From Candidatus Nitronereus thalassa (GTDB lineage: Bacteria > Nitrospirota > Nitrospiria > Nitrospirales > UBA8639), in contig NZ_JAQOUE010000001.1 of NCBI RefSeq assembly GCF_032191465.1, positions 1,488,001-1,552,000 on the forward strand: a stretch of 64,000 bases of DNA, given 5' to 3'. The notes below the pieces were generated by a model. That model did not search any database, was not told where the DNA came from, and worked only from the letters and a program-made list of their open reading frames with translations. Positions 1-64,000 of the stretch are shown here, in pieces; position 1 is the stretch's first letter; the number at the start of each line of letters is the position of its first letter. Made by a program: the position numbers and the translations under genes.

Positions 1-834
1 GGTTAACAGAGGATCATCCACCGAGATCGGTTCGGGGTCAGTAACATCCAAGGCTGCATAGGCAATGTTTTGATTTCTGAGGGCATCATATAAGGCCTTC
101 GAATCCACAACCCTACCCCGTGACGTATTAATCAGAATAGCCGTGCGCTTCATACGATTGAGAACCTTCTTATCAATCAATTGTTGGGTTTCAGATGTCA
201 GGGGAACATGCAAACTGAGAAAGTCGGATTCTGCAATTACTCGATCAAATGAAACTTGTTCCACGTTAGCCTGGGCAAGTAGTTCGCTGGGAATGGGCCG
301 CGAATGGTTGACTAATACCCGCATACCAAACCCATGCGCCCGCTTCGCCACAGCCTGACCAATTCGCCCAAATCCAATAATCCCTGCCGTCGCACCATTA
401 ACATCTTGACCGACAAACAGGGCGGGATCCCAAGCCCCCCAACGCCCGGCCTTCACAAATTCCGCTGCCTCACCAATTCGCCGACCAGCAGCCATGAGCA
501 AGGCGAAGGCAAAATCTGCTGTAGTTTCGGTCAAAACCCCAGGGGTGTTCCCAACAGGAATTTTCCGTTTCGTGCAGGCCTGTATATCGATATGATCAAA
601 TCCAACAGCCATCGTACTGACCACACGAAGCCGTGGAGCCAGCGATAACAATGCTTCATCAATCGTATCTGTCAGTAAGCAATACAGGCCATCCACCTCT
701 GAAACTTTTTCACACAACTCATTTCGCGGGATTGGCTCTTCTCCAGACCAGAGCTCAACATCGGCAAAGCTTTTAATCGCTTCTAAGCCTGCTTCGGGAA
801 TCCGTCGGGTTACCAGAACGCGAGTCTTTGCCAT
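1..834 (-). CDS. D-2-hydroxyacid dehydrogenase (glyoxylate/hydroxypyruvate reductase-like), 3' end cut by window
   Basis: NAD(P)-dependent reduction of a 2-oxoacid, most like the glyoxylate/hydroxypyruvate reductase branch of the D-isomer-specific 2-hydroxyacid dehydrogenases. The frame is open for 278 codons from the ATG at 834 to the window edge. Visible are the N-terminal substrate half, the Rossmann motif GFGRIG at residues 154-159, and the INTSRG segment near residue 240 carrying the substrate-binding Arg. The catalytic Glu and His lie near or beyond the cut end. It starts 23 bases after the antiporter stop on the same strand, so the two are probably cotranscribed. Phosphoglycerate dehydrogenase is the main alternative; the missing C-terminus, where an ACT domain would sit, prevents a decision. 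Confidence 0.85.
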   Translation of the reverse strand, partial: MAKTRVLVTRRIPEAGLEAIKSFADVELWSGEEPIPRNELCEKVSEVDGLYCLLTDTIDEALLSLAPRLRVVSTMAVGFDHIDIQACTKRKIPVGNTPGVLTETTADFAFALLMAAGRRIGEAAEFVKAGRWGAWDPALFVGQDVNGATAGIIGFGRIGQAVAKRAHGFGMRVLVNHSRPIPSELLAQANVEQVSFDRVIAESDFLSLHVPLTSETQQLIDKKVLNRMKRTAILINTSRGRVVDSKALYDALRNQNIAYAALDVTDPEPISVDDPLLT

Positions 835-857
835 GAACAAGGGATTACCTTTTATCT

Positions 858-1862
858 CTATATGACCGTCACCAAGACCACGAAAGCCAGATAGCATAAA
901 CCATTTAGAATCACGTGGTGCGGTTGCAGGCTCTGACGCCTAGCCAACACCAACAGATAGGTCGTCGCCAAAAAGGTCAGCCCCATTCCTAGCAGAACTT
1001 CTTTCCGGGGAACCCAGGGCGTTAACATCACGCCAAGTGCCGGAAGGAGACTCCCTTGGAACACCATCGCACCGGTGATATTCCCGAATGCCAGAGTATC
1101 GCGGCCACGCCGTATCCACAAAATACTATTTACTTTCTCTGGCAACTCAGTCGCTACCGGCACGATTAACAACGACAAGGCTAATGTCGAAATTCCCAAC
1201 CACGCGGCCAAATGCTCCACGCCAAAAACAAATCCCTTGGCTCCTCCTACAATAAGCGCGAGCCCCAACAATAGTTGGATTATAATCGTGACGAGATTTT
1301 CCGGCAGCTTGATTTTGCTAAGAAACAGGGGATGATCGGCCTCTGTCCCATGACCCTGTTCGACCAATCCACGTGACGCACGAATAGTCAGCATGAGATA
1401 AATCATATAACTGAGAGTTAAGCCAAACGCGATCGTCACCCGAGTGACCCGCCATTCCACGGGAATAAACACCGCAATGGTGGCTAACAAAAAGGCAAAT
1501 AAAAACCAATGCAGATCCCGGAGTAACCCTGTCGGTTCTGGGCGAAAATAGCTGTTCCAGCCCCGACGATGCGCCGCAAACATTCCCATGAGAAACAAGG
1601 TCAAGGTTGAAAGCATTAGCGGTGCACCCAGGATCGCCCCGACTCCGACCTCATGGCGTGTTTCCAGACTGGCAGAACTCGCCACTACCGCCACGATTGG
1701 CACCATGGCCTCGGGTAATGCCGTGCCCACGGCTGCAAAAATCGACCCAGTCACCCCCTCGGATATACCTAACCGTTCGCCGAGATGCTCTAGGGCATTG
1801 GTAAAGACTTCGGCCCCGATCAATATTAAAAAAAGCGCCAGTAGTAGAATCCAAAGTTCCAT
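858..1862 (-). CDS. Sodium/calcium exchanger family (CaCA) membrane protein
   Basis: Integral membrane antiporter of the Ca2+/cation antiporter superfamily, expected to exchange Ca2+ for Na+ or H+ across the inner membrane. The 334-residue protein has about ten hydrophobic segments and the two inverted alpha repeats typical of the family: GTALPEA at about residues 46-52, and ATELPEK near residue 240. Each carries the ion-binding Glu inside a membrane helix. A hydrophilic loop lies between the halves near residues 165-185. It is upstream of and on the same strand as the hydroxyacid dehydrogenase. Ion specificity cannot be read from sequence. Confidence 0.9.
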   Translation of the reverse strand: MELWILLLALFLILIGAEVFTNALEHLGERLGISEGVTGSIFAAVGTALPEAMVPIVAVVASSASLETRHEVGVGAILGAPLMLSTLTLFLMGMFAAHRRGWNSYFRPEPTGLLRDLHWFLFAFLLATIAVFIPVEWRVTRVTIAFGLTLSYMIYLMLTIRASRGLVEQGHGTEADHPLFLSKIKLPENLVTIIIQLLLGLALIVGGAKGFVFGVEHLAAWLGISTLALSLLIVPVATELPEKVNSILWIRRGRDTLAFGNITGAMVFQGSLLPALGVMLTPWVPRKEVLLGMGLTFLATTYLLVLARRQSLQPHHVILNGLCYLAFVVLVTVI

Positions 1863-1971
1863 TGTCGTCTCACTTTATCCATCGAACCTCATTTGTCAGC
1901 AGAAGCCAATACCCTCCGTCTTTTGCCGTATACCAAGCCTCTTGCTCCCCGAACAAAATATACAATAGACT

Positions 1972-2130
1972 ATGCCTATGGACGATTGGATGTGGATTGC
2001 CGCGTTGACTGTTGGTGCCGTGATGGTCTATCGGTACGCCTTTCGTTGGTGGCGCATTCGACGGACTGGCAAACAGGCAGATGAATTGCTGGCCTCTATT
2101 GTCAAGGGCAAGGATTCATTTCGTCGTTAA
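1972..2130 (+). CDS. Small hypothetical membrane protein (52 aa)
   Basis: An ORF of 53 codons from ATG 1972 to TAA 2130. The product begins MPMDDWMWIAALTVGAVMVY: a short N-terminus, one hydrophobic helix at about residues 6-20, then a basic stretch (RWWRIRRTG) and a charged C-terminal tail, the pattern of a single-pass inner-membrane protein with a cytoplasmic tail. No clear Shine-Dalgarno precedes it, and a second in-frame ATG lies two codons later. It fills the gap between the divergent antiporter and the TPR gene. Support comes only from the membrane-protein-like composition. Confidence 0.45.
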   Translation: MPMDDWMWIAALTVGAVMVYRYAFRWWRIRRTGKQADELLASIVKGKDSFRR

Positions 2131-2235
2131 AAACTTCATCCAGTTCTTCAGCCTAATTCAATCGGATTTTTCTGCAAATGTGACCCACATCTTTTCCCTT
2201 CCCCCCAGGCCAAACAATGCCTGGTCAACGCACTA

Positions 2236-3063
2236 TTGTCGCCAATGACGACACATGCCGCACAACAAGCTCAGATCTACCTTCATCGAGGCAATCTCAC
2301 GCAAGCGCAATATTGGTGTGCTCAAGCAGTAGATGAAGCCCGATCACAGGGCACCTGGGACACGCTGGCTTCAGCATTAGGCAACCTGGGCAATGTGTAT
2401 GCCTTATTGGAAGATTTTCAACAAGCCGAGGCCTGTTATCAAGAAGTCCTTACCATCCAACGCAGCCAAGAAAACCCCAACACCATCGGGGAGACGCTGG
2501 CTAATATAGGAAACGTCAAGGCCGATGCAGGAGACTACACCAAAGCCCGCGCGTATTACTTGGAAGCCATCGACGTGTTGACCGCCACCGAGAACCACCG
2601 CGCCCTGGGAATCTTATATGGCAATTTGGCTCTGCAGGAAATTGCCACCAACCAGCTCGAAAACGCCATTGGCCATTTTACGTACGCGCTCGACTTTCAT
2701 CGAATGGTTGGGGACGAAGTCAGCCTGGCCAATACCTATAGCCAACTGGGTCAAGTTTTTCTCACGCAGGGAAAGTTTCGTCAAGCAGAGGGTTGTCTTA
2801 ATAACGCGAGTGAACACTTCATTAAACTGGGCAATGAACCCAGCGAAGCGGCAGTCTTACGAGTCTTAGCGGATTTGTACAATAAGAAGGGCGACACCAT
2901 TTCAGCAGTGCGATGTCTAGAACGAACGATTCAGATCGATATTCGTTATCAACTTCCGGAACGGACCAACGATTTTTCTCAACTTTCCGAGTTTCGGAAG
3001 AAAAACCCCGCCCCACAAGCCGGAATCCCCCCAAAACTTAAAAAGAAGACGAATCCGCCATAA
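2236..3063 (+). CDS. Tetratricopeptide repeat protein
   Basis: A soluble 275-residue protein made almost wholly of TPR/Sel1-like helical hairpins. About six repeats with the A-x-x-x-L-G-N-[LI]-G-N-V pattern occupy residues 10-235, and the tail is rich in Lys and Pro. Such proteins are scaffolds for protein-protein contacts; the partner is unknown. There is no signal peptide. The coordinates use a TTG at 2236; an ATG three codons later (2245) is equally possible and neither has a good ribosome site. Its 3' end overlaps the convergent SprT-like gene by 26 bases. Confidence 0.8.
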   Translation: MSPMTTHAAQQAQIYLHRGNLTQAQYWCAQAVDEARSQGTWDTLASALGNLGNVYALLEDFQQAEACYQEVLTIQRSQENPNTIGETLANIGNVKADAGDYTKARAYYLEAIDVLTATENHRALGILYGNLALQEIATNQLENAIGHFTYALDFHRMVGDEVSLANTYSQLGQVFLTQGKFRQAEGCLNNASEHFIKLGNEPSEAAVLRVLADLYNKKGDTISAVRCLERTIQIDIRYQLPERTNDFSQLSEFRKKNPAPQAGIPPKLKKKTNPP

Positions 3064-3718
3064 AGTCAAAAACCAATTGAACGGGTGGTTGCAAACCCAT
3101 CCTCTGATCGCCCAAGGGCTTTGATTTTGCCTCACCATGCAGACGGCTCCAGCTCATGCCTGAACTCACTTCCTGCAACTCGCCCCAACAGGAACCACAA
3201 CGATGGGTTTTGGAAGAGAGGCTCTTTCGTTGGCGGTGATAGGCACGACCACATTTCTGACATTGCCAAGTATATTTTGATAGAGCGGCCACTTCATTGA
3301 GCAACGTATGATAAACGGTAATTCCTAGTCCGTCGTGATTCATAAGTTTCATCATTCGCCGAAATTCCCGACCATGCGAGGGATGACATTTTTTCACATC
3401 AAACTGCCACTGGTGAATCATCTCATGAGCTAACGTTCCGCGGATTTCGGCTAGGGACTGTGCACGAAGAAGCGGAAGAGATAATCGAATGACCCGTCCG
3501 ACCCCATGACGAATATCCGGAGAGACATGTTGGGTTCGTGGCCCAGTCTCACTCACAAACAGACCAACTGACGATGTCAACCGGGAACTCCACTGAATCT
3601 CAATGGTAGGAAGACGGGAATCAAAGTATGTCGCATTCAGAGAACTCCACATGCGTTGAAGCTCATGAGTTTCCAAGGGAGCGAGATTTTTTTCCGGAAC
3701 ACCGTTCATTTTCTTCAA
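3038..3718 (-). CDS. SprT-like zinc metallopeptidase domain protein
   Basis: A 226-residue member of the SprT/Spartan-like family. The zincin motif HEMIH is at residues 98-102, with a likely third ligand in SHGREF (His115). A C-terminal zinc ribbon is formed by two CxxC pairs (Cys153/Cys156 and Cys174/Cys177), the layout of bacterial SprT proteins. The family includes DNA-protein crosslink proteases in eukaryotes; the bacterial role is poorly known. It is divergent from tadA and converges on the TPR gene. The first 15-20 residues are not conserved family sequence, so the start could lie slightly downstream. Confidence 0.85.
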   Translation of the reverse strand: MKKMNGVPEKNLAPLETHELQRMWSSLNATYFDSRLPTIEIQWSSRLTSSVGLFVSETGPRTQHVSPDIRHGVGRVIRLSLPLLRAQSLAEIRGTLAHEMIHQWQFDVKKCHPSHGREFRRMMKLMNHDGLGITVYHTLLNEVAALSKYTWQCQKCGRAYHRQRKSLSSKTHRCGSCWGELQEVSSGMSWSRLHGEAKSKPLGDQRMGLQPPVQLVFDFMADSSSF

Positions 3719-3839
3719 ATTTAATCACCTGGAGTATATTTGGGATGGGTGCTATGGTACCATGTCTTTTTGTTCACCCCAACCCCTACAGTGAATAGAA
3801 CTTGAGCAAACCAAATTAACATCACCATACAGCCAGACA

Positions 3840-4319
3840 ATGACACAACCAAAGGATCACGATTTTATGCAAGCAGCACTCGAAGAAGCCAAAAAGGCCT
3901 TTGCCTTTGGTGAAGTACCGGTTGGTGCTGTTCTTGTCTGTGAGGATGCTATTGTCGCTCGTGGGCACAATCAGCGTGAAGGCCAACATGATCCCACAGC
4001 ACATGCCGAACTTCTGGTCATCCAACAAGCAGCGGAAACACTCCAGTCTTGGCGGCTTATCGGCACGACACTATATGTAACCCTTGAACCCTGCCTGATG
4101 TGTGCCGGGGCCATCCTCCAGGCAAGAATTCCTCGGCTCGTGTTTGGCACTTTTGATCCCAAAGCGGGAGCCTGTGGTTCATTGTTTACCGTTCACCAAG
4201 ATTCACGACTCAATCATCAAATCAATGTGACTCATGGAATTGAAGAACCTTCTTGCCGGAATATTTTGAAGGAATTTTTCCAACAACTCCGGCAGAACCA
4301 ACCCTTACCCATGTCTTGA
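3840..4319 (+). CDS. tadA: tRNA-specific adenosine deaminase TadA
   Basis: Deaminates the wobble adenosine (A34) of tRNA-Arg(ACG) to inosine; cytoplasmic and normally essential. The 159-residue length is typical. The cytidine/deoxycytidylate deaminase zinc site is complete: HAE at residues 55-57 gives the His ligand and the proton-shuttling Glu, and PCLMC at 84-88 gives two Cys ligands. Start ATG 3840 precedes the family's conserved N-terminal helix. It lies just upstream of tRNA-Ser on the same strand. Guanine deaminases share the fold, but the motif context fits TadA. Confidence 0.95.
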
Positions 4320-4338
4320 CCCACCACATAGGTAGCGC

Positions 4339-4734
<396 letters not shown>

Positions 4735-4902
4735 ATGCAAGAACAATCCAACATTTCCAAAGATCCCCGAATCATGAATCCACTTGCTGAATTGCTCAAA
4801 AAAATTCACGATATATTGAACCCATCACCGTCACACACCAAGTCTCAAGAATCTCCTCCATCCCAAGACCTCTCATCCCCAGACACAGCATCCAACCAAT
4901 AA
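4735..4902 (+). CDS. Small hypothetical protein (55 aa) with strong ribosome site
   Basis: A 56-codon ORF preceded by GCGGAGG, five bases before the ATG, one of the better Shine-Dalgarno sequences in the window; this is the main reason to call it. The protein has an amphipathic region around residues 14-29 (MNPLAELLKKIHDILN) followed by a Ser/Pro/Gln-rich tail and no membrane segment. It sits alone between tRNA-Ser and the terminator at 5056. No family is recognised. Confidence 0.5.
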   Translation: MQEQSNISKDPRIMNPLAELLKKIHDILNPSPSHTKSQESPPSQDLSSPDTASNQ

Positions 4903-5055
4903 ATATTGAATATTTTTCCTGTTTCTATTTAGCCAAAGAAAGAGCCCTTGGCCAGGCATGTAAGAACAATCCCATCTCAAAAAAATACGTCATCCCTCGC
5001 ATAGACGGAATGCGGACAATCTTGGATAGTGAATTCAGGTCGTTCCTCCTTGGGT
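4903..5055. other. Gene-free stretch ending in a strong terminator; possible small RNA
   Basis: No ORF with support. It contains a small hairpin (CGCAT/ATGCG near 4999-5015) and runs directly into the intrinsic terminator at 5056-5092. The long spacer behind the small ORF could be its 3' UTR or a separate small RNA; no known RNA family is recognised. Confidence 0.3.
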
Positions 5056-5092
5056 AAAAGGCCTGCTCAGTCAGTTTGAGCAGGCCTTTTTT
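5056..5092 (+). terminator. Strong bidirectional Rho-independent terminator
   Basis: A 13-bp stem with arms AAAGGCCTGCTCA and TGAGCAGGCCTTT around a 7-base loop, followed by a T-run on the plus strand and preceded by AAAA, so it can also end leftward transcripts. It lies between the rightward small ORF and the leftward coaBC operon and probably serves both. Confidence 0.9.
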
Positions 5093-5202
5093 AATTTTGC
5101 CGTCTCTATTCCATCCATACCATTTGGCACTATCTAGACCACGCCAAAAATCTATACGGCAACAGAAAACATGAAGGATTTTTCCGGAAAGGGAATAAAA
5201 TG

Positions 5203-6444
5203 CTATAGGCTTCGTAGATTGGAAATGCGAGGTGTGTCCAATGCACGGTGCAGGGCAAGAGGCAAGATGACATCCAAGAGTCGATGAGCAATAAGGGGCT
5301 TTGCCGCTCGATCTAGGTGCAGGATCTCTCCTGCCTTGGTAAGAATGGTCAGTTCATTCATATCGTTGCCAAAAGCCGAATCTGGACCGCTGATATGATT
5401 GACAGCCACAAGATCAAGGGTTTTTTGATGCAGCTTTTTTCTTCCGTTTTCGACATGATTTTCGGTTTCAGCCGCAAAACCAACAAGGATTTGATGCGTT
5501 TTCTGCTTGGAAAGGCTGGCGAGAATATCGGGAGTCCGCTCAAGATCTAGGGATTCTCCGGCCCACTCATCCTTTTTGAGTTTCTGAGGCGCCACCACAC
5601 GGGAACGAAAATCTCCTACCGCCGCTGTCATGATAAGCACCGTGGCCCAAGAAAATTTATCTTCCAAGGCTTGTTGCATTTCCTCTGCTGTCACGACTGA
5701 AGTCGATTCACAATTGGCGGGTGACGGAAGGTTCGTTGGCCCACTGACAAGTAAGACTTGGGCTCCCCGGTGTGCCGCAGCTTGGGCAATGGCATAGCCC
5801 ATTTTTCCAGACGAGCCATTAGTGATGAATCGAATCGCGTCAATTGGTTCCCTGGTAGGCCCAGCCGACACCAAGACCCGTTGCCCAGCCCAATCGTGTT
5901 GACGAGACAGGCAAGCAGCCACCGTATTTAAAATTGCCTCTTCAGAAGGAAGTCGCCCCCTCCCCACCTGACCTGAAGCTAATGGGCCATCTTCCGGCTC
6001 CATAACCGTCACACCACGCCCACGTAAGACTTGGGTATGCTCCATCACTGACGGATGATCCCACATTTCGCCATCCATGGCCGGCGCAAAAATCAGAGGA
6101 CATCGAGCCGCTAAAATCATCGTGCTCAAGAGGTCATCAGCCAGGCCCAATGCACTTTTTGCTAACGTATTCGCCGTGGCCGGAGCAACCAGCACAAGAT
6201 CCGCCGATTCCGTTAACCGCAGATGCGGCATAGTCTCCGACTCGGAAAATAGGTCCGTAGATACTGACCGCTTTGACAACACTTCAAACGTGAGCGGGGT
6301 GACAAACTGCTTCGCCGCCAGCGTCATGACTACCGAGACTTCCGCCCCTTCCTCTACTAAAGTTCGAAGAAGTGACACGGCCTTATAGGCGGCAATACTC
6401 CCGGCGACGCCCAACACAATCCGTTTATTGTCGAATTTACCCAT
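5203..6444 (-). CDS. coaBC: Bifunctional phosphopantothenoylcysteine decarboxylase/phosphopantothenate-cysteine ligase
   Basis: Two consecutive steps of coenzyme A synthesis: ligation of cysteine to 4'-phosphopantothenate (CoaB), then FMN-dependent decarboxylation to 4'-phosphopantetheine (CoaC). The 413-residue length matches the fused bacterial enzyme. The N-terminal CoaC half shows the flavoprotein start GVAGSIAAYK (residues 13-22) and APAMDGEMW; the C-terminal CoaB half shows SAGPTREPIDAIRFITN and GFAAET. It is the last gene of the leftward tsaD-to-coaBC operon, 23 bases after rpoZ, with the terminator at 5056 downstream. Confidence 0.96.
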   Translation of the reverse strand: MGKFDNKRIVLGVAGSIAAYKAVSLLRTLVEEGAEVSVVMTLAAKQFVTPLTFEVLSKRSVSTDLFSESETMPHLRLTESADLVLVAPATANTLAKSALGLADDLLSTMILAARCPLIFAPAMDGEMWDHPSVMEHTQVLRGRGVTVMEPEDGPLASGQVGRGRLPSEEAILNTVAACLSRQHDWAGQRVLVSAGPTREPIDAIRFITNGSSGKMGYAIAQAAAHRGAQVLLVSGPTNLPSPANCESTSVVTAEEMQQALEDKFSWATVLIMTAAVGDFRSRVVAPQKLKKDEWAGESLDLERTPDILASLSKQKTHQILVGFAAETENHVENGRKKLHQKTLDLVAVNHISGPDSAFGNDMNELTILTKAGEILHLDRAAKPLIAHRLLDVILPLALHRALDTPRISNLRSL

Positions 6445-6467
6445 GACCCACGCCAGCGCAAGAAAAC

Positions 6468-6860
6468 CTATTCGACAGTTTCAGCCACTTCTGTCGAGTC
6501 ACCGCCATCTTCCGGCTCGGCCACCTTTGGCGAATCATCAATATAGACACTCAATTGTTGCTGAATCTCCTTCGCATCTTCATCGCCTCCCGCCAGGACC
6601 GCTTGGTCAAAACCGCGCTCCGTTTGACGTTTGGATTCTCGAATCGCCTGCCGGGCTTCTTTTCCTACCAAATATTTCACATCGCCTCGCAAGACCTCTT
6701 CCAGAGCCACGGAAGTTTCCTTTGCAAATTTACTCGTCTGCGAGGGTTGCCCACTTCGCATGATTTGCTTTGCCCGTTGGGCGGCGACAAGCACCACCCG
6801 ATATCGGGAATCAAATTTTCCACTACTACTATCATGTAACAACGGAAGAGTATCAGTCAT
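6468..6860 (-). CDS. rpoZ: DNA-directed RNA polymerase subunit omega
   Basis: A small RNA polymerase subunit that helps fold and hold beta-prime. Residues 15-75 carry the omega signature (DSRYRVVLVAAQRAKQI, and KFAKETSVALEEV further on). At 130 residues it is longer than the usual 70-90: the C-terminal 50 residues form an acidic tail rich in Glu, Asp and Val. Its place directly after gmk is the classic gmk-rpoZ order seen in many bacteria, which supports the call. Gaps to both neighbours are about 25 bases. Confidence 0.92.
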   Translation of the reverse strand: MTDTLPLLHDSSSGKFDSRYRVVLVAAQRAKQIMRSGQPSQTSKFAKETSVALEEVLRGDVKYLVGKEARQAIRESKRQTERGFDQAVLAGGDEDAKEIQQQLSVYIDDSPKVAEPEDGGDSTEVAETVE

Positions 6861-6885
6861 TCTTCAAGCTCCTTATGAACATGGT

Positions 6886-7536
6886 TTATACGATAGTCGA
6901 ATTTTCTTTGAGGGCCTTATCTTCGATTAATCCCTTATCTTTTAGCCATTCCGTATCCAGCCGCGCGGTCTTCACTCTCTCGGCGCAAATGATGGATTCC
7001 AGATCTTTGGTGGCCTGAATAAGATCTTCATTGCGAATCAAATAATGATAAGACCGAAAATTAGCAATTTCCTCTCTGGCCAATTCAAGACGGCGTTGAA
7101 TTTCCTCGGTGGAATCCGACGCCCGACGATACAGCCTCGTCCGCAACACTTCCAACGACGGAGGCGTGACAAACACATACACGGCCCCGGAAAACTGCTT
7201 CATGATTTGGCGAGCCCCTTGGGCATCAATATCAAGCAAGACGTCGATACCTTCGCTCATTGACTCTTCGAGCTGGCGCTTAGGGGTACCATATAATTTT
7301 CCATAGACCTCTGCCCATTCCACGAATTCATTACGGTCAATCATACCACGGAATTGTGGTTCATCAATAAAACAATAATCCACCCCATGTTGTTCGCCAG
7401 GCCGAGGATTTCTAGTCGTACAAGAAACCGAAAGGGCGGTCTGCGGCACCTGCGCAACCATATTTTTGCACAACGTGCTTTTTCCTGCCCCAGAGGGTCC
7501 TGATACAACAAAGAGTACACCGCTTCGTTTCATCAT
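6886..7536 (-). CDS. gmk: Guanylate kinase
   Basis: Phosphorylates GMP to GDP with ATP. The 216-residue protein has the P-loop GPSGAGKS at residues 13-20, the GMP-binding segment CTTRNPRPGE near residue 40, and the LDIDAQGARQI segment near residue 100, all diagnostic. It lies between yicC and rpoZ in the operon, 36 bases after yicC. Its last residues extend a little beyond the family core. Confidence 0.96.
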   Translation of the reverse strand: MMKRSGVLFVVSGPSGAGKSTLCKNMVAQVPQTALSVSCTTRNPRPGEQHGVDYCFIDEPQFRGMIDRNEFVEWAEVYGKLYGTPKRQLEESMSEGIDVLLDIDAQGARQIMKQFSGAVYVFVTPPSLEVLRTRLYRRASDSTEEIQRRLELAREEIANFRSYHYLIRNEDLIQATKDLESIICAERVKTARLDTEWLKDKGLIEDKALKENSTIV

Positions 7537-7572
7537 TCTGACAAGGCACCTAAGTTCAACATTGGAAATGGA

Positions 7573-8451
7573 TTATTCGACATTTTGCACTTGTTCGCGA
7601 ACCTTTTCCAGTTCCCCTTTGAGTTGGACCACACATTTGGAAATTTCAGCATCATTCGCCTTGGAGCCAATCGTATTGACTTCTCGCCCCATTTCCTGCA
7701 ACAAAAAGTCCAATTGCCGTCCCACTGGATCCTTCGCTTTCACCAGGGCATCGAATTGCTGACAATGACTATCCAGACGAATGAGTTCTTCGGTCACGTC
7801 GCACCGATCCGCAAAGATCGCTAATTCTTGTTTAAGGCGTGTATCGTCCAAAGCACTATCGCCTATCAGCCCATTGAGACGATCCTTCATACGATCATAG
7901 TAGTCTTTGGTCACCTTGGGCAACCGCCGACGAATCTGCCCCTGAACCTGCCTGACCACCTGCACGCGTTTGACCATATCACTTTGCAGAGCCTTCCCTT
8001 CTCGACGACGCATACGATCAAGGTCTTCCACCGCGCCGACGACCAATCGCTTGACAGCGCGGTCAAAGGCCTGGGAATCCACGGTGGGCTCCCCCACAGA
8101 AAAAATTTCCCGGAACGATCCTAAAAATGAGACGTCGATACTGCCCCCCAATTTTAGCTCTCGCTGCAGTTCTTGGAGAACTTGATGGTATTGGCGAGCC
8201 AAGGTCCGATCGAGTTTCAACGTCTTGGAGCTTTCTTTCCCTCCAACATAGGCCACGGAGACCTCAATGCGTCCTCGGCTGCATTGTTGGGCGATCACCT
8301 GTTTCAACTCTTCTTCCAACTCGTTCTTGCCTTTGGGAAGACGCATCATGATTTCCCGAAAGCGATGATTGACAGATCGAATTTCCGCGGAAATGCTCAC
8401 TCCCTGAACGGTGCTTTCACGTTTTCCAAACCCGGTCATGCTCTTCATCAT
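7573..8451 (-). CDS. yicC: YicC/YloC family endoribonuclease
   Basis: A 292-residue member of the YicC family, shown in E. coli and B. subtilis to be an endoribonuclease. The conserved start MKSMTGFGK (residues 2-10), RSVNHRFRE near residue 27, and the C-terminal EMGREVNTIGSKA are present, covering both family domains. The start codon overlaps the nth stop by four bases, giving translational coupling. The yicC-gmk-rpoZ order is common in bacteria and reinforces the identity. Confidence 0.94.
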   Translation of the reverse strand: MMKSMTGFGKRESTVQGVSISAEIRSVNHRFREIMMRLPKGKNELEEELKQVIAQQCSRGRIEVSVAYVGGKESSKTLKLDRTLARQYHQVLQELQRELKLGGSIDVSFLGSFREIFSVGEPTVDSQAFDRAVKRLVVGAVEDLDRMRRREGKALQSDMVKRVQVVRQVQGQIRRRLPKVTKDYYDRMKDRLNGLIGDSALDDTRLKQELAIFADRCDVTEELIRLDSHCQQFDALVKAKDPVGRQLDFLLQEMGREVNTIGSKANDAEISKCVVQLKGELEKVREQVQNVE

Positions 8452-9122
8452 GATTTCATCAACTTTCCATCCCAGTCACAGTCCGCCGAAATAACACAAG
8501 ATCCACATTTGGGCTTTCGGGCCAAGCAGACATAGCGCCCGTGAAGTAAGAACCGTTGCGATCCACCAGTCCAATCTTGTTGAGGAAGCAAAGCTTGAAG
8601 ATCGTATTCAATAGTGGTGGGATCATGGCTCGTCGTCAAATGAAGGCGGTTCGCAACACGTTTCACGTGAGTATCCACAATGATCCCAGGCTTTTGAAAA
8701 CAGGCGCCCAAAATCACGTTCGCGGTTTTTCTTCCGATGCCCGGCAAAGAGGTCAACTCTTCCATTGTGTCCGGAACTTTCCCATTGAAAAGTTCAACCA
8801 ACCCCTGGCTGCAGTGAATGACGCTTTTAGCTTTACTTCGGAAAAACCCCGTCGAACGAATGATGGCTTCGACATCTGCAGGATTGGCCTTGGCCAGGTG
8901 TTGCGGTCCTGGATACTTTGCAAATAAGGCCGGGGTCACGCTATTGACTCGTTCATCTGTGCATTGCGCTGATAAAATCGTGGCAACCAACAACTCGAAG
9001 GGTGTGCGATGTTGAAGTTCGACTATCGCCTCAGGAAGAGCCCGTTTGAGCGTGGCAATAATTCGGCATGCCCGTGCTTTGGCATCTGGTTTCACGGAGG
9101 TTCCCGATTTCCCTGCACTCAT
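8448..9122 (-). CDS. nth: Endonuclease III
   Basis: DNA glycosylase/AP lyase that removes oxidised pyrimidines in base excision repair. The 224-residue protein contains the helix-hairpin-helix LPGIGRKT ending in catalytic Lys132, the catalytic Asp150 in IIVDTHVKRV, and the C-terminal 4Fe-4S loop with Cys199-x6-Cys206-x2-Cys209-x5-Cys215. It is 12 bases downstream of hflX and overlaps yicC by four bases. Confidence 0.96.
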   Translation of the reverse strand: MSAGKSGTSVKPDAKARACRIIATLKRALPEAIVELQHRTPFELLVATILSAQCTDERVNSVTPALFAKYPGPQHLAKANPADVEAIIRSTGFFRSKAKSVIHCSQGLVELFNGKVPDTMEELTSLPGIGRKTANVILGACFQKPGIIVDTHVKRVANRLHLTTSHDPTTIEYDLQALLPQQDWTGGSQRFLLHGRYVCLARKPKCGSCVISADCDWDGKLMKS

Positions 9123-9134
9123 TCACAACCACGA

Positions 9135-10838
9135 TTATGCGATGGGGACGTGAGGGTCGTCCCATAATGGATTCTCACGCTTATCACTAACCATCTCAAG
9201 ATTGCTTTCCAATTCAATACGACGCAAGCGATCCACAATTCCCGAGTAAATGGGATGGAGGGTCTCTTTATGAAGGGCCGATACTCCGACACCATGATGA
9301 CGGTAGCAAAGCGCTTCCGCGAGTTCAGGCTGTAACCGATCACACTTATTCAGGACAAAAATTCTCGGGACCTTGTCTAATTCCAATTCCAATAAGATAT
9401 GCTCAACAACTTGGATCTGTTGATCAAAGTCCGAGGCGCTGGCATCAATGACATGCAACAATAAGTCAGCGTCATGCAACTCCTCAAGAGTCGTTCGAAA
9501 AGCTTTCAAGAGCCCTTGGGGAAGATCTCGGATAAAACCGACGGTATCCGTCAGAATGACTTCCTGGCCCGTGGGCAAATGGAGACGGCGACTTACGGTG
9601 TCCAAGGTCTCAAACGGTCGATTGTCCGCGGGGACATGGCTATCGGTGAGGGCATTGAGCAACGTCGATTTTCCGGCATTGGTATATCCCACAATCGACA
9701 CGACGGGAACTTGATTCCGTGTTCGCTTGGCTCGTTGCTGGATACGATGTTTCGTCAACGACTCCAGGTCACTTTCAAGATGGGTAATTCGGTCCCTTAC
9801 TCGCCGAAGGTCGGTCTCGAGTTTGGTTTCTCCTGGACCTCGACCACCAATTCCCCCGCCCAATCGAGAGAGCGCGGTACTTGATTGCGACAATCGCGGC
9901 AACACATATTTCATTTGCGCTAATTCGACTTGGATCTTCCCAGAACGGGAATGCGCACGTTTCGCAAATATATCCAGGATTAACTGAGTGCGGTCCAGCA
10001 CTTTCATTTCCGTCTTTTCCGAAATAGAGCGGATCTGTGTGGGAGTCAGGTCTCGATCAAAAATTAACATTTCGGCGCCACTCTGAAGCGCGTGAATAAT
10101 CACATCCGTCAGCTTCCCCGACCCCATGACATACTTTGGATTCATAGCCACGAGCCGCTGCTCGACAACATCCAACACTTCGATTCCTTGAGAGACAATG
10201 AGTTCTTTTGTTTCCGCAAGGCGTTCTTCCTGTTCGGCTCGACTCCTGGCATACACACTCACGAGTATGGCGCCTGGTCGACCGTTGGTCGTTTTGAGGG
10301 CAGGAGTTTCTCGACCGATTTCGGACTCTAAAGACTGTACGAATTCCTGGCATTCCATTTGAAACGAATGGAATGCCGTAGGGGCTAATTCCACGTATGC
10401 TTTTCTTTCAGCACTTGTTGGAAGCAAATGGGCCACGAAAATCCTTCCTGGCTCTCCTTGCTCTCCAACCCCAATGGCAACCATCATATCCAAACGCAAT
10501 AAGGCAAGGTCCGTTAAATCATCCTTTGTTAAAGGCTGATCTTTGAGGTGTGTATGGACAAATCGGACTCCGCGTAATAAACGGGAACCCGATCGACTTC
10601 TGGCGAGCAAAGGAAGAACGAGTTGCCGATCAGTTCCAACGATAATGTTTTCGATCTCTCCCCGGCGATTGATCAAAAATCCAATTTGTCGACGGATTTC
10701 ATGTGAGAGTTCTGTTGATGCCTTCGCCAATTCCGGCGTAATCACACGCTCGACTGGAATACGTCGCCGATAGAAACGTTCGAGTCGTGCCAATTGGCTA
10801 GCTTTAAGACCGTTTAAATATCCAGTAGGTGTGGGAAT
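9135..10838 (-). CDS. hflX: GTPase HflX (likely ATT start)
   Basis: Ribosome-associated GTPase of the OBG-HflX superfamily that splits or rescues stalled ribosomes. The long form (567 residues) has an extra N-terminal region, the HflX domain with GGRGPGETKLE, and a C-terminal G domain with P-loop GYTNAGKST near residue 395, DTVGF and NKCD. An internal TTG at 10793 could start it, but homology-like sequence (PTPTGYLNGLKASQ) continues upstream to an ATT at 10836-10838, placed six bases after AGGAGGAG. No ATG/GTG/TTG lies between that ATT and the in-frame tsaD stop, so ATT is the likely start. A sequencing error changing ATG to ATT is the alternative. Confidence 0.9.
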   Translation of the reverse strand: MPTPTGYLNGLKASQLARLERFYRRRIPVERVITPELAKASTELSHEIRRQIGFLINRRGEIENIIVGTDRQLVLPLLARSRSGSRLLRGVRFVHTHLKDQPLTKDDLTDLALLRLDMMVAIGVGEQGEPGRIFVAHLLPTSAERKAYVELAPTAFHSFQMECQEFVQSLESEIGRETPALKTTNGRPGAILVSVYARSRAEQEERLAETKELIVSQGIEVLDVVEQRLVAMNPKYVMGSGKLTDVIIHALQSGAEMLIFDRDLTPTQIRSISEKTEMKVLDRTQLILDIFAKRAHSRSGKIQVELAQMKYVLPRLSQSSTALSRLGGGIGGRGPGETKLETDLRRVRDRITHLESDLESLTKHRIQQRAKRTRNQVPVVSIVGYTNAGKSTLLNALTDSHVPADNRPFETLDTVSRRLHLPTGQEVILTDTVGFIRDLPQGLLKAFRTTLEELHDADLLLHVIDASASDFDQQIQVVEHILLELELDKVPRIFVLNKCDRLQPELAEALCYRHHGVGVSALHKETLHPIYSGIVDRLRRIELESNLEMVSDKRENPLWDDPHVPIA

Positions 10839-10844
10839 GGACTT

Positions 10845-10852
10845 CTCCTCCT
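10845..10852 (-). promoter_or_regulatory. Shine-Dalgarno site that fixes the unusual hflX start
   Basis: AGGAGGAG on the minus strand, five bases after the tsaD stop codon and six bases before the ATT codon. It is far too distant from the next normal start codon (TTG at 10793, 51 bases on) to serve it. Confidence 0.75.
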
Positions 10853-10856
10853 GAAA

Positions 10857-11930
10857 TTATTGATTCACAGCTTTTTGGTGGTTTGGCTTCATGGTATGGA
10901 GGATTTGGGTTTGAAGATTCGCCTTGGCGTCAGCATCCCAGGAAGCGAACTCTCCTTGGTGAAAAGCCCATAACCCAGCCGCGGCAATCATGGCCGCATT
11001 GTCCGTGCACAACTCGATCCTGGGAATGGTCAATTGAACGCCAGATTCCGCACCACGCTCTGCGAGCCTTACTCGCAAGCGGCTATTCGCGGATACGCCA
11101 CCAACAATGGCAACGGCCCCCACCTTATAACGACGAACCGCCCGAAATGTTTTTTCCACCAAGACCTCGACAATAGCTTCTTGATAACCCGCAGCCACGT
11201 CGGCTAGAACACATTCCTGAGCATTCTTTTTTATATCCCTCATGTAATACAACAAAGAAGTTTTGAGCCCACTAAAACTAAAATTGAGCCCCCCTCGATT
11301 CAAGTATGGCCGAGGGAAACGAACGGCTTGAGGATTACCGGATTGTGCGAGTCGATCAAGGGCAGGGCCACCGGGGAAATCTAACCCGAGCATTTTGGCT
11401 CCTTTATCGAACGCCTCTCCTGCCGCATCATCAAGGGTTCGACCAACGAGGCGGTATTCCTGGAACCGCGGAACAAAATACAAATGGGTATGTCCACCCG
11501 ACACGACGAGAATCACACAAGGAGTTTGGAGATTTGGCTGCTGCAACCAAGCCGAAGCCACGTGCCCTTCAAGATGATTCACCGCTATCCAAGGGATATT
11601 TTGTGCATACGCTAAGGCTTTCCCAAAACTTACTCCAACAAGGAGAGCGCCGGCTAACCCAGGTCCCTGGGTGACGGCAATGCCTTTCACATCAGACAGG
11701 GTGATCTGTGCAAGACGGATAGCTTCCTGCACAATCTCCTCGATTTTCTCCGTATGTTTTCGGGATGCCAGCTCTGGCACCACCCCCCCAAATCGTCGAT
11801 GCACATCATGTTGGGAAGACACGACATTGGCCAGGACCTCTCCCTTCTCCGAAACCACCGCCGCTGCCGTTTCGTCGCAGGAGGTTTCGATTCCTAAAAT
11901 GTAACCAGGCTCTGCTGATGAGAAGTTCAA
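10857..11930 (-). CDS. tsaD: tRNA N6-adenosine threonylcarbamoyltransferase TsaD
   Basis: Transfers the threonylcarbamoyl group to A37 of tRNAs reading ANN codons, acting with TsaB, TsaE and TsaC. The 357-residue protein starts with the ASKHA-fold GIETSCDETAAAV (residues 13-25), has His59 in RKHTEK and the metal-binding pair His119/His123 in NHLEGH. The C-terminal TDNAAMIA motif is present. It is the first gene of the leftward operon ending in coaBC; its stop is 18 bases before the proposed hflX start. Confidence 0.96.
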   Translation of the reverse strand: MNFSSAEPGYILGIETSCDETAAAVVSEKGEVLANVVSSQHDVHRRFGGVVPELASRKHTEKIEEIVQEAIRLAQITLSDVKGIAVTQGPGLAGALLVGVSFGKALAYAQNIPWIAVNHLEGHVASAWLQQPNLQTPCVILVVSGGHTHLYFVPRFQEYRLVGRTLDDAAGEAFDKGAKMLGLDFPGGPALDRLAQSGNPQAVRFPRPYLNRGGLNFSFSGLKTSLLYYMRDIKKNAQECVLADVAAGYQEAIVEVLVEKTFRAVRRYKVGAVAIVGGVSANSRLRVRLAERGAESGVQLTIPRIELCTDNAAMIAAAGLWAFHQGEFASWDADAKANLQTQILHTMKPNHQKAVNQ

Positions 11931-11983
11931 GGTGGTAGAATGGCTTTGTTAAATTAAGAGGTTGAAGGGAAATTTTCGATCAT

Positions 11984-12025
11984 AAAAACACGACGACCCT
12001 CACCGCCCGAAAGCCATGAGGGTCG
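11984..12025 (-). terminator. Hairpin terminator after clpC
   Basis: On the minus strand CGACCCTCA and TGAGGGTCG form a 9-bp stem with a 14-base loop, followed after four bases by GTTTTTA. It lies between the clpC stop and the tsaD start and probably separates the two transcription units. The loop is long and the T-run short, so termination may be partial. Confidence 0.6.
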
Positions 12026-12070
12026 CTATATTCATTCACTCAATCTCGGGATCATCCGATCGTCTCACGA

Positions 12071-14500
12071 TCAGACACTAGCCATGGCTTCTTCCTCAAC
12101 AAAGAAGGGAGCATTATCCCGCAACATGACTTTGATCTTTCGAACATCTTTGAATCGACCTTTGATCAATTCCTCTGATAGGGGATCGCCTAACAGTTTT
12201 TGAATGGTTCGCCGCATAGGCCTGGCCCCATATTGCGGTTGATACCCTTCATCAATTAACCATTGTTTGACCTCTTCCCCGATATCCAATTGAACGTCGC
12301 GCTCTGCAAGCCGATCATTCAACTCTTTGATCAGAATATCTATGATTTGGAAGAGATGAACTTTTTCCAATGGGTGGAAGACCACAAATTCGTCGACGCG
12401 ATTCAAAAATTCGGGGCTGAAATTCCGCTTGAGTTCATCAAGCACTTCACCCGTCATGCGCTTACGATCACCGGTAGCTTCTTCTTTTTGAAATCCCAGT
12501 GATACGCCTTTTTGAATCATTTTAGTGCCCAGATTCGAGGTCATGACAATAATCGTATTTTTGAAATCAACTTTTCGACCCAAACTATCTGTCAGGACAC
12601 CATCATCCAAAACTTGGAGTAACACGTTAAAGATATCCGGATGGGCTTTTTCGATTTCATCGAACAGCACCACAGAGTAGGGTCGACGTCGAACTTTTTC
12701 GGTTAATTGTCCACCCTCTTCATAACCCACGTACCCTGGAGGTGCCCCGAACAACCGAGAACTCGTAAATTTCTCTTGGTACTCAGACATATCGATTCGG
12801 ATTAAAGAATCCTCGGTGTTGAAAAGGAATTCCGCCAAGGCTCTGGCCAATTCGGTTTTCCCCACACCGGTCGGGCCTAAGTAGATGAACGACCCGATGG
12901 GCTTGCGAGCTTCCTTCAACCCAGCGCGAGAACGGCGAATGGCTCGACAAACTGCGGAGATGGCCTCTTCTTGACCAACAATCCGTTTGTGCAAAAATTC
13001 CTCCATATGGAGAAGCTTTTCCGATTCTTCTTCTTCCAGTTTGAACAAAGGAATTCCCGTGATTTTCGAGATGACAAAACTCACATCCTCACCAGTGATC
13101 ACTGGTTTATCTTGTTCTTGTTTCTTTTTCCAATCACGCTTGGCATCTTCCAATAACTTACGAAGCCGTTCTTCTTCCTCACGATACTTGACCGCTTCTT
13201 CAAAGCTTTGCAAGCCAATAGCCACTTCTTTTTCCCGAGCCACCCGCTTCAATTCCTGCTCGAGAGATTTCAACTCAGGAGGCAATGCATAAGATTGAAG
13301 CTTAGCACGCGAGCCGGTCTCATCAATGAGATCAATGGCTTTATCGGGAAGGAACCGATCTGTAATATATCGATCCGTCAACTTAACAGCTTCAATCACA
13401 GCTTCGTCAGTAATTTCTACGCCGTGATGTTCTTCATACCGGTCACGCAAACCTTGAATAATTTTAATCGTTTCCTCGACTGAAGGCGGATTGACGTGGA
13501 TCGGCTGGAACCGTCGCTTCAATGCCCCGTCTTTTTCAATGTGCTTTCGGTATTCATCTAAGGTTGTTGCACCAATACATTGAATTTCGCCACGTGAAAG
13601 TGCAGGCTTCAGCATGTTGGCGGCATCAATAGAACCCTCTGCTGCCCCAGCCCCAACCAATGTGTGAAGTTCATCGATAAATAAAATGATATTTCCCGCC
13701 TGAGCAATTTCTTTCATTACCACCTTCAGGCGCTCTTCAAATTGTCCACGGTATTTGGTGCCTGCCACTAATGATCCAAGATCAAGAGCAATCACGCGCC
13801 GATTTAACAAATTATCTGGGACATCCATAGATACTATGCGTTGAGCGAGCCCTTCCACGATCGCCGTCTTGCCTACACCAGACTCTCCGATCAACGCAGG
13901 ATTGTTCTTGGAACGACGACTGAGGATTTGTAAAACTCTCTCTATTTCATCACCGCGGCCAATCACCGGGTCCAACATGGATTCTTGCGCGAGTTGGGTC
14001 AGGTCCCGCCCAAATTCATCAAGGGCTGGGGTGCTGCTTTTCTTGTCACGTTCACGGGTTCCGGACTTCCGGAGAAAGGTTACCGTTAACTGCCTGGCCG
14101 TCAACAAGTTGCCTCCCAGACTTCTTAAGACCTTCCCCCCGATGCCTTCCTCTTCTCGGAGAAGGCCAAGAAGCAGATGCTCGCTGCCAATATGATTATG
14201 GCCTAGGAGTCGAGCCTCCTCTACGCCATATTCGATCACTTTCTTTACACGCGGGCTAAAAGGGATTTCTCCAAATGTGACTGTGGTGCCACCACTGGGC
14301 AAGTTTCGCTCAATCTCCAAACGAATTTGTTCAGGAGATAAACCCATCTTTTTAATGATCATCAGCGCAATCCCATCCGACTCGCGAAGAATGGCAAGTA
14401 CGAGATGTTCAGTCCCTAGATAATCATTCTGGTGGCGTTCAGCTTCTTCGCGGGCCAAAATAATGATCTTTCGGCCTCTGTCCGTAAATCGTTCGAACAT
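12071..14500 (-). CDS. clpC: ATP-dependent Clp protease ATP-binding subunit ClpC
   Basis: Hsp100 AAA+ unfoldase that feeds substrates to ClpP. The 809-residue protein has two Clp-N repeats (about 1-145), a first AAA domain with GESGVGKT near residue 205, a UVR-like coiled middle domain (about 410-470, rich in Glu/Lys/Arg), and a second AAA domain with GPTGVGKT near residue 545 and the Walker B LFDEIEKAHPD. The middle domain makes it ClpC rather than ClpA or ClpB. Translation starts at ATG 14500 behind AGGAGG (14505-14510). It diverges from nadK across a 303-base region. Confidence 0.97.
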   Translation of the reverse strand: MFERFTDRGRKIIILAREEAERHQNDYLGTEHLVLAILRESDGIALMIIKKMGLSPEQIRLEIERNLPSGGTTVTFGEIPFSPRVKKVIEYGVEEARLLGHNHIGSEHLLLGLLREEEGIGGKVLRSLGGNLLTARQLTVTFLRKSGTRERDKKSSTPALDEFGRDLTQLAQESMLDPVIGRGDEIERVLQILSRRSKNNPALIGESGVGKTAIVEGLAQRIVSMDVPDNLLNRRVIALDLGSLVAGTKYRGQFEERLKVVMKEIAQAGNIILFIDELHTLVGAGAAEGSIDAANMLKPALSRGEIQCIGATTLDEYRKHIEKDGALKRRFQPIHVNPPSVEETIKIIQGLRDRYEEHHGVEITDEAVIEAVKLTDRYITDRFLPDKAIDLIDETGSRAKLQSYALPPELKSLEQELKRVAREKEVAIGLQSFEEAVKYREEEERLRKLLEDAKRDWKKKQEQDKPVITGEDVSFVISKITGIPLFKLEEEESEKLLHMEEFLHKRIVGQEEAISAVCRAIRRSRAGLKEARKPIGSFIYLGPTGVGKTELARALAEFLFNTEDSLIRIDMSEYQEKFTSSRLFGAPPGYVGYEEGGQLTEKVRRRPYSVVLFDEIEKAHPDIFNVLLQVLDDGVLTDSLGRKVDFKNTIIVMTSNLGTKMIQKGVSLGFQKEEATGDRKRMTGEVLDELKRNFSPEFLNRVDEFVVFHPLEKVHLFQIIDILIKELNDRLAERDVQLDIGEEVKQWLIDEGYQPQYGARPMRRTIQKLLGDPLSEELIKGRFKDVRKIKVMLRDNAPFFVEEEAMASV

Positions 14501-14565
14501 TTTCCCTCCTCAGGGCAAGGTATTTTCTCGCATCCTTACGATTAACCCGAGAGTAACACGCTCAA

Positions 14566-14595
14566 AGTCTATCCACCATCTCTTTTCACTGTCAA
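14566..14595 (-). promoter_or_regulatory. Candidate sigma-70 promoter for clpC
   Basis: On the minus strand TTGACA (14595-14590) and TAGACT (14571-14566) are separated by 18 bases, giving a leader of about 60 bases before the clpC ATG. No CtsR or HrcA operator is evident by eye. Confidence 0.45.
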
Positions 14596-14676
14596 GGTGT
14601 TAGAACCTTAGTAACCATAGGTTTCCATAATCATTCAGTCCCGTCAAGAGCTTAAGATTTCGGACGCCTATTTTGA

Positions 14677-14705
14677 TTGACTCAAGCATCCGCACCCTAT
14701 ACAAT
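14677..14705 (+). promoter_or_regulatory. Candidate sigma-70 promoter for nadK
   Basis: TTGACT at 14677-14682 and TACAAT at 14700-14705 with a 17-base spacer, a good match to the consensus. The expected transcript start near 14712 leaves a leader of about 90 bases before nadK. Confidence 0.5.
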
Positions 14706-14803
14706 TTTTTTCCCGATTTCGAATATAGGACGGCTCAGGAAATATCATTCCATGTCGGTCAGCCCCACCGTATAAACACTTTTCGTAATTAGACGAGTCG
14801 ATC

Positions 14804-15655
14804 TTGACCATAATCGGTATTCTCACTAAACCGCAGTTCCCAGAATTGGAGTCCGTTTTACAGGATTTGGTCCAATGGCTCCGGGAAAAAAATAAGAAAG
14901 TCGTATTGGGTTCCTCAGCCGCTGCTTTGCTCAATGAAGAAATTTCTCATGGAGATCAAGCACTTGCATCGCAAGCGGAACTGGTGATTGTTCTCGGGGG
15001 CGATGGAACCATGCTGAATGCGGCCCGGTTAGTGGAGCCACGTTCGACCCCGATCCTAGGTGTAAATATGGGGGGCCTCGGGTTTTTGACCGAGGTAAAC
15101 GTGGAAGAAATGTTTGAATCCTTGGAAAAGGTGTTTGCCCAACAGTTTCAACTCGATACCCGCCTACGGCTGGAAGCTCGAATCGCCCACCTAAAGGGAG
15201 AGGATGAACAATGCACCGCTCTTAACGATATTGTGGTTAGTAAAGGTGACATTGGGCGGATGATCAAAACCCACATCCAAATTGACAAACAGTTTGTCAC
15301 CCATCTCCGAGGCGATGGGGTGATCGTGGCATCACCCACAGGCTCCACGGCGTATAGCATGTCCTCCGGGGGGCCAATACTTGATCCATCATTAGAAACC
15401 TTACTACTCACCCCCATTAGCCCGCATACCTTAACTCATCGCCCACTTCTCGTGCCGAGTCATGTCTCGCTGGAAATCACGCTCACCAGCGATGATGAGG
15501 TTCGCGTCCTCTTTGATGGACAAATTGCCTTTACCATGAACCACGGCGATTCCATTATCATCAGCGCGTCCCCCCATCGCACTCGTCTTATCCGATTCCC
15601 AGACCGTACGTACTACGACGTGTTGCGTAACAAACTCAAATGGGGAAATGGGTAA
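14804..15655 (+). CDS. nadK: NAD kinase
   Basis: Phosphorylates NAD+ to NADP+. The 283-residue protein shows the ATP-NAD kinase GGDGTM motif (residues 65-70), the NE/D substrate region ALNDIVVSKG near residue 140, and the glycine-rich SPTGSTAYSMSSGGP near residue 180. The only start before an upstream in-frame stop is TTG 14804; translation from there begins directly with the conserved first strand (IIGILTKP). The ribosome site is weak. Confidence 0.95.
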   Translation: MTIIGILTKPQFPELESVLQDLVQWLREKNKKVVLGSSAAALLNEEISHGDQALASQAELVIVLGGDGTMLNAARLVEPRSTPILGVNMGGLGFLTEVNVEEMFESLEKVFAQQFQLDTRLRLEARIAHLKGEDEQCTALNDIVVSKGDIGRMIKTHIQIDKQFVTHLRGDGVIVASPTGSTAYSMSSGGPILDPSLETLLLTPISPHTLTHRPLLVPSHVSLEITLTSDDEVRVLFDGQIAFTMNHGDSIIISASPHRTRLIRFPDRTYYDVLRNKLKWGNG

Positions 15656-15725
15656 AGTACTTTTCTCGAGGATGGAAACCATTCCGAGGATTAGGCGCCA
15701 TTGAACAGTCTTTGACCCTATTTAT

Positions 15726-16091
15726 TTAAGGTTGGCACTCAGGACATTCCGTGCGTTCAACAAGCGCACGAAACTCTTCGGAAGTAAGGGGGAAAATTTG
15801 CTGGCAGGTTTCGCATTGGCGAATTTCAAAATAAGCTTCGCCATCATCGTGAATTTCACAGGGCAATAGGAGATCCAAAGGATCATAGCCTAAGGTTTGG
15901 CCATCGGAAAATTTCACCACAGCTAGTCGAATATTAAACTGTTGAAATGTCCCTTCCTTGCCTTGAAGGTCATTTACCCCTCCAATAGCACACACGGGTT
16001 GACCGGACTTCCGGATTTTTAGATCCTTAAGCGTCCGCTGGGAAGCCGTGGCCACTTCATACTCCACGGTATCTTTTGAATCAGTTGTCAT
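15726..16091 (-). CDS. Conserved hypothetical protein with C-terminal zinc-knuckle motif
   Basis: Family not recognised. From ATG 16091 the product is 121 residues, acidic and soluble. The C-terminus has two CxxC pairs (CETC and CPEC) about 20 residues apart, typical of a structural zinc ribbon. A longer reading from 16184 adds 31 residues that look like random hydrophobic translation, so the later start is preferred. It is divergent from the ArsC-like gene and converges on nadK. Confidence 0.65.
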   Translation of the reverse strand: MTTDSKDTVEYEVATASQRTLKDLKIRKSGQPVCAIGGVNDLQGKEGTFQQFNIRLAVVKFSDGQTLGYDPLDLLLPCEIHDDGEAYFEIRQCETCQQIFPLTSEEFRALVERTECPECQP

Positions 16092-16229
16092 TATCATCAA
16101 TTGCTCAAAGCATAGCGATCTTGATAAGAAATTCTGCCCTTTCAGCTTGTAACATGCGGCGAAAAACAGCGTCAAGATAACCACCAGCCTTTACTGGCCA
16201 TCATGCAAAGAAGGAGCAACCCCTCACCC

Positions 16230-16580
16230 ATGGCACACATTACCATTTATCAAAAACCAACATGTTCCACTTGTAGAAAAGTCATTAAACTGGTTGAAGA
16301 AAGCGGACAACCTTTTACCGCCATCAATTATTACGAGAAGCCCTTGACCAAAACGAGACTTAAGGAGTTACTTAAAAAAGGTGGGTTGACAGCCAAAGAC
16401 GTGATGAGGGCCAAGGAAGATATTTATAAATCACTCAACCTGGCCAAGACGGACAAATCCGAAGACGAACTCATTGATCTTATGATCAAGCATCCAGACC
16501 TCCTCCAACGCCCATTAGTGGAAAAAGGTAATAAGGTCATCATGGCCCGTCCACCAGAGACCATTGAAGAAATTCTGTAA
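16230..16580 (+). CDS. ArsC/Spx/YffB-family thioredoxin-fold protein
   Basis: A 116-residue member of the arsenate reductase (glutaredoxin-linked)-like family. The first strand and redox loop read ITIYQKPTCSTC, with Cys12 and Cys15 forming a CxxC; the C-terminal RPLVEKGNKVIMARPPE matches the family's RP motif. True ArsC usually has a CX5R-type catalytic site; here the CxxC is closer to Spx/YffB relatives, so arsenate reduction is not assured. Start ATG 16230 is preferred over 16203 because the fold begins there; GGAG lies about 14 bases upstream. Confidence 0.8.
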   Translation: MAHITIYQKPTCSTCRKVIKLVEESGQPFTAINYYEKPLTKTRLKELLKKGGLTAKDVMRAKEDIYKSLNLAKTDKSEDELIDLMIKHPDLLQRPLVEKGNKVIMARPPETIEEIL

Positions 16581-16706
16581 ACCACTTGCTCCCTCTAATG
16601 TTCTTAGTCCTATTTGGAATGACACTGAGAATCACAGACTCAATGGGGTGGGGTAGGGTTTTGCCAGGCCAATACTGGGAATAAGGAAAGATCCTTCCAA
16701 AGACCG

Positions 16707-17345
16707 TCACTCATTCATCCCGGACCAATTTTGAGATTCGGTGCCCTGGGCTTCGGTTCTGGGAATAGTCGAGTCGGCGCGAAGGTATTGATAGGCTTCG
16801 ATGATACGACGTAACTCTGGTTCATCGCTACGGTCGCCCTTATTAAAATCAGGATGGAGCTTTTTCGCTCGTAGCCGAAAAGCTCGGGTGATCGCAGCCA
16901 TGGAAGCTCCAAATTCCAACCCCAGCGCCTGATAAGCCTGTTCGTGCGAATTAATTTCACCGTGAGAAGCCGTGGGATCGCCTCCCATCCCGCCTGTGGC
17001 CTTCTTAAAAAAATCAAACAGATTTATTTTTCGACGACGGCGCTTGGGGCGCTGATAAATTTCGCTGTCGAATTCCTCGAAGCGGTCTTCCACAAATTCC
17101 AGCCTCGCCTCTAACCGTTGGGCATGATTGAGCTCCACCACCTCATCCAATTCCTCCTCAATGATCCCAATCATCCGCTCAACTTCCTCGAGTCCCTTCT
17201 CCACCACAAAATAGCTTTCCTCGCGCTCCAACATCATCGTGTCAATCGCAAAGTCCATGCTTGTTTCAAACTTTGACTTCAACTCAATGATTCGCCGACG
17301 CATCCCTCGAAAGTAGCGGGCCTTGGCACGCTCATCAAATGCCAT
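16707..17345 (-). CDS. J-domain (DnaJ-like) protein with N-terminal coiled coil
   Basis: A 212-residue protein. Residues 1-95 are charged and helical, rich in Glu/Arg and likely coiled coil; residues 101-106 form a basic KRRRRK patch. A C-terminal J domain covers about 137-190 with the HPD tripeptide at 164-166, so it should stimulate an Hsp70 (DnaK) ATPase. It lacks the Gly/Phe and zinc-finger regions of DnaJ, making it a type III J protein whose N-terminal part probably selects the client. Its start faces the cytochrome c gene across a 220-base divergent region. Confidence 0.85.
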   Translation of the reverse strand: MAFDERAKARYFRGMRRRIIELKSKFETSMDFAIDTMMLEREESYFVVEKGLEEVERMIGIIEEELDEVVELNHAQRLEARLEFVEDRFEEFDSEIYQRPKRRRRKINLFDFFKKATGGMGGDPTASHGEINSHEQAYQALGLEFGASMAAITRAFRLRAKKLHPDFNKGDRSDEPELRRIIEAYQYLRADSTIPRTEAQGTESQNWSGMNE

Positions 17346-17476
17346 TCCATCTCCCTACAGTCGTGACTCAGATCCCAAATCCATAAGTAATTGGAGAAAA
17401 AAACGCATTGTAGCACAAAGTCTTTTCCAAACACCCAGGATCTCTGACTTTGTGATCCCGTGAATTTCACGCGTGA

Positions 17477-17506
17477 TTGCCCGTCTGTTTCATTGAATGC
17501 TACAGT
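17477..17506 (+). promoter_or_regulatory. Weak promoter candidate for the cytochrome c gene
   Basis: TTGCCC at 17477-17482 and TACAGT at 17501-17506 with an 18-base spacer. An inverted repeat ACAAAGTC (17415-17422) / GACTTTGT (17446-17453) lies just upstream and could be an operator, or chance. Confidence 0.25.
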
Positions 17507-17568
17507 GCTGAGGCCTTTTTTAGGAATTCATTATTTTTCACGATTATTTTTCACAGGGAGGAAAAGCC

Positions 17569-18066
17569 GTGAACAGGTTGTTGGGAATTTTGATCAGTTT
17601 TGGGTTGGTGATGGGCTTCGCAACCATAGGATGGGCAGGAAATCCCACGGGATACGGGCAAGCAGGAGGCGAATTTGACATTACCATTTCGAGGGTACCT
17701 GCCGGTGAAAAAGCCAAAGCCCGAAAAATGAAACCACCCTTCGAGGCAACGCCTGAAATTCTGGCCGAAGGGAAAAAAATATTTTTAGGAGTCGGAGGCT
17801 GCGTGAGCTGTCACGGACCGGAGGGCAAAGGCGATGGCCAAGCCGCGAGCAATCTCCCAATCCAACCAAGAAATTTCACGAACCCAAAATTCAAAAAACT
17901 GCGTAAGCCCGGCGAACTCATGTGGGTACTGAAAAACGGTAGCATGGGCCAAACCGGCAAAGTGCCTGGCACTGGTATGCTCCCAGTGGTGCAACCCAAA
18001 GGATTCATCACCGAAGAGCAAGGGTGGAAAGCGCTGTTATACGAACTCAGTTTGGGGGGCAAATAG
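17569..18066 (+). CDS. Periplasmic monohaem cytochrome c
   Basis: A class I c-type cytochrome, exported and probably a soluble periplasmic electron carrier. The 165-residue precursor has a Sec signal peptide (hydrophobic 4-20, cleavage after GWA near residue 23), one haem-binding CVSCH at 78-82 and a likely axial Met137 in GTGMLP. GTG 17569 is the start, seven bases after GGGAGG. No oxidoreductase partner is adjacent, so the redox partner is unknown. Confidence 0.92.
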   Translation: MNRLLGILISFGLVMGFATIGWAGNPTGYGQAGGEFDITISRVPAGEKAKARKMKPPFEATPEILAEGKKIFLGVGGCVSCHGPEGKGDGQAASNLPIQPRNFTNPKFKKLRKPGELMWVLKNGSMGQTGKVPGTGMLPVVQPKGFITEEQGWKALLYELSLGGK

Positions 18067-18150
18067 CGTCACTTTTACTATTTGTCTAGGGGTCTATCAA
18101 TACGACTAATTGTTGATATTCATTTAGTTACCATTCTCAATAGTTTTACC

Positions 18151-18224
18151 TTCGTCATCCTGGGCCAGCGGCGAGGTATCGCGCTTTGGAACAAGAGATG
18201 CTTCGTTGCACTCAGCATGACGAA
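18151..18224. repeat. Imperfect inverted repeat in the cytochrome c-dnaE gap
   Basis: TTCGTCATCCTGGGCCAGCG on the left faces, on the complement of the right arm, TTTCGTCATGCTGAGTGCAA. The arms form an imperfect stem with a loop of roughly 30 bases. The form resembles the dispersed extragenic repeats built on GTCAT[GC]CTGAG found in many bacterial genomes. It is the only notable item in the 269-base gap before dnaE. Confidence 0.5.
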
Positions 18225-18335
18225 AGGTCTTTGCGAATAATTTCAGAGTCCTTCATTAGGCCAGAGCCAAACGGCCTTCATTGACATGCCCTAGGTCCAA
18301 GGTTACACTTTTTCATTTTTTAGGACACACCCATC

Positions 18336-21300
18336 GTGCCCACCAAATCTGAATTCGTTCATCTTCATCTGCATACTCATTACAGCCTGTTGGATGGTGC
18401 CAATCAGCTGACCCCTTTATTGAATCAGGTCAACCATTTTGGGCAATCCGCCGTGGCGATGACCGATCATGGGAATTTATTCGGGGCGATTGAATTCTAT
18501 CAAAAAGCCAAAGCCCAAGGGGTCAAACCCATTGTGGGCTGCGAAGCCTACCTTGCTCCCGGTCATCGCGGGCAACGCGAGGGACTCCTGGCCCATAACG
18601 ACTACTACCACCTGATTCTCCTCGCGACAAACCTGAAGGGTTACCACAACCTCATCAAGCTTTCGAGCAAAGCCTACCTCGAAGGATTCTATTACAAACC
18701 ACGCATGGACAAGGAACTCCTTCAGGAACATCATGAAGGCATTATTGCCTTATCAGGGTGCCTGAGTGGTGAAGTCCCTCAACTCATTAGCAAAGAAGAC
18801 ATGGAGGCCGCCAGCCGGACGGCCGGCGAATATCAGGAAATTTTTGGAAAGGATCATTATTACCTCGAGGTCCAAGCCAACGGTTTGGAGCAGCAACTCA
18901 TTGCCAATCGGGGACTCATCGAGATTCACAAAAAACTCGGCATCCCCATGGCCGGCACCAACGATTGCCACTATCTCAATAAAGAGGATGCCAGGCCACA
19001 CGAAATTATGCTGTGTTTGCAAACCGGCAAGACCTTAAAAGATACCAACCGCATGAAGTTCGACACGGACCAACTCTATGTGAAGTCCACAGAAGAAATG
19101 GTGGCCGAATTCGCCGAACTGCCCGAAGCCGTGCTCAACACCAGTCGGATCGCGGAACTGTGTAACCTCGATTTATCCTTTGGCACGACCTACCTTCCTC
19201 ACTATCATCCGCCGGAAGGCATGAATCGGGAACAATATCTGCAAAAACTTGCCGAAGAAGGCCTAGCCGAACGCCTGAATACGCGTCCGTCGAGCATCCC
19301 TCGGGAAGCCTATCACCTTCGACTTCAGGAGGAATTGGCCGTGCTCTCCACCATGGGCTACGCGGGATACTTCCTTATCGTCTGGGACATTATCAAATTC
19401 GCTCGGTCACGCGGAATCCCCGTTGGCCCGGGCCGCGGATCGGCTGCCGGTAGTCTCATTGCCTATGCGTTGCGCATCACAGATCTCGACCCCCTAGCTT
19501 ACAATCTCCTCTTTGAACGATTCCTAAATCCGGAACGGGTGAGCATGCCTGATATCGACATGGACTTTTGCCAAGACCGGCGAGGAGAAGTTATCAACTA
19601 CGTCATCGATAAATACGGCGACGACCATGTCTGCCAGATCATCACTTTTGGAACCCTTGGCGCCAAAGCCGCAATTCGCGATGTGGGTCGGGTGCTGGAC
19701 ATTCCCTATTCCGAAGTGGATAAAGTCGCCAAACTCGTGCCCACGCAGTTGAATATCACCTTGAAAGATGCGTTAGCCCAGGAACCCAAACTACAAGAGA
19801 TGATAGATAGCGATCCGCGCATGACGGAATTGATGGCCACCGCACAATCACTTGAAGGGCTGGCGCGACATGCGTCCACCCATGCGGCAGGCGTAGTAAT
19901 TTCCCAAGAACCGCTGATGGAACATGTGCCGCTGTACAAAACGGCCAATGACGAAATCGTGACACAGTATTCCATGACCGACATCGAAAAGGTCGGGCTC
20001 GTCAAATTCGACTTCCTCGGACTCAAGACGCTCACCATGATTCAACATGCCGTGGCCATGGTGAACCAGAAACGTCCGGCCGACCAAGCCCTTAATTTGG
20101 ATACCCTGCTCCCCAATGACGATGCCACCTATGCGTTACTGGCTTCTGGAAAAACTACCGGCATTTTTCAGTTGGAAAGTTCAGGGATGCGCAATTTATT
20201 GGTGCGCATTAAACCGGAATGCTTTGAAGACCTCATCGCCATCCTGGCTCTCTATCGACCTGGACCTTTGGAAAGCGGCATGGTCGAGGATTTCATCAAA
20301 CGCAAACGCGATCCCTCAAAAATTGAATATGACCCGCCGGAGCTTGAGCCCCTCCTCAAAGAAACCTACGGAGTCATCGTATACCAAGAACAGGTCATGG
20401 CCATCGCCAACCGCATGGCTGGATTCAGCTTGGGACAAGCCGATTTGCTTCGCCGCGCCATGGGAAAGAAAAAACATGAGGAGATGGCCAAGCAAAAAGA
20501 ACTGTTTATTGAAGGGTCCACCAAGAATGGGTTTACCGCCAAGAAGGCCGAAAAGATTTTCGATCAAATGGCCTACTTTGCAGGCTACGGCTTTAATAAA
20601 TCCCATTCCGCCGCTTATGCGCTAGTGACATTTCAAACGGCTTACCTCAAAGCCAATTATCCCGTGGAATTTATGGCCGCTCTGCTCACCATCGAAATGG
20701 GCAACACAGATAAAATGGTGGGCTATTTCACCGAATGCAGGGAACTCGGCATCCCGATTCTTCCACCCGACGTCAACGAAAGCCAAAAGAATTTCACCGT
20801 CGTGGGGAACAGTATCCGGTTTGGACTTGCCGCGATCAAAAACGTCGGGGCAGGCGCGGTAGAATCGATTATTACCACCCGTGATGCGGGTGGGCCCTTC
20901 TCCTCATTTTTTGATTTTTGTAGCCGCATCGACTCACAAAAGGTCAACAAACGGGTATCGGAAGGACTCATCAAAGTCGGAGCCTTCGATTCGACCAAAG
21001 CCGTTCGCGCGCAACTCATGGCGGGAATGGATCAAATTCTAGACGAAGCCGCAGCCATTCAGCGGGAACGCGCGCTAGGGCAAACCAGTTTATTCGCCGC
21101 CTTCGATGAAGCGACCACCTCTACTACCTCGCCCGGCAACACCTGGTCGCGCCCGTTACCCCAAGTCGCGGAATGGTCGCAAGAACAACTCCTCCAATAC
21201 GAACGACAGCTCACAGGGTTTTACATTACCGCCCACCCACTGGCTCAGCATGCGGAAGCCATTCGGCTTCTATCCACGCATCATACAGGCACCCTTCACG

Positions 21301-21818
21301 AAGCGCCGGAAGGCAAAGACATCAAACTCTGTGGCGTCATTGCCAGCATCAAGGGCACCACCACCAAAAAAGGCGACCGCATGGCCTACCTGCAAATTGA
21401 AGACTTGCAGGGGCTGGTCGAAGTCATCGTCTTTCCGCAACTCTTTAAAGATTCCGAACAATTCATCGTCACCGACACGGTGATTCATATCACCGGGACG
21501 GTAGATAAAATGGATAACGGCGCCCGCATCAAAGCCACCAAACTAGAACCACTCAGTGAGTTGCAGGCTAAATCCGTGAAACGGGTCACCGTGCGCATCA
21601 AGGAACATGAAGATACCTGGGGACATCTTCCCAAACTCCAAGAAGTCCTTCGTAAACATCCCGGTGGGGCTCCCATTTCTTTTCAATTTCTATTACACTC
21701 GAATGTGGAGGCCGAGAGTACCTCCATTCCTGATCTGATGGTCATGCCCAGCGAACACTTGGTCAATGACGTGGAACAAATTTTAGGAAAAGAATCCGTG
21801 ACCTTTCACCACGCCTAA
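18336..21818 (+). CDS. dnaE: DNA polymerase III subunit alpha
   Basis: Catalytic subunit of the replicative polymerase. The 1160 residues match the DnaE1 type: an N-terminal PHP domain (HLHLHTHYSLLDGA, residues 8-21), the polymerase core with GPGRGSAAGS and the catalytic PDIDMDF (Asp406 and Asp408), a helix-hairpin-helix region, and a C-terminal OB fold (near 990-1060). No exonuclease insert is present, so it is not PolC. Start is GTG 18336 behind TAGGA. accA follows 15 bases after the stop, a common dnaE-accA pairing. Confidence 0.97.
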   Translation: MPTKSEFVHLHLHTHYSLLDGANQLTPLLNQVNHFGQSAVAMTDHGNLFGAIEFYQKAKAQGVKPIVGCEAYLAPGHRGQREGLLAHNDYYHLILLATNLKGYHNLIKLSSKAYLEGFYYKPRMDKELLQEHHEGIIALSGCLSGEVPQLISKEDMEAASRTAGEYQEIFGKDHYYLEVQANGLEQQLIANRGLIEIHKKLGIPMAGTNDCHYLNKEDARPHEIMLCLQTGKTLKDTNRMKFDTDQLYVKSTEEMVAEFAELPEAVLNTSRIAELCNLDLSFGTTYLPHYHPPEGMNREQYLQKLAEEGLAERLNTRPSSIPREAYHLRLQEELAVLSTMGYAGYFLIVWDIIKFARSRGIPVGPGRGSAAGSLIAYALRITDLDPLAYNLLFERFLNPERVSMPDIDMDFCQDRRGEVINYVIDKYGDDHVCQIITFGTLGAKAAIRDVGRVLDIPYSEVDKVAKLVPTQLNITLKDALAQEPKLQEMIDSDPRMTELMATAQSLEGLARHASTHAAGVVISQEPLMEHVPLYKTANDEIVTQYSMTDIEKVGLVKFDFLGLKTLTMIQHAVAMVNQKRPADQALNLDTLLPNDDATYALLASGKTTGIFQLESSGMRNLLVRIKPECFEDLIAILALYRPGPLESGMVEDFIKRKRDPSKIEYDPPELEPLLKETYGVIVYQEQVMAIANRMAGFSLGQADLLRRAMGKKKHEEMAKQKELFIEGSTKNGFTAKKAEKIFDQMAYFAGYGFNKSHSAAYALVTFQTAYLKANYPVEFMAALLTIEMGNTDKMVGYFTECRELGIPILPPDVNESQKNFTVVGNSIRFGLAAIKNVGAGAVESIITTRDAGGPFSSFFDFCSRIDSQKVNKRVSEGLIKVGAFDSTKAVRAQLMAGMDQILDEAAAIQRERALGQTSLFAAFDEATTSTTSPGNTWSRPLPQVAEWSQEQLLQYERQLTGFYITAHPLAQHAEAIRLLSTHHTGTLHEAPEGKDIKLCGVIASIKGTTTKKGDRMAYLQIEDLQGLVEVIVFPQLFKDSEQFIVTDTVIHITGTVDKMDNGARIKATKLEPLSELQAKSVKRVTVRIKEHEDTWGHLPKLQEVLRKHPGGAPISFQFLLHSNVEAESTSIPDLMVMPSEHLVNDVEQILGKESVTFHHA

Positions 21819-21833
21819 AGGGTACATCCACAC

Positions 21834-22787
21834 ATGCGCGATTTCTTGGATTTCGAAAAACCTCTCAAGGAACTGGAAGAACGGATTGAAAAAGTCAGTA
21901 AGTCCAGTTCCGAAAAAAAAGGCGTGCCGCGCCTGCTCCGCATGCTGCAAGGGCAACTTGCCAAAAAAGAAACGGAAATTTTTGGAAATCTGACACCCTG
22001 GCAACAAGCGCAACTCGCCCGTCATCCCCAACGCCCTTCCGCACTCAAATATATCGAGACCTTTTGCCAGGACTTTGTGGAACTGCATGGAGATCGAACT
22101 TTTGGAGACGATCAAGCCATTGTAGGCGGACTTGCCACATTTGGAGATCGCACCATCTGCGTCATCGGCCAAGAAAAAGGCCAAGGCGTCAAAGCCCGGG
22201 TGAAACGAAATTTTGGCATGCCCAACCCCGAAGGGTATCGAAAGGCTCTGCGCATCATGAAACTCGCAGAAAAGTTCGACCGGCCCATTGTCACCTTCAT
22301 CGATACTCCAGGGGCGTATCCCGGTGTAGGGGCAGAAGAACGCGGACAAGCCGAAGCCATTGCGCGCAATCTTTTTGTGATGGCCAGGCTCCAAGTCCCG
22401 ATTGTCGCGGTGATTACTGGTGAAGGAGGAAGCGGGGGCGCATTAGCACTCGGTGTCGCAGACCGTGTCCTGATTTTAGAAAACTCGATTTACTCCGTGA
22501 TTTCTCCGGAAGGCTGTGCGGCCATTTTGTGGAACGACCCAGCCAAAACCGCCGAAGCCGCCGCCGCGCTCAAGATGAACGGAGCGGAACTCTTAAAACT
22601 TGGTATTGTCGATGAAGTGATTCCCGAACCTATCGGCGGTGCCCATCGAGATCCAGACCTAACGGCCCAGCATTTGTCCAAATCCATCCAAACCCATCTC
22701 AAGCAGTTAGAAAGCCTCAAAAAGGACAAGCTCGTCGCAGCGCGCGAAGAAAAGTTCCGGCGCATGTCAGCGTTGGCCGACTCTTGA
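21834..22787 (+). CDS. accA: Acetyl-CoA carboxylase carboxyltransferase subunit alpha
   Basis: With AccD, forms the carboxyltransferase that makes malonyl-CoA for fatty acid synthesis. At 317 residues it has the usual length. Visible features are the N-terminal LDFEKPLKELEERIE, the HGDRTFGDD segment near 85, and the CoA/carboxybiotin region with DTPGAYPGVGAEERGQ and GEGGSGGALALGVADRV near 160-215. It is cotranscribed with dnaE. The reading frame continues past its TGA into an antitoxin-like remnant. Confidence 0.97.
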   Translation: MRDFLDFEKPLKELEERIEKVSKSSSEKKGVPRLLRMLQGQLAKKETEIFGNLTPWQQAQLARHPQRPSALKYIETFCQDFVELHGDRTFGDDQAIVGGLATFGDRTICVIGQEKGQGVKARVKRNFGMPNPEGYRKALRIMKLAEKFDRPIVTFIDTPGAYPGVGAEERGQAEAIARNLFVMARLQVPIVAVITGEGGSGGALALGVADRVLILENSIYSVISPEGCAAILWNDPAKTAEAAAALKMNGAELLKLGIVDEVIPEPIGGAHRDPDLTAQHLSKSIQTHLKQLESLKKDKLVAAREEKFRRMSALADS

Positions 22788-22817
22788 AATCCTTTTTCCT
22801 CACATACAAGCAAGGAA

Positions 22818-22997
22818 ATGATTGTGCGAGACATCATTCGCCAAGATCAACGAGATCAAGAAAAATTCAACGCATTGGGGGATGCCATAACCAAGGGAAT
22901 GGAAAGCGGCATCAGCAATCGAACCATGCAGGACATCTTGAAAGAGGCCCGGCTCAAGGCCAAATCGGCAGGTCTAAAGTTGAATTACCGCCCTTAA
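22818..22997 (+). pseudogene. N-terminally truncated ParD-like antitoxin remnant
   Basis: ATG 22818 opens a 59-residue frame whose product resembles the C-terminal half of ParD-type ribbon-helix-helix antitoxins: an IVRDIIRQDQ helix, then LGDAITKGMESG and a basic tail. Similarity appears to begin before the ATG (SHTSKEMIVRDII), inside sequence that is in frame with the end of accA, whereas the N-terminal DNA-binding strand is absent. No ParE toxin follows; repeat copy 1 does. The ATG has AAGGA only three bases upstream. It could still be translated, from this ATG or from GTG 22824, but a decayed antitoxin is the simplest reading. Confidence 0.55.
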
Positions 22998-23022
22998 ACA
23001 AAATTGTTCATAGAATTATTAT

Positions 23023-23231
23023 GTGGGGTGTCGCCCCCACACGACGAGTCCCTTTTGTTTCGGCAAAAGGGACCAAAACCATTTCCGCCTGTGTGCGGCC
23101 CTCCGGGTCCCTCCGCTTCTGGCCCGAATAAAATGGTTCGGGAACTCACTCCAAGGTGCAAAGCCACCTTTCCGCTCAAACAGCCCGAACCAAAAAGTCG
23201 ATTCGGGCCAGAAGCTCCGCCGCACCAAAAG
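23023..23231 (-). repeat. Structured dispersed repeat, copy 1
   Basis: Read on the minus strand, the element ends in two hairpins: GTCCCTTTTG/CAAAAGGGAC with a 6-base loop (23048-23073), then GTGGGG/CCCCAC with a 6-base loop (23023-23040). The body is closed by a 14-bp outer stem, 23116-23129 against 23201-23214, enclosing GGTTCGGG/CCCGAACC and a small AAGGTG/CACCTT hairpin. It fills the gap downstream of accA and lies inverted relative to copy 2. Short ORFs across it follow the repeat and are not genes. Confidence 0.85.
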
Positions 23232-23343
23232 GCGGGAAGACACTGAACAAACAAAACCCATTTTCAAACTTAGGATTTGATAATGTAAACCCCACCGAGT
23301 TCTCATAATCATGCCTACCTAAAAGTTCTTTTTGGTTATGCCC

Positions 23344-23664
23344 TTACCCCTTCACGGGTTCAACAAGAACACCTAAGGCACCACAAAAGCAACCAAAAAA
23401 ATACAAAAGCGTAAACCATCGGGAATTAAATGCCTCAGGAGCAGTTTGGCCTTTAATCGTTTGAATCTCCCAGCCTGATCTTCCAAGCACTCCCCAGGCA
23501 ACTATGCCGAGCGCAACTAGACGAAACCATTTCAATTGGTCTGGATAAAGTTGCAAACTCTCACTGAGAAATGGTGCTAGTAAAATCGCAGAAAAGATCG
23601 CCACCGCAACTATTAGAAAAGCTTTTCCAATTTTCGACAGAACCTTTTTCCATCCATCATCCAT
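23344..23664 (-). CDS. Small hypothetical membrane protein (106 aa)
   Basis: No family recognised. The protein has three hydrophobic segments (about residues 13-33, 46-60 and 83-101) with a Lys-rich N-terminus, consistent with an inner-membrane protein. GAGG lies 9 bases before ATG 23664. It stands alone between repeat copies 1 and 2, which are inverted relative to each other, and no neighbour suggests a role. Its composition is more AT-rich than the housekeeping genes. Confidence 0.65.
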   Translation of the reverse strand: MDDGWKKVLSKIGKAFLIVAVAIFSAILLAPFLSESLQLYPDQLKWFRLVALGIVAWGVLGRSGWEIQTIKGQTAPEAFNSRWFTLLYFFGCFCGALGVLVEPVKG

Positions 23665-23818
23665 AAATTTTTCCTCTACAAAATGTTAGATTGCGATTTC
23701 CCAGTATTATACAGGTCATCAGGCACTCTCTCTGATGCACCATATCGCACCAATGCCAAATCAGTTTAACCACAATACCACCATTGTTTTGCATGAACTA
23801 AAAAGGATCGGCTGAAGC

Positions 23819-24035
23819 CTTGGGCGCGGCTTTCCCGCGGGACCAAATTCGACTTTTCTGGCTAGGGCTGTTTGAGCGGAGCGAGTTTCCGAGCCATTAT
23901 GATTCGGGGCGGTGGATCAGGCACTCCGGAGAGCTTGCTTCATAGCAAGGTCGGAGGGGACGCGCACGGGCAGAAATGGTTTTGGGTCCTTTTGCCGAAA
24001 CAAAAGGACCTCGTCGCGCGGGCGCGAAAGCCCGC
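23819..24035 (+). repeat. Structured dispersed repeat, copy 2
   Basis: Plus-strand copy ending in GGTCCTTTTG/CAAAAGGACC and GCGGGC/GCCCGC hairpins. Both stems differ from copy 1 by paired substitutions that keep the pairing. A middle hairpin CTTGCT-TCAT-AGCAAG (about 23934-23949) is also present. It starts with the family's TTGGGCGCGG and ends 12 bases before the MoaD-like stop codon. Confidence 0.85.
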
Positions 24036-24046
24036 ATAAAATTAAT

Positions 24047-24325
24047 TTATGGATTTTGCCACATCGCGCCTTCCAACGTCGGATTAAACTGATGCGTCAA
24101 CTTCAACACATCCCCGTCCTTTAGCTTTGTCTCCAGAGTTGAAATTTTTTGGTTCAGGGTCACCATCAACTCGCCTTTTTTCAGAAACTCCAGCAAGCCG
24201 CCAAATTTCTCGGGATCGCCTTCTAAAAATTCACGGACCGTTGGGGTCCCTGTGAGTTCACATTCCATTTCAGGATCTTCCACGCAGGGCAGCAAGTTTT
24301 GTCCAAAAACTCTTACCGTGACCAT
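24047..24325 (-). CDS. MoaD/ThiS-like beta-grasp protein
   Basis: A 92-residue protein with the pattern of ubiquitin-like sulphur carriers: an N-terminal VTVRVFGQNLLP strand, a central helix, and a C-terminal LKDGDVLKLTHQF hairpin. The C-terminus runs on to end in WQNP and lacks the terminal Gly-Gly needed for adenylation, so it may be a structural or regulatory relative rather than a working sulphur carrier. AAGGAG lies eight bases before ATG 24325. It is downstream of and on the same strand as the large FAD/Fe-S oxidoreductase, separated by a terminal-inverted-repeat element. Confidence 0.7.
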   Translation of the reverse strand: MVTVRVFGQNLLPCVEDPEMECELTGTPTVREFLEGDPEKFGGLLEFLKKGELMVTLNQKISTLETKLKDGDVLKLTHQFNPTLEGAMWQNP

Positions 24326-24357
24326 ATTTCGACTCCTTCTTTGTCAGTTTTTGCTCT

Positions 24358-24499
24358 AAATTCCCCTCCTTTGTAAGGAGGGATAAGGGGAAGTAGAGAT
24401 TTCCTTTTAGAAATTACAGTTTACTCAAAAGACACATTCCATTTGTAAAGAAAACTCTACCCACCTTTGCCTCCCCTTACAAAGGGGAGGAAAAGGAAT
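24358..24499. repeat. MITE-like element with terminal inverted repeats
   Basis: Two arms of about 40 bases in inverted orientation: the left arm contains CCTCCTTTGTAAGGAGGG (24366-24383) and the right arm CTCCCCTTACAAAGGGGAG (24471-24489). Each arm is itself a hairpin, and both continue with similar GTAGAG-type sequence toward the AT-rich centre. The element ends against the stop codon of the oxidoreductase. No ORF lies inside. The form suggests a non-autonomous miniature element or a paired terminator structure. Confidence 0.6.
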
Positions 24500-27313
24500 T
24501 TATCCCGATTCGGTTTCGTCCATGTTTTCCAACAGCACTTGAGCAATATGCTTCACGGCGGTCTTTGCAGGCAAGCCGTTTTTGAGTTGAATCATGCAGG
24601 CCGGGCAACTCGTGGCCACCACCTCGGCTTGGCTCTGATGAATGGCGGTTTTTTTTCGTTGAAAGATTTTTTGGGACGTCGTGTAATCCTTCACAATATA
24701 GGTCCCGGCACCGCCGGCACACCGGTCGGCATCCTGCATCTCCACATAGTCCACACCCGGCAAATTAGTCAGCAGCTGCCTCGGCTGCTTCGTGACACCT
24801 GCCGCGCGAAGATGACAGGAAGAATGGTAGGTCACTTTTTGGGGAACGGAGCTTTTCTTGGAACTAGGCCGGACCGTTTCCTGGTCTAAGGCAAATTCCG
24901 AGATATGCTTGACCTTCTTGGCTAACCGCGTAGCCGTTTCTTCTTCGGGCTCACCCTTGAACCATTTTTCATAGTCCTTCAACGCTAAGGTACAAGAAGC
25001 GCAACCGGTCACCACCGTTTCATACCCATCGAAGTTTTTGAGGTTTTCGCGCGCGCCTTCTTTCGCCAAGGCTCGATGCCCATAAGTTTCAATCGGCGTG
25101 CCGGAACACCGCTGCGGCGGCAAATCCGGAGTGACCCCATATCGCTTCATCACCTGAATCACGGCATCGCCTACGCCATCCTCAAAATAGTTCGCCGCGC
25201 ATCCGTGAAAGTAGGCGACTTTTTTCTCCTTTTGTAGAGACGAGGAGGGAGGCACCACGCACAACTCTCGATGTCGCTCACGCAGAAGTGTTTTGGCCAA
25301 CCGAGGCAATTTCATATTCCAGGGGAATCGTGCATTTTCCGCCAATTGTTTGAGAAAGGGGCGCGAAAGGGCATCCATAATTCGACGAATCACGGGACGA
25401 TCCCACAAGTCTTGCGTCTTCGCGGCTAATTTAATCAGCTTTTCAAACTTCGCTTGTTGGGCATGCAAACCAAAAATTTTCCCAGCCAGTTTATTAGGAT
25501 GCTCGGCTCGTCGCTGAAGAATAAGTTCCGACACATCCACGTCCGCCGGACAAATGGTTCGGCATGACTTGCAATTCAAACATGCCTCGACCACACGCTT
25601 GGAATTTAAATAGCTATAGTCCGGCGCCGTGACAATTTCAAACCATCCCCGAGAACTCATGTCTTCGGATTGAAACACATCGTACACCGGACAGACCGAA
25701 TTGCATTTCGCACAGGTCGCACAGGGTTTGCTTAGCCGCTCGAAGTCGATATGTTCGGTAAACGGCGTCTCGCTAATTTTCACGCCAGGGTTGAGCACCC
25801 CTGCTGGATCCAACGCCTGTTTCACCTTCACGAACAATCCGTACAACTCTTCACCGAACATGCGCTTGACCATTTCAGCCCGAATCCGACCATCTCCATG
25901 TTCACCACAAATCGACCCGCCAAATTGCTCAAGAATAGTCCGATGAACTTCGTAATAGGTGTCCACCATTCGCTGAAAATCATTCTCGTCATTGACATCG
26001 AGCAAGGGAAGAATATGGGCATTGCCATTGCCGATATGGCCAAAGATGGCCAAGGGCACATGCGCCTTTCCAAATACGTCATTCAAATAACGAATCAACT
26101 CCCCCAGCCGGTCAGCAGAGACCACGACATCATCCACATAGTTAATAGGCTTTTTCTTCGCGTTATATCGATACAAGGTAGGATAGAGGGCTTTTCGCGC
26201 TTTCCATAAATTTTGTTGGTGTTCAGGGTCGGTGGCAATGACGGGATCGGATGCCAATCGGAACCGTCGGCACACTTCTTTCAATTGCGCAATGCCTCCA
26301 TGATCGCCGCCTTGGTCAAACTCAATCAACAACGTGGCGGCCGAGTCTTCGGGGATGTGGTATTGCGCCCGTCCAATCAAATCAAGCGTATTGGCATCCA
26401 TCACTTCCAAGGCCAAAGGATCAAGCTTTAATAAATGGTGAACGGCTTCTCCCATCTCTTCGAGATGCTGAAAATGGATCATCCCCGTCACGGTGGCGTG
26501 AGGTCGATCGACCAGCTGAATAGTGGCTTCGCTAAACACGCCCAACGTACCTTCGCTTCCCACAAACAATTTTGGGAAGTCCACGACCCCTTGGTCTATC
26601 CCAGTAGCCACATCGAACAAGTTGTAACCCGCGCTATTTTTACTAACGCGCGGCCTCTTAGCATGAATGAGTTCACGATGATCGCGCACCAAATGGACCA
26701 CAGATTCGAGCGCGGTGAACTGCTCAAAGGTCTGACGACATTGCGCACTCTCCAGTGCTTCAACCCCAGCATTGAGCCATCCGCCTGATTCGAGACACAC
26801 GCGCATGGACAACACATTGTCCTTCACCGAGCCATAGCGCAGCGTATGAGGGCCTGACGAATTATTGGCCAACATGCCACCGAGCTTGCACATGTCGCCA
26901 CTGGAAGGGTCCGGACCGAACATAAGACCCGCAGAAGATAATTGTTTATTGAGTTCATTGAGGATAATTCCCGGTTGAACACGCGCCCATTTTTCATCTC
27001 GATTGAGTTCCAGCACACGATTAAGGCGGGATACATCCAGAATGATGCCGGACCCAACGGCTGAGCCGGTGAGGTTGGTCCCAGCGGCGCGTGTCGTTAA
27101 AGGAATACTCCTCCGCACCGCATAATCCATGACCCGTTCGATATCCGCTTCGCCATCCGGCAACACCACAACTTGCGGCGTCATCCGATAAATACTGGCA
27201 TCCACGGCATAGGCGCGCAGTGTCGGAAAATCGTCTTTTACTTTGTCATGGCCCATCAGACGCCGAAGATCAGCACCGATGGTTGATACTTTTTGGGGGA
27301 TCACTAAGTCCAT
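24500..27313 (-). CDS. FAD-linked oxidase fused to Fe-S (GlcD/GlcF-like) oxidoreductase
   Basis: A 937-residue fusion. The N-terminal half (to about 500) is a PCMH-type FAD-binding domain (TTRAAGTNLTGSAVG and the FGPDPSS region) with its C-terminal oxidase domain. Next come two ferredoxin-like clusters, CATCAKCNSVCPVYD and CLNCKSCRTICPADVD near 530-600. The C-terminal part holds cysteine-rich CCG-type motifs (TGCASCTLALKDYEKWF and the SSCHLRAAG region). This matches D-lactate/glycolate/2-hydroxyglutarate dehydrogenases of the GlcD-GlcF/YdiJ type, which pass electrons from a 2-hydroxyacid to quinone or cytochrome. The substrate is not determinable here. Confidence 0.9.
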   Translation of the reverse strand: MDLVIPQKVSTIGADLRRLMGHDKVKDDFPTLRAYAVDASIYRMTPQVVVLPDGEADIERVMDYAVRRSIPLTTRAAGTNLTGSAVGSGIILDVSRLNRVLELNRDEKWARVQPGIILNELNKQLSSAGLMFGPDPSSGDMCKLGGMLANNSSGPHTLRYGSVKDNVLSMRVCLESGGWLNAGVEALESAQCRQTFEQFTALESVVHLVRDHRELIHAKRPRVSKNSAGYNLFDVATGIDQGVVDFPKLFVGSEGTLGVFSEATIQLVDRPHATVTGMIHFQHLEEMGEAVHHLLKLDPLALEVMDANTLDLIGRAQYHIPEDSAATLLIEFDQGGDHGGIAQLKEVCRRFRLASDPVIATDPEHQQNLWKARKALYPTLYRYNAKKKPINYVDDVVVSADRLGELIRYLNDVFGKAHVPLAIFGHIGNGNAHILPLLDVNDENDFQRMVDTYYEVHRTILEQFGGSICGEHGDGRIRAEMVKRMFGEELYGLFVKVKQALDPAGVLNPGVKISETPFTEHIDFERLSKPCATCAKCNSVCPVYDVFQSEDMSSRGWFEIVTAPDYSYLNSKRVVEACLNCKSCRTICPADVDVSELILQRRAEHPNKLAGKIFGLHAQQAKFEKLIKLAAKTQDLWDRPVIRRIMDALSRPFLKQLAENARFPWNMKLPRLAKTLLRERHRELCVVPPSSSLQKEKKVAYFHGCAANYFEDGVGDAVIQVMKRYGVTPDLPPQRCSGTPIETYGHRALAKEGARENLKNFDGYETVVTGCASCTLALKDYEKWFKGEPEEETATRLAKKVKHISEFALDQETVRPSSKKSSVPQKVTYHSSCHLRAAGVTKQPRQLLTNLPGVDYVEMQDADRCAGGAGTYIVKDYTTSQKIFQRKKTAIHQSQAEVVATSCPACMIQLKNGLPAKTAVKHIAQVLLENMDETESG

Positions 27314-27466
27314 TGGATGACACTTCCTAATGGCATTCTAGAAAGCGGACCGGGAAAGGGCAACTGAGATGGGCACCACCTGGCGCTGCAGAACGCCGGA
27401 GGGGTTCACGCGAAATAGCAAGAACGGAAAAGACGATATTCGCTCACTCCTAAAAATCCGAAACCG

Positions 27467-28273
27467 CTAAGCTTCTTCTTGAACCGCAGCAGGTTCCTCA
27501 ATGACATCTTGTTCCAGGAGATCTTCTTCGCCCTCCGCAGAGTCACCCTCATCCAGCATGGCCATGGTATCTTCGCTGAATAGATCAGGAGTTTCGCCTT
27601 GTCCCAAATCTTTGAACTCACGAAGCGGTGGAAGATCACGGAGATCGCGCAGACCAAACCGTTCAAGAAATACTTTACTCGTCCCGTACATAATGGGCCG
27701 ACCGGGAATGTCCTTTCGTCCCACCATGCGAATCAATTTTTGATCCAATAAGGTGCGAAGCACTCCGGAAGTTTCTACACCACGGATTTGTTCGATTTCC
27801 GCGCGCACGATCGGCTGCTTATAGGCAATAATTGCCAATGTCTCCATTGCGGAACGAGATACCTTGGCGGAAGCTTTGACTTTCTGAAGTCGTGTAATCC
27901 AGGGCGAACAATCTGGACGCGTGACCATGGAAAATCCCCCAGCCACTTCGACAATGTGCAACCCTCTCCCCTCTTGACCATAATCCTGTTGCAAGGCACG
28001 TATGGCATTATGCACGACGACCTTTGGAGGCCCAGCCAACACCGTCGTAATTTTATCCACGGTTAACGGCTCATGGGAGACATAGAGCAAGGACTCAATA
28101 ATGCCTTTTAATTCCTGCTCATCTAATGAAGCGGTCTCGGTGTCGCTCCCAACTGGTGAAACCTCGTCTGTGGATGACGATGATTCAGGGACTAAGCCCA
28201 TGGCTTCCGTGACCACCATATCCTCGGGCACAGCTTCTATCTTGAGGTCCTGTTCAGTGGTATCCATTCCCAT
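27467..28273 (-). CDS. scpB: Segregation and condensation protein B
   Basis: Kleisin-associated subunit of the SMC-ScpA-ScpB condensin that compacts and segregates the chromosome. The 268-residue protein has two winged-helix domains in the centre (about 45-200; SLLYVSHEPLTVDKI, then METLAIIAYKQPI and RGVETSGVLRTLL), flanked by acidic low-complexity tails longer than usual. ATG 28273 is chosen because GGAGGG lies just upstream; an ATG four codons earlier has no ribosome site. It overlaps the scpA stop by 20 bases. Confidence 0.93.
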   Translation of the reverse strand: MGMDTTEQDLKIEAVPEDMVVTEAMGLVPESSSSTDEVSPVGSDTETASLDEQELKGIIESLLYVSHEPLTVDKITTVLAGPPKVVVHNAIRALQQDYGQEGRGLHIVEVAGGFSMVTRPDCSPWITRLQKVKASAKVSRSAMETLAIIAYKQPIVRAEIEQIRGVETSGVLRTLLDQKLIRMVGRKDIPGRPIMYGTSKVFLERFGLRDLRDLPPLREFKDLGQGETPDLFSEDTMAMLDEGDSAEGEEDLLEQDVIEEPAAVQEEA

Positions 28274-29075
28274 TATTCCCTCCATGATTCAGTGAATCCA
28301 ATCCATCGGATTCTCCTGGTCCATCAGTTTTATTCCCATCCACCTCAGCCAAAAAGGTCCGAGAGATGCGAATGGCGCCAAACAAATCGCCCTGAAAGAT
28401 TTTGACCAATTTCATACGCACCAATTCCAGCAGAGCCAAGAACGTCACAATGACCACCAATCGCGTGGTGGCATTATCAAATAACGAGGTAAAGGTAATC
28501 GTGGGATTGTCTTCCAACCGCTCGATAATCCCATTGATGCGATCCTGCACCGTCAACGTATCAGGTGTAATATCAACCACGACTTGGGCTTCGGTGCGAG
28601 TTAACACTTCTTGTAACGCGCCCAACAGGTCGAACATACTGACGTCATCCATAAGCACTTCGCGGATTTTGGGTACATCCATGGGTTCGCGTTGGAACAT
28701 GTCTCGCCAGAATTTTTCCCGGTCGGATAACTCGCCCGCGACATCTTTAAATTGCTGGTACTCAACGAGCCGCCGCACCAGTTCGCTTCGCGGATCTTCT
28801 CCCTCTTCCTCTTCCATGGGGGTTTCTGCCTCTTGGGGCAGCAACATTCTTGACTTAATTTGAATAAGGGTCGCGGCCATGACTAAAAATTCCCCAGCGA
28901 AGGATAGATTCAGTTCTTTCATGAGCTGGAGATATTCCAAATATTGCTGGGTGATCAGCGAAACCGGAATATCATAAATATCGATTTCATGTTTCCGAAT
29001 GAGGTGGAGCAACAGATCGAGGGGACCTGTAAAGGCATCGAGTTTGACCTCATACGGAATTTCCATTTGTTCCAT
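28254..29075 (-). CDS. scpA: Segregation and condensation protein A (kleisin)
   Basis: Bridges the SMC heads and binds ScpB in bacterial condensin. The 273-residue protein begins with the conserved YEVKLDAFTGPLDLLLHLI segment and KHEIDIYDIPVSLIT (residues 28-42), followed by QIKSRMLLP, an acidic linker and a C-terminal winged helix. The last 20 residues are Gly/Asn-rich and encoded in the overlap with scpB. No SMC gene is in the window. Confidence 0.95.
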   Translation of the reverse strand: MEQMEIPYEVKLDAFTGPLDLLLHLIRKHEIDIYDIPVSLITQQYLEYLQLMKELNLSFAGEFLVMAATLIQIKSRMLLPQEAETPMEEEEGEDPRSELVRRLVEYQQFKDVAGELSDREKFWRDMFQREPMDVPKIREVLMDDVSMFDLLGALQEVLTRTEAQVVVDITPDTLTVQDRINGIIERLEDNPTITFTSLFDNATTRLVVIVTFLALLELVRMKLVKIFQGDLFGAIRISRTFLAEVDGNKTDGPGESDGLDSLNHGGNNGNGYH

Positions 29076-29191
29076 AAATTGGCTATTCCTTTAGGGAGAA
29101 TGTAGGAAAAAGAGGCGAAAAGAATGTCGAATGGTATACCACTTTTAGTGGATAGTGGCAACCTGAACTTCTATATATTGTGGCTGCACCC

Positions 29192-30319
29192 TCATTTCAG
29201 GACTTTCCCATTTTTGGCTTTAAACAGGTAATAGAAAACTACCAGGAAGAGGCCTCCTAGGACAAATAGACCCGCTTGGATTTGAGGGTCCATGAGTGCA
29301 GGCTGGGAACGAAATTTGCGCGCCAGGGCCTCATCTGTGAATTGGGGAGGCTCTTGAAAATTCACATGCGAAAAGTTCGAATCCCCCCCAAAACCTACCT
29401 CAGTAAAATCCGCGATCATGCGGAAGGTCCCGCTTCGAAAATTGGCGCCTTGTTTAAATTGTGCAAACCTGAAAAAGGTTTCTCGTTCAAACGTTGCGTT
29501 GGAAAAATCCGGAACCTCTTCAAACTGGCTACCGGAAAATCCCGTGCCGTGCTGAAATTTTGCATGTGAAAAATCGGCCTTCTTCTGCCACCCCACTTCT
29601 AAAAATTCTGCGAGTCCAAGAAAGGTCGCGCCAGAAAACAGCGCCTGGTCCGCAAACACAGCTTTATGAAAGCGTGAATGGGTCCCAAACTGTGTGTGGG
29701 TAAAGTTGGCCAGATTCAGGAACATGGCTTGAATAAAAAATCCTTCAAATTCAATTGTGGTTCCCGAAAAATCGACGGACTCTTGAAATACGGACCGCGA
29801 GAAATCTACTGACCGACGAAACGTGCTTCCCGTAATAGAAACCGGACTTTGCACGATCAGAAATCCACGGTCGATTAAATTTGTCGCGAGAATCCCCCGT
29901 ACCTCCACATCACGAAAAATGAGGGGCCCACGAAGGATACGAACAGCCTCCAACTTTTCACGTGCAAATCGATCTTTGACCAGTGAAGATTTCTCAAAAT
30001 GGTTGGGAAGAGGCTCAAGAGGCAGAGCATCCAACATCAGGTCACCTTTGAGCACGACACCTTCCAACTCTACCCCCTGCCCTTTCAAAAGGGCAGTCAA
30101 CACATCGTGCGCTAAAACCGCTAAGGCTTCACGTTCCTCTGGAGAACAATCGCCAACCAAGATTCGCACCATCCTTGGCGAACTCCCCTCGAAGGTCTGT
30201 TCAACGCGACATGCAACACCTTCCATTGCTGTGGTCAAAGTCCACAGTAGGCACACACACACGACCCGCCAAGAAGCCCACTCTTTGTTAACGAAGGATG
30301 TCCGACCGCTAAATTGCAT
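29192..30319 (-). CDS. Pentapeptide-repeat membrane-anchored protein
   Basis: A 375-residue protein with a hydrophobic N-terminal segment (about 17-32), a spacer, then roughly 15-20 tandem A-x-F-x-x type pentapeptides (about residues 150-325: FSRSVF, ADFSHAKF, PDFSNATF and similar) that would fold as a right-handed quadrilateral beta helix. A transmembrane helix follows (about 348-367) with a short basic tail. The repeat domain would lie outside the cytoplasm if the N-terminal segment is a signal. AGGTGG precedes ATG 30319. Function of such proteins is generally unknown. Confidence 0.85.
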   Translation of the reverse strand: MQFSGRTSFVNKEWASWRVVCVCLLWTLTTAMEGVACRVEQTFEGSSPRMVRILVGDCSPEEREALAVLAHDVLTALLKGQGVELEGVVLKGDLMLDALPLEPLPNHFEKSSLVKDRFAREKLEAVRILRGPLIFRDVEVRGILATNLIDRGFLIVQSPVSITGSTFRRSVDFSRSVFQESVDFSGTTIEFEGFFIQAMFLNLANFTHTQFGTHSRFHKAVFADQALFSGATFLGLAEFLEVGWQKKADFSHAKFQHGTGFSGSQFEEVPDFSNATFERETFFRFAQFKQGANFRSGTFRMIADFTEVGFGGDSNFSHVNFQEPPQFTDEALARKFRSQPALMDPQIQAGLFVLGGLFLVVFYYLFKAKNGKVLK

Positions 30320-30492
30320 GAAGTGATGCCACCTAACACATGAAGCTTTGTGGAGGTCTAAAAACCAATCTGTAGATACAACTAAACGGATGACGGGAAG
30401 AAAACTAACCCACGCACCACGCCCCAGATGAGCCGAGGATATGCCGTTCCAACGCTCACCAAAATGATTCCCCCACAGGGATGTGAATGAGA

Positions 30493-31146
30493 TCAGGCTT
30501 TGGGATCCTTCAGGGTCAGGTAGAAATCTTTGACTTCCCGTTCGGGATGGCTGAGCCGTTCAGCGACTTCCTCGACCGTCTTGGGTGGCGGGGCAACAAC
30601 CTTGTCGCCTTCCTTCCAATTTACCGGAGTGGCGCAGGAATATTGATCTGCTGTTTGTAGCGCAGTCACCAATCGCAACACTTCTTCCACATTGCGACCG
30701 GCATTCATGGGATAGTAAATCAGCGCACGGATAACGCGCTTGGGGTCAATAATAAACAAGGCTCGAACTGTGGCTGTCGTACTGGCACCAGGATGAATCA
30801 TGCCATACAGCTGTGAAATTCGCATATCTGGGTCGGCCACCATCGGGTAGGGAATGGTCACGCCCATTTTTTCCTTCATATTTTCCAGCCACGCCAAATG
30901 GGAATGGATGCTATCGACACTGATTCCGATGAGTTTAATTTTCTTTTTTTTGAACTCATCGTACCGCCGGGCAAATTCCATTAGTTCGGTGCTACACACC
31001 GGGGTAAAATCCGCAGGATGAGAAAACAACACTACCCAGTGCTGCTCTTGCCACACGCTAAAACCTAAATTATTATCCAACGTGGTCACGGCTTGAAAAT
31101 CCGGGGCTTGATCCCCTATCCGTGGCAAACTTCCTGGTTCAGACAT
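30493..31146 (-). CDS. Peroxiredoxin (1-Cys/Prx6 type)
   Basis: Thiol peroxidase reducing H2O2 and organic peroxides. The 217-residue protein has the AhpC/TSA fold with the peroxidatic Cys51 in PADFTPVCSTEL, and the long C-terminal domain of Prx6-type enzymes (DPKRVIRALIYYPMNAGRN, then a dimerisation tail). A second Cys in the C-terminal SCATPVNW could act as a resolving residue. GGAGG lies just before ATG 31146. It is a single-gene unit. Confidence 0.93.
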   Translation of the reverse strand: MSEPGSLPRIGDQAPDFQAVTTLDNNLGFSVWQEQHWVVLFSHPADFTPVCSTELMEFARRYDEFKKKKIKLIGISVDSIHSHLAWLENMKEKMGVTIPYPMVADPDMRISQLYGMIHPGASTTATVRALFIIDPKRVIRALIYYPMNAGRNVEEVLRLVTALQTADQYSCATPVNWKEGDKVVAPPPKTVEEVAERLSHPEREVKDFYLTLKDPKA

Positions 31147-31228
31147 CTATACCTCCTTCATCACACACAGCAAATTCCATAATGATCACAATTAAAACAA
31201 TTCGCTACCTCGTAGCCATCATGAAGAT

Positions 31229-31292
31229 TGTATTTCGTATCTAGTATCTCGTAATCATTCATTTTGCGAAATACGAACGACGAGATACAAGG
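31229..31292. repeat. Inverted repeat between peroxiredoxin and the lysine-rich gene
   Basis: TTGTATTTCGTATCTAGTAT on the left faces ATACGAACGACGAGATACAA on the right, an imperfect hairpin with GTATCTCGT/ACGAGATAC as its best core. The style (TATTTCGTATCTCG) is that of short extragenic dispersed repeats. It sits between two genes of the same strand, where a terminator would be expected, but has no T-run. Confidence 0.45.
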
Positions 31293-31307
31293 TACGTTTG
31301 TTTCTTC

Positions 31308-32096
31308 CTACCATCCACGAATAATGCCGTCATCATCATCGATGCCGACATCGGAATCGCGGAAGTATTTTTCCGTCCCTAATTCTTCGGCTAAATCTTC
31401 GGTTAAATCATCGTCTAACTCATCGCTGACGCCAGACAAATCTTCATCATCCTCAAGATCGACCACCAAATCATCGTCTGGCGTCAGATCCTCGGCCAAA
31501 TCATCAATGCCAGCAACTAAATCATCTTCCAGCGTGCCTGGATCTACGGGGTTTGGCATCCCGGGTTTCTTCTGAGGAACAGGTTCATCCAGGACACCCG
31601 GCTTCATTTTGGAAATGCCCGCACCTTTGGAGACCTCTTTGGGCAATCCCACCTTTTTGGACTTGGGGGATTTCTTTTGGTTCTCCTTGGCGGACGTCTT
31701 CCCCTTCGCGGGCTTGATCTCTTTCCCCGATCGTTGCGCTGGCCGGCCCTTTGAAGGCTTTGTTGTCTTTGCTGGATTCTTTCCTTTGGCTAATTTGGAA
31801 GTGGTCTTCTTTTTTCCCGATGATTTCTTGGCAGCCGTGGACTTTTTCGCACTACTCCCTTTGGCCTTCGCGGACTTGGCGGCTCCGGTTTTCGCCACTT
31901 TTTTCTTTCCCTTGCCTTTAGGTTTGGACACGGTTGCTTTGGATTTTGGCTTGGCTAATTTTGATTTTGTCTTTCCGGCCTTCGCTTTAGTTGACTTGGA
32001 AACCGATTTCACACCTTTGCTGACCTTGGCTTTTGCCCCAACCTTTTTTGGCTTTTTGGCCTTGGCCTTCGGTTTCTTTTTAGCTATCGCTGCCAT
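31308..32096 (-). CDS. Lysine/alanine-rich histone H1-like protein with acidic C-terminal tail
   Basis: A 262-residue low-complexity protein of two opposite halves. Residues 1-165 are about one-third lysine with Ala, Ser, Thr and Pro (AKAKKPKK, KSTKAKAGKT), like histone H1 C-terminal tails and bacterial Hc1/AlgP-type nucleoid proteins. Residues 185-262 are strongly acidic, with runs of Asp and Glu. The basic half should bind nucleic acid; the acidic half may mask it or bind partners. GAGGAGGGAG precedes ATG 32096, supporting real expression. No folded domain is recognised. Confidence 0.75.
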   Translation of the reverse strand: MAAIAKKKPKAKAKKPKKVGAKAKVSKGVKSVSKSTKAKAGKTKSKLAKPKSKATVSKPKGKGKKKVAKTGAAKSAKAKGSSAKKSTAAKKSSGKKKTTSKLAKGKNPAKTTKPSKGRPAQRSGKEIKPAKGKTSAKENQKKSPKSKKVGLPKEVSKGAGISKMKPGVLDEPVPQKKPGMPNPVDPGTLEDDLVAGIDDLAEDLTPDDDLVVDLEDDEDLSGVSDELDDDLTEDLAEELGTEKYFRDSDVGIDDDDGIIRGW

Positions 32097-32242
32097 CGCT
32101 CTCCCTCCTCAATAGATTTTTTCTTAGGAAAAATCACCTACACATAGGCTGGCGAGTGGGTCCCATCTATCATGGACCGGCCTAGAGTTGCAACAGGAGA
32201 CTCCTTTTTCATCCGACGGGCGGAAGAATCTAGCATTTCTAG

Positions 32243-33577
32243 ATGAACCTCTTTACAGTCCTCGCACAGATCATGCGTGAACCGATTCCCACCTCACAAT
32301 CCCCGACCAATGCTCGTTGGATCATCTTAGCGCTTCTCCTCCTAATAAGCATTATTACGTATATCGATCGTGTCAATATTTCTATCACCGCCCGACAAAT
32401 GATGCCTGCACTGGGTTTGACCAATGTTCAAATGGGTCAAATTTTTTCGGCCTTCGTATTTGGATATGCCTTGTTTCAAATTCCCGGCGGATGGATGGGT
32501 GATCGATGGGGAGCACGAAAAATTCTCACCCTGGCCGTTATCTGGTGGTCAATCTTTACAGCACTTACTGCTTTAGCACCAGCTTCATTTCTCTCGGCAG
32601 TCTTGGGGATTTGGGGATCGTTGATCGTCGTCCGGTTTTTGATTGGCATGGGCGAAGCCGCCGCTTTGCCAAATTTTACCCGAGCGGTGGCGAATTGGTG
32701 TGGCCCCCATGAACGGGGAATCGGGATGGCTATCACCATTAGTGGTATTGGAATCGGCTCCGCGCTCACCCCACCGATCACCGCATGGATCATGGTGAAC
32801 TACGGTTGGCAGACCGCCTTTTATCTCGCCGGTGCCATAGGCATCGTCATTGCCCTCATCTGGTATTGGTTTGCCACAGATTTCCCCCAAGACCATCCAT
32901 GGGTCAATGCCCAGGAAGCCGCACTCATCCAAGGCAAAGAGCCCTCGCACCCCACGCCTTCTCCCTCTCAAGCCATCCCGTGGAAAATCTTTGCCAAAAC
33001 TCCCACCGTATGGTGGCTGGTCTTGAGCTACACCTGCTTTGGATACGTGGCCTATGTATACATGTCGTGGTTTTACTTGTACTTGGTGGAGGCACGAGGC
33101 TTTAGCGTGTTGCGGGGTGCGGTTTTCGCCTCGAGCCCGTTCATTGCCATGACCATCTTTTGCCCACTTGGCGGATGGTTCACAGATCAACTGTCTCAGC
33201 GATTTGGATTAAATAAAGGACGGTCATGGATTGGAATCACCGGCATGACTCTAGCGGCGCTTTCAATTATTCTTGGAGCGCTCATTGATACACCGTTCAT
33301 CGCTATCGCCTTTTTATCACTCGGTGCGGGTTGGCTCTATTTCACTATTGGCGCGTTCTGGAGCACCCCCGTCGACCTCTCCAAGTCACATGCCGGGACT
33401 TTATCCGGACTCATGAACACTGGAGCTAATCTCGGCGGGACTCTTTCCCCTACATTCACGCCATGGATCGCCAATCAATATGGCTGGACTGTTTCCCTCG
33501 GCGTTGCCGCAGCTTTGGCCCTCATCGGTGCATTGGCATGGCTAAAGATTCGGCCGGGGGATGGGTTGAGAGAATAA
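32243..33577 (+). CDS. MFS transporter (anion:cation symporter-like)
   Basis: A 444-residue inner-membrane carrier with about 12 hydrophobic segments. The MFS signature between helices 2 and 3 is visible as GGWMGDRWGARK (near residue 82). The first helix, ITYIDRVNISITARQMMP, resembles the anion:cation symporter family (hexuronate, phthalate and related acids), suggesting an organic anion substrate; specificity is not determinable. An alternative ATG lies ten codons in. No Shine-Dalgarno is visible; the start is preceded by a TCTAG/CTAGA mini-palindrome. Confidence 0.88.
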   Translation: MNLFTVLAQIMREPIPTSQSPTNARWIILALLLLISIITYIDRVNISITARQMMPALGLTNVQMGQIFSAFVFGYALFQIPGGWMGDRWGARKILTLAVIWWSIFTALTALAPASFLSAVLGIWGSLIVVRFLIGMGEAAALPNFTRAVANWCGPHERGIGMAITISGIGIGSALTPPITAWIMVNYGWQTAFYLAGAIGIVIALIWYWFATDFPQDHPWVNAQEAALIQGKEPSHPTPSPSQAIPWKIFAKTPTVWWLVLSYTCFGYVAYVYMSWFYLYLVEARGFSVLRGAVFASSPFIAMTIFCPLGGWFTDQLSQRFGLNKGRSWIGITGMTLAALSIILGALIDTPFIAIAFLSLGAGWLYFTIGAFWSTPVDLSKSHAGTLSGLMNTGANLGGTLSPTFTPWIANQYGWTVSLGVAAALALIGALAWLKIRPGDGLRE

Positions 33578-33615
33578 ATGGCAATAAAATTTGTAGGGAA
33601 ATTATTTATCTAACC

Positions 33616-33735
33616 AGGGTTTTGCCCCCGCCGAGGAGGTTCCTTCGTGGCTGGCTCGGGATATGCTCTTTTGTTTTGCCAAAAAGACCCAAAACCATTT
33701 TTACCTGTGCGCGACCCTCAAGGTCCCTGGGACTT
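33616..33735 (-). repeat. Structured dispersed repeat, copy 3 (degraded)
   Basis: A partial copy between the MFS gene and the cyclophilin gene. It keeps the landmarks CTTTTGTTTTGCCAAAAAG and CCCAAAACCATTT followed by CTGTGCGCG, but the hairpin arms have lost several pairs and the body is missing. Confidence 0.6.
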
Positions 33736-33795
33736 CATTGTATAGTGGGACAAGGTAGTTGATGGCCTCAGGTCTCGCTTGCTACATTCGCTCGG

Positions 33796-34326
33796 ATGAG
33801 CGAAACCATTGCCTTCAAGAAAAAAAATCCAAAAGTCGTCATCTCGACCAAGTTCGGAGACATCACCATCCGTTTTTTTACGGATGTGGCCCCGCGCCAT
33901 GTCGAAAACTTTCTGAACCTTGCCAAAATCGGATTTTATGATGGCACGACCTTTCACCGTGTGATTCCTGGGTTCATCATTCAAGGGGGCGATCCCCTTA
34001 GCAAAGAAACCGACCGCAGCCTGCATGGCCAGGGCGGACCAGGATTTAGTTTGAACCCCGAGCCCAGCGATCAACCCCACCGGCGCGGCACGGTCTCCAT
34101 GGCTAAGATGCCTCGAAATGAGGACCGGACACGAGACGTCACGGATAACGGTTCACAATTTTTCATTTGCGTGCAGGATAACAGCAGCCTTGACCGAACT
34201 TATTCGGCATTCGGTAAGGTCATGAAAGGCATGGATGTAGTGGACAAAATCGTAGCCATACCCTGCGATGAACGGGATAACCCCCTTGAGCCCGTCGTGA
34301 TGAAGATCAAAGAGGTCGCAGAATAA
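33796..34326 (+). CDS. Peptidyl-prolyl cis-trans isomerase, cyclophilin type
   Basis: Catalyses proline isomerisation during folding. The 176-residue protein contains the cyclophilin core: VENFLNLAKIGFYDGTTFHR, then VIPGFIIQGGDP near residue 60, and NGSQFFI near residue 116, which carry the catalytic Arg/Phe/Gln positions. There is no signal peptide, so it is cytoplasmic (PpiB-like). The region before ATG 33796 lacks a clear ribosome site and follows degraded repeat copy 3. Confidence 0.93.
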   Translation: MSETIAFKKKNPKVVISTKFGDITIRFFTDVAPRHVENFLNLAKIGFYDGTTFHRVIPGFIIQGGDPLSKETDRSLHGQGGPGFSLNPEPSDQPHRRGTVSMAKMPRNEDRTRDVTDNGSQFFICVQDNSSLDRTYSAFGKVMKGMDVVDKIVAIPCDERDNPLEPVVMKIKEVAE

Positions 34327-34411
34327 AGTCCCGAGAAAATGGTAAGAATTATTCCCGCCTACTCAACCGTTGAGTAAAAGCACCCCAAATTCCAACTTCC
34401 AGAAAGTCTAC

Positions 34412-35662
34412 TCAAAAGAACGCGGCGCTGGCATACGTGATAGTAGAGTTGAATTGATCGACGATTTCTCGGTCGTAGCGGAGGACTTCGCCTTTTTCGG
34501 CTTCAATGAGTTTCAACAAGAGATAGATGGCTGAAAAGCCCAGAACGTGGCGCTTGTCCTGTTCGGTGATGAGAAATTGGGCAAAGCTTTGGGCATCAAT
34601 ATTTTCGACATGCTTGAGCATTTCAAGGTCGGTTTGCATACACCGATGGAAGGAGAAGTCGGTGGGGGCCGTATTATCGCCATAGCGTAAACCGATATGT
34701 GCGAGATTTGCGCTGGCGATGATGCAGACGTTTTGTCCAGAAGACACAATTGCCTCTTTTAACAGCGACACAAATTGATTGATTTTCGCAACGAAGTCTT
34801 TCAATTCCGGGTCAAGAAAGGTAATGGGAGGAAAAGACGATAAGATCGGTACAATGGAGATGGACTTTTCTTTTCCTACCGTCTCTTGAAGAAACGGTAA
34901 TTGAAATTCGATGCTTTGTTCCTGTTGATGCCGAATTTCCTCGGCAAAGAGTTCAGGCCCGCCTTTGGATTTAAGATGATCCAATATGGGACGATTCACC
35001 GGCACAACTCCCAATGGAGTCTCAAACGCTTTATCCGTAACGGCCACGGGCTCATCCAATCCCGCGTGGCCGATGCCGATGACAACAAAGACATCAGGTG
35101 ATTCCGCTTCCTTCAGTTCTTTGTAGGCCCAGGCATAAAGAGGGCCGGCCTTTTTTAATTCAAAATTCGGGGCGACTAATCCTTTAATGAGCTTTCCCTG
35201 ATTTTCCGACGGCTTGGAACCCGGCCCTTCTTTCGAGGCAAAGAATTCAGCAATTTGTTCGCGCAACTTTTCCGGGTCTTCTTCATAGCTCTTGCCTGCA
35301 AACTGGGGAGTTCGGGTCGGCGCTTCGCGATAGGCTTTGAGCGCAGCGGCCTTGGCGGCCTCATAGCGCTCCCCTTCAAGAAAGAGTTTTTGATCGAGGT
35401 CGGCAATCAGTTGATCCAGTTTATCCGGCATCAAAAAGTCACCGTATTTTTTTAGGTATTCGACACCAACCTGTTCCAGAGAATGTTCACCATCCAAGAA
35501 TTGAAAGAGAAAAAATAAATTGAGCGGAATGATAAGTTTTTCCGAACTCAGCCCCGAGGGGTCCCAAAGCACGATGTATTGCTCTTCGCCCTGCTTCATT
35601 GGCGAATATTGAATATTGCGAAGGGCTGGATACATTTTCGGATCTTTCACTGGTTCGGCCAT
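34412..35662 (-). CDS. MEMO-like (AmmeMemoRadiSam B) protein with extra N-terminal domain and altered metal site
   Basis: The C-terminal part (about 165-416) has the MEMO/extradiol-dioxygenase-like fold markers GIGHAG, SIEFQLPFL and ANLAHIG. Two residues expected to be His in the family are replaced: the PH[AI]-type motif reads APNFEL and the EHSIE motif reads EQSIE, so the metal site is probably incomplete. The N-terminal 165 residues are an additional helical domain (LNLFFLFQFLDGEHS, KLFLEGERYEAAK) not found in ordinary MEMO. No AmmeMemoRadiSam A or radical SAM partner is adjacent. It lies 149 bases upstream-facing from the opp operon end. Confidence 0.75.
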   Translation of the reverse strand: MAEPVKDPKMYPALRNIQYSPMKQGEEQYIVLWDPSGLSSEKLIIPLNLFFLFQFLDGEHSLEQVGVEYLKKYGDFLMPDKLDQLIADLDQKLFLEGERYEAAKAAALKAYREAPTRTPQFAGKSYEEDPEKLREQIAEFFASKEGPGSKPSENQGKLIKGLVAPNFELKKAGPLYAWAYKELKEAESPDVFVVIGIGHAGLDEPVAVTDKAFETPLGVVPVNRPILDHLKSKGGPELFAEEIRHQQEQSIEFQLPFLQETVGKEKSISIVPILSSFPPITFLDPELKDFVAKINQFVSLLKEAIVSSGQNVCIIASANLAHIGLRYGDNTAPTDFSFHRCMQTDLEMLKHVENIDAQSFAQFLITEQDKRHVLGFSAIYLLLKLIEAEKGEVLRYDREIVDQFNSTITYASAAFF

Positions 35663-35811
35663 GAATACCCCTGCTTCTAAAGGAATCGATTACGTAGAAT
35701 TGATGATCTCTGTTTTGGAGAAATTGATTATACGAATCGCGGTATTGAGGCTGCAAGGAAGAGGTAGAGACGTGAGGCGCTGGGAAAGGGGTATATTTTA
35801 CGGATCGCACT

Positions 35812-36810
35812 TCACGAATAGAGGTGGCACCAGACCTTATGACCATCTTCCGGCTTCCCAATATGAATGAGGGGTGGTTCCATGGTTTTGCAATGCTCCA
35901 TGACTTGGGGGCATCTCGTGTGAAACCGACATCCAGATGGAGGATTAAGCGGAGTTGGCACATCTCCAGGCAGCAAGATACGCTCGTGTTTTTGAGTGGG
36001 ATCTGGCAAGGGATTCGCGGAAAGCAAGGCCTGCGTATAGGGATGTTTGGCATTCGCAAACAAAGTTTCAGAAGGCGCCACTTCCGCCAGCTTTCCCAAA
36101 TACATGACAGCAATACGGCTCGCGATGTATTGCACCACGTTCAAATCGTGCGTGATGAATAAATAGGAGAGATGAAATTCCTCCTGCAAATCTTTCAACA
36201 AATTAATTATCTGCGCTTGAATCGACACATCCAATGCTGAAACCGCTTCATCACACACAATAAATTTTGGATTCAACGCCAAGGCTCTGGCAATCCCTAT
36301 GCGCTGCCGCTGCCCTCCGGAAAATTCGTGCGGATACCTGGCGTAATGGTCCGGCCTCAATCCAACACGGGTTAACAATTGATGCACCCGATCGGTAAGC
36401 TCTTGGCCCTTGGCCAATTTATGCACCAACAGGGGTTCACCCACAATCGATCCTACCGTCATCCGAGGGTTCAATGAGCTATAGGGATCTTGGAAAATGA
36501 TCTGCATTCGACGGCGCGTGGCCCGCAGGGTTTTCGAGTCCATCGCGAAAATATTGTCCCCTTCGAAAATCGCTTCACCGTCTGATGGCTCCATCAGTCT
36601 CAAAATGGTCCGGCCTACCGTGGTTTTGCCACAGCCTGATTCCCCAACCAAACCAAAAGTTTCCCCCGGCATGATGTCAAAGGTGACATCATCCACGGCC
36701 TTCACCGAGGCTGTCACCTTGGAGAAAAGACCGCTCCGCACGGGAAAATACTTTTTGAGGTGATTGACCTCCAAAAGAGGTGTGCCCTTGGAAACTCCAG
36801 AATCCATCAC
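35812..36810 (-). CDS. oppF: Oligopeptide/dipeptide ABC transporter ATP-binding protein (OppF-like)
   Basis: Second ATPase of a peptide importer. The 332 residues carry Walker A GESGCGKT near 56, the ABC signature [14 protein letters not shown], Walker [15 protein letters not shown], and the C-terminal oligopeptide-binding extension with GCRFHTRCP and further Cys that can hold a 4Fe-4S cluster. It overlaps oppD by four bases and is the last gene of the oppABCDF-order operon. Confidence 0.93.
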
Positions 36811-37805
36811 AAGGGTTTTCCAGCTCGTTCAGGTTGATGGAGCCAACACACCGATTCGTGACCCGGTTCGATTTCAATGAGCGGCGGTTCTTCATCTGCG
36901 CAACAATCTAAAACTTCCGGACATCGTGTTGAGAAGTGACACCCCTTTGGATACACCAAGGGCGACGGCACGGTTCCCGGAATCGATTCGAGACGCGTTT
37001 CTCGCAAGCCAGGTTTCGGCAAGGATCGCAGCAACGCCCGTGTATACGGATGCGAGGGATTGGCAAACAGCTTTTCCACACTCGCCCGTTCGACGATACG
37101 GCTGGCGTACATCACAATAATGTCTTGCGCGAACTGCGCGACCACACCCAAATTATGCGTGATGAGTAAAATCGCCATGCCCATTTCTTTTTGCAATTCT
37201 TTCAACAGCTCCAAGATTTGCGCCTGAATTGTCACGTCCAGCGCCGTGGTCGGCTCATCGGCAATCAGAAGATCAGGCTTGCAGGCTAAGGCCATGGCAA
37301 TCATCACCCGCTGTTTCATGCCGCCGGACATTTCATGCGGATATTGATCGATCCGTTTTTCCGGGGAAGGAATATGCACTTTTTCCAATAGCCGAATAAC
37401 CTCTTTCCTGACTTCTTGTTTCGACAACGTGGTATGAATTTCCAGCACTTCTCCGATTTGATCGCCGACGGTGAATACGGGATTCAACGACGTCATAGGT
37501 TCCTGAAACACCATGCCGATTTGGTTGCCGCGAACTTTGCGCATTTCACTATTTGGCAAAGGCAAGAGGTCCCGCCCTTTAAACACAATCTTTCCGCTAA
37601 CCACTCTTCCCGGGTAATCCAACAACTGCATGATGGACAAGGCGGTTACAGATTTCCCGCACCCCGACTCACCAACCAAGGCCAACGTTTGTCCAGGATT
37701 AATCACAAAATTCACATCCTCCACCGCTTGAATTTCACCCTTATCCGAAAAGAAGGAAGTATAGAGGTTGGACACATCAAGAAGATGATGGTTCGGCGAG
37801 TTCAC
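36807..37805 (-). CDS. oppD: Oligopeptide/dipeptide ABC transporter ATP-binding protein (OppD-like)
   Basis: First ATPase of the peptide importer, cytoplasmic and paired with OppF. Visible are Walker A GESGCGKS near residue 40, signature [15 protein letters not shown], Walker [15 protein letters not shown], and the C-terminal [16 protein letters not shown] extension typical of the Opp/Dpp subfamily. It begins three bases after the oppC stop and overlaps oppF by four bases, showing tight coupling. Confidence 0.93.
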
Positions 37806-37808
37806 GTG

Positions 37809-38792
37809 CTATCGTCTCCGCAATTTCGGGTTAAGTGCTTCTCGAAGGCCTTCGCCAACTAGATTAAAGGCCAGCACCACGATCAAGATCGCTAAACCGG
37901 GAATAAAGAACAACCATGGTGCATCGAAGATAAACCCTTTTCCATCCGCTAGGATATTCCCCCACGTGGCATAAGGTGGTTGCACCCCGAATCCAAGAAA
38001 ACTTAAGCCTGACTCCGTGAGGATCGCCGTAGCCACGCCTATGGTCGCCGAGACCAGCACCGGCGCAATGGCGTTGGGGACCATGTGCAGAAAAATCACG
38101 CGGTTTTCTGGAGCGCCGATAGAGGTGGCCGCCACCACAAAATCTTGTTTTCTTAAAGAAAGAAATTCAGCGCGGACAAAGCGCGCCATGCCCATCCAAC
38201 TGGTTAGCCCAATCACGATCATGATGTTGTAGATACTTGGCGGTAACAGGGCCACCACCGTCAGGATCAAGAAAAACGTCGGAAAGCATAACATCACATC
38301 CGTGAAGCGCATGATCAGCGTATCCACGGTAACCATGCCTAACTTCAGATTTCCATAAAACCCGGAAAGTCCTCCTAAGGCAATGCCGATAACCAAGGAA
38401 ATTCCCACGGCAATAAAGCCGATGGACAAGGAGACGAACGATCCTTGCAACATTCGCGCGAAGACGTCACGACCCAATTCATCAGTACCTAACAAATAGA
38501 TGCTACCCAGGGGCCGATCTTGTGTTGGGACTTCTTCGGCAGTAGAGAAAGACAACGGCGGCAAGAATTTCTCTGGGAGCCGAACGACTTCCGGATCAAA
38601 CACCACCACCCATTCGGTGAGGGCTTTGCCTAAAAAAGCCGTGATGAGCAGCAATCCCAAGACATAGGCTCCCATCACCGCAAGCCGATCTTTCTTGAAT
38701 ATCCGGAGGGATTCTTGCCATGGCGTTTCGGACTCAGGAAGTTCTTCGCCACGAAACTTAGTTGGGTCAGCTATGGTTTGCACGTTAGCCAT
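37809..38792 (-). CDS. oppC: Oligopeptide ABC transporter permease (OppC-like)
   Basis: One of the two membrane subunits. From ATG 38792 it is 327 residues with a cytoplasmic N-terminal stretch, a first helix (VMGAYVLGLLLITAFLG), a periplasmic loop and five further helices; the EAA-type loop reads EFLSLRKQDFVVAATSIGAP. The longer reading from 38861 overlaps oppB and adds non-conserved residues, so the start 19 bases after the oppB stop is preferred. Confidence 0.92.
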   Translation of the reverse strand: MANVQTIADPTKFRGEELPESETPWQESLRIFKKDRLAVMGAYVLGLLLITAFLGKALTEWVVVFDPEVVRLPEKFLPPLSFSTAEEVPTQDRPLGSIYLLGTDELGRDVFARMLQGSFVSLSIGFIAVGISLVIGIALGGLSGFYGNLKLGMVTVDTLIMRFTDVMLCFPTFFLILTVVALLPPSIYNIMIVIGLTSWMGMARFVRAEFLSLRKQDFVVAATSIGAPENRVIFLHMVPNAIAPVLVSATIGVATAILTESGLSFLGFGVQPPYATWGNILADGKGFIFDAPWLFFIPGLAILIVVLAFNLVGEGLREALNPKLRRR

Positions 38793-38811
38793 TCGAACGT
38801 TTTTACCTAAT

Positions 38812-39789
38812 CTAGGCGTCTCCTTGAAGCCCAGTTCTAATTCTGGGATCAACGACCGCATATAAAATATCCGAAAGTAACGTTCCAGCCAGCGTTAACA
38901 CAGCCGCGATAAAGTTCAAGGTGAGAATGACGGGAAAATCTCTCGCTAATATCGCCTCATAACCCAATCGCCCCAAACCAGGCCAGGCGAAAATCTGTTC
39001 AAATATCACTGAACCACCAATCAGACCTGGAAGCAAAAATCCAAACATCGTCACAAACGGCAGCAAGGCATTTCGCAAGGCATGGTGATAAATCACGGTG
39101 TCTTCTTCCGCGCCTTTTGCCCGAGCTGTTCGCACGTAGTCCTGTCCAATCACTTCCAGCATTTGAGACCGGACATATCGAGAAAGAATGGCCATACCTC
39201 CGATGGCAGACATGAGCGAGGGAATCACCAAGTGCCAAATGCGATCCATGGATTGAAATAACGGTTCAGCATTCTCCATACCAAAGGTTTTCAATCCAAT
39301 GACCGGCACACCAAACATATCCACGACCCACAGGATCACAATGTAGGATAAAAAGAAGCCCGGCACGGAAATCAGCGTGTAGGCGATAAAGGTGGTCGAG
39401 CGGTCGAACACCGCCCCGCGATAAACGGCAGCCTGGATTCCCGTGGGAAAAGCTAGCGTCCAGACTAACAACGTGGCACAAATAAACAATGGAAGAGAAT
39501 TCAGAAACCTTCGCCAAATTTTTCCTAAGACGGGTTGGCTATCCTTGAAAGATTTCAGTTCCCCGGAAAATAAATCCCGTATCCAATAGGCATATTGCAC
39601 ATGCAACGGATCATCGAGATGAAACGCCGCTCGAATTTTGGCGATATCTTCTGGCTTCATCCTGGGATTGGCTGGATCCACTTCGCTGGGTTCGCCAGGA
39701 GCAAGATGAATCACAGAATGCGCCAGTACGGAAACAATAAACACCAAAAGAAGCCGCTGAAGAATATTCCGAATGATAAAGGCTTGCAT
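38812..39789 (-). CDS. oppB: Oligopeptide ABC transporter permease (OppB-like)
   Basis: The other permease, 325 residues and about six helices. The N-terminal IIRNILQRLLLVFIVSVLAH helix, the long first periplasmic loop containing HLAPGEP, and the cytoplasmic EAA loop YVRTARAKGAEEDTVIYHHA are standard for DppB/OppB. It follows oppA by 36 bases. Confidence 0.93.
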   Translation of the reverse strand: MQAFIIRNILQRLLLVFIVSVLAHSVIHLAPGEPSEVDPANPRMKPEDIAKIRAAFHLDDPLHVQYAYWIRDLFSGELKSFKDSQPVLGKIWRRFLNSLPLFICATLLVWTLAFPTGIQAAVYRGAVFDRSTTFIAYTLISVPGFFLSYIVILWVVDMFGVPVIGLKTFGMENAEPLFQSMDRIWHLVIPSLMSAIGGMAILSRYVRSQMLEVIGQDYVRTARAKGAEEDTVIYHHALRNALLPFVTMFGFLLPGLIGGSVIFEQIFAWPGLGRLGYEAILARDFPVILTLNFIAAVLTLAGTLLSDILYAVVDPRIRTGLQGDA

Positions 39790-39825
39790 GACCTAACCTG
39801 GACCTTGGCTAAAAACCCCTTCCCA

Positions 39826-41958
39826 TTAAAAATCCGGAGTGAACTCAAGCTTTCGCCATTGATGAAAATAAAATCCAATTTCCCCGCTCGCCGTGGGATA
39901 GATTTTTTCATATCGCTCAGACCCATCTTTTTCTCTATGCACCAATACGATCTTCTTATCCAACACCCGTGTCCCTAATGGCGCATAGAGAAACGTGTAC
40001 GGTTGCTCCTTGGCAATAAGTCGATGGAGGCGATGTGCCAGTTTACGTTGGACCTCGACGTCATATTCTTGGCGAATGCGGACAATGAGATTGTCCGCCT
40101 TGCGGTTCTTATATCCGATAAAATTGAGTTGCTGGGGCCCAGCCTGACTGGAGTGCCAGAGTTGATACAAATCCGGATCGATGCCCATGCTCCACCCCAA
40201 GACGACCGCATCGAAAGCCCCGGCATTCACAAAATCTTTCAAAAAAACGGCCCATTCAAAATATTGCGTGTTGCACTTCACGCCGATTTTTTTCCAGGCA
40301 TTCTGTGCAATGGTCATCACGTTCTTTCGAATCGGATTACCGCTGTTGGTAATGAGATTAAACTCAAAAATTTTTCCATCCTTTTCCAACCACCCATCAG
40401 CATTGAGACGCCAACCCTTTTCTTCAAGCAACTTCTTGGCACCTTCGGGATCATAGGGCAAGGGAGCAATGGTGTGGTCATACCACTGCGTATTTTTGGG
40501 ATAAGGACCTGTAATTTGTTCGCCTTCGCCATACAAGAGGTACTTGATAAAATCTTCAACATTTATGGCCATACCCAGGGCCCGGCGAACGACCGGATCG
40601 GCAAACAAAGGACGACGATTGTTATAGCCAATATAGGTATAGCCAAATCCTAGACTGGAAAATGATTGATAGGTTGAGTCTTCCTTGTACCGCGCGACTT
40701 GATGCGGTTGCGCGCCATAATAATCAACCGCTCCGGCTCGGAATTCCATTTCCTGGGTCAAGAGATCCGGAATAATTCTCATGTAGTAATCATGATATTC
40801 CGCAGGACCTTCCCAATAATCTTCATTTCGCGTCAGATGGATAAATTCATCACCCTGCCATTCGACGAATCGAAATCGCCCGCTACCGATTGGGGCGCGG
40901 TTAAATTGGCTGGCACGCATTCCGAATGTCTTTCGAGCAGCCTCGGAAAGGTTTCGTCGCTCCATTTCCACATTCATCGCTTCTTGATTAAGCAAGTGCT
41001 CCGGAAGGACCCCCATAGTCCACGCATTAATCGCCGGAGAAAAAAGTCGCTTATACACCACGCGTACAGTCTGGGGATTGAGCACCTGCACCATCTTTAT
41101 GGGTTCAAAATCCGAAGTACGAGGTGAAAGGTTTTTGGGGTTCATGATGGACTCATAGGTAAACTTCACATCACCCGCATCAAACTCATGACCATCATGA
41201 AACCTGACGCCTTTTCGCAAGCGAAAATCGATAATGGGATTGTGCTCGGCCACGGGAAAGAAGACAGGTAACTGATCAAAGACCTGTGTTCTCGCATCAG
41301 GAGATGTCCCATCAGGAACCTCGATAAACTGCTCATAGGGAAAGTTCTCCAAATAGCGATCCCCAATGACTGGCACCAGCTTCTTGAAAAAGTCTTGATC
41401 CACCTCTCGCAAGGAAAAAGCCACACGTTCCGGAACACGGAATGTCACCTCAACTTCCCCACGTTTGGATTTTCCATCTTCTCCGGTTTCTTGAATGGAT
41501 ACCATTTGAGTTCGAATGGTTGGCGTTAGCACTTCTAGGGATTTGATATTGCGGGCGAGTCCGGAAAAGGATTTCTGATTGAGGGCGGCTTGAATGCGTG
41601 TCAATAACTCACTACCCGTGACTTCGGTACCGTCCGGGAATCGGTTTGAGGGACTGACCAATAAATAAGCTTTTTCGGAGATCGTCCAATCTGTGGCCAA
41701 ACGACCGCGCAAGTTCAAATTTTCATCTAAATCCAGTAGGCCCTCAAATACGTATCCGACGATTGTGGAACTCGACGAATCGGCGTTTAAGATGGGATTG
41801 AGGATTTTAGCATCCCCGGAAGACCCTTCAATGTAGGTCACGAGACGCTTGGGGTTGCCAGTCGCCTGATTTTCGTACGTGGGTACCCAAAAATAGGATT
41901 GCAGCAGGAAAATCGTTAAGAGAAGTGGGGCAAGAAGGAGCCAGCGTTTAAGGCGCAT
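39826..41958 (-). CDS. oppA: Peptide ABC transporter substrate-binding protein (OppA/DppA-like)
   Basis: Periplasmic receptor of the peptide importer, family 5 extracellular solute-binding proteins. The 710-residue precursor starts with a signal segment or membrane anchor (RWLLLAPLLLTIFLLQSYFW, residues 4-23; no lipobox Cys). Family features include VTFRVPERV, the HDGHEFDAGDVKFTYE segment near 240 and MTIAQNAWKKIGVK near 560. At 710 residues it is longer than the usual 530-600; the extra length lies mainly in the first 230 residues. It is first in the operon. Peptides are the expected ligand, but nickel and other ligands occur in the family. Confidence 0.9.
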   Translation of the reverse strand: MRLKRWLLLAPLLLTIFLLQSYFWVPTYENQATGNPKRLVTYIEGSSGDAKILNPILNADSSSSTIVGYVFEGLLDLDENLNLRGRLATDWTISEKAYLLVSPSNRFPDGTEVTGSELLTRIQAALNQKSFSGLARNIKSLEVLTPTIRTQMVSIQETGEDGKSKRGEVEVTFRVPERVAFSLREVDQDFFKKLVPVIGDRYLENFPYEQFIEVPDGTSPDARTQVFDQLPVFFPVAEHNPIIDFRLRKGVRFHDGHEFDAGDVKFTYESIMNPKNLSPRTSDFEPIKMVQVLNPQTVRVVYKRLFSPAINAWTMGVLPEHLLNQEAMNVEMERRNLSEAARKTFGMRASQFNRAPIGSGRFRFVEWQGDEFIHLTRNEDYWEGPAEYHDYYMRIIPDLLTQEMEFRAGAVDYYGAQPHQVARYKEDSTYQSFSSLGFGYTYIGYNNRRPLFADPVVRRALGMAINVEDFIKYLLYGEGEQITGPYPKNTQWYDHTIAPLPYDPEGAKKLLEEKGWRLNADGWLEKDGKIFEFNLITNSGNPIRKNVMTIAQNAWKKIGVKCNTQYFEWAVFLKDFVNAGAFDAVVLGWSMGIDPDLYQLWHSSQAGPQQLNFIGYKNRKADNLIVRIRQEYDVEVQRKLAHRLHRLIAKEQPYTFLYAPLGTRVLDKKIVLVHREKDGSERYEKIYPTASGEIGFYFHQWRKLEFTPDF

Positions 41959-42053
41959 GAGGACGGCAGAGAAAAACTTTTTGTCGAGAAAATGTTTGGC
42001 TGCTTAATTATAGGCTTTATGCACGATTAAGTCGAACCATGAAAGGCCCTCCC

Positions 42054-42968
42054 TTACAAGGCCATGCCTTCGACTTGTTGCTCTGCATGGTAGGAACTAC
42101 GCACCAGTGGCCCGGATTCGACATGTCGGAACCCCAAACGGAGTCCCACTTGTTTCCATTCATCGAACTCTTGGGGGGTGTAATACCGATCAACTGCTCT
42201 GTGGTCTTTGGTGGGCTGAAGGTACTGACCAATGGACACGATATCACACTCCACCGACCGCAAATCCCGGAGTACTCCGTGAATTTCCTCCGGCGTTTCT
42301 CCCATGCCGACCATCAATCCAGACTTCGTCTTACCCCCATAAGCTTTGGCTCGATGGAGTAACTCTAGGGAACGGGGGTATTTCCCTTGAGGCCGTACTG
42401 AAGGAAATAGTCGAGGTACCGTTTCGACATTATGATTCAAAATATCTGGCGCCGCCTCCATCATGCGAGCGAGGGCCCCTTCACTTCCTTGAAAATCCGG
42501 GATTAAGACTTCGACCTTACAGGTTGGAATAACATGACGAATGGCATAAACCGTCTCTGCAAAAATCGATGCCCCACCATCTTCCAGGTCGTCCCGATTC
42601 ACTGATGTTAGCACGGCATGACGCAACTGTAGCGCCTGCACGGCTTTGGCCACCCGATCGGGTTCCTGGGTATCGACCGCACCCGGCTTTCCTGTTTCCA
42701 CAGAACAGTAATGACAGCGGCGCGTACAGATATCGCCTAGCAATAAAAAGGTAGCCGTCCGATGATTCCAACATTCCCAGATATTGGGACATCGCGCTTC
42801 CTCACAAATCGTGTGAAGTCCATGAGCCTCCACCAGACGCCGCATTTCCTGATAATGCCTTCCCGGCTGAAGCTTCACTTTAAACCAGGAGGGCAATCGT
42901 TTCTTGGCTCCATCGAGAGGCCCTTGGTCGTTTCGATGTTTAATCGTTGCAATGGGGACTAGATTCAT
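42054..42968 (-). CDS. lipA: Lipoyl synthase
   Basis: Radical SAM enzyme inserting two sulphurs into octanoyl groups to make lipoate. The 304-residue protein has the auxiliary cluster Cys set CEEARCPNIWEC and the radical SAM CTRRCHYC (near residue 80), plus the C-terminal RSSYHAEQ supplying the conserved Ser ligand. ATG 42968 is chosen because AGGA lies about eight bases upstream; an upstream ATG at 43001 has no ribosome site. Neither lipB nor lipoylated enzyme genes are adjacent. Confidence 0.96.
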   Translation of the reverse strand: MNLVPIATIKHRNDQGPLDGAKKRLPSWFKVKLQPGRHYQEMRRLVEAHGLHTICEEARCPNIWECWNHRTATFLLLGDICTRRCHYCSVETGKPGAVDTQEPDRVAKAVQALQLRHAVLTSVNRDDLEDGGASIFAETVYAIRHVIPTCKVEVLIPDFQGSEGALARMMEAAPDILNHNVETVPRLFPSVRPQGKYPRSLELLHRAKAYGGKTKSGLMVGMGETPEEIHGVLRDLRSVECDIVSIGQYLQPTKDHRAVDRYYTPQEFDEWKQVGLRLGFRHVESGPLVRSSYHAEQQVEGMAL

Positions 42969-43303
42969 ATTCGTAATCCTAGTTAAGAAAAATGACTCCA
43001 TTGTTACCGAACGGAACCCTTGGCATTATGCTAAAGGTGAAAAAGAACCACAACACCGGAAAAAAACGGTCGTTACTCAAAAATCACCGTGATTTTCCTA
43101 TTAATCCGACTCAGAAGAAATTTGCTTTAAAGAATTCTTTATTGGCGGGTTTAAATATACCGATTTACATTTTTTAGAACCTCTGCTACCGTTCACCTGC
43201 ACAGAGAAACCACTAGGTGGAACTTCGCTGAATTTATTCTCACGTTCAATAATAAAATCAAAAGCATGGCTTTTTTTATTTTCATGAAGGTAGCGGCCTA
43301 GAG
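42969..43303. other. Gene-free stretch between lipA and the response regulator
   Basis: AT-rich divergent intergenic region of 335 bases. A 61-codon plus-strand ORF (42992-43177) has no ribosome site or recognisable features and is not called. No clear operator or hairpin is seen. Confidence 0.5.
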
Positions 43304-43771
43304 GTGCTCACACAGAACATGAAATCCGCCCCCCCTCAACAGGATCAATCCGCACTATCCCTGGTGGTTCTGATTGCAGAAGACGACGATGGACATGCAT
43401 CGTTAATCGAACGAAATTTACAACGATGCGAGATTGCGGAGACGTGCCACCGATTTCGAGATGGACAAGAAACCCTGGACTTTTTGCTGAAAGTGAGTAA
43501 AAGTATCACCTCGGTACCACAAAATCCCCACATTCTGTTTTTAGATGGTCGCATGCCAAAGATGAGTGGACAGGAAGTCCTGAGGCAAATACAAAATCAT
43601 CGTATTTTAAAGGCACTACCCCTGACTATCGTCTCGACCACCGATGATTCACACGAGCTCGAATCCTTCCAAGCCCTAGGATGTACGCACCATCTGAAAA
43701 AGCCTGTGGAGATCAATGATTTGCGGCACGTATTACGCCAATTGCATCCTGACAATTATTTATATTCCTAA
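43304..43771 (+). CDS. Single-domain response regulator (CheY/Rcp1-like)
   Basis: A stand-alone receiver of 155 residues with the acidic pair in LIAEDDDGH (residues 24-32), the phospho-acceptor Asp81 in FLDGRMPKMSG, and the conserved Lys in HHLKKPVE. The long helix-4 loop and general layout fit the Rcp1/phytochrome-type small receivers. No output domain is present. The GTG at 43304 and ATG at 43319 are both possible starts. It is 23 bases before the hybrid kinase, so the two probably work in one phosphorelay. Confidence 0.9.
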   Translation: MLTQNMKSAPPQQDQSALSLVVLIAEDDDGHASLIERNLQRCEIAETCHRFRDGQETLDFLLKVSKSITSVPQNPHILFLDGRMPKMSGQEVLRQIQNHRILKALPLTIVSTTDDSHELESFQALGCTHHLKKPVEINDLRHVLRQLHPDNYLYS

Positions 43772-43794
43772 TTGGGAACATTTTCGTCCATTCA

Positions 43795-45765
43795 TTGTCC
43801 CTTCGCATGCTTGCCATGAAGGCATCAGGCTCTAGCCATACAATCCTCATCGTTGACGATGATCCTGCGTTATGCCGTCTTATTCAACGCTATTTACACC
43901 GTGACGGTTTTGATTCACTGGTCGCGACAACGGGGGCAGAAGCACTTCAACAATTGTCCACCCAGCGCGTCACGTTGATGCTCCTCGACCTGCATCTTCC
44001 GGATATGCAAGGCGACGAGTTGATCCAGGCAGTCAAAACACAACATCCAGCCATACCGTTCATCGTCGTCACGGGGTATGGGGATGAGCTTCTTGCGGTC
44101 AAAATGCTCAAAAGCGGAGCTCGGGACTACATTACCAAAGACGATAAAGCACTCGAACTCCTTCCGTCAGTCGTCCTCCACAATATTCAGAAACTTGAAC
44201 AAGAGCAACGACTCACCCAAGCTGAGGAGGCCCTGGCGGCAGAACAAGAACGATCCTTGGTCACCCTCGCCTGCATTGCGGACGGTGTCATCACGACCGA
44301 CATCCACGGGATCGTCTACTCGATCAATCCTGTAGCCCTTCATCTCGTCGGCCATGATTTGACCCAGGTCCTGGGCCGTCCGATTGACGAGGTCTTTGAA
44401 TTAGTCCACCCCGATCACCCAGAACAGGAAGATCCTCTTGTCAAAACGGTACTCGCCCACGGGCAAGTGATGAAACCCCTATACTATCGTCGCCTGATCA
44501 GTAGAAATGGCACGGAAACTATGGTCATGTGTAGTGCCTCGCCCATCTGTCATCAGAATGGAGCCGTGTTAGGCGCGGTCGTGGTCATCCGTGACATGTC
44601 CGAACGCATTAAAATTGAACATGAACTCCAGAAGGCCAGCAAGCTAGAATCTGTGGGCACCTTGGCCGGTGGGATCGCCCACGACTTCAACAATCTCCTC
44701 ATGTCAATTTTGGGAAATATTTCGCTGGCGAAATTATCCCTTTCCCCTGAAACAAGAGCCTTTTCGCAATTACTCGAAGCGGAAAAAGCGTCCTTGCTCG
44801 CCAAAGGCCTCACTCAACAACTCCTGACGTTTGCCAAGGGTGGGCAACCGGTCAAAAAGCCTGTCCGCCTGGTTCCCATTCTGGAAAATGCAACACAACT
44901 CATTTTGCGGGGAGGCCGCATTCAAAGTGCGTTTCGGTTTCCCAATGATCTCTGGGACCTCTTTGCCGATGAAAGCCAACTCAATCAGGCGTTTCACAAT
45001 TTGATTTTGAACGCACAGCAAGCCATGCCCCAAGGCGGAACCTTGGAAATTGAAGCAGCAAATTTCCCCACCACTGAACGACAGAATACTCCAGGCCTGC
45101 CATTAGAAAACCATCCTCATGTCCGAATTCGGATCAAAGATTCAGGATGCGGAATTCCTCATGAAAATCTTTCACGCATTTTTGATCCCTATTTTACGAC
45201 CAAGTCTTATGGAAGTGGATTGGGATTGGCGACGACCTACTCCATCTTTACGAGTCACAATGGTCACATGGAGGTTGCATCTACGGTAGGCCAGGGAACC
45301 GCATTCACGATTTATCTACCAGCCTCATCGGTACGCGCCACAACACCGTCCCCACCCACCTCTGCCCTCCGCCTAGGACAAGGAAAAATCTTGGTTATGG
45401 ACGACGAAGAAGCCATCCGCTTGCTTCTTGAACAAATGCTGATGCACTTAGGATATACAGTGGAAGTCACGCAAAATGGCGAAGAAGCCGTTGAGCGCTA
45501 CGTGAAAGCCCAAGAGTTGGGGCAACCATTTCTAGCCGTGATTCTTGATTTGACGATACCCGGAGGACTGGGCGGAAAAGATACGATCCAACGACTGCGG
45601 CTTCTCGACCCACAGGTAAAGGCCATTGTCTCCAGTGGATACTCCAATGACCCCGTTCTCTCCCATTTTCATTCCTATGGGTTTCAAGGCATGGTGGCCA
45701 AACCGTTTCGTTTGGACGAATTAAGTGAAAGCCTGTATCAAGTGTTGTCCAAACGTGAAGAGTGA
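43795..45765 (+). CDS. Hybrid sensor histidine kinase (REC-PAS-HisKA-HATPase-REC)
   Basis: A soluble 656-residue two-component kinase without membrane segments. Domains in order: receiver (about 15-130, Asp65 in LLDLHLPDMQG), PAS (about 155-275), dimerisation/phosphoacceptor with His296 in GGIAHDFNNLL, HATPase with DSGCGIP and GSGLGLAT, and a C-terminal receiver (about 525-650, Asp585 in VILDLTIPGG). The signal enters through the N-terminal receiver and/or PAS rather than from outside. The start is TTG 43795 here; ATGs at 43807 and 43816 are equally plausible. Partner of the upstream single receiver. Confidence 0.93.
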   Translation: MSLRMLAMKASGSSHTILIVDDDPALCRLIQRYLHRDGFDSLVATTGAEALQQLSTQRVTLMLLDLHLPDMQGDELIQAVKTQHPAIPFIVVTGYGDELLAVKMLKSGARDYITKDDKALELLPSVVLHNIQKLEQEQRLTQAEEALAAEQERSLVTLACIADGVITTDIHGIVYSINPVALHLVGHDLTQVLGRPIDEVFELVHPDHPEQEDPLVKTVLAHGQVMKPLYYRRLISRNGTETMVMCSASPICHQNGAVLGAVVVIRDMSERIKIEHELQKASKLESVGTLAGGIAHDFNNLLMSILGNISLAKLSLSPETRAFSQLLEAEKASLLAKGLTQQLLTFAKGGQPVKKPVRLVPILENATQLILRGGRIQSAFRFPNDLWDLFADESQLNQAFHNLILNAQQAMPQGGTLEIEAANFPTTERQNTPGLPLENHPHVRIRIKDSGCGIPHENLSRIFDPYFTTKSYGSGLGLATTYSIFTSHNGHMEVASTVGQGTAFTIYLPASSVRATTPSPPTSALRLGQGKILVMDDEEAIRLLLEQMLMHLGYTVEVTQNGEEAVERYVKAQELGQPFLAVILDLTIPGGLGGKDTIQRLRLLDPQVKAIVSSGYSNDPVLSHFHSYGFQGMVAKPFRLDELSESLYQVLSKREE

Positions 45766-45870
45766 TCAGTAATCCGTTGGAAAAACTTTTTTCTTCGAAG
45801 AGGGACCCTTATCCCACATTGGCTCCTCTCTCAAGTCACCCTTCACACATGAGGATTTCCCCTCACACCC

Positions 45871-46176
45871 CTACAAAGAAACTTTCACTTCAGTCCCCTC
45901 GATAACCACCGGATAAGTCGCCACACAAGCAGAAGGATTATTGACCGACACACCGGTCTTCACATTGAATTCCCAATTATGCCAGGGGCAGGTTACTACC
46001 TCCCCTTCAAGATCACCCTCACCTAACGGCCCCCCTCGATGGACACATGTATTATCGATGACATGAAAGGTGCCATCGACATTGAACACCGCCAGACTTT
46101 TTCCGTTTACTTCAGCCACAATTCCCGTCCCCGGGGCGACTTCATTGGTGTTCGCCACAGTTACCTGTTCCGACAT
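45871..46176 (-). CDS. Rieske-type [2Fe-2S] ferredoxin
   Basis: A small soluble electron-transfer protein of 101 residues holding one Rieske cluster through Cys44/His46 (CVHRGG) and Cys63/His66 (CPWHNW). The length and sequence resemble NirD-like or dioxygenase ferredoxin subunits. It lies 48 bases downstream of mrp on the same strand; cotranscription with an Fe-S carrier is functionally reasonable. The oxygenase or reductase it serves is not in the window. Confidence 0.93.
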   Translation of the reverse strand: MSEQVTVANTNEVAPGTGIVAEVNGKSLAVFNVDGTFHVIDNTCVHRGGPLGEGDLEGEVVTCPWHNWEFNVKTGVSVNNPSACVATYPVVIEGTEVKVSL

Positions 46177-46224
46177 CTGAACCTCCTCGTATCAGAGTAT
46201 TGGCAATGATAATTTCCAAAATAA

Positions 46225-47112
46225 CTAATTGAGCCCCATCGGCTCCTTCAACTTTTTCAGCATGTCCCCAATGGAAGCACCGGACTTCGCCCCACCTTCC
46301 CCCTCAATTTGCTTACGTAACGCTTCCGCAATTTCTGCAAAGGCTTTGGACTGCGGAGACTCAGGATTGGCCACCACAATCGGCGTCCCAGCATCTCCAC
46401 ATTCACGAATCGCAGGATCCAAGGGCACCCGGCCAAGGAAAGGAATCTCAAATTTTTTCGCAGCCTGTTCCCCACCACCATGTGAGAAAATATCTGTCTG
46501 ATGACCACAATGCCCACAGATGAAGCTACTCATGTTTTCAATCACGCCCAAGAGTGGCACATTCACCTTTTGAAACATGCGTAAGCCCTTCCGCACATCA
46601 TAGAGCGAGACTTCTTGCGGGGTCGTCACTGCAATCGCCCCGGTCATTGGGACCAATTGCGACAAACTCAGCTGCGCATCGCCGGTACCCGGGGGCAAAT
46701 CAATTAACAAGTAATCGAGGTCACCCCACAACACATCCCGGAAAAACTGCGTGACAGCCGTATGCACCATCGGCCCCCGCCACACCACTGCGGTTTCCTC
46801 CGGCACAAAAAAGGCCATGGAAATCACCTTCACTCCGTGAGCCTCACCCGGCAAAATCTTTTCCCCCTCCTTACCTCCAGGACCGGAGACGCCCATCATC
46901 ATGGGGATATTGGGGCCATAAATGTCCGCATCCATCAACCCAACTTTTGCACCAGATTGCGCCAACGCCACAGCCAAATTCGTCGACACCGTGGACTTCC
47001 CGACTCCACCCTTTCCACTACTGATCGCGACAATATATTTTACCCCCGGCAGCAACTTCTCGGGTTCGGGTTGCGGGGGTGGAGCAGGTTGTTGTGCTTG
47101 TTCATCACTCAT
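46225..47112 (-). CDS. mrp: Mrp/NBP35-family iron-sulfur cluster carrier ATPase
   Basis: P-loop ATPase that carries and delivers Fe-S clusters (ApbC/Mrp). From ATG 47112 it is 295 residues: a short Pro/Gln-rich N-terminus, the deviant Walker A GKGGVGKS at 33-40, [20 protein letters not shown] and the cluster-binding CGHCGH near residue 195. The N-terminal DUF59 domain seen in many Mrp proteins is absent. Start 47112 has AAAGGA about nine bases upstream; an upstream ATG at 47241 reads through an AT-rich leader and hairpin and is rejected. Confidence 0.94.
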
Positions 47113-47133
47113 AAAAATTGTCCTTTCTATAGT

Positions 47134-47164
47134 CAGAGGTATCACCTTATACCTCTGTTTTTTT
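47134..47164 (+). terminator. Terminator-shaped hairpin in the mrp leader (opposite strand)
   Basis: CAGAGGTAT and ATACCTCTG form a perfect 9-bp stem around CACCTT, followed by seven T on the plus strand. No rightward gene precedes it within 1.3 kb. On the mrp mRNA it forms a 5' UTR hairpin 22 bases before the ATG, just upstream of the ribosome site. Confidence 0.6.
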
Positions 47165-47241
47165 CGGATAACACTGTTGAATTGATTTACAAAAAAACTT
47201 AAAAAAACCAAAGGCCTTTGACTGAAATCAATGCAAGGCAT

Positions 47242-47420
47242 TCGGCTTCACCTGTTAAACTCTACCTTGCAAGAAAGAAGCTAAGCAAATGCTCCGATAG
47301 ATTTATCACCATAAACCAGAAAAATCTTTTGCCAAGAGAACTATTAATGAGTTTTTGTAGGTCGAATTGACTATAGAAATTATAGAAAGATGAAAGGAGT
47401 TAATTTTGATGAAGATTTTT
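47242..47420. other. AT-rich gene-free leader upstream of mrp
   Basis: No supported ORF, RNA or operator is visible. It borders the repeat-rich zone starting at 47421. Confidence 0.4.
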
Positions 47421-47449
47421 ATGCGGGGTTTCAGCCCCACACGACGAGT
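47421..47449 (-). repeat. Solo terminal hairpin of the dispersed repeat (copy 4a)
   Basis: ATGCGGGGTTTCAGCCCCAC followed by ACGACGAGT is the end hairpin and its conserved flank, but the second hairpin and the body are missing. It lies about 80 bases from copy 4 in the same orientation. Confidence 0.55.
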
Positions 47450-47486
47450 CACGTGCGATTACCCGCGGCTCAAATTCCCCATGCAG

Positions 47487-47515
47487 TCATCCCCGACATC
47501 CTTTATCGGGGATCC
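47487..47515. repeat. Hairpin between the solo end and copy 4
   Basis: ATCCCCGA and TCGGGGAT make an 8-bp stem with a 9-base loop, a form common among extragenic repeats of many bacteria (CATCCCCGA...TCGGGGATCC). Confidence 0.5.
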
Positions 47516-47528
47516 AAGTTTATTTTAT

Positions 47529-47662
47529 GCGGGTTGTCGTCCCCGCGCGACGAGGTCCTTTTGTTTCGGCAAAAGGACCCAAAACCACTTTCGCCCGTGC
47601 GCGTCCCCTCCGATCTTGCTCAGAAGCAAGCTCTCCGGGGGGCCTCCGCCTACGCACAACGC
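47529..47662 (-). repeat. Structured dispersed repeat, copy 4 (internally deleted)
   Basis: Contains the end hairpin GCGGG/CCCGC, the second hairpin GGTCCTTTTG/CAAAAGGACC (as in copy 2), the CCAAAACCA and CCGTGCGCG landmarks, and the middle hairpin CTTGCT-TCTG-AGCAAG on the minus strand. The outer stem and the rest of the body are deleted. It ends in CGCACAACGCG, matching the far end of the family. Confidence 0.75.
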
Positions 47663-47885
47663 GAATACCCAATAATTAAATCAATTTTCCAAACTGAAGA
47701 TGGGGAAGACAAACCCTACCAAAATTCGACACTCAGGCCTAATCTCAATTCATACGTTTTAAAAAAGTGAACCGCCCCCTTTCCCAACTAGCCGGTCCTC
47801 TTCGAAACCTCACATTTTGCTTATTGGGCAGCACTTAATTTTGTGCTAACCATGTTGAGGCATTTGCTAGATCTATATATGCACG

Positions 47886-48929
47886 TTAAACAAGTGAATC
47901 CATCCATAAAGTAAATTCCTCTGCTGCCCTTACGAGTTCGCCAACTTGATCCCTTTTGTTGATATTTACTGTTTTGCCGGAATTATCTTTATAATAGCAG
48001 TCTCCCTCGTGCATAGAATTTCTTGCTCTGTATAGGTAAAGTAGTTTTTGGCTATTAGCGGGATCCAGTTTCTTGAATGAAGGTTTAGATGCCTCCTGCA
48101 GGACTTTTTCTATCTTATCGTGGAACTGTAATCCTTGGGCGGGAAATACAGCTCCCCAGATAACGCAATAATAACGAAGAATTGCATCGATAGACGATGC
48201 AGCTGCTCTAATTGCAGATCTTAATTCCCCATTAGACAGGAGACGTCGAGCATCATTTAACTCATTATAGGTGTTATAGTGCTTTCGGATCTCATTAAGT
48301 TTTTCACGTATTCTCGGCAAATCCGTTGCTACATCAGTTGGGTTTTCAATTGGCATTATCTGGCTCCATACAAACTCATTTAATTGACCAAATGGTGTAT
48401 GACCAACTATGGATGCCACACCAGGGCCTATATATTCACCTATATCTGTTAAGCAAAATTTTTCGCTAGCACTAGGTCGTCTATTTCCATCAAAATCGAA
48501 CATTTGGTGGCCAAGATATTCTCTCCTGTACGCTTTTTGGGTAGAAAATTGGTCCTTATCTTTCTTTAGATCTGCTACATGTTCTTTTAGGTGCCAACAT
48601 GCAAATCTCAAATAAGGAAGGACCATTTTCAAAATTTCGTTATCTAATTGTTCACTGCTTGCTATATTTAAATTGGCCTTCCCCTTGATACATTTAGGCC
48701 ATCGTTCTTTCATATACACATCCACATATGGATCAATATATTCATATGCTCCTGCACTTGGGGAACTTGGGATAAGCTGAGCAAAGTTAACTTCAAATGA
48801 TTTATCAATAATTTCAAACTGGATTTGGAATTTTAAATCTGGCCGTTGCTTTGGACTCGTGTTTATTCCCCCAAGAGATCTATTTTCAACATTCTTCCTA
48901 GATATAAATTGATAGACCTCCAATTCCAA
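47886..48929 (-). CDS. Hypothetical protein with HEPN-like C-terminal motif
   Basis: A 347-residue soluble protein markedly more AT-rich than its neighbours, suggesting acquisition by transfer. No named family is recognised with certainty. The C-terminal half is helical and contains LYRARNSMHEG (Arg301-x5-His307), matching the R-x4-6-H motif and the usual [LIVY]-x-x-R-N-x-x-x-H-x-G context of HEPN domains, many of which are RNases in toxin and antiviral systems. The N-terminal 200 residues are of unknown fold. The start is TTG 48929, firmly set by AGGAGG eight bases upstream. No antitoxin is adjacent. Confidence 0.7.
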   Translation of the reverse strand: MELEVYQFISRKNVENRSLGGINTSPKQRPDLKFQIQFEIIDKSFEVNFAQLIPSSPSAGAYEYIDPYVDVYMKERWPKCIKGKANLNIASSEQLDNEILKMVLPYLRFACWHLKEHVADLKKDKDQFSTQKAYRREYLGHQMFDFDGNRRPSASEKFCLTDIGEYIGPGVASIVGHTPFGQLNEFVWSQIMPIENPTDVATDLPRIREKLNEIRKHYNTYNELNDARRLLSNGELRSAIRAAASSIDAILRYYCVIWGAVFPAQGLQFHDKIEKVLQEASKPSFKKLDPANSQKLLYLYRARNSMHEGDCYYKDNSGKTVNINKRDQVGELVRAAEEFTLWMDSLV

Positions 48930-49022
48930 TTTAATTCCTCCTACATAAATATACTATTGCCTTAAACTCAGGTCCATCTGGTTCAGGTCGTTGTTTTGCA
49001 ATCGTTGCTTTGCAATCGTCGT

Positions 49023-49403
49023 CTAATTGATCTGCCTCTGGTAGTACTTCACCAAACAACCTGATTCATAATAGAATAGAAACAACTGCCCAAAGCTAAG
49101 CAGGCCATGAGACACGGGATAGGGCTCTGCATGCGCGATAGTAGTGTTCCGTTCATCTTCGACCAGCTTTGCCCGCCAAGGAAGGTTCTCGAACGACTCA
49201 TCTGTGTCAGGCCAGCCTTTGTCAGGTCGGTTCAGGCTAAGCTCACGCTGAAATCCGTACGATTCGATTGTCTCGTCAGCCTGCTCCCTGGTCATTCCCT
49301 TGGATAAAGCATCTACAACCATGAAGTCATTTGTTACGTATCCGACAACAACGAAAGCACAGCTCAAACTAAGGACCACCGACTTCAGGGACCTCACGCA
49401 CAT
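49023..49403 (-). CDS. Small hypothetical exported or membrane-anchored protein (126 aa)
   Basis: Family not recognised. A hydrophobic N-terminal segment (about residues 8-23, VVLSLSCAFVVVGYV) looks like an uncleaved signal or anchor, followed by a charged central region with MTREQADETIESYG and a C-terminal FGQLFLFYYESG segment. AAGGTAGG precedes ATG 49403. It stands on the same strand as the HEPN-like gene, with a 93-base gap, inside the repeat-bracketed accessory zone. Confidence 0.55.
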   Translation of the reverse strand: MCVRSLKSVVLSLSCAFVVVGYVTNDFMVVDALSKGMTREQADETIESYGFQRELSLNRPDKGWPDTDESFENLPWRAKLVEDERNTTIAHAEPYPVSHGLLSFGQLFLFYYESGCLVKYYQRQIN

Positions 49404-49486
49404 TGCCTACCTTAGATATGCATAACAATGTTTAGATGGATCCGAGTATGAGAAGGATCCCCGGGTTTCTGTCAGGATTTCACGCC

Positions 49487-49789
49487 TTCGTTATTTCTAA
49501 AGAAGAATACGCCGAGGTCGTCGGCTTTTCAATTGGAGTACTTTTAGCTTCATTTATCACGGAGTCTCCTGCGTTGGGCGCGGCTGGGCGAGCACCCCGA
49601 ATCCTACTTCTCTGGCGAAGATTGTCTGAGCGCAGCGAGTTTCTGAGACTTCTTGATTCGGGGTGGTGGACCAGGCACCCCGGAGAACCTGCTTCTGAGT
49701 AGGATCGGAGGGGCCGCGCACGGGCAGAAATGGTTTTGGTCCCTTTTGCCGAAACAAAAGGGACTCGTCGTGTGGGGGCGAAACCCCAC
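49487..49789 (+). repeat. Structured dispersed repeat, copy 5 (extended form)
   Basis: The core at 49570-49789 has an outer stem CACCCCGAATC (49593-49603) / GATTCGGGGTG (49655-49665), a middle hairpin CCTGCT-TCTG-AGTAGG, the second hairpin GTCCCTTTTG/CAAAAGGGAC and the end hairpin GTGGGG/CCCCAC. About 80 further bases upstream (from TCGTTATTTCTAAAG) are shared with copy 6 only, so these two form a longer subtype. Short ORFs within it are repeat-derived. Confidence 0.85.
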
Positions 49790-49991
49790 TATAATAATTC
49801 TGCAAAGATTAGGTTGTCAGAAATCGTTTCTTATACACATAGAAACCTAGATATTCCCGCGAATACTTCGGCCCAAAAATGACGAAAGGGTCATGTTTAC
49901 TTTTCTCCCCCTAACGCACCAATCTTGGATTTTTACTACCAACTGCGAGGTTTCAGGGGAAAGAATTAGCGGAATTCGCAAGAACGATTTG

Positions 49992-50249
49992 CTAGGCGGT
50001 TTTCTGGCTGGCTGTATTTCCAACAACCTGCCATCCTGCCTCAATGGTGTCGGTTGACAAATCAGCACCACAATCCCATTCGACAAAGTACCCGCCATTG
50101 ATAACCTTCACAAATTCTTTCTGGTCTCGAAGGGCCTCGAATGCCTCATATTGAAGATACGGGCTGACATCAAATTGGCCAACGCGACCATCATCCGCAA
50201 CGATAGATAAAACCCAGTTTGATTGTGCCTGAAGTTCTGTAATTCTCAT
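49992..50249 (-). CDS. DUF2442 family protein
   Basis: An 85-residue protein of the DUF2442 family: an N-terminal ITELQAQSNWVLSIVADDGR strand pair, FDVSPYLQYEAFEAL, and the C-terminal GGYFVEWDCGADLSTDTI. The family is often encoded beside DUF4160, and such pairs have been suggested to be toxin-antitoxin-like; DUF2442 would be the antitoxin candidate. Here it overlaps the DUF4160 gene by four bases (ATGA), so translation is coupled. The pair is flanked by repeat copies 5 and 6. Confidence 0.85.
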   Translation of the reverse strand: MRITELQAQSNWVLSIVADDGRVGQFDVSPYLQYEAFEALRDQKEFVKVINGGYFVEWDCGADLSTDTIEAGWQVVGNTASQKTA

Positions 50250-50518
50250 TGGTCAAGTCCTTTGATTGGAAATGGTTTCTTACCATTGACAGCCAAATCC
50301 CAGTCCGCCAGTAAATCTTCTTGATGAATTTCGATCCATGCGACAACCAATTTGTGCTTATTCGGAGGAAGATTTCCGGCCAGAAGTGTTCCGTCAGGGA
50401 TTGAATATACGGCCACATCGCCTTGGTAATCGGCATGAATATGGGGTACGTGATGTTTCTCAATATCTCGAAAAAACATCCTGATCAGAATCCCGTAAAA
50501 CATGGAAATTGTTGGCAT
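50246..50518 (-). CDS. DUF4160 family protein
   Basis: A 90-residue DUF4160 member recognised by MPTISMFYGI at the start, FRDIEKHHVPHIHADYQG near residue 15, and a C-terminal KHKLVVAWIEIHQEDLLADW helix. The His-rich KHHVPHIHA segment is the family's hallmark. Function is unproved; it is the upstream partner of DUF2442 and the toxin candidate if the pair is a toxin-antitoxin module. AAAGGG lies about ten bases before ATG 50518. Confidence 0.85.
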   Translation of the reverse strand: MPTISMFYGILIRMFFRDIEKHHVPHIHADYQGDVAVYSIPDGTLLAGNLPPNKHKLVVAWIEIHQEDLLADWDLAVNGKKPFPIKGLDQ

Positions 50519-50662
50519 ACTCTTTTTGCCCTTTAATCTGCAGTCCTGCTCCCACGACGTTGGGAGACATCTTTTTCAATTTCTTTTGCTCCCGAATCCA
50601 CACCTCTTCTCAACCTCTGGACAAGAGAAGGATTTTCGGTTTTCTTTCTGGATAACACCGTA

Positions 50663-50954
50663 TCGTCATTTCTAAAGAATACGCCGGAACCGTGGTCTTT
50701 TCAATCGGTACTGTCCGTGGCTTTGTTTAACACAGCGACCCCTGCGTTGGGCGCGGCGGAGCTGGAGTCTCGAATCGGCTTTTCGGCTCAGGCTGTTTGA
50801 GTGGAGAGGTGGCTTTGCACCTCGTAGCGAGTTTCTGAGCCATCTTGATTCGGGGTGGTGGACCAGGCACCCATAGTTCCGCGCACAGGCAAAAATGGTT
50901 TTAGTCCCTTTTGCCGAAACAAAAGTGCCTCGCCGTGCGGGGACGACACCCCAC
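50663..50954 (+). repeat. Structured dispersed repeat, copy 6 (extended form)
   Basis: Same orientation as copy 5 and shares its extra upstream 80 bases (from TCGTCATTTCTAAAG). The inner stem is GGCTCAG/CTGAGCC, with the optional AGGTG-GCTTTG-CACCT hairpin also seen in copy 1. The middle hairpin is lost and the second hairpin has two broken pairs (GTCCC against GTGCC), so this copy is decaying. With copy 5 it forms direct repeats around the DUF4160-DUF2442 pair. Confidence 0.8.
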
Positions 50955-51066
50955 AAAGATAAAAGCAGATCCTTCACTCGGATCAGGATGACAAAGTAAA
51001 ATACTAGTTTCCCGCTTGCTACTGCGGGAATGAAGAGATTTTTTTTCAACAGGCCACGAACGCACA

Positions 51067-54000
51067 CTATGTCAACAGAAAATCAAAATCTTCTTTGGTA
51101 ATCGACGCCCCTGTGCCTCGATGGGTGGTGCCTTCGAGGACGGCTTGATAAAGGGCCGATTTTTGGTCTTTCAGTGCCATCATTTTTTCTTCCACCGAAT
51201 GGCGCATGAGAATCCGCAAAATCGAAACCTTTTGGGTTTGGCCAATGCGGTGGGCACGATCAGAGGCTTGATTTTCCACGGCAGGATTCCACCACGGGTC
51301 CAGGTGAAACACATAAGAAGCCTTAGTAAGATTCAGCCCTTGCCCGCCAGCTTTTAAGCTGAGCAAGAACACCGAAGCCCCCTCTCCTTCTTGAAATTTT
51401 TTCACAAGCGTTCGGCGTTTCGCGGTCGGCGTGGATCCATCTAAGCGAGCATACGGAATATGATGACTCACCAAGCTGGCTTCGACTAAATCCAGAAACG
51501 ACGTAAACTGCGAAAATACCAGCGCACTATGACCAGCTTCCATGAGTTCGGCTAATCGCTCAATGATAAACGTAATCTTGGGCGATGAGTCATGCGAGTC
51601 ATCTTGAAGCAACCTTGGGGACAAACAGAGTTGACGGAGCTTCAAAATGGCGGTGAGCGCAATGATGCGTGCCTGCGCCTGCGTTTTCGACCGGTAGGCA
51701 TCGTCAATCGTCGGACGAATTTGGGCAATGGTGTGTTGATAGAGTGACTTCTGTTTCTCTGTCAGATCCAAATAGACATCGGTTTCAGTTTTCGGCGGCA
51801 GCTCTTTGAGAATTTGCTCTTTGGTTCGACGTAATACGAATGGCTTGGTGCGCTGTGTGAGCACGCCAAGGACGGATGATGATGCGGAAGTAATTTTTGA
51901 TTTCATTTTGTCATAGTCGCCTAACAACCCTGGGACACTCAAATCGATCAGTGAAAAATATTCACCAATATGATTTTCCAAGGGCGTGCCCGTCATCACC
52001 ATTTTAAACGCCCCTTGTAATCGGCGAACGGCGCTCGTGGTCTCGGCATAAATATTTTTGACCGTTTGGGCTTCATCAAACACAATCAAATGGAAGGGAA
52101 TGGTTTCCAACATGGTAATATCCCGCCGAACCACCCCGTACGTCGTGAGCACGACATCGCAAGCTGTAAAGTTTGGTGAACGATCAGGACCGGCGTACAT
52201 GTGGACCCGCAACGAGGGATAAAACTTTTGTATCTCTTGTTCCCAATTAAACAACAGGCTTGGAGGCAGCACGACCAAATGTGGCGCTGGCTGATTCGTG
52301 ATGGCCGGGATAATGCCTTCCTTGATTCCCCCAAATAAGCTGATGGCTTGAACGGTTTTCCCCAGGCCCATGTCATCCGCCAAACACGCGCCAAAACGAT
52401 GTTGATAGAGAAACGCCAACCATCCATAGCCATTTTTTTGATAAGCCCTGAGTGTCGCATTCAACCGTTGAGGCAATGGAGGCATCTCAATATGCTCTAA
52501 ATGCATCAAACGATCGATCATCGCTTCATCCTCAGGTGGCAAGGAAATCTTCACCCCTTGTTTCCGAAGCGCGATCCAATCAAAAATCTGCAACCGGGGT
52601 ACGCGCACCCATTCTCGTTTCTTTCCCTGAGCAGCTTGCTCCTGTTGATAAAACGATGAAAACGCCTGAATGGCCTCCTGCGTCTGCACAGGAAAAATGT
52701 GCACCACGTCGTCCTTTTCAATAATGCCATTTCCTTGCATGACTTCCTTGACTGCGGCTTCGGTCATCGATTGGCCGTCACACCGGATTTCCGGGCGGAG
52801 CTCAAACCAATCAATTCCCGCTGGACGTTGCGCCTCCAGAGACAGTTCCCACTGCGGGAGGGCTACCGGCTTCGTATGGTAAAACAGTTCAATGCCCGCC
52901 GCTCGGCACAGGTCATATAGATGGGGCAGGCCTTGATGCAGGACATTGAGCGGCAACCGCATTTCATCGTGCCGCCCCATGGATTCAAACACCTTCATAC
53001 CAAACTGCTGGTAGGGCAACAGATACATCAAGGCCTCTTTGGATTTTTCAATCGACAGGAGTTTCCACTGTCCTTGATGAAATTGAAGCCGAACCTCGGG
53101 GTCACGATACGCGGAGAAAAACTGCTTGAGTAGGTGCTTGCCTGCCCGCTTCGTATCCAAGCGCTGAAAATCTGAACCCGAAAGTTCAGTGCGGAGAAGA
53201 CTCTCAACTTCGGACGGCTGAGACAGGGTCAGGAGTTTTAAAAACGTTTCCCGGAGAATCTTTTTCCGTCGTTGAGTTCGAAGGGGCACCGGCAAACTGC
53301 GGTATCGTTCCAGATAGGTGAAAAAACTAAATGTCGCCGCATGAGGAGGCGCATAACATTCCCCCCACCAACATTCCGCCCGAAGCGCTGCCACGGAAGG
53401 CATACCATCTGTGGATCCCGAAGCGTCTTTAATGGGATACGCCACTAACCGAAATCGCGGCTTTTCACAAACCGGCTCACCAGTTTCGTGGGGGAGCCTG
53501 GTCACAAGGCCATTGACTTTTAGCACGAGCCGTTGCTGCGTGGCTTCAAGATGGGGACGAGGAATCTGCATGGGCATGGCCTGCACACGGCGCAACGGCA
53601 GCGTCATGGGGCGACGCTCGAAAATGGCCGATTTCCTTGGAGTATACGACTGTTCTGTCCGATTCATGAGCCGTTCCCACCCTCGATATTCCCGAGAGAG
53701 GGAAAACACCTGGTCATCATCCAACGCTTCGAGACCATACATCCATTCGTCATAGAGCATGGCTTGCGGATCCCATTCGTTGGGTTCTTCGACCCTGACC
53801 AAGACTTGCCGGTCGAGATCCACCGCATAATCCCAAAACAACTTCACGCGAGGTTTCACCGCACGATCCAAGACGTACAACGGCTTGAGGGTGACTTCCC
53901 CATCCACCACATTCAACTCGGTATGGGTCTCACAGCGGTGAAACGGTTCCCATTTAAGCGTCATCTGTTCGCCATCTGCTTCAAAAAGGATGGGATAGTT

Positions 54001-54615
54001 GTTTCCCTCGGCTTGTAAATGCTGTGCGAATCGATCGCGATGCACGGGAAACGAATGGTAAAAATCGCCAATAAAATACGCCAATGTCTCGGGCACGCCA
54101 CGAAGCGTGTACAGCCGTTGTCCGTGGTTGCGGACGGACAGCTCGGGTTGGCGATCTCGAAGATGGATCACCAGTTCAAAATTATCAGGTTGCGCGGGGG
54201 TGGCAGGTTTGAGGGGCAAGGACCCGCGTAGTTTTTGAAACGTGCCACTTTTATCGAACAACAACGCCGCCCTGAGTTTCTCCAACCGACGAGGTTGATG
54301 CCGCGCCACTTTAAAGTGAATAGGAGCCAGAAGATTAATGATCGTGAGCAGCGCGCAAATGACGTGTTTACATTGCCTCGCCGGAGTCCAGACGGGACAA
54401 TTGCACACATAATTCAGATCATTATCCACAATCGAAATACTGACCCCATATCGCTTGGTACCCCGCACCACTGCGGTAAGCAGAGTCCGATCATGCTCCC
54501 ATCTCAACGACTCCAGTCGTTCCTGATGGAAATAGTCATACCCCCGCACCACATAGTCCTTGGGCGCCAAGGTATAGACAATATTCGGCGGCAGTGCCTT
54601 CAGGTAATTCAGCAT
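51067..54615 (-). CDS. SNF2/SWI2-family helicase with N-terminal SWIM zinc finger
   Basis: A 1182-residue double-stranded nucleic acid translocase of the SNF2/HepA class. Domains: an N-terminal SWIM zinc finger (CNCPVWTPARQCKH near residues 70-85), a long middle region, the ATPase lobe with ADDMGLGKT (Walker A) and DEAQ (motif II), and the C-terminal lobe with FLLSLKAGGQGLNLT and DRAHRIGQ. Bacterial SWIM-SNF2 proteins are common and of unclear role, probably nucleoprotein remodelling or repair. ATG 54615 is chosen; an upstream TTG at 54651 would add 12 residues. Confidence 0.93.
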   Translation of the reverse strand: MLNYLKALPPNIVYTLAPKDYVVRGYDYFHQERLESLRWEHDRTLLTAVVRGTKRYGVSISIVDNDLNYVCNCPVWTPARQCKHVICALLTIINLLAPIHFKVARHQPRRLEKLRAALLFDKSGTFQKLRGSLPLKPATPAQPDNFELVIHLRDRQPELSVRNHGQRLYTLRGVPETLAYFIGDFYHSFPVHRDRFAQHLQAEGNNYPILFEADGEQMTLKWEPFHRCETHTELNVVDGEVTLKPLYVLDRAVKPRVKLFWDYAVDLDRQVLVRVEEPNEWDPQAMLYDEWMYGLEALDDDQVFSLSREYRGWERLMNRTEQSYTPRKSAIFERRPMTLPLRRVQAMPMQIPRPHLEATQQRLVLKVNGLVTRLPHETGEPVCEKPRFRLVAYPIKDASGSTDGMPSVAALRAECWWGECYAPPHAATFSFFTYLERYRSLPVPLRTQRRKKILRETFLKLLTLSQPSEVESLLRTELSGSDFQRLDTKRAGKHLLKQFFSAYRDPEVRLQFHQGQWKLLSIEKSKEALMYLLPYQQFGMKVFESMGRHDEMRLPLNVLHQGLPHLYDLCRAAGIELFYHTKPVALPQWELSLEAQRPAGIDWFELRPEIRCDGQSMTEAAVKEVMQGNGIIEKDDVVHIFPVQTQEAIQAFSSFYQQEQAAQGKKREWVRVPRLQIFDWIALRKQGVKISLPPEDEAMIDRLMHLEHIEMPPLPQRLNATLRAYQKNGYGWLAFLYQHRFGACLADDMGLGKTVQAISLFGGIKEGIIPAITNQPAPHLVVLPPSLLFNWEQEIQKFYPSLRVHMYAGPDRSPNFTACDVVLTTYGVVRRDITMLETIPFHLIVFDEAQTVKNIYAETTSAVRRLQGAFKMVMTGTPLENHIGEYFSLIDLSVPGLLGDYDKMKSKITSASSSVLGVLTQRTKPFVLRRTKEQILKELPPKTETDVYLDLTEKQKSLYQHTIAQIRPTIDDAYRSKTQAQARIIALTAILKLRQLCLSPRLLQDDSHDSSPKITFIIERLAELMEAGHSALVFSQFTSFLDLVEASLVSHHIPYARLDGSTPTAKRRTLVKKFQEGEGASVFLLSLKAGGQGLNLTKASYVFHLDPWWNPAVENQASDRAHRIGQTQKVSILRILMRHSVEEKMMALKDQKSALYQAVLEGTTHRGTGASITKEDFDFLLT

Positions 54616-54914
54616 ATGGACCCAAGCCTCACCCCGGAATTCCGGGAACAACCCAAATTAAAAAAAAGCCCAAACAGTCATTTATAACACATTGTGATGA
54701 TGATGGAAGGGGGGAAAGGGAGAAGCCGAGTTTTATTTGGACCTTTTTGAAGTCATTCCCGATGGTAGTGATCGCCAAAGACCAATTTATTTCTAAAGAG
54801 CAGATTTTCTCTCCCTTGAAAAACTACTGACTCATCCCTAGGATGCACGGGCTTCCAAAACTGCAGGAGACTAAAACTTCAGCAACATTTTGAATTCTAA
54901 CTGGAAAAATTTTA

Positions 54915-55739
54915 ATGTTATTTCCCTTTGACCTTTTCCTTCTCGCCGCCCTGCCTTTCCCTGAAATAGATCCGGTTTTTTTTAGTCTCGGGCCTTTGAA
55001 GTTTCGCTGGTATGGGCTCATGTATTTGTTGGGCCTCTCAGGGGCCTATTTTCTGATTCGATCCCGTGCAAGGGCCAAAAACATTTCACTGAGCCAGGAA
55101 CAGCTTTATGACCTGATTGTCTATGCCGCCTTGGGCGTGTTTCTCGGCGGGCGAATCGGCTACACACTGTTTTACAATGCGGCCTATTACGTCGAGCATC
55201 CCTTAAGCATCTTGGCGGTATGGGAAGGTGGTATGTCCTTCCACGGCGGACTGATCGGAACATGTATCGCTTTATGGATCTTTTGCCGACGAAAAGGATT
55301 TGCTCCCTATACCATCGCCGACCTGGCCGCGCAGGCGGTGCCGATAGGACTAGGATTTGGAAGGATTGGCAATTTTATTAATGGAGAACTCTATGGCCGA
55401 CCCACGGATGTCGATTGGTGCATGGTTTTTCCGCGAGGCGGAGATGCCTGCCGTCACCCCTCGCAATTGTATGAGGCTGGACTCGAAGGGGTGGCTTTAT
55501 TTCTTTTACTTTGGATCATCGGACGGCGCGACACACCGCCCGGGACCGTCTTTTGGACCTTTATTTGCGGTTATGGGATATTCCGAAGTTTTGTAGAATT
55601 GTTTCGGGAACCCGATGCCCACCTCGGGTTGCTCCTTGGTCCGCTAACCATGGGACAACTGTTAAGCTTTCCCATGGTCCTTCTTGGTCTTTTGATGATC
55701 CTGATCGGATACCGAAACCGTGCCCTGAAAACTCGGTAG
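54915..55739 (+). CDS. lgt: Prolipoprotein diacylglyceryl transferase
   Basis: Inner-membrane enzyme transferring diacylglyceryl from phosphatidylglycerol to the lipobox Cys of prolipoproteins. The 274 residues have seven hydrophobic segments, the GGRIGY motif near 80, the H-G-G-L-I-G segment near 110, and the signature GFGRIGNFINGELYG near 145-160 with its essential Arg. It converges on a lipoprotein gene six bases downstream, one of its likely substrates. The ribosome site is weak. Confidence 0.95.
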   Translation: MLFPFDLFLLAALPFPEIDPVFFSLGPLKFRWYGLMYLLGLSGAYFLIRSRARAKNISLSQEQLYDLIVYAALGVFLGGRIGYTLFYNAAYYVEHPLSILAVWEGGMSFHGGLIGTCIALWIFCRRKGFAPYTIADLAAQAVPIGLGFGRIGNFINGELYGRPTDVDWCMVFPRGGDACRHPSQLYEAGLEGVALFLLLWIIGRRDTPPGTVFWTFICGYGIFRSFVELFREPDAHLGLLLGPLTMGQLLSFPMVLLGLLMILIGYRNRALKTR

Positions 55740-55745
55740 CCCCCC

Positions 55746-56231
55746 TTAGTAACCTCCAGGAGCACCACCGCCCCCACCACCCAACAAACCTCCGGCACCA
55801 CCTAATGACGGAAGAACTGGCGCGGAAGCATTGCCTTTCTTACTATCAACCGGGACATCTCCATATCGACGCAACACCGGAGAATTCCAAATCACCTGAT
55901 GCCCTGGGGCCAAATTTGCGGCTTCCATATAATGAGCACGAGCCTCTTCCCGGTTCCCCATTTGATCCAGGGTTAACGCTAAATTGTAATGCGCCTCGGC
56001 TACGGTGTGCTGAACGGCTATAGCCTTTTCATATTGTTCTCTGGCCGCCTGCCACCGCCCCGACGCAAAGAGTTCGTTACCTTCGCTGATGGCCGAACTG
56101 GCCATCGGATTTGCATTAGTCGGCGCATGCAATGTTGGTTGCTTGACCTCTTTCGGCGCAGTGGTGCAAGCACCTAATACGATGATCCACAAAAAGACAC
56201 CGCTCAAAAACCATCTCCCAAGGCCCATCAC
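55746..56231 (-). CDS. TPR-containing lipoprotein with glycine-rich tail
   Basis: A 161-residue precursor with a type II signal peptide: a hydrophobic segment up to lipobox VLGAC, lipid-modified Cys22. Two TPR-like hairpins follow (about 47-115; GNELFASGRWQAAREQYEKA and AEAHYNLALTLDQMGNREEA), and the tail is Gly/Pro-rich (GGAGGLLGGGGGGAPGG). It should sit on the periplasmic face of a membrane as an assembly or scaffold factor. It is downstream of the addA-like gene on the same strand. Confidence 0.85.
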   Translation of the reverse strand: MMGLGRWFLSGVFLWIIVLGACTTAPKEVKQPTLHAPTNANPMASSAISEGNELFASGRWQAAREQYEKAIAVQHTVAEAHYNLALTLDQMGNREEARAHYMEAANLAPGHQVIWNSPVLRRYGDVPVDSKKGNASAPVLPSLGGAGGLLGGGGGGAPGGY

Positions 56232-56342
56232 CCCTCTCCTTTCTCTGACTTTTAGAAATCCGTGTTTCTATGCTGTCGCAATATCCTATACTGCTCCACA
56301 TGAGGAACGCCATAAGACGGCGCAGCTACGAAAAAATTTTTC

Positions 56343-59300
56343 TTACACCTCAACAGAAGAACCACTTCGCAAAAAAATGAGGTGCGCTCGTACTGGCATC
56401 TCACCAAAAACCCCCTGAAGCGCCTCTCGATAGGCTATCGCTTGGCCACGATAATTGGCAACTATCCGATTCATCGAGTCCACGCTCATCGCCGTGGTTT
56501 TATAATCTCCCACCCACACTTGATTCTGCCACCGATACACCACATCAATCACGCCATGCAGCACCCTTGGAGACCCGTTTCCCGGTGTTGCTTCGGAAAA
56601 ATCGGTTCGTGACCAGGGAACAGTGATCGGCACCTCCCGTCCAAGAATCTCTGCTTGACGAAGAATAACGTAGGGTGCCGTACAGACAAAGGCATTGAAA
56701 AGGTCACGCAATTCTTTGGTTACACCCTGCACATCATGTTGCCAATTTTCTGGTACGCCTAGGGTACAGATGTTGCTAATCCAACCAGGAAGTTTTTCTG
56801 GGTCATCCTGAAAGTTCCAGGTTTGCAACACTCTATGCGCCAATGTCCCCACCAGTGCTTGGCGATCTCGAAAAAAGGGACCAGCCGGCCCATGCGAAGG
56901 CGGCGCAGAGACATGGACCGGCTCCGGTTCAAACTCACTCATTGGCTCACCCTTTCTTTCTCCCAACCGTGTGGGAGTGACGATCAGGTGTCGCCCATAT
57001 CCCTCGGCCATTTGCGCATATCGTTCAAACCATGGCGAAGGATCTTGGATGTCTTCAGCATGAAGTTTTCGCCATGGGTAAGAATTTTGTTGACGACCAA
57101 ACTTTATCTCTTTTGAGGCCGTCACCACCTCGAGCATCACGGATGCCGTTCCAACCTTCAGGGTGCATTGAGCAGAATCCTGTTGGGGTGAATTGAAGAC
57201 CTCCACATCAATTCCCAGACCCTTCACAATCATGCCCAGCATCCCCCGAGAACTTGCGCCCGAGGTCGTGGGCAACCCGGCAGACAGCACCAAACGGCGT
57301 TGCGCGCGGGTCATGGCCACATATAATAATCGAATCTGTTCCGCCCGTTGCCGCGCTTCCATTTTGGTTTCAAGAAATACTCCTCCCAAGGAATAATACG
57401 AGCCTAGGCGCATGCCCAGACAATCAGAGAGCCAGTCGTGGTTAACCCAAATCGATTTCCCTTTGGGATCAGCCCCTCGATGCAAGCCGGCGAGAATGAC
57501 CATGGGAAATTCCAACCCCTTGGCCTTATGAATACTCATGAGCCGAACGGCACCAGTGGATGGGAGAGAATGGGCATCGTCATCCACCAAGGAACTTTCC
57601 GCTTCAGGCGGAGGGTCATGAATCCATTGCGTAAGCGTTTCAACTACCTGTCGAAATCCCCCACCGGATCGCTGAGCATATTCATTGGCAATGGCTTCCA
57701 GTTTTCTCACGTTTGCGACAGCTTGCTCTCCATCCATGGACGCAGCCGTCAATTCGATCAATGGGGTGCTTCTGATTATTAAATCCAGAGCATCGGCTAC
57801 GGGCCTTCGCAATATCTCACTACGCAAATCTTGTAGACAATGAAAAATCAACGGCAAATCCGAGCTCACAGGTTTTCGGTGCCAATCATCAAGGTGCCCC
57901 TTACTCAACAGTGTTGCGACCACATCATCAGAACACCCCCCTATGGGCGAACGGAGCACACCCACAAGGGCGAGACGATCATGGGGATCGGCCAATACCC
58001 GTAGCAGATGGATACAATCCACAATTTCTTGACGTTCATAAAAATGCTTCTCCCCTTCGGTTACATAGGGAATGCCATACTGCCTGAGCGCATCGACATA
58101 CGTACGCAGATGAGTTAACGTACGAAACAAAATCGCCACATGTCGTGGTTGAATAGAGACAGAAACTTGTTTGATATGTAGCTGCTGACGATCGAACACC
58201 TCCTCGGCAAGCCACCTGGCTAACTCCTGAGCCTCGGCACGAGTAGCCGCATCGGCATCAACCACCTCCTCACAAGACCGCACGATTCGTACCTGAACGC
58301 CTTCCTCCGCCGAGGCAGCCAACTCCGAGTCCACCGGCAACAGGTCTTCATATTGAGGCTGCACTCCTTTGACGGCCACATGAGGAAACCACTCACGACA
58401 ACAGGCGTTGACTGGAACCAATACATTCGAATGCGAACGAAAATTACTGCGCAAAGTCAGCTGCTCTCCCCCAGAACCTGAGCCCAGCACAAAATCTTGG
58501 ATCACAGAATCATAGGCTTCGATATCCGCGCGGCGAAACGCATAAATCGATTGTTTGGGGTCGCCCACGATGAATAATTTTCCTGGTTCCAACCGCACAT
58601 GAGACCATTCCCGCACCTCTCGATGAATTTCTTCCGCCAGGTATAAAATAAGTTCGTATTGCACAGGATCAGTATCTTGAAACTCATCCACCAGGATCGC
58701 GTGAAATTGGGATTTGATCTCCCGTCGAACCTTCGGCGAATCGCGAAGAAGGTTTCGCACTTTCGCCAACAACCCGTTGAAGGAAACCCAGCCTTCCTTA
58801 ACAAAACTCTGTTGGCACTTTTCGGCAAACGGAAGCACCAAGCCCAAAAATTCTCCCAGCTCTTTTGGCATAAGACGCCGACTGGCCTTCGCCACTTTGA
58901 TGATGCATTGGGCTTTTTCATAATCCTCATCAGACCAGGACTTGGTTTGCGGGGGAATTGACCGATGCGTGAGAATTTCTTCACTATCGGCGGCACATCC
59001 CCGAGACAATGCTTCAAGTTGTCGAATGGCCTCGTCCAGCAACGTCTCGAGTTTTTGATCTTTGGCATACACCGTTCGTAAAGCCCGGCCTGTCGTGACC
59101 AACCCCACAAGCCAATGTTGGATCGAATCTGAAAGACCATTCACCGCCTCGAAGTGGGAGAGACCCACGAGAGGCACCAATTCATCCATCAATGCGTGCG
59201 TAAACACACGCAACTCATCCAGACTCACCAATTGTAAAATGGTTCGCCATTGAGCCCGATGGATACTCCCCTTTCCCAATTCCCGATCCAACCATTGAGT

Positions 59301-59813
59301 CCATTTTTGATGAAAATGCGCCTCGAATTGTGTTCCGTCATCCTCTTGGAACGAAGGATCGACACCCGCCTCTATCGGAAACAACCGAAGTACATATGCG
59401 GCAAAACTATGAATGGTTTCCATGCGAGCCCGCTCTAAATCATGAAGGGTTTGTTCAGCGATTTCCGCCACATGCTGATCCGGCACGCCATACAAGGCCT
59501 GAAGATCTCGCAGGACCCTGGCTTCGTAACTAGACGGATCAACCTGACTCGACGCGCCACGAGCCAAATCTTGCATGACGAGTAGGCGTTGCCGGAGCCG
59601 CAACTTCATTTCACTGGCTGCCTTGTTGGTAAAGGTGAGCGCCACAATCTGATTGATGGTCACACGTTGGCGGGGACGCAATAAGAGATGTGTCAGGCGA
59701 TCGATAAGAAGCGTGGTTTTTCCGGTTCCGGCACCCGCCGTAACCACGATATTCACATCGGCAGCTGATGCTGCTCGCTCTCGGACGGCTTGATCGGCGA
59801 GTGGTGGTCTCAT
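56343..59813 (-). CDS. addA: UvrD-type helicase-nuclease, AddA-like
   Basis: A 1156-residue subunit of an AddAB-like double-strand break resection enzyme. It has Walker A AGAGTGKT at 26-33, helicase motif II VDEFQDTDPVQYE near 370, motif VI LLYVAMTRAQRRLVLS near 855, and a C-terminal RecB-family nuclease with GVIDVVYR and VGDYKT near 1090-1110. It overlaps the addB-like gene by four bases and should work with it to process ends for RecA loading. UvrD/Rep family placement is certain; the AddA name rests on the partner gene. Confidence 0.93.
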   Translation of the reverse strand: MRPPLADQAVRERAASAADVNIVVTAGAGTGKTTLLIDRLTHLLLRPRQRVTINQIVALTFTNKAASEMKLRLRQRLLVMQDLARGASSQVDPSSYEARVLRDLQALYGVPDQHVAEIAEQTLHDLERARMETIHSFAAYVLRLFPIEAGVDPSFQEDDGTQFEAHFHQKWTQWLDRELGKGSIHRAQWRTILQLVSLDELRVFTHALMDELVPLVGLSHFEAVNGLSDSIQHWLVGLVTTGRALRTVYAKDQKLETLLDEAIRQLEALSRGCAADSEEILTHRSIPPQTKSWSDEDYEKAQCIIKVAKASRRLMPKELGEFLGLVLPFAEKCQQSFVKEGWVSFNGLLAKVRNLLRDSPKVRREIKSQFHAILVDEFQDTDPVQYELILYLAEEIHREVREWSHVRLEPGKLFIVGDPKQSIYAFRRADIEAYDSVIQDFVLGSGSGGEQLTLRSNFRSHSNVLVPVNACCREWFPHVAVKGVQPQYEDLLPVDSELAASAEEGVQVRIVRSCEEVVDADAATRAEAQELARWLAEEVFDRQQLHIKQVSVSIQPRHVAILFRTLTHLRTYVDALRQYGIPYVTEGEKHFYERQEIVDCIHLLRVLADPHDRLALVGVLRSPIGGCSDDVVATLLSKGHLDDWHRKPVSSDLPLIFHCLQDLRSEILRRPVADALDLIIRSTPLIELTAASMDGEQAVANVRKLEAIANEYAQRSGGGFRQVVETLTQWIHDPPPEAESSLVDDDAHSLPSTGAVRLMSIHKAKGLEFPMVILAGLHRGADPKGKSIWVNHDWLSDCLGMRLGSYYSLGGVFLETKMEARQRAEQIRLLYVAMTRAQRRLVLSAGLPTTSGASSRGMLGMIVKGLGIDVEVFNSPQQDSAQCTLKVGTASVMLEVVTASKEIKFGRQQNSYPWRKLHAEDIQDPSPWFERYAQMAEGYGRHLIVTPTRLGERKGEPMSEFEPEPVHVSAPPSHGPAGPFFRDRQALVGTLAHRVLQTWNFQDDPEKLPGWISNICTLGVPENWQHDVQGVTKELRDLFNAFVCTAPYVILRQAEILGREVPITVPWSRTDFSEATPGNGSPRVLHGVIDVVYRWQNQVWVGDYKTTAMSVDSMNRIVANYRGQAIAYREALQGVFGEMPVRAHLIFLRSGSSVEV

Positions 59814-62800
59814 GATTCTGTGGAGCCCTTCTCTAAACCCACAGAAAGATTGGGCTTACTGAAACGGATAAAACGATGATCCTTGGTCAGCCCGCGATCC
59901 ATGGTCGCGCGCCACCGACTCATTTGATGTGTGCGATGGCAAATGGTACGGAACTCGCACATCGAACAATGCGATCCTGGAACGATGAAAAATTCACCAC
60001 GATCAATGCCGCCAAGAATGACATTCATCGTCGCAGCGAATTGCGGCTTCAACGACTGCCATATCTCTTGGGTGAAAGGTACACGAGTGAATGAAGCAGC
60101 TGAGTCCAAAGAGTCGGGTGAAATGCAATACAACCACATGCCAGCACAAAAGAGGTTTTCGTCGGAATCAGGTGTGATCTTCCGCCGAAATTCCCCATTT
60201 CCACTTTCTGCCAACATTAAATACAATGGCGGTTGTAGCTGCGTTCCTCGGATCACCTCTCGAACCAGCTGTTGCGTGCTGGGAATTGACCGTGTCGACA
60301 TCTTAAATTTGTAATCAATGATCCGAAACTGATGCTGCGAGGAAGACCAATCCACTCGATCTGTTCGCCCCAAGAGGCGGACCCGAGTTGGTGTATTCTG
60401 CAATATGACATCGATCTCCCCAGTCATGGTTTCTTCAAAAACCACTGGTATCCAATCACGATCTTCTCCGAATAGGTCTTGAATAATCACCTGACTGACG
60501 ATTCGCACTAGCTGTTCTTGCTGTAGTTCCCATAGCACTGAGTATCCAGTAGGCGACCACCGCTCATAATTTCTAAAGTTTCGGTCTGCGATAGGCTTCA
60601 CCAACTTGACCATGTCAGCGAACGAACATTTCCTGTCGCGTGAAATTACACCTTGCTCAATAAGCGTCTCCACACAATCCCGCAATACATGATGCAACAA
60701 ATTCCCGTATTCTCGTGGCCCGATACTCGAATCCAGCTCCGGAAGCTCTTGGGATTCTAATTTGAGTACTTGTCGAGAAAAAAATTTAAACGGACAGAGC
60801 GCATAGTGTTCCAGTGCAGTTGGTGAGAGTCCTCGCTGTTGCATCCGATTCCAAAACTCAGGCAAGGCACCAGAGACTCCATCAAATCGATTCAACCGAG
60901 GGGAAGAAGATTCATGGCAGGCCAAGGAAGCTACACCTTGTTGAACCACAGACCAACCCAGAGTATCTCCGAGGAAGGGGCCACTTGGCACACATCGATC
61001 CAACATCCATTGTTCTCGAATTTCCTGTGGGGTAAGCCAGCGTTGAAAATATTGAGGCAGATCACGGCGCTTGTCGTTATTCCGCTTGGGAACCACTGTG
61101 ACAGGAAGATCCGGGATACACCGCTGTACTTCCGTAATATACCAAGACGGAATCAACACTCCTCCGTTTTGATCCATGCGTTGCGTGCATAAGGTGAGAA
61201 TTTCGCTGGTTGAATTGACCAATAAATAAAATAAGAGTTGCTCCTCTTCATACCCCGCAGCCTTTTCCGGAACCTTAAATCCTAAGGTGGCATCAAAGAT
61301 TCGACGTACGGGATCTCGTAAAAACGCGTCCTCTTGAATATGTCGCGGAAAGACATGCTCCTGTAACCCCAATACAAACAACGCTCGAAAAGAAAAACCT
61401 CGTGCGGCCATCGCATTGAGAACCCATACCCCATCAACAAAAGGGTCCAGAGGATGGAGAGGCACCGTGGCCCCATGCATATACCGCTCCACGGTTTCGA
61501 CAAAGTCTGAAAGGGACACCTCCCCGGACACTTGAACGAGCCGACGAATCTCATCAAGTTGATCACAGACCGCTTGATGGAGAAGTGAATCACTGATGAA
61601 ACCTTGATCGTTTAGATCTCCGTTCCCCCAAACGTTCTGGACCGTTGAGGTTTTGCCATCCTCTGGTTGGTTAGGTGTTAAAAATTCTTCCAATAACTGA
61701 AAAGTCCGATCGACAAAGACCTCGTAAGTGGCCTGCGGAGGTAAAAGAGTCACCCTATCGAATAATTCTCGCAGCACATCACGGCACATCCTTACCTGAG
61801 GAGGGGGCATAGCATGAGAGTTCCCCCGAGCCTCTGGCTGTCCATTTTTTCCAGATTCTTTTTCCAACACCTGGACAAATCGTTTCCACTCCTCGACTCC
61901 CTTGATGATCCCTAAGCGGCGACTTGCTCGATCCCAAAGATCGGGTTGAGGATCTTGCATCTTCCGATGAGGGACGTTCCATCGAAAGTAGGGCGAGGTT
62001 AACACCTCCATGATCGGATCTCGCTGAAAATCGGAAACGGGAATCCTCAGAAACCGTAACAAGGACTGGACATACGGAAACTCCGCAAGTGACCGCTGCA
62101 TGGTACTATTGAAGGTAATTCCATGTTCCGCGAAGACACGAGGAAGAATATGTTCATATCCCGATAAGGTCCGTCCCACCACACCAATGTCTCGCAAAGG
62201 AATTTGGCACTCCTCTGTGTAGCGTAAAATTTCTTTGGCCACGAACCGAATTTCATCTTCAGTTCCAGAGGTCTGAATGACCCGACACTCCGGCATGGAA
62301 GATTCAGGAAATGATTTGCTTCCAAGAACTTCATCGTCAATTAACTGGCTGGGCGAGGACACCGAGTCATACGATGGCTGGAAACGGCCTGCATCATCCT
62401 TTCCCTTATGGCCAAAGACTGTACGCAGCATTGTCCGCTCTGCCGATCCTGGAATATGTTGAACCCTTCCTCCACTCAAACCAAGAAGATGACGATCAAA
62501 AAATTGTTGAGCAAAATGATAAGCGGGATGATGCAGATCGAGCGGAAACAACACTGATGTGGGAAAGGTCTGGGCAATCGCATGAAGAAGGTCCAACTGG
62601 ACCTGCGTCAGATCATAAAATCCGTAATACCAGATATGCCCCTGTTGGGAAAGAAAGGGTGAAGTGGACACACTGGCCGTCGCCATCCCCGCCACATCAT
62701 CACAATCAAAATTCCGACTCTGTTGTTGTTCCTGGCCAAACCCATCATACAGCTTCAACACAGTGGGACTGATTGGATCAACCTCGCTCCCACTTTGAAA

Positions 62801-63229
62801 GAGGGCGTCCCGTGCCAAGACAGCATCAACGGCCCCATTTTTCAAATCTTTGATCGTGCTCCAGAGGGCAGCCCATCCTCCTGGCATATCCGATAATCTT
62901 GCTAATTGCGGCAAAGCAGCACTTCGCCTTCGTAGAAGATAATGAATCCATTCGTGAAAAAAATTATTCGATCGAAAACCATTGGCAAACGTGTGACCCT
63001 GCTCTTCGACGACACGAAGGGAGAGTTGGAAAAATGTCAGGAGATGGACGTTGAATAGTGAGAGCTCTCGTTCTGCGCACAAAGCCCATTGCAGACGAAA
63101 CCTAACATATTCCGAAGGCACGACAATCGTCAGAGGAATGGTAGGAGCATGAGAACGAAAGGAGTGGAGGTGTTCAGCTAACGCGTCTTCAAGGTCGGAA
63201 TACAGCGGGCCTGTTACAACATGAAGCAT
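59810..63229 (-). CDS. addB: AddB-like PD-(D/E)XK nuclease/inactive helicase subunit
   Basis: A 1139-residue protein. The N-terminal half has the UvrD-like fold remnants of AddB without an intact Walker A (the position reads VTGPLYSDLED), so it is probably not an active helicase. A C-terminal nuclease has LGRTDRVDW and RIIDYKFK. Fe-S cluster cysteines occur as in AddB: one in EHYALCPFKFF near 850 and three in CSMCEFRTIC near 1105. It is the upstream partner of addA. GTG/TTG alternatives exist; ATG 63229 has no strong ribosome site. Confidence 0.88.
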   Translation of the reverse strand: MLHVVTGPLYSDLEDALAEHLHSFRSHAPTIPLTIVVPSEYVRFRLQWALCAERELSLFNVHLLTFFQLSLRVVEEQGHTFANGFRSNNFFHEWIHYLLRRRSAALPQLARLSDMPGGWAALWSTIKDLKNGAVDAVLARDALFQSGSEVDPISPTVLKLYDGFGQEQQQSRNFDCDDVAGMATASVSTSPFLSQQGHIWYYGFYDLTQVQLDLLHAIAQTFPTSVLFPLDLHHPAYHFAQQFFDRHLLGLSGGRVQHIPGSAERTMLRTVFGHKGKDDAGRFQPSYDSVSSPSQLIDDEVLGSKSFPESSMPECRVIQTSGTEDEIRFVAKEILRYTEECQIPLRDIGVVGRTLSGYEHILPRVFAEHGITFNSTMQRSLAEFPYVQSLLRFLRIPVSDFQRDPIMEVLTSPYFRWNVPHRKMQDPQPDLWDRASRRLGIIKGVEEWKRFVQVLEKESGKNGQPEARGNSHAMPPPQVRMCRDVLRELFDRVTLLPPQATYEVFVDRTFQLLEEFLTPNQPEDGKTSTVQNVWGNGDLNDQGFISDSLLHQAVCDQLDEIRRLVQVSGEVSLSDFVETVERYMHGATVPLHPLDPFVDGVWVLNAMAARGFSFRALFVLGLQEHVFPRHIQEDAFLRDPVRRIFDATLGFKVPEKAAGYEEEQLLFYLLVNSTSEILTLCTQRMDQNGGVLIPSWYITEVQRCIPDLPVTVVPKRNNDKRRDLPQYFQRWLTPQEIREQWMLDRCVPSGPFLGDTLGWSVVQQGVASLACHESSSPRLNRFDGVSGALPEFWNRMQQRGLSPTALEHYALCPFKFFSRQVLKLESQELPELDSSIGPREYGNLLHHVLRDCVETLIEQGVISRDRKCSFADMVKLVKPIADRNFRNYERWSPTGYSVLWELQQEQLVRIVSQVIIQDLFGEDRDWIPVVFEETMTGEIDVILQNTPTRVRLLGRTDRVDWSSSQHQFRIIDYKFKMSTRSIPSTQQLVREVIRGTQLQPPLYLMLAESGNGEFRRKITPDSDENLFCAGMWLYCISPDSLDSAASFTRVPFTQEIWQSLKPQFAATMNVILGGIDRGEFFIVPGSHCSMCEFRTICHRTHQMSRWRATMDRGLTKDHRFIRFSKPNLSVGLEKGSTES

Positions 63230-63285
63230 CGGGGGATAGGCAGCCTATCTTCGCGTTGTCAAGGAGGTAATTTTGGGGAAGGAGT

Positions 63286-63471
63286 TTATCCAGTTTCGGG
63301 GCCAATCAATTCCCCATTGCAATCGGTACATCCCCACTCCGCATCGATAAATTTCATGGGTTCGCCACAAAAGGGACATTCGGGGGCGGGACCACTGGCC
63401 ATCGGTGGAAGAACGGGAAGTTCAATATCCAGCTCATCCTCATCCATGCCAAATGGGCGATCGTTGCTCAT
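63286..63471 (-). CDS. Small zinc-ribbon protein (61 aa)
   Basis: A 61-residue protein with an acidic N-terminus (DEDELDIELP) and a C-terminal zinc ribbon formed by CPFC and CTDC about 18 residues apart. No family name is recognised. It lies between the thioredoxin-fold gene and addB on the same strand with short gaps, so it is likely cotranscribed. No clear ribosome site precedes ATG 63471. Confidence 0.7.
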   Translation of the reverse strand: MSNDRPFGMDEDELDIELPVLPPMASGPAPECPFCGEPMKFIDAEWGCTDCNGELIGPETG

Positions 63472-63489
63472 AAGAGTATGGAAGGGGAA

Positions 63490-63744
63490 CTACCCACTCC
63501 GCCCAGCCAGAGCTTTCTCGATACTTTGACGGGTCGGAACGCCCACAAAGGTCAATCGACCATTGATAATGGAGGCAGGGACGGCACGAACTGAATGGCG
63601 ATCGGCAAGTTCTTGTCCGTCAGGGGTACTGATATCAATCTCGCGATAACTGAAGCTGTGCTTCACACGCATTTGCTTCCAAAGACTTTTTGCCGATGGA
63701 CAAGCTGAACAGGTAGAAGACACGAGCAAGGTCACATTGGCCAT
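63490..63744 (-). CDS. Small thioredoxin/glutaredoxin-fold protein
   Basis: An 84-residue redox protein with the active-site motif CSAC (Cys12-Cys15) at the end of the first strand (VTLLVSSTCSAC) and the cis-Pro segment VRAVPASIINGR near residue 55. It is shorter than thioredoxin and resembles mini-thioredoxin or glutaredoxin-like proteins. AAAGGAGAG lies about ten bases before ATG 63744. It heads a short string of leftward genes that includes the zinc-ribbon gene and addB-addA. Confidence 0.85.
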   Translation of the reverse strand: MANVTLLVSSTCSACPSAKSLWKQMRVKHSFSYREIDISTPDGQELADRHSVRAVPASIINGRLTFVGVPTRQSIEKALAGRSG

Positions 63745-63851
63745 AGGAAAACTCTCCTTTAAGAACTAGAGAGCTAATGATAACACTGCAGGAAATGGAG
63801 CCGCAACCAGTGCTCCTAAGTGCGGGAGTACAGGGGAAAGAGGCCGGGATT

Positions 63852-64000
63852 CTATGCCAACACAGGCTTGGCCGACCGGAGAGCGTGTTCCTCGGAATCA
63901 AACACCGGGATAATTTTGGGAAGTTGGGTCATTTCTAGAATTCGCATCACGGTCCCACTAGGTTTGAGTATACAAAATTCAATATTTTTGACTTTAGCTT
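63852..64000 (-). CDS. STAS-domain protein (anti-sigma factor antagonist-like), C-terminal end only
   Basis: The frame is open from the window edge to TAG at 63852-63854, 48 codons. The visible end (CILKPSGTVMRILEMTQL, then PVFDSEEHALRSA) matches the last helix and strand of STAS domains in anti-sigma factor antagonists, where the segment resembles L-x-x-L-f-x-v-F-x-s-E-x-E-A-L. The phosphorylatable Ser would be upstream, outside the window. It is on the same strand as the thioredoxin-fold gene. Confidence 0.75.
   Translation of the reverse strand, partial: AKVKNIEFCILKPSGTVMRILEMTQLPKIIPVFDSEEHALRSAKPVLA

Follow-up and report, generated by a model that had tools for sequence, protein, structure and literature searches.

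A DhiTA-like gene pair of Candidatus Nitronereus thalassa probably rides as a cassette between dispersed double-hairpin repeat ends

The DUF4160-DUF2442 gene pair of Candidatus Nitronereus thalassa, a predicted DhiTA-like toxin-antitoxin module, probably constitutes one cassette of a dispersed system, in which members of a chromosomal repeat family, termed ends herein, would serve as docking sites for cargo exchange. The ends were found to cluster under an orientation rule, to carry covarying stems, to enclose largely small toxin-antitoxin or defence cargo, and, in several instances at sites shared with a relative, to be inherited together with their flanks around differing cargo. From these observations we infer that recombination at the ends replaces, adds, or removes cargo.

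In the window, i.e., the whole stretch of 64,000 nucleotides analyzed here (NZ_JAQOUE010000001.1, positions 1,488,001 to 1,552,000), the pair occupies a site between mrp and an SNF2 helicase gene, with the order left end, cargo A, end copy 5, DUF4160-DUF2442 pair, end copy 6, and SNF2 helicase gene. The left end is inverted (47519-47645, minus strand; 106.9 bits with the R1 model, double hairpin at 47519-47614) and is adjoined by an extra, truncated or decayed end (47413-47506, minus strand; 23.3 bits). Cargo A comprises two minus-strand ORFs, namely one of 347 aa (47886-48929) showing a weak HEPN-like match (15.4 bits, below the Pfam cut-off of 22) and one of 126 aa (49023-49403) showing no family match. 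Copy 5, on the plus strand, consists of an inner extended part (49420-49596) and a core (49597-49799; 113.2 bits with the R1 model, double hairpin at 49704-49799), in which hairpin 1 (GTCCCTTTTG-CCGAAA-CAAAAGGGAC, 49739-49764) is followed by hairpin 2 (GTGGGG-GCGAAA-CCCCAC, 49772-49789) and an AT-rich outer tail. Copy 6, likewise on the plus strand, consists of an inner part (50622-50868) and a double hairpin (50869-50964; 89.7 bits with the R1 model), whose distance to the helicase stop codon is approximately 100 bp; since both of its stems contain mismatches, copy 6 is judged to be partly decayed. Two small repeats often abut cassette ends, i.e., a CGTC-REP-like repeat, GTCATCCCCGACATCC-TTTA-TCGGGGATCC, and a second one, GATCCTTCACTC..CAGGATGAC; they occur at 47484-47516 and 50967-50994 of the window and also beside ends at loci L049, L050, L058, L061, L065, and L068.

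The DUF4160 gene (50246-50518, minus strand), coding for a DhiT-like putative toxin of 90 aa (Pfam 83.2 bits, cut-off 23), precedes the DUF2442 gene (49992-50249, minus strand), coding for a DhiA-like putative antitoxin of 85 aa (50.7 bits, cut-off 23.9). The two genes overlap by 4 bp (ATGA), which makes their coupled translation plausible, as the preliminary description of this DNA had proposed. DhiTA of Dickeya dadantii, for which toxicity and neutralization by the partner have been demonstrated, is also a DUF4160/DUF2442 pair with the toxin gene first and a 3-bp overlap (PMC8198452). The present pair shares with DhiTA the adjacent domains, both scoring above the Pfam cut-offs, the toxin-first order, and the gene overlap, whereas it falls short of both NCBIfam equivalog cut-offs: the DUF4160 protein scored 84.1 bits against DhiT (cut-off 100), and the DUF2442 protein only 17.2 bits against DhiA (E 0.005), a negligible match far below the cut-off of 200. 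"DhiTA-like" is thus a fair name, and the toxin-antitoxin character suggested earlier is supported by domain families and gene order. Within the operon (49992-50518), conservation is strikingly uneven between the partners, the DUF4160 toxin being 79-87% identical to its relatives (L261 in genome G017 and L298 in genome G001) and the DUF2442 partner approximately 52%.

The preliminary description had regarded copies 5 and 6 as a private pair of approximately 300-bp direct repeats, between which recombination could remove the module. Two same-strand copies were indeed found on either side of the gene pair, at about 49490-49799 and 50665-50964. The extra stretch that they share is also real, but it extends over approximately 130-150 bp instead of the 80 bases described, and its supposed absence from every other copy holds only inside the window, since at least seven further ends contain it (L042, L046, L054, L055, and L068 in the same genome; L218 and L237 in G001). 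Copies 5 and 6 are approximately 67% identical to each other (query 9-318); copy 5 is nearer to ends elsewhere, being 88-90% identical to one on contig 2, and in the extra stretch copy 6 is 78% identical to an end at 3.15 Mb versus 73% to copy 5. Because the copies are only 67% identical and are not sisters, looping-out of the module between them is not supported. Plain homologous recombination between the two, which the direct orientation and a single right end without the gene pair in G001 (see below) would suit, is thus unlikely to account for the locus, given in addition that the extended part occurs in other ends, that the structure also comprises an inverted left end and a second cargo, and that cargo A differs in G001 as well. 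The repeats belong to a genome-wide family, and the first interpretation, right in spirit in its removable toxin-antitoxin cassette between repeats, was too narrow and is only partly supported.

In the 4.0-Mb genome of the organism, the repeat of copy 5 matched 52 pieces, and the core motif marked approximately 55 ends. Pairs of ends closer than 3 kb numbered 25, versus 2.1 expected and a maximum of 9 in 5000 random placements; 17 of them were left/right, 7 tandem, and 1 reversed. When this genome, G001, and the named contigs were taken together, 46 outward pairs were opposed to a single inward pair (binomial P 7e-13), and 48 pairs were same-strand tandems. In the organism's own genome, 38 of 49 outer neighboring genes are transcribed toward the end, i.e., ends tend to sit downstream of genes, a bias that may reflect target choice or selection. 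The window contains a second complete cassette (23013-24045) between accA and a ThiS/MoaD-like gene, in which a 106-aa ORF (23344-23664, minus strand) lies between a left end (23013-23236, minus strand) and a right end (23843-24045, plus strand), both located by the repeat search and the R1 model, as well as a decayed solitary end (33604-33724, minus strand; 57.7 bits with the R1 model).

From inside to outside, an end consists of an inner part of 100-230 bp, hairpin 1 with a stem of approximately 10 bp around TTTTG-CCGAAA-CAAAA, the linker CTCGTCG, hairpin 2 of the type GCGGGG-NCGAAA-CCCCGC, and an AT-rich tail; the double hairpin measures approximately 100 bp, and its hairpins point outward from the cargo. 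In an alignment of 71 ends from two genomes, 97.6% of the stem cells were paired, as compared with at most 61% when the partner was slid by 1 to 3 columns, and two-sided changes, carried by 128 cells, were present in 8 of the 16 stem pairs. The outer stem alone occurs in many alternatives (GTCC/GGAC, GCAC/GTGC, TCAC/GTGA, TCCC/GGGA, CTCC/GGAG, and ACAC/GTGT). This covariation, together with the many outer-stem alternatives, indicates that a folded single strand appears to be a conserved feature of the ends. No match for the repeat was obtained in Rfam at E up to 1, and no description of it was found in the literature, including by hairpin sequence. Selection for unlike left and right stems within a cassette was considered and dropped, as identical stems numbered 0 of 14 versus 3.0 expected in the organism's own genome (P 0.02) and 6 of 18 versus 5.6 elsewhere. 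At locus L041 (4561-4656), two half-ends are fused into a palindrome (hairpin 2, linker, hairpin 1, linker, hairpin 2), which may have been left behind when a cassette between inverted ends was lost.

The 49 cargo ORFs included many of toxin-antitoxin or defence families, namely BrnT, ParE, HigB, HTH antitoxins, HEPN/MNT-HEPN, and AbiU2, and further CAP12/Pycsar TIR, PtuB-like HNH, SNase, ORF6N, DUF4160, and the PADLOC candidates S35 and S05. The 79 flanking ORFs examined as a control belonged mostly to housekeeping families with few matches to defence models, a contrast that is qualitative, being based on the top 25 families listed, and that PADLOC model counts alone do not reproduce. Toxin-antitoxin pairs among the cargo were BrnTA, HigBA, ParDE, and the DhiTA-like pair. 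Other copies of the repeat flank small gene pairs too, including other DUF4160 genes: such genes lie within approximately 1.2 kb of an end twice in G001 and once each in G002, G034, and G017. The closest DUF4160 relative seen (87%) is the one in G017, a genome of another genus, with an end approximately 1.1 kb away; the majority of DUF4160 loci have no nearby end. At L229 (G020:C1:1400000-1419000), in another genus, eight same-strand ends within 13 kb separate HigBA and other toxin-antitoxin-like genes in an integron-like array.

Covarying hairpins lying downstream of genes would also be expected if the ends were RNA or transcription elements, such as insulators, terminators, or mRNA stabilizers, placed incidentally around accessory islands. 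Both outer ends of one cassette, however, are the same element in opposite orientation, the ends show no fixed relation to the cargo strand (29 to 20 in the organism's own genome) and have no T-run, and the same sites change cargo. The bias in the neighboring genes can also be explained by selection against hitting promoters, and we regard this explanation as very unlikely.

The fate of ends and cargo was followed between species at approximately 80% DNA identity, mostly in draft assemblies. In G001, which belongs to the same genus, the mrp-SNF2 site contains three ends in the order left-left-right with BrnTA, HEPN, and other cargo; the same helicase gene is immediately preceded by a single right end, the site contains no DUF4160 gene, and its cargo A proteins show no relationship to those of the window. 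Among the 42 G001 ends, the left end of the locus finds its best match, an ortholog, in a left end of the corresponding G001 site, whereas for copy 6 the G001 right end ranks 28th and is no ortholog; the right side of the locus was accordingly rebuilt, and G001 gives no clean picture of the state before. The empty site with a single repeat, proposed earlier as a check in relatives, was found only in part, i.e., one right end before the helicase gene and no gene pair, but with other cargo and a non-orthologous end. At five shared sites, the end in the organism's own genome found an orthologous G001 end as the best of 42, and the alignments ran from the flanking gene through the end, stopping near its inner border where this could be seen. 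As the ends are inherited but the cargo differs at shared sites, gain and loss of cassettes at the ends are well supported. The notion that a repeat-flanked cassette can be gained or lost therefore survives in general, on the evidence of the G001 site and of other cargo-flanking copies, though not by way of a private pair of copies 5 and 6. Beside ends in another Nitrospirales genome (L113), within unrelated flanks, the same HigBA operon (585 bp) recurs with 73% DNA identity and 80 and 87.5% protein identity. Two further differences between the genomes were observed: a solitary end is present in an intergenic region of G001 (L240:13866-14046) and absent from the corresponding part of the window (16581-16694), and an orthologous site with three ends and HigBA cargo in G001 (L223, L246) retains only a remnant hairpin in the organism's own genome (L045:5837-6031).

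Inverted ends that face outward and enclose 0.5-2.5 kb of cargo, in many dispersed copies, recall a non-autonomous MITE-like transposon with long terminal inverted repeats that is moved by a DDE transposase in trans. Such a transposon is an improbable origin of the ends: no target-site duplication above background was detected in 22 pairs (permutation P 0.87; AT-rich boundaries limit the power of this test), covarying stems are unexpected of DDE ends, and tandem same-strand pairs are numerous. Mobile insertion cassettes and MITEs with cargo, which similarly combine inverted ends and passenger genes with no transposase inside, differ from the present cassettes in the same three respects.

The hairpin ends, their high copy number, the absence of target duplications, and the preference for sites downstream of genes are equally features of REP/REPIN or TIRtron-like repeats, which are mobilized by Y1 (HUH) tyrosine transposases (RAYT/TIRYT) and sometimes carry cargo, and repeat families of TIRtrons are known (PMC3733652). 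REP/REPIN/BIME elements and TIRtron TIR families resemble the ends in being high-copy intergenic hairpins with compensating variable stems that form inverted pairs and lie downstream of genes (PMC3733652, PMC3116915), but the ends are much longer, enclose gene cargo on the kilobase scale, and show neither a Y1 link nor a GTAG tag. No Y1 transposase was found in the end-rich genome of the organism or in G005, G012, G017, G021, G026, and G034; conversely, G003, G006, G007, and G008 have Y1 transposases but no ends, and none of the 21 Y1 loci examined was flanked by an end. CGTC-tagged REPs are characterized by the CGTC tag, an AT-starting stem of 8-9 bp, a loop of 4-5 nt, and a CCA tail (PMC3733652); CGTC does occur between the hairpins of the ends, which nevertheless have neither an AT-starting stem nor a CCA tail, so that only the tag is similar. 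Mobilization by a Y1 transposase was thus considered quite unlikely.

By analogy, the cassette system would work like an integron or an array of dif modules. In chromosomal integrons, too, small and promiscuous cargo genes, many of them for toxin-antitoxin systems or defence, form arrays separated by folded sites of one orientation, whereas the present ends lack attC boxes, are dispersed, and include an inverted left end; an integron integrase is not required on present evidence. A true integron, with the ends as attC sites for an integron integrase, would explain the array behavior, the toxin-antitoxin cargo, and the folded recombination sites. It is extremely unlikely, however, since no conserved RYYYAAC or GTTRRRY boxes were seen at the outer end in the 71 aligned ends inspected, the ends are spread over the chromosome instead of being gathered next to an intI gene in a single array, and just two tyrosine recombinases, presumably XerC and XerD, are encoded by the complete genome G012 despite its 18 or more ends. 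Tyrosine recombinases are present in all genomes surveyed, the organism's own genome having five unclassified ones, and apart from the low count in G012 their presence is uninformative. The outer tail of the ends resembles the XerC arm (CGCATAA) in some copies only, and no XerD arm or half-site was recognized by eye. Plasmid dif (pdif) sites are 28-bp XerC/XerD sites on plasmids, whereas the ends are chromosomal and 200-330 bp long. In pdif modules of Acinetobacter, toxin-antitoxin and other cargo lies between recombination sites, at which shuffling, inversion, and loss take place (PMC13141974); toxin-antitoxin and other cargo between sites is common to both systems, as rearrangement and loss at them would be.

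Among 148 genomes of the phylum, strong matches to the repeat were limited to one family, inside which its occurrence is patchy between genera and species; in genus g4, for example, G005, G012, G021, G026, and G034 are rich in ends, and G024, G030, and G036 have none. In the named contigs, the repeat was found in Nitrospirales and also in some Gammaproteobacteria. Most ends of genus g4 and of some Gammaproteobacteria stand alone, and the bracketing of cargo is hence not universal. The occurrence of the double hairpin outside Nitrospirota suggests horizontal spread or a wider, ancient family. At L082, L136, L069, L101, and L104, on contigs named as Gammaproteobacteria or marine bacteria, the same double hairpin is present, solitary and intergenic where it was read in detail.

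In the mechanism that we propose, the ends would act as docking sites at which cargo, alone or together with one end, is exchanged, inserted, or removed through recombination, and such events would generate arrays such as left-A-right-B-right. At the present locus, the module and copy 6 (or copy 5) would have been gained in the lineage of the organism or lost in that of G001. Neither an excision circle, nor polymorphism within a species, nor an enzyme for the ends was observed. Exchange could proceed by RecA-type recombination between ends, with relatives supplying the DNA, or through a recombinase that recognizes folded single-stranded hairpins; the covarying hairpins favor an enzyme reading folded single-stranded DNA, although they could also reflect a role as RNA. 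After entry, the toxin-antitoxin genes would probably stabilize the cassette. We put forward only tentatively, as somewhat doubtful, the more specific model of a gene-cassette system that spans the chromosome and differs from both integrons and dif modules, in which a putative recombinase acting on the folded double-hairpin ends inserts, stacks, and swaps cassettes for toxin-antitoxin functions and phage defence at fixed docking sites of Nitrospirales.

If the ends are true exchange sites, relatives of nitrite oxidizers would possess a reservoir of dispersed cassettes for toxin-antitoxin functions and phage defence that is analogous to integrons yet lacks both their enzyme and their sites, and which protein, if any, moves the ends would be a directly testable question. 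The covarying double hairpin also offers a simple marker for finding new defence genes.
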